Assembly (NCBI GenBank): GCA_002431305.1
Contig: DJEG01000121.1
Location: forward strand, 11,106 to 28,375
DNA length: 17,270 bases
From: Ruminococcaceae bacterium UBA5904
GTDB lineage: Bacteria > Bacillota > Clostridia > Oscillospirales > Acutalibacteraceae
Direction: 5' to 3'
Shown here: one piece after another, positions 1-17,270 of the stretch
Layout of the letters: each line of letters starts with the position of its first letter
Numbering within the stretch: the first letter of the stretch is position 1
Notes under the pieces: generated by a model
Databases searched by the model: none
Told to the model about the DNA's origin: nothing
The model's input: only the letters and a program-made list of their open reading frames with translations
Translations under genes and position numbers: made by a program

Positions 1-1286
1 TGAATAAACGACGCGGGAATCTTGCTGACGGCAAGAGACGAGAATACTCTGTAATCTATAACGTCCTTTCCTCTTAAGGTCAGAACGTATCTGCCGTGCG
101 CCTTTGCACGAGCAGAGCGGAAGAAATCTTTTTCGTCTATAACCGTAAGATTTTTCATATTCTTAAGTTCTTCTGGAAAATATCCGCTTTCAAAATCCGA
201 ACGTCTTATAAACACCTCAAAAAACGGGTAATCCTGAAGATACACGGATTTAATAACATCCGTCATGTGTTCGCCCGAAACGTCGAACATAACGGAGATA
301 AGACTTTCGCTGACAGCCTCGTCCTTATTTACATATATATACGGCAGTCTTAAATCGGGATTATCCTTTACGAGCTGTTCAAACTTTTCTTTTTTTATCT
401 TTACTGACATGCGCTTGAATTCCTCGCGCATATTCTCTAAAACATCCTCGCCGGCAAACCAGAAACGCCTGTAAAAGTTTTCAATCATCAGTGCATAGCT
501 GTGATACATAACCGCCTGCAGATACGCCTCGTCACCGTCCGTACTCTCTCCTGTCAGACGTTCGATTGAGTCGTTTGCAATATCGTATATTTCATCACAT
601 ACATAAACTGCGCTTTTGAAATTTTCCATAGACGGCATTTCAAAACGTGAATATCCGTCGGTAAGATGGGGCACATGCTTTTCTAATATAAACTCTGTGC
701 ATCCGCCTATTTTATTCGAGTTCATAATGCACTGCATTATAAAAAGATACTCGCCGTACGCGCTCAGATCCGCAAACGAAACATTATACAGTTCGATTAT
801 TTTCTTTTTTATAGCTTTGTTTCCGAGTTCACCGCTGTATAAAAGACTTGTTTCGTGCTTGTCGACGTCGTTCATAACAACGAGCGTGTCGTCGCGCTTA
901 AAATATTTATACTCGATATCTCCGAAACGCCACTGTCTGCCGAGAACTATATCAAGCGAATCGGCTTCGCCCTTTTCTATAAGTTTTTCAACCGATTCAA
1001 AAGTAAGCATATCTCCGCAGTCGAGAAAAAGAAGATACTCTCCCCTCGCCTTTTTTATTCCCGCGTTACGGGCTGCGTACACGCCGGAATGAGGCTGATT
1101 TATATAAAAGAAATCAACGTATTCATCGCAGTATTTTTTTATAATTTCACCCGTCTTATCGTCGCTGCCGTCATCGATTATTATAACCTCAAAATCTTCG
1201 ACGGTCTGTTCGACAAGTGAGTCAAGAGTCTTTTCAATGTATTTTTCACCGTTGTAAACGGGTATGATAACGGAAAGTTTTACCAT
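1..1286 (-). CDS. Family 2 glycosyltransferase, partial (C-terminus beyond window)
   Basis: An open frame with no stop runs from an ATG at 1286 to the left edge (428 codons seen). The N-terminal GT-A fold is clear: LSVIIPVYNGEKYI (residues 4-17), FEVIIIDDGSDD (32-43), AARNAGIKKARGEYLLFLD (71-89). The metal-site region reads LDCGD (88-92) where most relatives have DxDD, so one acidic residue is replaced by Gly. From about residue 325 a second, weaker GT2-like half appears: SLISVMFDVSGEHMTDVIKSVYLQDYPFFEVFI, then ARAKAHGRYVLTLRGKD (392-408), where the DxDD position is RGKD. The start has a CGGAGG site inside the end of the upstream cytidylyltransferase, 4 nt away, so the two genes are probably one operon. 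Family knowledge: such enzymes transfer sugars in cell-wall or surface polysaccharide and teichoic-acid synthesis at the cytoplasmic face. The acceptor and sugar cannot be read here. Confidence 0.88.
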   Translation of the reverse strand, partial: MVKLSVIIPVYNGEKYIEKTLDSLVEQTVEDFEVIIIDDGSDDKTGEIIKKYCDEYVDFFYINQPHSGVYAARNAGIKKARGEYLLFLDCGDMLTFESVEKLIEKGEADSLDIVLGRQWRFGDIEYKYFKRDDTLVVMNDVDKHETSLLYSGELGNKAIKKKIIELYNVSFADLSAYGEYLFIMQCIMNSNKIGGCTEFILEKHVPHLTDGYSRFEMPSMENFKSAVYVCDEIYDIANDSIERLTGESTDGDEAYLQAVMYHSYALMIENFYRRFWFAGEDVLENMREEFKRMSVKIKKEKFEQLVKDNPDLRLPYIYVNKDEAVSESLISVMFDVSGEHMTDVIKSVYLQDYPFFEVFIRRSDFESGYFPEELKNMKNLTVIDEKDFFRSARAKAHGRYVLTLRGKDVIDYRVFSSLAVSKIPASFI

Positions 1287-1290
1287 GCCG

Positions 1291-1998
1291 TCAATCCTCC
1301 GTATTATTTAATATTATCTGTTCGGCTCTGCCGATATCGCTTTTATAAGTTATTTTAATATTGTTCTGCTCCCCGTCGACGAGCGCGACTTTTTTACCGT
1401 ATTTCAAAAAAACGGAACACGCGTCGGTCATATTTTCCTTTTCGTCGTCGGTCATCTTCTCATATATATTAAGAATCTCCGTAAAATTAAAGCTCTGCGG
1501 AGTCTGCGCGTTATAAAGCTTTCTTCTCTCGGGAACGGACGAAATAAATTTTCCGTCGTCGCTGACAAGAACGGTATCGACGCATTTTACTACCGTATTG
1601 CACCCGCCGAATTCGCGGACGGCTTTTATATTATCCTCAATTATCCTTTTATTTATAAACGGACGAACCGCATCGTGAGTAAGGACAACAGTATCGCCGT
1701 CGTACGGCTTGTTCAGCTTTATAAATTCAAGAGCGTTAAGAAGCGAGGAATTTCTGTTTTTCCCGCCGGAAATTACATCGATTTCGTCGTCGGGGCGATA
1801 CTCTTTTACAAGCGAACGCGTATAATCCGTAAACTCTGCGGGAACAGTAATTATAATATAATCGCACAGTCCCGAATTAATAAATGCGTCTGCGCTTCTT
1901 ACAATAACAGGGCGCGAGCATATATTCAAAAACTGTTTCGGTACTTCGGTGCCCATGCGCGTACCGCTTCCGCCGGCAAGTATTACGGCATATACCAT
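1291..1998 (-). CDS. tarI: TarI/IspD-family cytidylyltransferase (TarI-like)
   Basis: A 235-residue nucleotidyltransferase opening MVYAVILAGGSGTRMG, the CTP-binding loop, followed by PKQFL. Other signatures are THDAVRPF, NAQTPQSF and DGEQNNIKIT near the end. The family includes IspD (methylerythritol 4-phosphate) and TarI (ribitol 5-phosphate to CDP-ribitol). THDAVRPF rather than HDAARP, together with the Asp-Ala-Cys stretch before the NIKIT motif, resembles TarI more, and the glycosyltransferase neighbour fits surface-polymer synthesis. IspD activity is not excluded. I chose the ATG at 1998: the GGGG ribosome site at 2007-2010 is 8 nt from it but only 2 nt from the alternative ATG at 2004. 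A consensus promoter lies just upstream. The gene ends 4 nt before the glycosyltransferase start. Confidence 0.87.
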   Translation of the reverse strand: MVYAVILAGGSGTRMGTEVPKQFLNICSRPVIVRSADAFINSGLCDYIIITVPAEFTDYTRSLVKEYRPDDEIDVISGGKNRNSSLLNALEFIKLNKPYDGDTVVLTHDAVRPFINKRIIEDNIKAVREFGGCNTVVKCVDTVLVSDDGKFISSVPERRKLYNAQTPQSFNFTEILNIYEKMTDDEKENMTDACSVFLKYGKKVALVDGEQNNIKITYKSDIGRAEQIILNNTED

Positions 1999-2028
1999 AA
2001 TCATTTCCCCTTAATCATAATAAATATA

Positions 2029-2057
2029 ATTTTAACAGACATTCGGTTTAATGTCAA
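2029..2057 (-). promoter_or_regulatory. Sigma-A promoter for the cytidylyltransferase/glycosyltransferase operon
   Basis: On the minus strand, a -35 TTGACA (2052-2057), a 17-bp spacer and a -10 TAAAAT (2029-2034). It lies about 30 nt before the cytidylyltransferase start, and its -35 is only 17 bp from the -35 of the divergent polymerase promoter. Confidence 0.75.
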
Positions 2058-2074
2058 CAAATCAAATCTGCCTA

Positions 2075-2103
2075 TTGATTTTTTCAGAAAAAAAGCGTAC
2101 AAT
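2075..2103 (+). promoter_or_regulatory. Sigma-A promoter for the Y-polymerase/YolD operon
   Basis: A -35 TTGATT (2075-2080), a 17-bp spacer and a -10 TACAAT (2098-2103), followed by a LexA-like box at the expected start of transcription. Because transcription should begin near 2110, the upstream in-frame ATG at 2051 cannot be the polymerase start in this transcript. Confidence 0.75.
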
Positions 2104-2109
2104 AAATAC

Positions 2110-2123
2110 AGAACATTTGTTTG
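2110..2123 (+). promoter_or_regulatory. Putative LexA/DinR (SOS) operator
   Basis: The 14-mer AGAACATTTGTTTG fits the Bacillus-type LexA consensus CGAACRNRYGTTYG at 12 of 14 positions, with an intact GAAC-N4-GTTT core. It sits directly after the -10 at the expected transcription start, a normal repressor position, in front of an error-prone polymerase, a classic SOS target. Binding is inferred, not shown. Confidence 0.6.
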
Positions 2124-2143
2124 GAAGAGGAGGGTTGAGTACT

Positions 2144-3652
2144 GTGGAGAATAAATCGTATATTGCAATCGACTTAAAATCGTTTTACGCCTCCGCGGAG
2201 TGCGTTTCGCGGAATCTTGACCCGCTTAAAGTAAATCTTGTCGTCGCCGACCCGACGCGGACTGAAAAAACTATTTGTTTAGCAGTGTCCCCAACTCTGA
2301 AAGCGTACGGGATTCCCGGCAGAGCTCGGCTTTTTGAAGTTGTTCAAAGAGTAAGGGAGGTAAACGCCGAGCGCCGTGCCAAAATTCCCGACGGCAGATT
2401 CACGGGTAAATCGTACGTCGATGAGGAGCTGAAAAACGACCCGACTCTCGAACTTGACTTTATTATCGCCCCGCCGAGGATGGGCTATTACGTAAAATTA
2501 AGCTCGAAAATATATTCGATTTATTTAAAATATATTTCGAGTGAGGACATACACGTCTACTCCGTGGACGAGGTTTTCATGGACGTTACAAATTATCTGA
2601 AAACGTACAACAAAACGCCGAGAGAGCTTGCCATGTATATGATTCTCGACGTCCTGCGAACCACGGGCATTACCGCGACGGCGGGGATCGGGACGAATCT
2701 GTACCTGTGCAAAATCGCCATGGATATACGGGCAAAGCACATTCCCGCGGATGAAAACGGAGTCAGAATCGCGGAGCTTGACGAAGCGTCTTACAGAAAA
2801 GATCTGTGGGATCACACGCCGATTACCGATTTTTGGCGCGTGGGCAGGGGTTACAGCAAAAAACTTGCGGATCACGGACTGCACACAATGGGCGATATCG
2901 CTCGCTGTTCCGTCGGAAAAAGCGGAGAATACTACAGCGAGGATCTTTTATATAAAATGTTCGGTGTGAATGCCGAACTGCTTATAGACCACGCATGGGG
3001 CTGGGAGCCGTGCGAAATTAAGGACATAAAAAATTACAAAGCCGTATCTAATTCGATAAGCTCGGGACAGGTGCTTCAGGAGGCGTACGAATACGACAAG
3101 GCTCTGCTTGTCTTAAAGGAGATGACCGATCTTCTGACTCTCGACCTCGTGGATAAATCGCTCGTCACCGACCAAATTGTTCTGACGGTGTGCTACGACA
3201 CTGAGAATATGAAAAAAGGTTATACCGACATAATAGCCGAAACGGATCACTACGGACGAAAAATGCCCAAACAGGCTCACGGTTCAATTAATTTGGGCAG
3301 ATTCACGTCCTCGGGCAAGCTGATACTCAAAAAGACTCAGGAGCTTTTTGAAAATATCGCAGACAAGCGATTAAGCGTAAGAAAAATATACGTTGTCGCA
3401 AACCATGTAACAGATGAGAATTCAGCCGATTCCGGAGTCAGCGAACAGCTCGATATCATCTCCGCAATTCAAGACGCAGGCAAACCCGTAAAGGATAATA
3501 AGCAAAGAGACGAAAGAGAAAAGAAAATTCAGAAAACGGTAATAGATATAAAAAAGAAATTCGGTAAAAACGCGATTTTAAAAGGTATGAATTTAGAAGA
3601 GGGCGCAACCGCAAGGGATCGCAACAGACAGATAGGAGGACATAAGGAATGA
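2144..3652 (+). CDS. Y-family DNA polymerase, UvrX/ImpB-MucB type
   Basis: A 502-residue translesion polymerase. It opens with SYIAIDLKSFYASAEC, placing the first metal-binding Asp at residue 10; the palm motif VYSVDEVFMD supplies Asp142 and Glu143. ITATAGIGTNLYLCKIAMDI and a helix-hairpin-helix-like little-finger approach (DFWRVGRGYSKKLADHGLHTMGDIA) follow. The tail ends in MNLEEGATARDRNRQIGGHK, a C-terminal signature I recognise from clostridial members. Chosen start is GTG at 2144: AGGAGG (2128-2133) lies 10 nt upstream, and the frame's ATG at 2051 is upstream of the promoter. It overlaps the YolD-like gene by 4 nt (ATGA), suggesting translational coupling. Family role: low-fidelity bypass of DNA lesions and induced mutagenesis. 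The LexA-like box suggests damage induction. Confidence 0.93.
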   Translation: MENKSYIAIDLKSFYASAECVSRNLDPLKVNLVVADPTRTEKTICLAVSPTLKAYGIPGRARLFEVVQRVREVNAERRAKIPDGRFTGKSYVDEELKNDPTLELDFIIAPPRMGYYVKLSSKIYSIYLKYISSEDIHVYSVDEVFMDVTNYLKTYNKTPRELAMYMILDVLRTTGITATAGIGTNLYLCKIAMDIRAKHIPADENGVRIAELDEASYRKDLWDHTPITDFWRVGRGYSKKLADHGLHTMGDIARCSVGKSGEYYSEDLLYKMFGVNAELLIDHAWGWEPCEIKDIKNYKAVSNSISSGQVLQEAYEYDKALLVLKEMTDLLTLDLVDKSLVTDQIVLTVCYDTENMKKGYTDIIAETDHYGRKMPKQAHGSINLGRFTSSGKLILKKTQELFENIADKRLSVRKIYVVANHVTDENSADSGVSEQLDIISAIQDAGKPVKDNKQRDEREKKIQKTVIDIKKKFGKNAILKGMNLEEGATARDRNRQIGGHKE

Positions 3653-4056
3653 CGGACAGATACGACGATATAATAGATATGCCTCACCATGTTTCCAACA
3701 ACAGACCGCACATGTCCATGTCGGACAGAGCGGCGCAGTTCGCACCGTTTGCGGCGCTTACGGGCTTCGGAGCGATAATAACCGAGGCGGACAGACAAAC
3801 AGACGAACGAATACCTTTAGGCGAATCAGACCTCGAAGCACTTAACGAAAAGGTACGCGACGTAATGCGCAGAGCGTTTCAGCGCCCGCTCATAACGGTA
3901 ACGTACTTTGTCCCGGACAGTAAAAAAGCCGGCGGAACCTATAAGGTCTACACCGGCAACGTAAGAACGGTCAGCGAATTCGACCGCGTTATAATATTCG
4001 AAGACGGAACAAAAATCCTGTTCGACGACACGGCGGATATATGTTTTACGTCATAA
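3649..4056 (+). CDS. YolD-like protein
   Basis: A 135-residue soluble protein with MSMSDRAAQFAPFAALTGF (about residues 23-41), the recognisable core of clostridial YolD-like proteins, and a beta-rich C-terminal half (VTYFVPDSKKAGGTYKVYTGNV) ending in FEDGTKILFDD. Its ATG overlaps the polymerase stop codon, with an AGGAGG site 8 nt upstream. YolD-like genes commonly accompany UvrX-type polymerases and are thought to act with them in damage response; the biochemical role is not established. Co-transcription from the LexA-like promoter is inferred. No terminator is evident in the 23 nt before the convergent HEPN gene. Confidence 0.85.
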   Translation: MTDRYDDIIDMPHHVSNNRPHMSMSDRAAQFAPFAALTGFGAIITEADRQTDERIPLGESDLEALNEKVRDVMRRAFQRPLITVTYFVPDSKKAGGTYKVYTGNVRTVSEFDRVIIFEDGTKILFDDTADICFTS

Positions 4057-4079
4057 AATGCCCCTTTAAACAGGACGGT

Positions 4080-4478
4080 TTAATATACAGAATATAAATA
4101 ATCGGAAATCATAGCTACGGCTGTTTCTGCGCCCTCATATTGTGAAACTGTTTCCTTTTTTGATATAACATAAAAATCGTCATAATCGCTTTTACTTCTG
4201 ATAATAAATTGATTGCCGATTATAACAGAAAGCGATTTATCAAAAATATCTGTCTTAATATATTTTTTTCTGAATTCAGATATAATCCCCGAATGTTTCT
4301 TGCTGTCATAACCGTCAAGAACCAAAACAGCTCTCATCGCATGAAATACAGCATAATAACAGCGATTCGCAGCTGATTTATAACTCTCTGCATTCAAAAG
4401 CATTTCGGCATCTTCAAGACATTCGGTTGCTTTTTCCAATCGAAGTTTTGATAATTCTATTACACTTTCATCACGCAA
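4080..4478 (-). CDS. HEPN-domain protein (partner of MNT; likely toxin-side)
   Basis: A 132-residue, all-helical small protein. SAANRCYYAVFHAMRAVLVLDGY (about residues 35-57) is the hallmark of the HEPN domain; within it Arg39 and His46 form an R-x6-H arrangement compatible with the R-x4-6-H RNase motif, though in this subfamily its catalytic role is uncertain. A second conserved-looking element is IIRSKSDYDDF (92-102). The start is TTG at 4478 with GGAGGG 8 nt upstream; no ATG fits. It overlaps the end of the nucleotidyltransferase gene by 8 nt, so the two are coupled. Family knowledge: HEPN/MNT pairs form type VII toxin-antitoxin modules in which the MNT partner adenylylates HEPN. That function here is inference; a general nucleotide-metabolism role is the alternative. 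Confidence 0.82.
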   Translation of the reverse strand: MRDESVIELSKLRLEKATECLEDAEMLLNAESYKSAANRCYYAVFHAMRAVLVLDGYDSKKHSGIISEFRKKYIKTDIFDKSLSVIIGNQFIIRSKSDYDDFYVISKKETVSQYEGAETAVAMISDYLYSVY

Positions 4479-4806
4479 TTTTTATGCCCTCCGATATGAC
4501 ATTCTTATAAAACGGAGAGACGTTGCCGTAAGCTCTGAATATATTTTTACTCACAACATTCGGAGATATAACTATATCGTTTTCTATTTGTATGTCCGAA
4601 AGAGAAGTCATAATATTCATTGTATACTCTAAACACTCCGAATTAGGTATATCCGCTTCAATAAGAATATCTATATCGGATTCGTCGTCATAATCGCCGC
4701 GAGCATACGAACCGTACAAAAAAATCGAAACAACTTTATCGGGCAATACTGCATTACAACATTCTATTATATTCTCCAATATATTATTTAAGCAATCTGA
4801 CTTCAT
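4471..4806 (-). CDS. Minimal nucleotidyltransferase (MNT), antitoxin-type
   Basis: A 111-residue pol-beta-fold nucleotidyltransferase. GSYARGDYDDESDID gives the full GS-x10-D-x-D motif (Gly32-Ser33, Asp44, Asp46), and the third carboxylate is Asp77 in IENDIVIS, so the enzyme looks catalytically intact. I place the start at ATG 4806: AGAGGTGA lies about 6 nt upstream, whereas the longer frame from 4836 would begin upstream of the predicted transcription start. Its 3' end overlaps the HEPN gene by 8 nt. By analogy with MntA it could modify and neutralise the HEPN partner. Confidence 0.87.
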   Translation of the reverse strand: MKSDCLNNILENIIECCNAVLPDKVVSIFLYGSYARGDYDDESDIDILIEADIPNSECLEYTMNIMTSLSDIQIENDIVISPNVVSKNIFRAYGNVSPFYKNVISEGIKIA

Positions 4807-4827
4807 ACCGCTCACCTCTTTAATATT

Positions 4828-4856
4828 ATTATACACATTATCGTTAATTAATTCAA
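4828..4856 (-). promoter_or_regulatory. Sigma-A promoter for the MNT-HEPN pair
   Basis: On the minus strand, -35 TTGAAT (4851-4856), 17-bp spacer, -10 TATAAT (4828-4833). Transcription would start near 4821, about 15 nt before the 4806 ATG. Confidence 0.7.
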
Positions 4857-4861
4857 TAATA

Positions 4862-4905
4862 AAAATCTCCGTGGATTCTGCGTTCGGCAGTTTCCTCGGA
4901 GATTT
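4862..4905 (-). terminator. Intrinsic terminator after tcdA
   Basis: Arms AAATCTCCG (4863-4871) and CGGAGATTT (4897-4905) pair perfectly, with an inner CTGC/GCAG stem. On the minus strand the stem is followed by a T-rich TTTTTATTATT. It starts 2 nt after the tcdA stop and closes the metQ-to-tcdA transcript before the MNT promoter. Confidence 0.8.
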
Positions 4906-4907
4906 AC

Positions 4908-5669
4908 TTATTTTTTAAATTCTATTAAATCCTTTACGACTTCGCCGGCAATTATAAGTCCGACAACAGACGGAACGAACGCTGTCGAGCCGGGTATGGC
5001 TCTTCTCTGCGTGCATTTTCTCTGCGTTCCGGGCGGACAGATACAATGTTCACGGCAGCTCGACGACATGTCGTCCGCAGGCTTTATCGGAGGTTCCTCA
5101 GAGTAAACGACCTTTAAATGCTTCACTCCGCGCTTTCTTAATTCATACCGCATGACTTTTGCAAGAGGACAGACGGATGTCTTGTAAATATCTGCGACCT
5201 TAAAAGCCGTTGGGTCGGTCTTATTGCCCGCTCCCATGGAACTTATTATCGGAACTCCCGCCTCTTCTGCCTGCATGACAAGCTCAATTTTTCCGCTGAC
5301 GGTATCGATAGCGTCGACTACATAATCATACTGCGAAAAATCAAATTGATCTCTCGTCTCGGGAACGTAAAACATGCGGTGCTTATACACCGTACAGTCG
5401 GGATTTATATCCTTTATACGCTCCTCGGCAACGTCGACTTTATACTTGCCGACGGTGCTTCTCGATGCGATTATCTGACGGTTGATATTCGTAAGACATA
5501 CCTTGTCGTCGTCCACTATATCAATCGCTCCGACGCCCGAACGGACGAGAGCCTCGACGGTATAACCGCCGACTCCCCCGACTCCAAACACTGCGACGCG
5601 CGAATTTTTAAGTTTTTCCATAGCCTCTTCGCCGAAAAGAAGCTGTGTTCTTGAAAACTGATTAAGCAT
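4908..5669 (-). CDS. tcdA: tRNA threonylcarbamoyladenosine dehydratase (TcdA/CsdL)
   Basis: A 253-residue E1-like (ThiF/MoeB superfamily) enzyme. VAVFGVGGVGGYTVEALVRSG (about 26-45) is the nucleotide-binding loop, IDIVDDDKVCLTNINRQ follows, and GAGNKTDPTAFKVADIYKTS plus CPLAKVMRYELRKRGV are characteristic of the TcdA branch rather than ThiF or MoeB. A Cys-rich stretch, CREHCICPPG then KC, lies near residues 205-220. Family role: ATP-dependent cyclisation of t6A to ct6A at tRNA position 37. It begins 6 nt after the dehydrogenase stop with no strong ribosome site, so it is probably translated by read-on. It is the last gene before a terminator. Its presence with methionine-import genes seems to be operon hitch-hiking rather than one pathway. 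Confidence 0.92.
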   Translation of the reverse strand: MLNQFSRTQLLFGEEAMEKLKNSRVAVFGVGGVGGYTVEALVRSGVGAIDIVDDDKVCLTNINRQIIASRSTVGKYKVDVAEERIKDINPDCTVYKHRMFYVPETRDQFDFSQYDYVVDAIDTVSGKIELVMQAEEAGVPIISSMGAGNKTDPTAFKVADIYKTSVCPLAKVMRYELRKRGVKHLKVVYSEEPPIKPADDMSSSCREHCICPPGTQRKCTQRRAIPGSTAFVPSVVGLIIAGEVVKDLIEFKK

Positions 5670-5675
5670 ATTTTA

Positions 5676-6479
5676 TCAGACACTCAGAAGTCCCGCGTCT
5701 ATAACGAACTGCGAACCGGTAGCGTATCTCGCCTTATCGCTTGCGAGGAACTTAACAAGATTTGCAACGTCCTCGGGCTCAATCCACGGTACGGGAAGAA
5801 GATTGCCCGCCGAACGCTCCGCGATTTCGATGGGAGTCATACCCTCCATTGCCGCAAGTCCGTCATTCATGGGAGTGTTAACACCCGTGGGATGTATGCT
5901 CACAACTCTGATATTATAGGGAGCAAGCTCGATAGCCCACGCCTTTGTAAGTCCGGTAAGACCCCACTTTGAGGCGGTATAATGGGAAAGACGGTTTCCG
6001 CCTCTCAATCCCATTACGGACGAGTTATTGATAATAACTCCGCTCTTTTTCTCTTTCATATAAGGAACAACGCGTCTTGTAACGTTGAAAGGTCCCTTGA
6101 GGTTTATGTCTATCATTGCGTTCCACTCGTCGTCGGTCATCTTGTCGACCTCGGCGTAAGCGCAGATACCCGCGTTATTAAAGAGAATATCGATTTTTCC
6201 GAGTTCTGCAATCGTCTTTTCCACAGCGGCGGTTACGGATTTATCGTCGCGCACGTCGCCCGCACAGATAACGCACTTTCTGCCTGATTTTTCGACTTCT
6301 TCTTTAAGACTCTTTAACTCGTCGCTTGTTCCGAATTCATATGCGGGATACTCGATTTTCTTCGCAACGTCGAACGCCGCGATATCCGCGCCCTCTTCCG
6401 CTAAAGCGAGTGCGCACGCTCTGCCCTGTCCGTGAGCCGCGCCGGTTATAAATGCAACTTTATTTTCAAAATCTTTCAT
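5676..6479 (-). CDS. Short-chain dehydrogenase/reductase, mycofactocin-coupled-like subgroup
   Basis: A 267-residue classical SDR. Cofactor loop TGAAHGQGR (12-20), acidic DV after beta-2 (Asp37, suggests NAD over NADP), NNAG (101-104), catalytic Ser in NNSSVMG (151-157) and YTASK (Tyr167, Lys171) are all present. The TGAAxGQGR loop and the extra segment after beta-2 (about residues 40-60, before GRKCVICAGDVRD) resemble the subgroup described as mycofactocin-coupled (carveol-dehydrogenase-like). No mycofactocin genes are visible here, so that coupling is only a resemblance. The substrate, an alcohol or ketone, cannot be read. It starts 18 nt after the AhpD-like gene and ends 6 nt before tcdA, inside the met operon. 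Confidence 0.88.
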   Translation of the reverse strand: MKDFENKVAFITGAAHGQGRACALALAEEGADIAAFDVAKKIEYPAYEFGTSDELKSLKEEVEKSGRKCVICAGDVRDDKSVTAAVEKTIAELGKIDILFNNAGICAYAEVDKMTDDEWNAMIDINLKGPFNVTRRVVPYMKEKKSGVIINNSSVMGLRGGNRLSHYTASKWGLTGLTKAWAIELAPYNIRVVSIHPTGVNTPMNDGLAAMEGMTPIEIAERSAGNLLPVPWIEPEDVANLVKFLASDKARYATGSQFVIDAGLLSV

Positions 6480-6497
6480 AACAAAACCCCCGTAAAA

Positions 6498-7043
6498 TTA
6501 TTCTTCGTCTGTATTCGTCGCCGAACGGTATTTATACAAAACCTCGTCGAGCGGAACCTTGGCTATCGTGTTGAAAAGGTTTGTAGCGTACATGATTCCC
6601 GCAAACGAGAAAAGCAGAACTATCTGTTCGTCGTTGAATTTAGCTTTAAGTTCGTCGTAAATTTCGTCGGGAATATTGTGAGGATCGGTGCATATCGCGC
6701 TGCCAAGATCCATTAACAGCGTTTCGGTCTCGGATAAAGTCGGATTATCCGGGTCGTCGCCCGAATCGATAAGAATTTTTCTGAAAAACGTCGAGCAGAT
6801 AAGACACTCATTGCCCTTTGAAATAGCATAAGAATAAAGAGAAATAGCTCTCTCTCCGATAACCGGTACGAGCAGATCATAAAGAGTGTACCACTCCATA
6901 TAAGCCTTGAACGCGGGAACACAATGCAGAAGCGTGCGCTTCATATTCGTGATTCTGCCGTGCTTTGCAATCTGGTCGTCATATTCTCTTTTGACTTCAT
7001 CGCTTGCGGATTCATAATCCGTCATAGGTATAGAAAAACCCAT
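6498..7043 (-). CDS. AhpD-like / carboxymuconolactone decarboxylase-family protein
   Basis: A 181-residue helical protein resembling the AhpD-like fold. The redox motif is seen as NECLICSTFF: Cys80 and Cys83 form CxxC, but the His normally four residues after the second Cys is Phe87. The GERAISLYSYAISKGNECLIC layout (helix leading into CxxC) is typical. Family members are peroxidase partners or small decarboxylases; the missing His argues against ordinary AhpD proton relay. ACTCCT on the plus strand gives an AGGAGT ribosome site before the ATG. It sits 24 nt after metI and 18 nt before the dehydrogenase, so a redox function paired with that enzyme is plausible but inferred. Confidence 0.75.
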   Translation of the reverse strand: MGFSIPMTDYESASDEVKREYDDQIAKHGRITNMKRTLLHCVPAFKAYMEWYTLYDLLVPVIGERAISLYSYAISKGNECLICSTFFRKILIDSGDDPDNPTLSETETLLMDLGSAICTDPHNIPDEIYDELKAKFNDEQIVLLFSFAGIMYATNLFNTIAKVPLDEVLYKYRSATNTDEE

Positions 7044-7067
7044 ACAGGAAACTCCTTTTATATTAAA

Positions 7068-7778
7068 TTATTTTTTTCTGTTTTTAAGTCTCTTATCGCA
7101 TCTCGTCGCAAGGTGCGTACCGACGCTCTGGAAAACCTGAACGATAACGATAAGGCATACAACTGCAAGTGCCATTACAAGATATTTATATCTGTAATAA
7201 CCGTAGTTTATCGCGATTTTACCGAGTCCGCCGCCGCCGATAATTCCGCTCATCGCCGAATATCCGAGTATCGTCGTAACAGCTATCGTCGCGTTGGAAA
7301 TAAGCGAGGGAACGCTCTCGGGAAGCATTACTTTTACAATAATCTCCCACGGCGACGCGCCCATGCTTTGCGCGGTCTCAATGATGTTGGGATTGATCTC
7401 CCTCAAACTGCTCTCTACGAGTCTTGCGATAAACGGGAACGACGCGATAACAAGAGGAACAATCGAAGCCGTGGTTCCGACAGCCGTTCCGACGATAAGA
7501 CGCGTCAGAGGAAATACAAGTATCATAAGTATAAGGAACGGAACGCTTCTCAAAAGGTTTATTATAACATTAATAACATGGAGAACGCCTTTGGGTATTT
7601 TCAAAATTTTTCCGTCCTCGCCCGCAACGAGAAGAATTCCGAGGGGCAGACCGATTATAATTGCGAATAATGTGGAAATAAGAGTTACGTAAATTGTTTC
7701 GACAATTGCAAGAGGAAACGAACTTTTGACTATCTCCATAGCCTCTAAAAACGTATCGGATTTAAAATAGTCAAACAT
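7068..7778 (-). CDS. metI: Methionine ABC transporter permease MetI
   Basis: A 236-residue membrane protein with about five hydrophobic spans (roughly residues 22-50, 66-90, 98-115, 160-180, 198-218). The EAA loop that docks on the ATPase reads ETAQSMGASPWEIIVKVMLP (134-153), and GYSAMSGIIGGGGLG (172-186) is a strong MetI signature. It starts 1 nt after the metN stop, so the two are almost certainly translated together. It forms the membrane channel for methionine uptake with MetN and MetQ. Length is in the normal range for the family. Confidence 0.95.
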   Translation of the reverse strand: MFDYFKSDTFLEAMEIVKSSFPLAIVETIYVTLISTLFAIIIGLPLGILLVAGEDGKILKIPKGVLHVINVIINLLRSVPFLILMILVFPLTRLIVGTAVGTTASIVPLVIASFPFIARLVESSLREINPNIIETAQSMGASPWEIIVKVMLPESVPSLISNATIAVTTILGYSAMSGIIGGGGLGKIAINYGYYRYKYLVMALAVVCLIVIVQVFQSVGTHLATRCDKRLKNRKK

Positions 7779-7779
7779 G

Positions 7780-8784
7780 TCAATTCGCCTCCTGTACCGT
7801 AATACCCGGCATTTTCTTTAAATATTCCATGGCCTTGTTCATTTCGTCTCTGCCTCCGGGGATGCCGAGCATCATGTTTCCGTATGCCTTGGAGCCTATG
7901 CTCTTAGTCGAAGCGTAGAGAATACTCGCCGCTACGTTTATATCAATAGCCATCTGCGCTATAAGGGGCGTATTCGTAGCCTCCGCCCCGTTGAATACAA
8001 CTCTGATAACGCCCGTGCCGTCCGTTGACTGTAATACATCCGAATCAAAGCCCTCGGGGTAAACAAGACTCTTGGCGGCTTTCGATTTGGGAGAAGAGAA
8101 CACCTCGCTTACGTCGCCGATTTCGGCAACCTCGCCGTGGTCGAGAATCGCAACCTTTGTGCATATCTGCTCGACAACGCTCATCTGGTGCGTTATAACT
8201 ATAACGGTAAGTCCTAGCTTATCGTGAAGATCCCTGATAAGAGAGAGAATAGACTGCGTTGTCTGCGGGTCGAGCGCACTCGTAGCCTCGTCGCAGAGAA
8301 GAATTTTAGGATGCGTCGCAAGCGCGCGGGCAATCGCAACTCTCTGCTGCTGACCGCCTGACAGCTGAGCGGGATAACTTTTAAGTTTATCGCCCAGTCC
8401 TACTATATCGAGAAGTTCGGCGGCTCTCTTCTGCGCCTCCGCCTTTTTAACTCCCGCGAGTTCGAGAGGAAAACATACGTTTTTAAGGCAGTTTCTCTGC
8501 ATAAGCAGATTAAAGCCCTGGAATATCATTGTAATTTCACGTCGGGCGCTGCGAAGTTCTTTCGGCGAAAGCGTGCTCATATCCACTCCGTCGATAAAAA
8601 TCGACCCCTCGGTCGGTCTTTCGAGCATATTGATACATCTTACGAGAGTGCTTTTGCCCGCGCCGGACATACCGATAATACCGTAAATATCGCCGTCATT
8701 TATCGTTAGGTTGATATTTTTAAGCGCTTCGACCTGTCCGTCGGATACGGAGAATGTTTTTGATAAGTTTTTAATTTCAATCAT
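7780..8784 (-). CDS. metN: Methionine ABC transporter ATP-binding protein MetN
   Basis: A 334-residue ATPase with all motifs: Walker A GMSGAGKST (38-46), Q-loop Gln89, signature LSGGQQQ (141-147), Walker B ILLCDE (161-166), H-loop His199. From about residue 258 a NIL-type domain follows (GVIRVVFNGAEATNTPLI onward), the methionine-sensing C2 domain used for trans-inhibition, and it looks complete. It powers the MetNI importer. It lies downstream of a hairpin that separates it from metQ, and 1 nt upstream of metI. Confidence 0.96.
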   Translation of the reverse strand: MIEIKNLSKTFSVSDGQVEALKNINLTINDGDIYGIIGMSGAGKSTLVRCINMLERPTEGSIFIDGVDMSTLSPKELRSARREITMIFQGFNLLMQRNCLKNVCFPLELAGVKKAEAQKRAAELLDIVGLGDKLKSYPAQLSGGQQQRVAIARALATHPKILLCDEATSALDPQTTQSILSLIRDLHDKLGLTVIVITHQMSVVEQICTKVAILDHGEVAEIGDVSEVFSSPKSKAAKSLVYPEGFDSDVLQSTDGTGVIRVVFNGAEATNTPLIAQMAIDINVAASILYASTKSIGSKAYGNMMLGIPGGRDEMNKAMEYLKKMPGITVQEAN

Positions 8785-8804
8785 AATTATAAATCCCGTC
8801 TGTC

Positions 8805-8838
8805 AAAATAACGCCGACAGTAAAGTCAGCGTTATTTT
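8805..8838 (-). terminator. Hairpin between metQ and metN (leaky terminator or mRNA stabiliser)
   Basis: Ten-base perfect arms AAAATAACGC (8805-8814) and GCGTTATTTT (8829-8838) with an inner GAC/GTC pair. On the minus strand the distal arm itself ends in TTATTTT. Such hairpins after a binding-protein gene commonly let the binding protein be made in excess of the transporter core. Partial termination and 3'-end protection are both possible. Confidence 0.65.
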
Positions 8839-8856
8839 ATCATGTTTTTTTATATT

Positions 8857-9747
8857 TTACTTGATAGCGTCAAGACTTGTCTGCTTGCCGCCGTAGAGAC
8901 CCATAGGCTCAACGTGAACCGCACAAGCGTTTACAAGGTGAGTTCCGTTTTCCTTGTTGAAGTCGTCAAGGTAAGGAATGTGCTGGAAGTAGTTTGCGTC
9001 TACCTCGCCTGACTCAACAACGTTGTTGGGCTGTACATAGTCGGTGAACTCTTTAATATCAAGGGTGATACCCTTAGCCGCGAGGATTTCCTTTGCAACT
9101 GCAAGAATCTCTGCGTGAGGAGCGGGAGAAGCCGCTACGGAAATCGTTGTGCCCTTAAGTGCATCATAATTTACGCTTGAATCGTATCCGTCTCCGGGAT
9201 TCTCGACAACGCTTACAACAGAGCCCGCATATTTTTCGGAAATAAAGTCGGCAACCTTTTTGCTCTGAAGAGCAGCTTTGAGAGCCTTAATGGAATCTTT
9301 GTTCTCATTACCCTCTTTAACTGCGAGAATGTTAACGTACTCGGAAGCGGAGTTCTCGATTGCAAGAGAATCCTTTACGGGATTAAGTCCGGCCTCGATA
9401 GCGTAGTTAGAATTGATAACCGCGTAATCAACGTCTTTTAAAACATTGGGAATCTGTGCCGCCTCAACCTCGTTGAACTTGATATTATGAGGATTCTCGG
9501 CAATATCGTTGATGGTGGCTGTTACGCCTGCGCCGTCTTTAAGTTTTATGTAGCCTTTTTCCTGGAGCAGAAGAAGAGCTCTCGCCTCGTTGGTAGCGTC
9601 GTTGGGAACGGCGATTGTTATTGACGATTTGGAAGAAGAAGCCGCCGCGTCTCCGGTGGAGGTTTCATTTCCTCCCTTAGAGGAACAGCCTGCGAATACG
9701 GCAAGTACAAGAATTACAGATAAAAGTAATGCAGCAAATTTTTTCAT
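8857..9747 (-). CDS. metQ: MetQ-type methionine-binding lipoprotein, apparently circularly permuted
   Basis: A 296-residue lipoprotein: signal peptide MKKFAALLLSVILVLAVFAG, then Cys21 and a Ser/Gly-rich linker to about residue 42. Residues 43-180 (ITIAVPNDATNEARALLLLQ, NDIAENPHN, EAAQIPNVL, DYAVINSNYAIEAGLNP, SEYVNILAV) match what is the C-terminal half of ordinary MetQ. After an 18-residue linker (181-198), residues 199-296 (VAASPAPHAEIL, FTDYVQPNNVV, DANYFQHIPYLDDFN, VHVEPMGLY, final SLDAIK) match the ordinary N-terminal half. All family landmarks are present once, but in swapped order. The chain ends exactly where ordinary MetQ continues into IAVPND. It should still bind methionine outside the membrane and feed MetNI. 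First gene of the operon; ribosome site AAAGG, about 11 nt before ATG 9747. Confidence 0.93.
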   Translation of the reverse strand: MKKFAALLLSVILVLAVFAGCSSKGGNETSTGDAAASSSKSSITIAVPNDATNEARALLLLQEKGYIKLKDGAGVTATINDIAENPHNIKFNEVEAAQIPNVLKDVDYAVINSNYAIEAGLNPVKDSLAIENSASEYVNILAVKEGNENKDSIKALKAALQSKKVADFISEKYAGSVVSVVENPGDGYDSSVNYDALKGTTISVAASPAPHAEILAVAKEILAAKGITLDIKEFTDYVQPNNVVESGEVDANYFQHIPYLDDFNKENGTHLVNACAVHVEPMGLYGGKQTSLDAIK

Positions 9748-9816
9748 TTTAAATTCAACCTTTCTTTAATCAAGATGCAAACATTAATAAAGTGATAACT
9801 GTGCGCTGATATATAA

Positions 9817-9876
9817 TCACATTCGCTTTGTAAACCAAACGTAATTGCACATTCGTTCTTTAAACGTAAACTTCAT
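9817..9876 (-). CDS. Leader ORF (19 codons) upstream of metQ
   Basis: An unannotated short frame reads MKFTFKERMCNYVWFTKRM and stops with TGA. It has a perfect AGGAGGT ribosome site (9886-9892) exactly 9 nt before its ATG, stronger than that of metQ itself, and lies 26 nt downstream of the predicted transcription start. Three of 19 residues are Met and one is Cys, fitting a leader peptide that senses sulfur amino acids or charged tRNA, but no clear attenuator pair is visible. CGAATGTG occurs twice, 30 nt apart, within it, hinting that it arose by internal duplication. Function unknown; translation is strongly suggested by the ribosome site. Confidence 0.6.
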   Translation of the reverse strand: MKFTFKERMCNYVWFTKRM

Positions 9877-9900
9877 AATCTGTTTACCTCCTTCATCTGA

Positions 9901-9928
9901 CGTAAGTCATTATAAGCCATAACTTACG
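9901..9928. promoter_or_regulatory. Inverted repeat across the metQ core promoter
   Basis: Perfect 7-bp arms CGTAAGT (9901-9907) and ACTTACG (9922-9928), 14 bp apart, span the -10 and part of the spacer of the metQ promoter. This is where a repressor, or the activation site of the LysR protein, would sit. The bound protein is unknown. Confidence 0.5.
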
Positions 9929-9937
9929 AAATGTCAA
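9909..9937 (-). promoter_or_regulatory. Consensus sigma-A promoter of the metQ operon
   Basis: On the minus strand, a perfect -35 TTGACA (9932-9937), a 17-bp spacer and a perfect -10 TATAAT (9909-9914). Transcription should start near 9902, giving a leader of about 155 nt before metQ. So strong a core promoter suggests repression as well as activation. Confidence 0.88.
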
Positions 9938-9957
9938 ATAACATATATAAATAGTAG

Positions 9958-9978
9958 GTTATAGGCTGAAGCTATAAC
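9958..9978. promoter_or_regulatory. LysR-type regulator box upstream of metQ
   Basis: Perfect palindrome GTTATAG-N7-CTATAAC. It contains ATAG-N7-CTAT, the T-N11-A pattern of LysR-family recognition sites, and is centred about 66 bp upstream of the predicted metQ start, the usual place for such a site. It overlaps the stop codon of the adjacent lysR-type gene. No T-run follows, so it is not a convincing terminator. Confidence 0.6.
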
Positions 9979-10892
9979 TGTATACACTTATTCAGATACG
10001 CTTCTATGTTTTCGATGTACAGTTTGCCGATTTCCGACGGTATCTGGTCGTTACGCATTATATAGCCTATCTCCATAACGCCGTCCTCGTCACTCTCAAA
10101 CGGAACCGCGACATAATCACCGCCGTTTAACTCCTCGCATATAATTCCCGAGCACAGCGTAAAACCGTTAAGTCCGATCATCAGATTAAGCATTGTTGCG
10201 CGGTCATTCGCCTTAATGGTACGGGGAAATTCCACAGTACTGAATATTTCCTCGGCAAAATAGAACGAGCTGTCCACTCCCTGCTCAAACGTAAGACACG
10301 GATAATCCTTCAGATCGTCGGCGGAAATCGACTTTTTATGAGAGAGCGGATGATCCTTCCACATGTAAACGTACGTATTGCACGCGATAAGCTTTTTAAA
10401 TTCAAGCTCGTTTGATTTTAAAATTTTCGTTATAACGCTTCTGTTAAAATTACTTAAATATATAATACCTATTTCGCTTCTTAAAGTTCTGACGTCCTCG
10501 ATAACTTCTTTCGTCTTATCCTCTCTTATCGCAAATTCGTATTTCTTCGAATCGAAATTTTTTACGGTCTCGACGAATGCCTTAACCGCGAATGAATAGT
10601 GCTGAGTCGAAACGCCGAACTTTTTTTTCAATTCGTGTCCGCCCGAATAGCGTTCCTCAAGCGACTCGTACTGATAATAAACCTGGCGCGCGTACATAAG
10701 AAATTCCTGTCCGTCGTTTGTAAGTGAAACTCCGCGCCCGCTTCTGTAAAATATCGTAATGCCGAGTTCCTTTTCAAGCTCTCTTACCGCACCGGTAAGC
10801 GACGGCTGGGTAATATACAGTTTTTCCGCCGCCTTGTTCATCGAACCTGTCTGCGCGATAACGATAGCGTAACGAATCTGCTGAATTGTCAT
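9972..10892 (-). CDS. LysR-type transcriptional regulator (sulfur amino-acid uptake, inferred)
   Basis: A 306-residue regulator. The N-terminal winged helix-turn-helix is clear: IRYAIVIAQTGSMNKAAEKLYITQPSLTGAVRELEKELG (6-44), then FYRSGRGVSLTNDGQEFL. The rest is the two-lobed effector-binding domain. It lies directly upstream of metQ on the same strand, with a LysR-type box between them, and resembles the CmbR/MtaR type that controls methionine and cysteine uptake in other Firmicutes; the effector is not readable. GGAGGG stands before ATG 10892. Its own promoter is consensus-like. Read-through from lysR into metQ is possible because no terminator separates them. Confidence 0.9.
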   Translation of the reverse strand: MTIQQIRYAIVIAQTGSMNKAAEKLYITQPSLTGAVRELEKELGITIFYRSGRGVSLTNDGQEFLMYARQVYYQYESLEERYSGGHELKKKFGVSTQHYSFAVKAFVETVKNFDSKKYEFAIREDKTKEVIEDVRTLRSEIGIIYLSNFNRSVITKILKSNELEFKKLIACNTYVYMWKDHPLSHKKSISADDLKDYPCLTFEQGVDSSFYFAEEIFSTVEFPRTIKANDRATMLNLMIGLNGFTLCSGIICEELNGGDYVAVPFESDEDGVMEIGYIMRNDQIPSEIGKLYIENIEAYLNKCIQL

Positions 10893-10923
10893 ACTCTTAC
10901 CCTCCGCATAATCATTTTATTAA

Positions 10924-10952
10924 ATTATACTTTATAATTCCCTGTCAGTCAA
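10924..10952 (-). promoter_or_regulatory. Sigma-A promoter of the lysR-type gene
   Basis: On the minus strand, -35 TTGACT (10947-10952), 17-bp spacer, -10 TATAAT (10924-10929), about 30 nt before the ATG. Confidence 0.75.
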
Positions 10953-11000
10953 TATTTTTTGCAAATGCCGAGCAAAGGGAGGATTTTTACACTATGAATA

Positions 11001-11009
11001 TGATACAAT
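11001..11009 (+). promoter_or_regulatory. Extended -10 promoter for the HIRAN gene
   Basis: TGATACAAT gives a TGn extended -10 with TACAAT (11004-11009); no good -35 is seen at the right distance, which the TG motif can offset. The start codon is about 22 nt beyond the expected transcription start. Confidence 0.5.
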
Positions 11010-11037
11010 GTATTCAGAACGAAAGGGAGGAATAAAC

Positions 11038-11385
11038 ATGAGTTTATTTTACATAACAATAACGGGACTTCAATTCAGATACGGTTCCGATTTTCTCGAG
11101 CCGAAAATGAAAGTAAAACTTACAAAAGAACCCGATAACGAATTTGACACCGAGGCTGTAAAAGCGGAGCTCCCGGGACTCGGAACAATCGGCTACGTCG
11201 CGAATTCTCCGAAAACCGTACTCGGCGAGTGCTGTTCCGCAGGCAGGCTTTACGATAAGATTCCCGACTCGATTTACGCGGAGGTCTGCTATGTAACGGA
11301 CAGGGGCGTTGTCTGCTCAGTCAACGTTTTACAGCCGAAGCCCGCCAAAATAAAAGTAAGACGCGAATCGGTTTTACGCTTCTGA
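11038..11385 (+). CDS. Stand-alone HIRAN-domain protein
   Basis: A 115-residue protein consisting almost wholly of one HIRAN domain: MSLFYITITGLQFRYG at the start, then MKVKLTKEPDNEFDTEAVKAE (24-44; the EPDNEFD.EAV core is the hallmark) and LGTIGYVANSP (49-58), ending in a basic KIKVRRESVLRF tail. HIRAN domains recognise DNA ends or damaged DNA in larger repair proteins; single-domain bacterial forms are mostly uncharacterised. I chose ATG 11038 because GGGAGG lies 7 nt upstream; the longer frame from 11008 would begin within the -10. It is monocistronic, divergent from the lysR-type gene and followed by a strong terminator. Confidence 0.85.
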   Translation: MSLFYITITGLQFRYGSDFLEPKMKVKLTKEPDNEFDTEAVKAELPGLGTIGYVANSPKTVLGECCSAGRLYDKIPDSIYAEVCYVTDRGVVCSVNVLQPKPAKIKVRRESVLRF

Positions 11386-11422
11386 TCAGACATCACCGAA
11401 TTTATATAGACGCTTCCAAACA

Positions 11423-11466
11423 GGCAAAAGGCATGCAGAGCAACATCTGCGTGCCTTTTGCCGTTA
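11423..11466 (+). terminator. Strong intrinsic terminator after the HIRAN gene
   Basis: GGCAAAAGGCA (11423-11433) pairs with TGCCTTTTGCC (11452-11462) and GCAGA (11435-11439) with TCTGC (11446-11450), joined by one wobble pair: a 17-bp stem with a 6-nt loop. The following GTTATTATTT is T-rich. The 11-bp outer stem can also work on the other strand. Confidence 0.85.
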
Positions 11467-11520
11467 TTATTTCAATTATACATACTGATTATAAATAACA
11501 GATTCCGTTTTTGAACTTTG

Positions 11521-11552
11521 AAAAAGCGAGCCCGGCTTTCGCCGAACTCGCT
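11521..11552 (-). terminator. Intrinsic terminator of the giant secreted-protein gene
   Basis: AGCGAG (11525-11530) with CTCGCT (11547-11552) and an inner CGGC/GCCG stem on a TTTC loop; on the minus strand the stem runs into TTTTT. It lies about 43 nt after the stop at 11595. Confidence 0.82.
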
Positions 11553-11594
11553 GCTTTGTTAAATTGTACAGACTGTTACGTTTTTATCAACGAA

Positions 11595-14500
11595 TTAAGC
11601 CTTTGCGGTTGATACTCCGCCGAAAAGACTCTTGAAGAAAAGCGCAATCTTCTGGAACAGAGCGACTATCATTCTCATGATTCTCGCAATGAGTGAAAGC
11701 TGTTCGCTGCCGCCGTTTCCGCCTGCATTGATAAGAGCCTGAAGATACTTCATAAAGTTATCCGTACCGAAAGCCTTAAACAAGTCGGTTATACTGAAAT
11801 CAACCTGTCTGAATCTGTCTCCGATATTATCGGCAACAGGAACGAGGAACGAGATAAGTTTAAACAGGAAGCCCATAATCTTATCGGGAAGCTCGTTGTT
11901 GTTGGCGGCTTCATTGAGGAACGTGAAGATGTTTGTAAGAAGGCTTGAATCCTCCTTGTCAAGCATACAGAACGTAATCAGGAAGTTGCTTAAATTAATT
12001 GCATTCGACTTATAGAACAGCGTCTGCATTACAAGTCTTAACGCCAATGTCAGAAGATCAGCGCCTCCCGCGGAGTTAAGGAATATAATCTGCTCATTGT
12101 TCTTCGATGTAACCTTTGTAAGAGTACCTACGCACAGCGTTGAAAGGTCGATATACGGAAGCGTTATATTAAGCTTGCCTACCGCGTAATCGGTAACCTC
12201 AACCTCAACCTGTTCCATTACAACGTTTCCGTCCTCGTCGAGGATCTGATTGCCGTCTGCGTCAAGCTTGGGCTGATCCTTCATCTCCTTGTGCGTACCG
12301 AGAACAATATTCTTATTCTCGATATCGAACGAAAGTGCCGTTCCGACGAGAGATTCTATAAGTGAGTTGATAAGCTGGTTCGCGTCAAAGTCAAGAGGTA
12401 CGGAGAGGTTGAGAGCCATTCCGCCGACCTCAACGTTCGACAGGAACTTGTTGATAAGCGGGTATGCGTCGTATACGGGCTGAAGAATATCGAGAAGAAC
12501 GTATGCGAAGTGAAGAAGGTTGTTAATCGTATCATTAAGTCCGCCGATTGTGATAAAGAACATGAGGTTCGGTATCATGTTGAGAAGTACGGATACGGGA
12601 TCCGCGAGAAGCTCCTCAACAAATGAGAACAGCGGTTTAAGGAGGTAGTAGATACAGTCGCAGTTCTGCGATGCGGCGCTCTCGCCTGCATATACTCTCG
12701 TGTAATAATCCTGATACGTAAGGAGATCGCTGTCCGCGGTAAGAGCCTCCATAAGAGGAATCCACGCATAATAGTAGCCTGCATATCCGGGGATTGTTAC
12801 AAGATCGAATATCGAAAGATTTTCGTCAAGAGCAAGGAATCTGATAATAAGCGAGAGAGGCGACGCAAGCGCACTGATCGCTCTTAAGAATATCTCACGT
12901 CCGGAATATCTCGAGGTAATCTCGGGATTGTTATAACCCCAGTCGATAGCAACGATCATATCCTCGCCGGTCTCTTCGTTGATACCGGTCTGATAGAACG
13001 TATTCTTATCATACGTATTGCCCTTTACTGTGCCGTCCTCAAGCGTCTTTCCCGCGTCGGCTCTTATATAGCCCGCAGCAAATACAGTCTTGGGATTGCC
13101 GTTTTCGTCGGTGTACTTGAACTCGTAGTCAAGAGCGTTTGCAAGAGCCTGTTTCGAATAATCGATATCAAGCGCATTATTAAACAGTGATTCAAGGTTA
13201 AGTCCGTCGATCATGCCGTAAACGAGGTCTGCAATCTTGGAAAGCATCTCGTTGTTGAACAGGAAGTCCGCGAGTTTATCCTCAAGGAATCCTGTAAGAG
13301 AATCGAGATCCTCTATCTTAAGCATTGCAAGCACATTTTCAACAAGTCCGTCAAGGTTGTTTGTTACATACTGTGCATTTTCCTTAGTCCAGTACTGGGT
13401 GTAAAGAACGCCCGAACCGAAAGTATAGTCGTCATACTTCTCGGCATATTCCATAAGCTCATCCGTCTTATAGTCTACGGGGTCGAGATAGTAAGTGTAA
13501 TTCTTACCTCTTACGATGGATTTCGTACCGTCTGAATTTTCCTGAACGGTAAGAACGCTTCCGAATTCATTCGTATAGAACAGCTCGTAAAGAGCGGCAA
13601 TAGCTTCGTCGGGATTGAGGGTAACATTATTAATGATATCCTCAAGTTTAAGTCCGTAGAAGAGGTTCTTTGTAAGAATATCGCCGAGTCCGAACGCGTC
13701 AAGGAGCGTAAGGTTAGTAGCGAAATCGTTGGTCTGCATGTCGAATGCTCTGTAGTTGAGAGCCGAGAAGAGGTAACGGAAGATGTACAGAAGAACAAGT
13801 CCGTAGGATTCCTGTCCGTCAACTGTCATCTCAATGTACTTTCTCGTATTTGCGTTCCATGTGCCGTAATCGTTGGTGATTGCGGTGTTTCTAAGAGAGG
13901 AAACCTGTCTCTCGGTACCCGTTGCCTGGAGCTTATAGTCCATAAGTACGGGAAGAGAAACCTCATTCTCCTCCATTACTGCGGAGAACACGGTATTGTA
14001 GTTAATCGTATCGGCAGGCTTTCTCGTCGTTCTGGTTAAGGTGAACGAGATATCTTCGCCGGGCTTATCCTTTGAAGTCGTTTCCTTGCCGGTCTCGGGG
14101 TCTGTGTACGTATAGTAGCTGTAATATATCTTTACCTTAGTCTTGTAAGCGTTTACAAGCTCTGTCGTCGTAAGTTCGCTTGCGTCGAGAACATTTCCTG
14201 CGTTATTCGCATACGCGATATCCTCGAGAACAGCGATATCGGTGTTGATAGAGCCGTCGGAATTAAGTCCGGTTACTTTCTCCGTATACTCCGAGTCGGG
14301 GTAAAGAGAAAGGTCGCCGTTTACGTTCTTGTACGCTTCGGTAACACCGACGGTTTCAATTGAGTTCGAAACGCATCCGTAGTTTTTAGCAGCCATTACC
14401 GCTTCATCGGTCGTCTTATAAATAGCTGTACCGCTGTAAGCTCCGCCCGCAGCGGTCTTACCGGTAGCGGTATAACCGATAATCGGATTTCCGGTCTCTG

Positions 14501-16991
14501 CGCCGAGAGATATGAGTTTGAGAACGTTATCAAGAGAGTTAAGGAAGTTGATCTTATCGCCCAAAAGATCGCCTATCTTAAGGGTGTAAACATCAACCTT
14601 AACCGCATCCGTCCACTCAATTCTGATAACCAGCTGGAATGTTTTAATCGTGGTAAGAAGAGTACCCGAAGTAAGATAATATGAAATATTCGGAAGAAGC
14701 GAAAGAACAGTCTCAACGGGGTTATCAAGAACGTCATTCTCAATCCAGTTGAAGAGAGGTCCGGTTATCAGATTTATAAACGAAGTAACGTTCGACTGCT
14801 GATAAGCGTTGACCATTATTCTCGCACTCTGCTCAAAGTCTGCCTGACTGACAAGACCGTTTGACGCATCAATTCCGAGAGTCTCAAACAGCGGAAGCAA
14901 TATGTCGTTCCAGCCTTGCGCGCCCTTAATTATAGCCCAAACTCTAGACCACATTATAGTGGTAACTTCAATCTTAAACTGCTGGTTTCCGAGAACAGCC
15001 GCAAGAAGAGGTGCGGCGCCGAGAAGAACGCCCGAAAGAGCCTCCTGGAACTTACCTCTGTCGCCGTTAACGCCCCAGTAAAGAGTATCGAAGTTAACAT
15101 CCTTCCATCTCTGACCCATATATTCGTCATTCTCTTTACCTACGGCATAGTAACCGTCATACTCAACCGCACCGCCTTTTGCAGCCTTTAACTGCTCATA
15201 TACTGTGGGATATTTCTTATCGAATCCTGTTCTTTCCATACAACGGGCGATACCCGCGGGAGTGATACCGATATCCTCCTGAATAAGGAGTTTATAAACA
15301 AGAGCCTGCCATCCGTTAGAGTCATCAACAACCCAGCCGGCAATAGTGCTTCCCGCGCTGCCGAGAGTATTTTTAATAAATGCATCGGTGATGTTCTCAT
15401 CGATAACATTTGTAAGCATGGGGTAGATGGTCTTAAGAAGAAGATTGATTATCGAATCCTGGTAAAGCATGTTATCAAGGATATTGATAACCATTTCCTT
15501 AGGCGTGCTGTAATCCTTGCCGCCGAGAAGTTCATTCTCGGGAGGCAGGAACGAATGAAGCGAACCGCCGAGCTTCTTATTAGCCATAAGAGAGTCGATT
15601 GTGTCGACTATCGTGGTAACTTTCTCTGTGGTAACGTCATATGTAACGGCGTCGCCCGTCGACTTGTCGATATAATCGCCGACAGTTCTCGAGGGAAGAT
15701 ACTTCTGCTCCATGGCGATGGGCTTTAACTGTGTTACAAGGTTAATGTAGCTGTAAGCGTCGTCGCCGTAAATCTTAATCTTTGCTTCGTTCGATATCGA
15801 ATTGAATACGTCATAGTGGGACATGATGTCCTTATACGCATTCGTCATAAGGTCTGAGTTAGTCTCGACCTGAAGTTTTGAAGCACCCTCGACATTATTG
15901 TCGGGACCGTAGTATTTTGAAAAATATTGATCAAGAGAACTCTTAAGAGAATAAAGCTCAATTCTCGATCTGTCTACGGAGTTTCTGTCTTTATCAATGG
16001 TATATCCTTTATTATAATACTGGGGTTTCGTGCCGGAATCGTCAAAGCTTCTGTCCATGCTCCACGTTACGTCGAGGTAACGGATGGTGATGGGAGAGGG
16101 CTTGATATCCTCCGTAAGGAGAACCGTATTAACATCGGTATAGCAGTAAAACTCGTAAGTATGGAACCAGTTGCCCGAGTTTACGGTCGTGCAGTTACCG
16201 CAGAAATAGTCGATAACGGTCTCAACATTAAGATAATCGAAAAGGGTTTTCTCTTCAATATCACCGTTTCTGATCTTGTCTCTGAGGTCGTCGCCGTACT
16301 CGCCGTCTCTGATTTTATCGGCAATGGACTTATCCTCGGTCTTAATCGAGGGGTCGTAGTACCATGTGCCGTCGGCCTTCTGCGCGTTATACCATGTTAT
16401 CGTACCGTCTGCGTCAATCTCGTACGTCTTGTGATCCGAAACGCCTACAAGCTCACCGAGAGCGTCGACAAAGTACGAATAGCCGTCGAAGTAAAGGAAA
16501 TTGCCGTCGCTGTCCTTCATGGTACGAAGCTTATCCTTAACGGTATCGCCGACCATCGGGATAGTGTAATTTCCTACGCCGTAGGTCGTGCTCATGATAT
16601 TGTCCGCAATTGCATAAAACTGAATCGCGGCGTTTCTGATGCTGTTGGAGCCGTCGTCGAGAGCCGTAACCTTATGGTTGTAGGCAAACGAACGAACCGT
16701 GTTCGAACTCGAGTCATTATAAACATAATCACCCTGTTTGTTTTCGACCGTATACTGATTCATGTCGCGTATGATACTTGCTTTCTTTACGCCGTTTTCA
16801 TCAGTATCAATCACTGTCTTGTTATAACCGCCGGAGGACTCTGTGTGCGTTTTGAAGAACATATAGGCAAGAGTGTTGTAACTCGAGTCTAACTGTTCGT
16901 CATCGGCAAACGAGACGAAACCGACGGACACTGCTGAAAATAAGAAAACAGTTGAAAGTAAAACACAAAGAACTTTTTTCGTTAATTTCAT
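11595..16991 (-). CDS. Giant secreted protein with duplicated helical modules, unknown function
   Basis: A 1798-residue protein. Residues 1-29 form a signal peptide (KLTKK, hydrophobic core, SFA before DD). The N-terminal 300 residues are polar and aromatic-rich with a CGNC at 264-267. Two diverged copies of a hydrophobic helical module are visible: copy A at about 500-790 (FQEALSGVLLGAAPLLAAVL 648-667; WNDILLPLFETLG 694-706; DNPVETVLSLLPNISYYLTSG 756-776) and copy B at about 1215-1500 (FLRAISALASPLSLIIRFLA 1368-1387; AWIPLMEALTAD; DPVSVLLNMIPNLMFFITIGG 1464-1484). A 910-1050 stretch is polar with Thr-Asp-rich loops. The tail (about 1765-1798) is a hydrophobic and basic helix, LFQKIALFFKSLFGG. 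I see no LPXTG, SLH, dockerin or catalytic motif. AGGAG lies 10 nt before the ATG; it has its own promoter and terminator. Function not recognised. Confidence 0.93.
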   Translation of the reverse strand: MKLTKKVLCVLLSTVFLFSAVSVGFVSFADDEQLDSSYNTLAYMFFKTHTESSGGYNKTVIDTDENGVKKASIIRDMNQYTVENKQGDYVYNDSSSNTVRSFAYNHKVTALDDGSNSIRNAAIQFYAIADNIMSTTYGVGNYTIPMVGDTVKDKLRTMKDSDGNFLYFDGYSYFVDALGELVGVSDHKTYEIDADGTITWYNAQKADGTWYYDPSIKTEDKSIADKIRDGEYGDDLRDKIRNGDIEEKTLFDYLNVETVIDYFCGNCTTVNSGNWFHTYEFYCYTDVNTVLLTEDIKPSPITIRYLDVTWSMDRSFDDSGTKPQYYNKGYTIDKDRNSVDRSRIELYSLKSSLDQYFSKYYGPDNNVEGASKLQVETNSDLMTNAYKDIMSHYDVFNSISNEAKIKIYGDDAYSYINLVTQLKPIAMEQKYLPSRTVGDYIDKSTGDAVTYDVTTEKVTTIVDTIDSLMANKKLGGSLHSFLPPENELLGGKDYSTPKEMVINILDNMLYQDSIINLLLKTIYPMLTNVIDENITDAFIKNTLGSAGSTIAGWVVDDSNGWQALVYKLLIQEDIGITPAGIARCMERTGFDKKYPTVYEQLKAAKGGAVEYDGYYAVGKENDEYMGQRWKDVNFDTLYWGVNGDRGKFQEALSGVLLGAAPLLAAVLGNQQFKIEVTTIMWSRVWAIIKGAQGWNDILLPLFETLGIDASNGLVSQADFEQSARIMVNAYQQSNVTSFINLITGPLFNWIENDVLDNPVETVLSLLPNISYYLTSGTLLTTIKTFQLVIRIEWTDAVKVDVYTLKIGDLLGDKINFLNSLDNVLKLISLGAETGNPIIGYTATGKTAAGGAYSGTAIYKTTDEAVMAAKNYGCVSNSIETVGVTEAYKNVNGDLSLYPDSEYTEKVTGLNSDGSINTDIAVLEDIAYANNAGNVLDASELTTTELVNAYKTKVKIYYSYYTYTDPETGKETTSKDKPGEDISFTLTRTTRKPADTINYNTVFSAVMEENEVSLPVLMDYKLQATGTERQVSSLRNTAITNDYGTWNANTRKYIEMTVDGQESYGLVLLYIFRYLFSALNYRAFDMQTNDFATNLTLLDAFGLGDILTKNLFYGLKLEDIINNVTLNPDEAIAALYELFYTNEFGSVLTVQENSDGTKSIVRGKNYTYYLDPVDYKTDELMEYAEKYDDYTFGSGVLYTQYWTKENAQYVTNNLDGLVENVLAMLKIEDLDSLTGFLEDKLADFLFNNEMLSKIADLVYGMIDGLNLESLFNNALDIDYSKQALANALDYEFKYTDENGNPKTVFAAGYIRADAGKTLEDGTVKGNTYDKNTFYQTGINEETGEDMIVAIDWGYNNPEITSRYSGREIFLRAISALASPLSLIIRFLALDENLSIFDLVTIPGYAGYYYAWIPLMEALTADSDLLTYQDYYTRVYAGESAASQNCDCIYYLLKPLFSFVEELLADPVSVLLNMIPNLMFFITIGGLNDTINNLLHFAYVLLDILQPVYDAYPLINKFLSNVEVGGMALNLSVPLDFDANQLINSLIESLVGTALSFDIENKNIVLGTHKEMKDQPKLDADGNQILDEDGNVVMEQVEVEVTDYAVGKLNITLPYIDLSTLCVGTLTKVTSKNNEQIIFLNSAGGADLLTLALRLVMQTLFYKSNAINLSNFLITFCMLDKEDSSLLTNIFTFLNEAANNNELPDKIMGFLFKLISFLVPVADNIGDRFRQVDFSITDLFKAFGTDNFMKYLQALINAGGNGGSEQLSLIARIMRMIVALFQKIALFFKSLFGGVSTAKA

Positions 16992-17058
16992 GTAGTGTCA
17001 TCTCCTTTTAAAATTTTGTGATATATACAGAAACACCACTGTAATATACTCCACTCTT

Positions 17059-17087
17059 ATTATATACGTTTAATTTATACAAAGCAA
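17059..17087 (-). promoter_or_regulatory. Promoter of the giant secreted-protein gene
   Basis: On the minus strand, -35 TTGCTT (17082-17087), 17-bp spacer, -10 TATAAT (17059-17064), giving a leader of about 60 nt. The 94 nt between here and the divergent tRNA promoter are AT-rich with no further signal I can support. Confidence 0.65.
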
Positions 17088-17180
17088 GCGACACAATCTA
17101 TATTTTTGTCGATTTAATGCATTCGGAATAAATTTCATTGTTTTGAATAAATTGTGAACGGTAATTTTGTTAAAAAATAC

Positions 17181-17209
17181 TTGATTTTTTTGAGCATTTA
17201 AGTTATAAT
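17181..17209 (+). promoter_or_regulatory. Sigma-A promoter of the tRNA-Leu gene
   Basis: -35 TTGATT (17181-17186), 17-bp spacer, -10 TATAAT (17204-17209); the tRNA begins about 26 nt after the expected start of transcription. Confidence 0.75.
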
Positions 17210-17241
17210 TTTCAATGTGCTTAAAAAGTACGACAGTAAAA

Positions 17242-17270
17242 GCCGGCGTGTTGGAATTGGCAGACGAGGC
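17242..17270 (+). tRNA. tRNA-Leu, 5' part only
   Basis: GCCGGCG acceptor arm, TG, then TTGGAATTGGCAGACGAGGC, the D-arm sequence typical of bacterial tRNA-Leu (GGAATTGGCAGAC). The gene is cut by the window edge before the anticodon, so the isoacceptor cannot be stated. Confidence 0.82.

Follow-up and report, generated by a model that had tools for sequence, protein, structure and literature searches.

Natural circular permutation is already known among substrate-binding proteins. The lipid-anchored glucose-binding lipoprotein TpMglB-2 (Tp0684) is naturally permuted, as are relatives in many Gram-positive gut bacteria, and its authors suggest that tethering may have favored permutation (PMC4990184, available text). 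Glycine betaine-binding proteins are related by permutation among themselves and to molybdate-binding proteins, in pairs of <24% identity found by structure (accessible part of PMC2395249). Permutation by duplication has been reviewed with DNA methyltransferases and saposins as examples (PMC3320104, in excerpt), and ribose-binding protein, which is bilobal like MetQ, has been engineered into permuted halves, but these are man-made isolated lobes (PMC9815098, in excerpt). Natural circular permutants in the literature consulted are mostly remote relatives recognized by structure.

We analyzed a 17,270-nucleotide stretch of DNA from Ruminococcaceae bacterium UBA5904 (hereafter, the window) that encodes a permuted relative of the methionine-binding lipoprotein MetQ. 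Canonical MetQ/NLPA proteins (PF03180; PDB 4ib2, 1xs5, 4yah, and NmMetQ, 6dzx) likewise have both halves, the ligand residues, a lipoprotein signal, and associated metN/metI genes; in the permuted form of the window's lineage (the core lineage), by contrast, the halves are swapped, an extra linker is present, the anchor precedes the C half, and metQ comes first in the operon. Permuted MetQ shares with TpMglB-2 a lipid anchor, substrate binding, and natural permutation, whereas TpMglB-2 is a Type I sugar-binding protein with another cut site and a weakly conserved permuted part; repeated registers and reversions, seen in MetQ, go unreported for it in the available text of PMC4990184. The glycine betaine family also comprises permuted substrate-binding proteins, but in MetQ the C half retains ∼55% identity to canonical 4ib2 and several registers occur in one family. 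The mechanism that we propose is the one covered in the accessible part of PMC3320104, with MetQ scars sitting inside one orthologous operon. What is new is the MetQ family, the closeness of its permuted and canonical forms, and a register that changed repeatedly and apparently also reverted; permutation as such is known in binding proteins. The MetQ forms are close enough for events to be placed on a tree, with likely junction scars, orthologs in one operon, and apparent reversions, and this closeness makes two questions testable: how a gene can permute and stay functional, and what role, if any, hinge continuity or anchor position plays in binding proteins. The initial annotation knew of no description of a permuted MetQ, and our search of the open-access literature (without preprints) likewise found none among the papers listed.

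Profile searches place the swap unambiguously. PF03180 (Lipoprotein_9) is the single Pfam family on the ORF, matched by hmmscan with 286 bits (curated cut-off, 27 bits) in two stretches that cover both halves. The best stretch, residues 42 to 179, corresponds to profile positions 97 to 234, and a six-frame search of the genome matches profile positions 1 to 97 downstream of it, at residues 199 to 295. In a phmmer search against PDB chains, the best-scoring crystal chain, 4ib2, aligns with swapped halves and 257 bits in all: query residues 199 to 295 with chain residues 10 to 106 (118.6 bits) and 44 to 178 with 111 to 249 (141.3 bits). Judged from these alignments, the swapped order in two stretches cannot be chance. 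The protein lacks the canonical N-to-C order of MetQ/NLPA and is therefore filed as a circular permutant from PF03180 rather than as an ordinary member; nor does it belong to the "Type Ic" group of TpMglB-2, PF03180 being its sole Pfam match up to E 0.1. These results bear out the proposal, made from the letters alone, of a natural circular permutation of MetQ opened at the first hinge crossing; a profile alignment could have revealed canonical order, and none does. Two details change. IAVPND had been said to follow the lipobox at once, but a spacer of about 22 residues separates it from Cys21. The 18-residue linker proposed corresponds to E182–G199; the profile ends give a longer one (Table 1). 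No other PF03180 gene was found by six-frame search of the window's genome, a 136-contig metagenome-assembled genome (MAG) that is 68% complete. NCBI MetQ models miss the permuted protein (for example, 170 bits where the cut-off is 374), at least partly because the match is split. This shortfall may explain why the order went unnoticed, and it is a warning for annotation.

Table 1. Features of the permuted metQ locus, in window coordinates
Feature	Position	Strand	Details
Permuted metQ	8857..9747	-	296 aa; signal peptide, C half, linker, N half; from translation and profile searches
Putative lipoprotein signal peptide	9685..9747	-	Residues 1-21; lipobox FAGC, Cys21; read off the translation
C half (first)	9214..9624	-	Residues 42-178; PF03180 from 97 to match end; R56, N112, N139
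Linker	9148..9213	-	S179-T200, 22 residues between profile ends; old C terminus plus old N terminus
N half (last)	8860..9147	-	Residues 201-296; PF03180 1-97; Y237, F254, H256, Y259; ends SLDAIK
metQ-metN intergenic hairpin	8785..8856	-	Predicted, -22.0 kcal/mol
metN-like ATPase with NIL domain	7780..8784	-	PF00005, PF09383; TIGR02314 362.8 bits, below cut-off 499.7
metI-like permease	7068..7778	-	PF00528; NF008049 198.2 bits, below cut-off 212
LysR-family regulator, upstream of metQ	9972..10892	-	Pfam; matches at 25 loci, of which some duplicate the window's

The binding site appears intact. We placed by motif the seven ligand residues of NmMetQ listed in the available text of PMC6739813, and all seven are present in the window protein, as the initial annotation had held for the binding landmarks. 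They are identical in 112/112 rows of the core lineage (F254 in 111) and, in the two further lineages described below, in both lineage-B rows and in 118 to 120 of 120 lineage-2 rows. An AlphaFold2 model of the window protein has pLDDT values of 86 to 98 per ten-residue block from residue 41 onward, a confident prediction, but Foldseek and VIA-align match MetQ crystals over one half only. The permuted protein would fold normally, should close on methionine like ordinary MetQ, and would dock on MetN-MetI. A ligand other than methionine is unlikely: MetN and MetI fall below the NCBI methionine-specific cut-offs, the window lacks an Rfam match such as a SAM riboswitch, and an M20 peptidase gene accompanies lineage-2 operons, but all seven methionine contacts are kept. 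With considerable confidence, we regard the gene product as a working permuted MetQ lipoprotein of the adjacent MetN-MetI, with a fixed 22-residue linker and a chain that ends at the old hinge crossing, and as one of multiple Clostridial permutations. Gut bacteria probably use this permuted protein to catch methionine.

Order, spread, conservation, tree positions, and operon context were all read from sequence. In loci L001 to L111, 93 of 111 PF03180 ORFs have the permuted order (the window gene counts twice, as L001 and L002), so that related genomes, which could have lacked it, in many cases have it. The core lineage comprises 112 distinct rows with permuted order, the window row included; one (locus L234) belongs to G822, a genome assembled as a single contig, and the records of L075 and L080 carry Oscillibacter strain names. 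The linker is exactly 22 residues long in 100/104 distinct permuted rows, the remaining four having 16, 16, 23, and 33. Cys21 is at least 90% conserved in a 52-row alignment, and dN/dS between the window metQ and L022, from the same genus, is 0.036. To look for permutation beyond the class, we compared genomes across the phylum, of which 227 of 398 match the window protein; the best E value falls below 1e-50 only in its own genome and in G475, of the same class, and among the matches listed these two alone have a single uninterrupted match, a measure that could miss divergent permutants. Separately, some canonical metQ matches lie in long frames (466–581 aa) in L017, L136, G180, G227, G553, G229, and G461, possibly fusions with importer parts.

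An assembler that wrongly joined pieces of a canonical metQ could in principle produce such an order, given that the window belongs to a fragmented MAG (68% complete) and that three-part metQ proteins of metagenome assemblies look chimeric. The shared linker length and order in 100/104 rows, the independent assemblies, including the single-contig genome and strain records, and the low dN/dS leave this explanation with almost no probability, and independent genomes refute it for the family. The three-part proteins are a different matter. These MetQ-like proteins (376–656 aa, among P0007–P0043, P0121–P0126, P0165, and P0177) comprise 20 N-C-N, 20 C-N-C, one C-C-N, and one N-C-N-C arrangement among 221 proteins. 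Their sources, like those of two more found in the lineage-2 set, are ena or lgn metagenome assemblies only, and within them canonical-like sequence on one side of the conserved IAVPND stretch meets permuted-like sequence (up to 100%) on the other. With mixed pieces and metagenome assemblies as their only source, we do not accept them as living intermediates; they may be recombinants or assembly chimeras.

A second permuted lineage lies apart from the core. Three outliers in trees of the separate halves pointed to L171, whose linker is 33 residues long and which grouped far from the core. We divided the profile into pieces (N, the N half; H, the C half minus its last helix; T, that last helix) and applied them to 122 lineage-2 sequences: the best 120 of 1943 matches to L173, plus L171 and L173 themselves. 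Among these, 107 read H-T-N, 12 read T-N-H, one has its cut within the N half, and two are three-part. The protein cut inside the N half, P0234 (N′-H-T-N″), is known as a protein only, from a 70.6-kb contig. An AlphaFold2 model of the T-N-H form, built from 12 near-identical rows, reached pLDDT 40.7 and was unusable. Lineage 2 has the same hinge cut as the core but a different linker, of 25 to 30 residues (33 in L171 by another profile) versus 22. Of 246 genomes from one family, 70 gave a match, and these added L249 (T-N-H), L252 (H-T-N), and two genes in canonical N-H-T order, L250 and L251, which Pfam reads as one stretch, 1 to 236. By eye, the lineage linker persists in L250 and L251 as a C-terminal tail. 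A further group, lineage B (L170 and L172), has a 16-residue linker; the MetN-like ATPases beside its metQ genes (L170:3024–3863 and L172:3939–4793) match PF00005 and, unlike the window MetN, lack a NIL domain.

Three metQ orders occur within one conserved lineage-2 operon. The arrangement metN-metI-metQ-M20 is found in six loci: L171 and L281 (H-T-N), L278 and L279 (N-H-T; these extend L251 and L250, respectively), and L173 and L280 (T-N-H). Peptidase_M20 was confirmed at L171 and L278; L236, also of lineage 2, deviates, with metN after metQ. Two species of one genus differ in order: between L171 and L278, metN is 86% and metI 90% identical, and metQ is 80% identical in the N part, 73% in the H-T part, and 47% in the first 36 residues. 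Genome G1236 seemingly carries both a lineage-2 H-T-N metQ (contig C2, locus L281) and a core-like permuted metQ (contig C116).

In a 66-row tree, the core, lineage 2, and lineage B each form one group with 100/100 support. After five long rows were dropped, AU tests of groups named post hoc, from trees already seen, penalized a single clade of core plus lineage 2 (dlnL 32.5, p-AU 0.012) and of all permuted rows, lineage B included (dlnL 50.4, p-AU 0.037); core plus lineage B as one clade cost little (dlnL 2.2, p-AU 0.14). The trees cover row subsets, with bootstraps not fully settled and long branches to lineage 2. In a rooted 62-row tree, L251 groups with L171 (100/100) and L250 with P0297 (96/79), both inside H-T-N; T-N-H is one nested group (90/75), and P0234 is its sister (90/83). 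Forcing both canonical-order genes to the base of the lineage was strongly rejected (dlnL 90.9, p 2.8e-6), as was forcing them into one clade (dlnL 81.8, p 3.5e-4). Together, these sequence data suggest that permutation arose more than once in Clostridia and that the lineage-2 ring was reopened, regaining canonical order twice.

A single permutation common to all permuted MetQs, with lineage 2 set apart merely by fast evolution, would account for the identical cut point in the core and lineage 2, the related LysR regulator near both, and the long branches, and the AU p-values (0.012–0.037) are moderate. We nevertheless consider it improbable, since the linkers are unlike in length (22 versus 25–30 residues) and, by eye, in sequence, the log-likelihood penalties reach 32 to 50, and metN precedes metQ in six lineage-2 loci and follows it in the core, as it also does in L236. 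Even with a single permutation, the later registers and reversions inside lineage 2 stand. Clostridial MetQ is likely a ring repeatedly reopened behind its signal peptide, with at least six independent register changes (the core, the origin of lineage 2, the last helix first, a cut within the N half, and two canonical returns) and a topology that is easily reversible; L170/L172 are possibly a seventh.

Junctions in the re-ordered genes appear to record these events. Measured from LY to the proline of the first strand of the C half, the junction spans 20 residues in 95/97 measurable canonical rows (12 were not measurable) and 26 to 32 residues in 16/16 re-ordered lineage-2 rows. By profile ends, it is four residues in 107/108 canonical rows. 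In L251 and P0234 it reads LKxxAG plus a polar spacer, resembling the H-T-N C-terminal tail LKELAG followed by a lipoprotein spacer. The extra residues of the longer junctions look like remnants of former termini, in keeping with repeated permutation by duplication; since no known relative in canonical order is basal to lineage 2, a long junction could also be ancestral there. In the core, the linker end ALKGT-TISVAAS resembles SLEGT-TIKVGA, a spacer found in canonical relatives such as L005 and L119, a likeness that is only suggestive.

Most likely, metQ was duplicated in tandem at its own locus; the copies would then have fused and the outer pieces been lost, leaving a permuted chain that may have retained the old signal peptide, now ahead of the C half. 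In lineage 2, the ring would have been opened anew at other points, twice back to canonical order. Fission and fusion, or recombination between unlike copies, is a less probable route. Recombination at IAVPND is conceivable, since canonical-like and permuted-like parts meet there in the N-C-N and C-N-C proteins, but the four loci checked (L278–L281) hold no further metQ pieces, and the junctions of old C tail plus spacer fit duplication. None of the genome rows listed shows metQ copies fused in tandem. Pseudo-symmetry of the MetQ halves was not detectable by profile comparison, so the notion that the cut is a lobe-swapped counterpart of the native N terminus is conjectural.

We take FAGC and Cys21 to be the lipobox, following the general lipobox rule. 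A simple lipobox-like motif occurs in 109/112 core rows and also in T-N-H rows, whereas 45 of 107 lineage-2 H-T-N proteins lack a cysteine ahead of their first domain. Part of lineage 2 therefore seems to be secreted rather than lipid-anchored. Lipid anchoring alone thus does not explain permutation, the tethering advantage proposed for TpMglB-2 cannot hold for MetQ in general, and anchor position is weakened as a general driver.

The window operon, metQ-metN-metI, lies entirely on the minus strand with metQ at its head and the LysR gene upstream of it. Once L236 and L170 to L172 are removed from the permuted rows, metN is downstream of metQ in 106/112 core genes, upstream in one, and without a match in five; in canonical loci it is upstream in 73 of the 77 where it was found. 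The sole core locus with metN upstream is L098, on a 3736-base contig. A hairpin of −12 kcal/mol or lower follows the core metQ in 90/111 loci, with a mean of −18.6 against −10.2 for shuffles, a contrast somewhat flattered by shuffles that kept single-base content only and were scanned in coarser steps. Riboswitch control was considered and rejected: the window has no Rfam match such as a SAM riboswitch, and 17 relatives yield one T-box leader (L080:2345–2594, minus strand, 100 bits), on the strand opposite to metQ. LysR relatives of 62 to 69% identity occur in L044, L075, L080, L278, L279, and L013, adjoining met operons of the core, of lineage 2, and of one canonical locus. Elsewhere in the window, an ORF of 1798 aa (11595–16991, minus strand) begins with a signal-peptide-like start.
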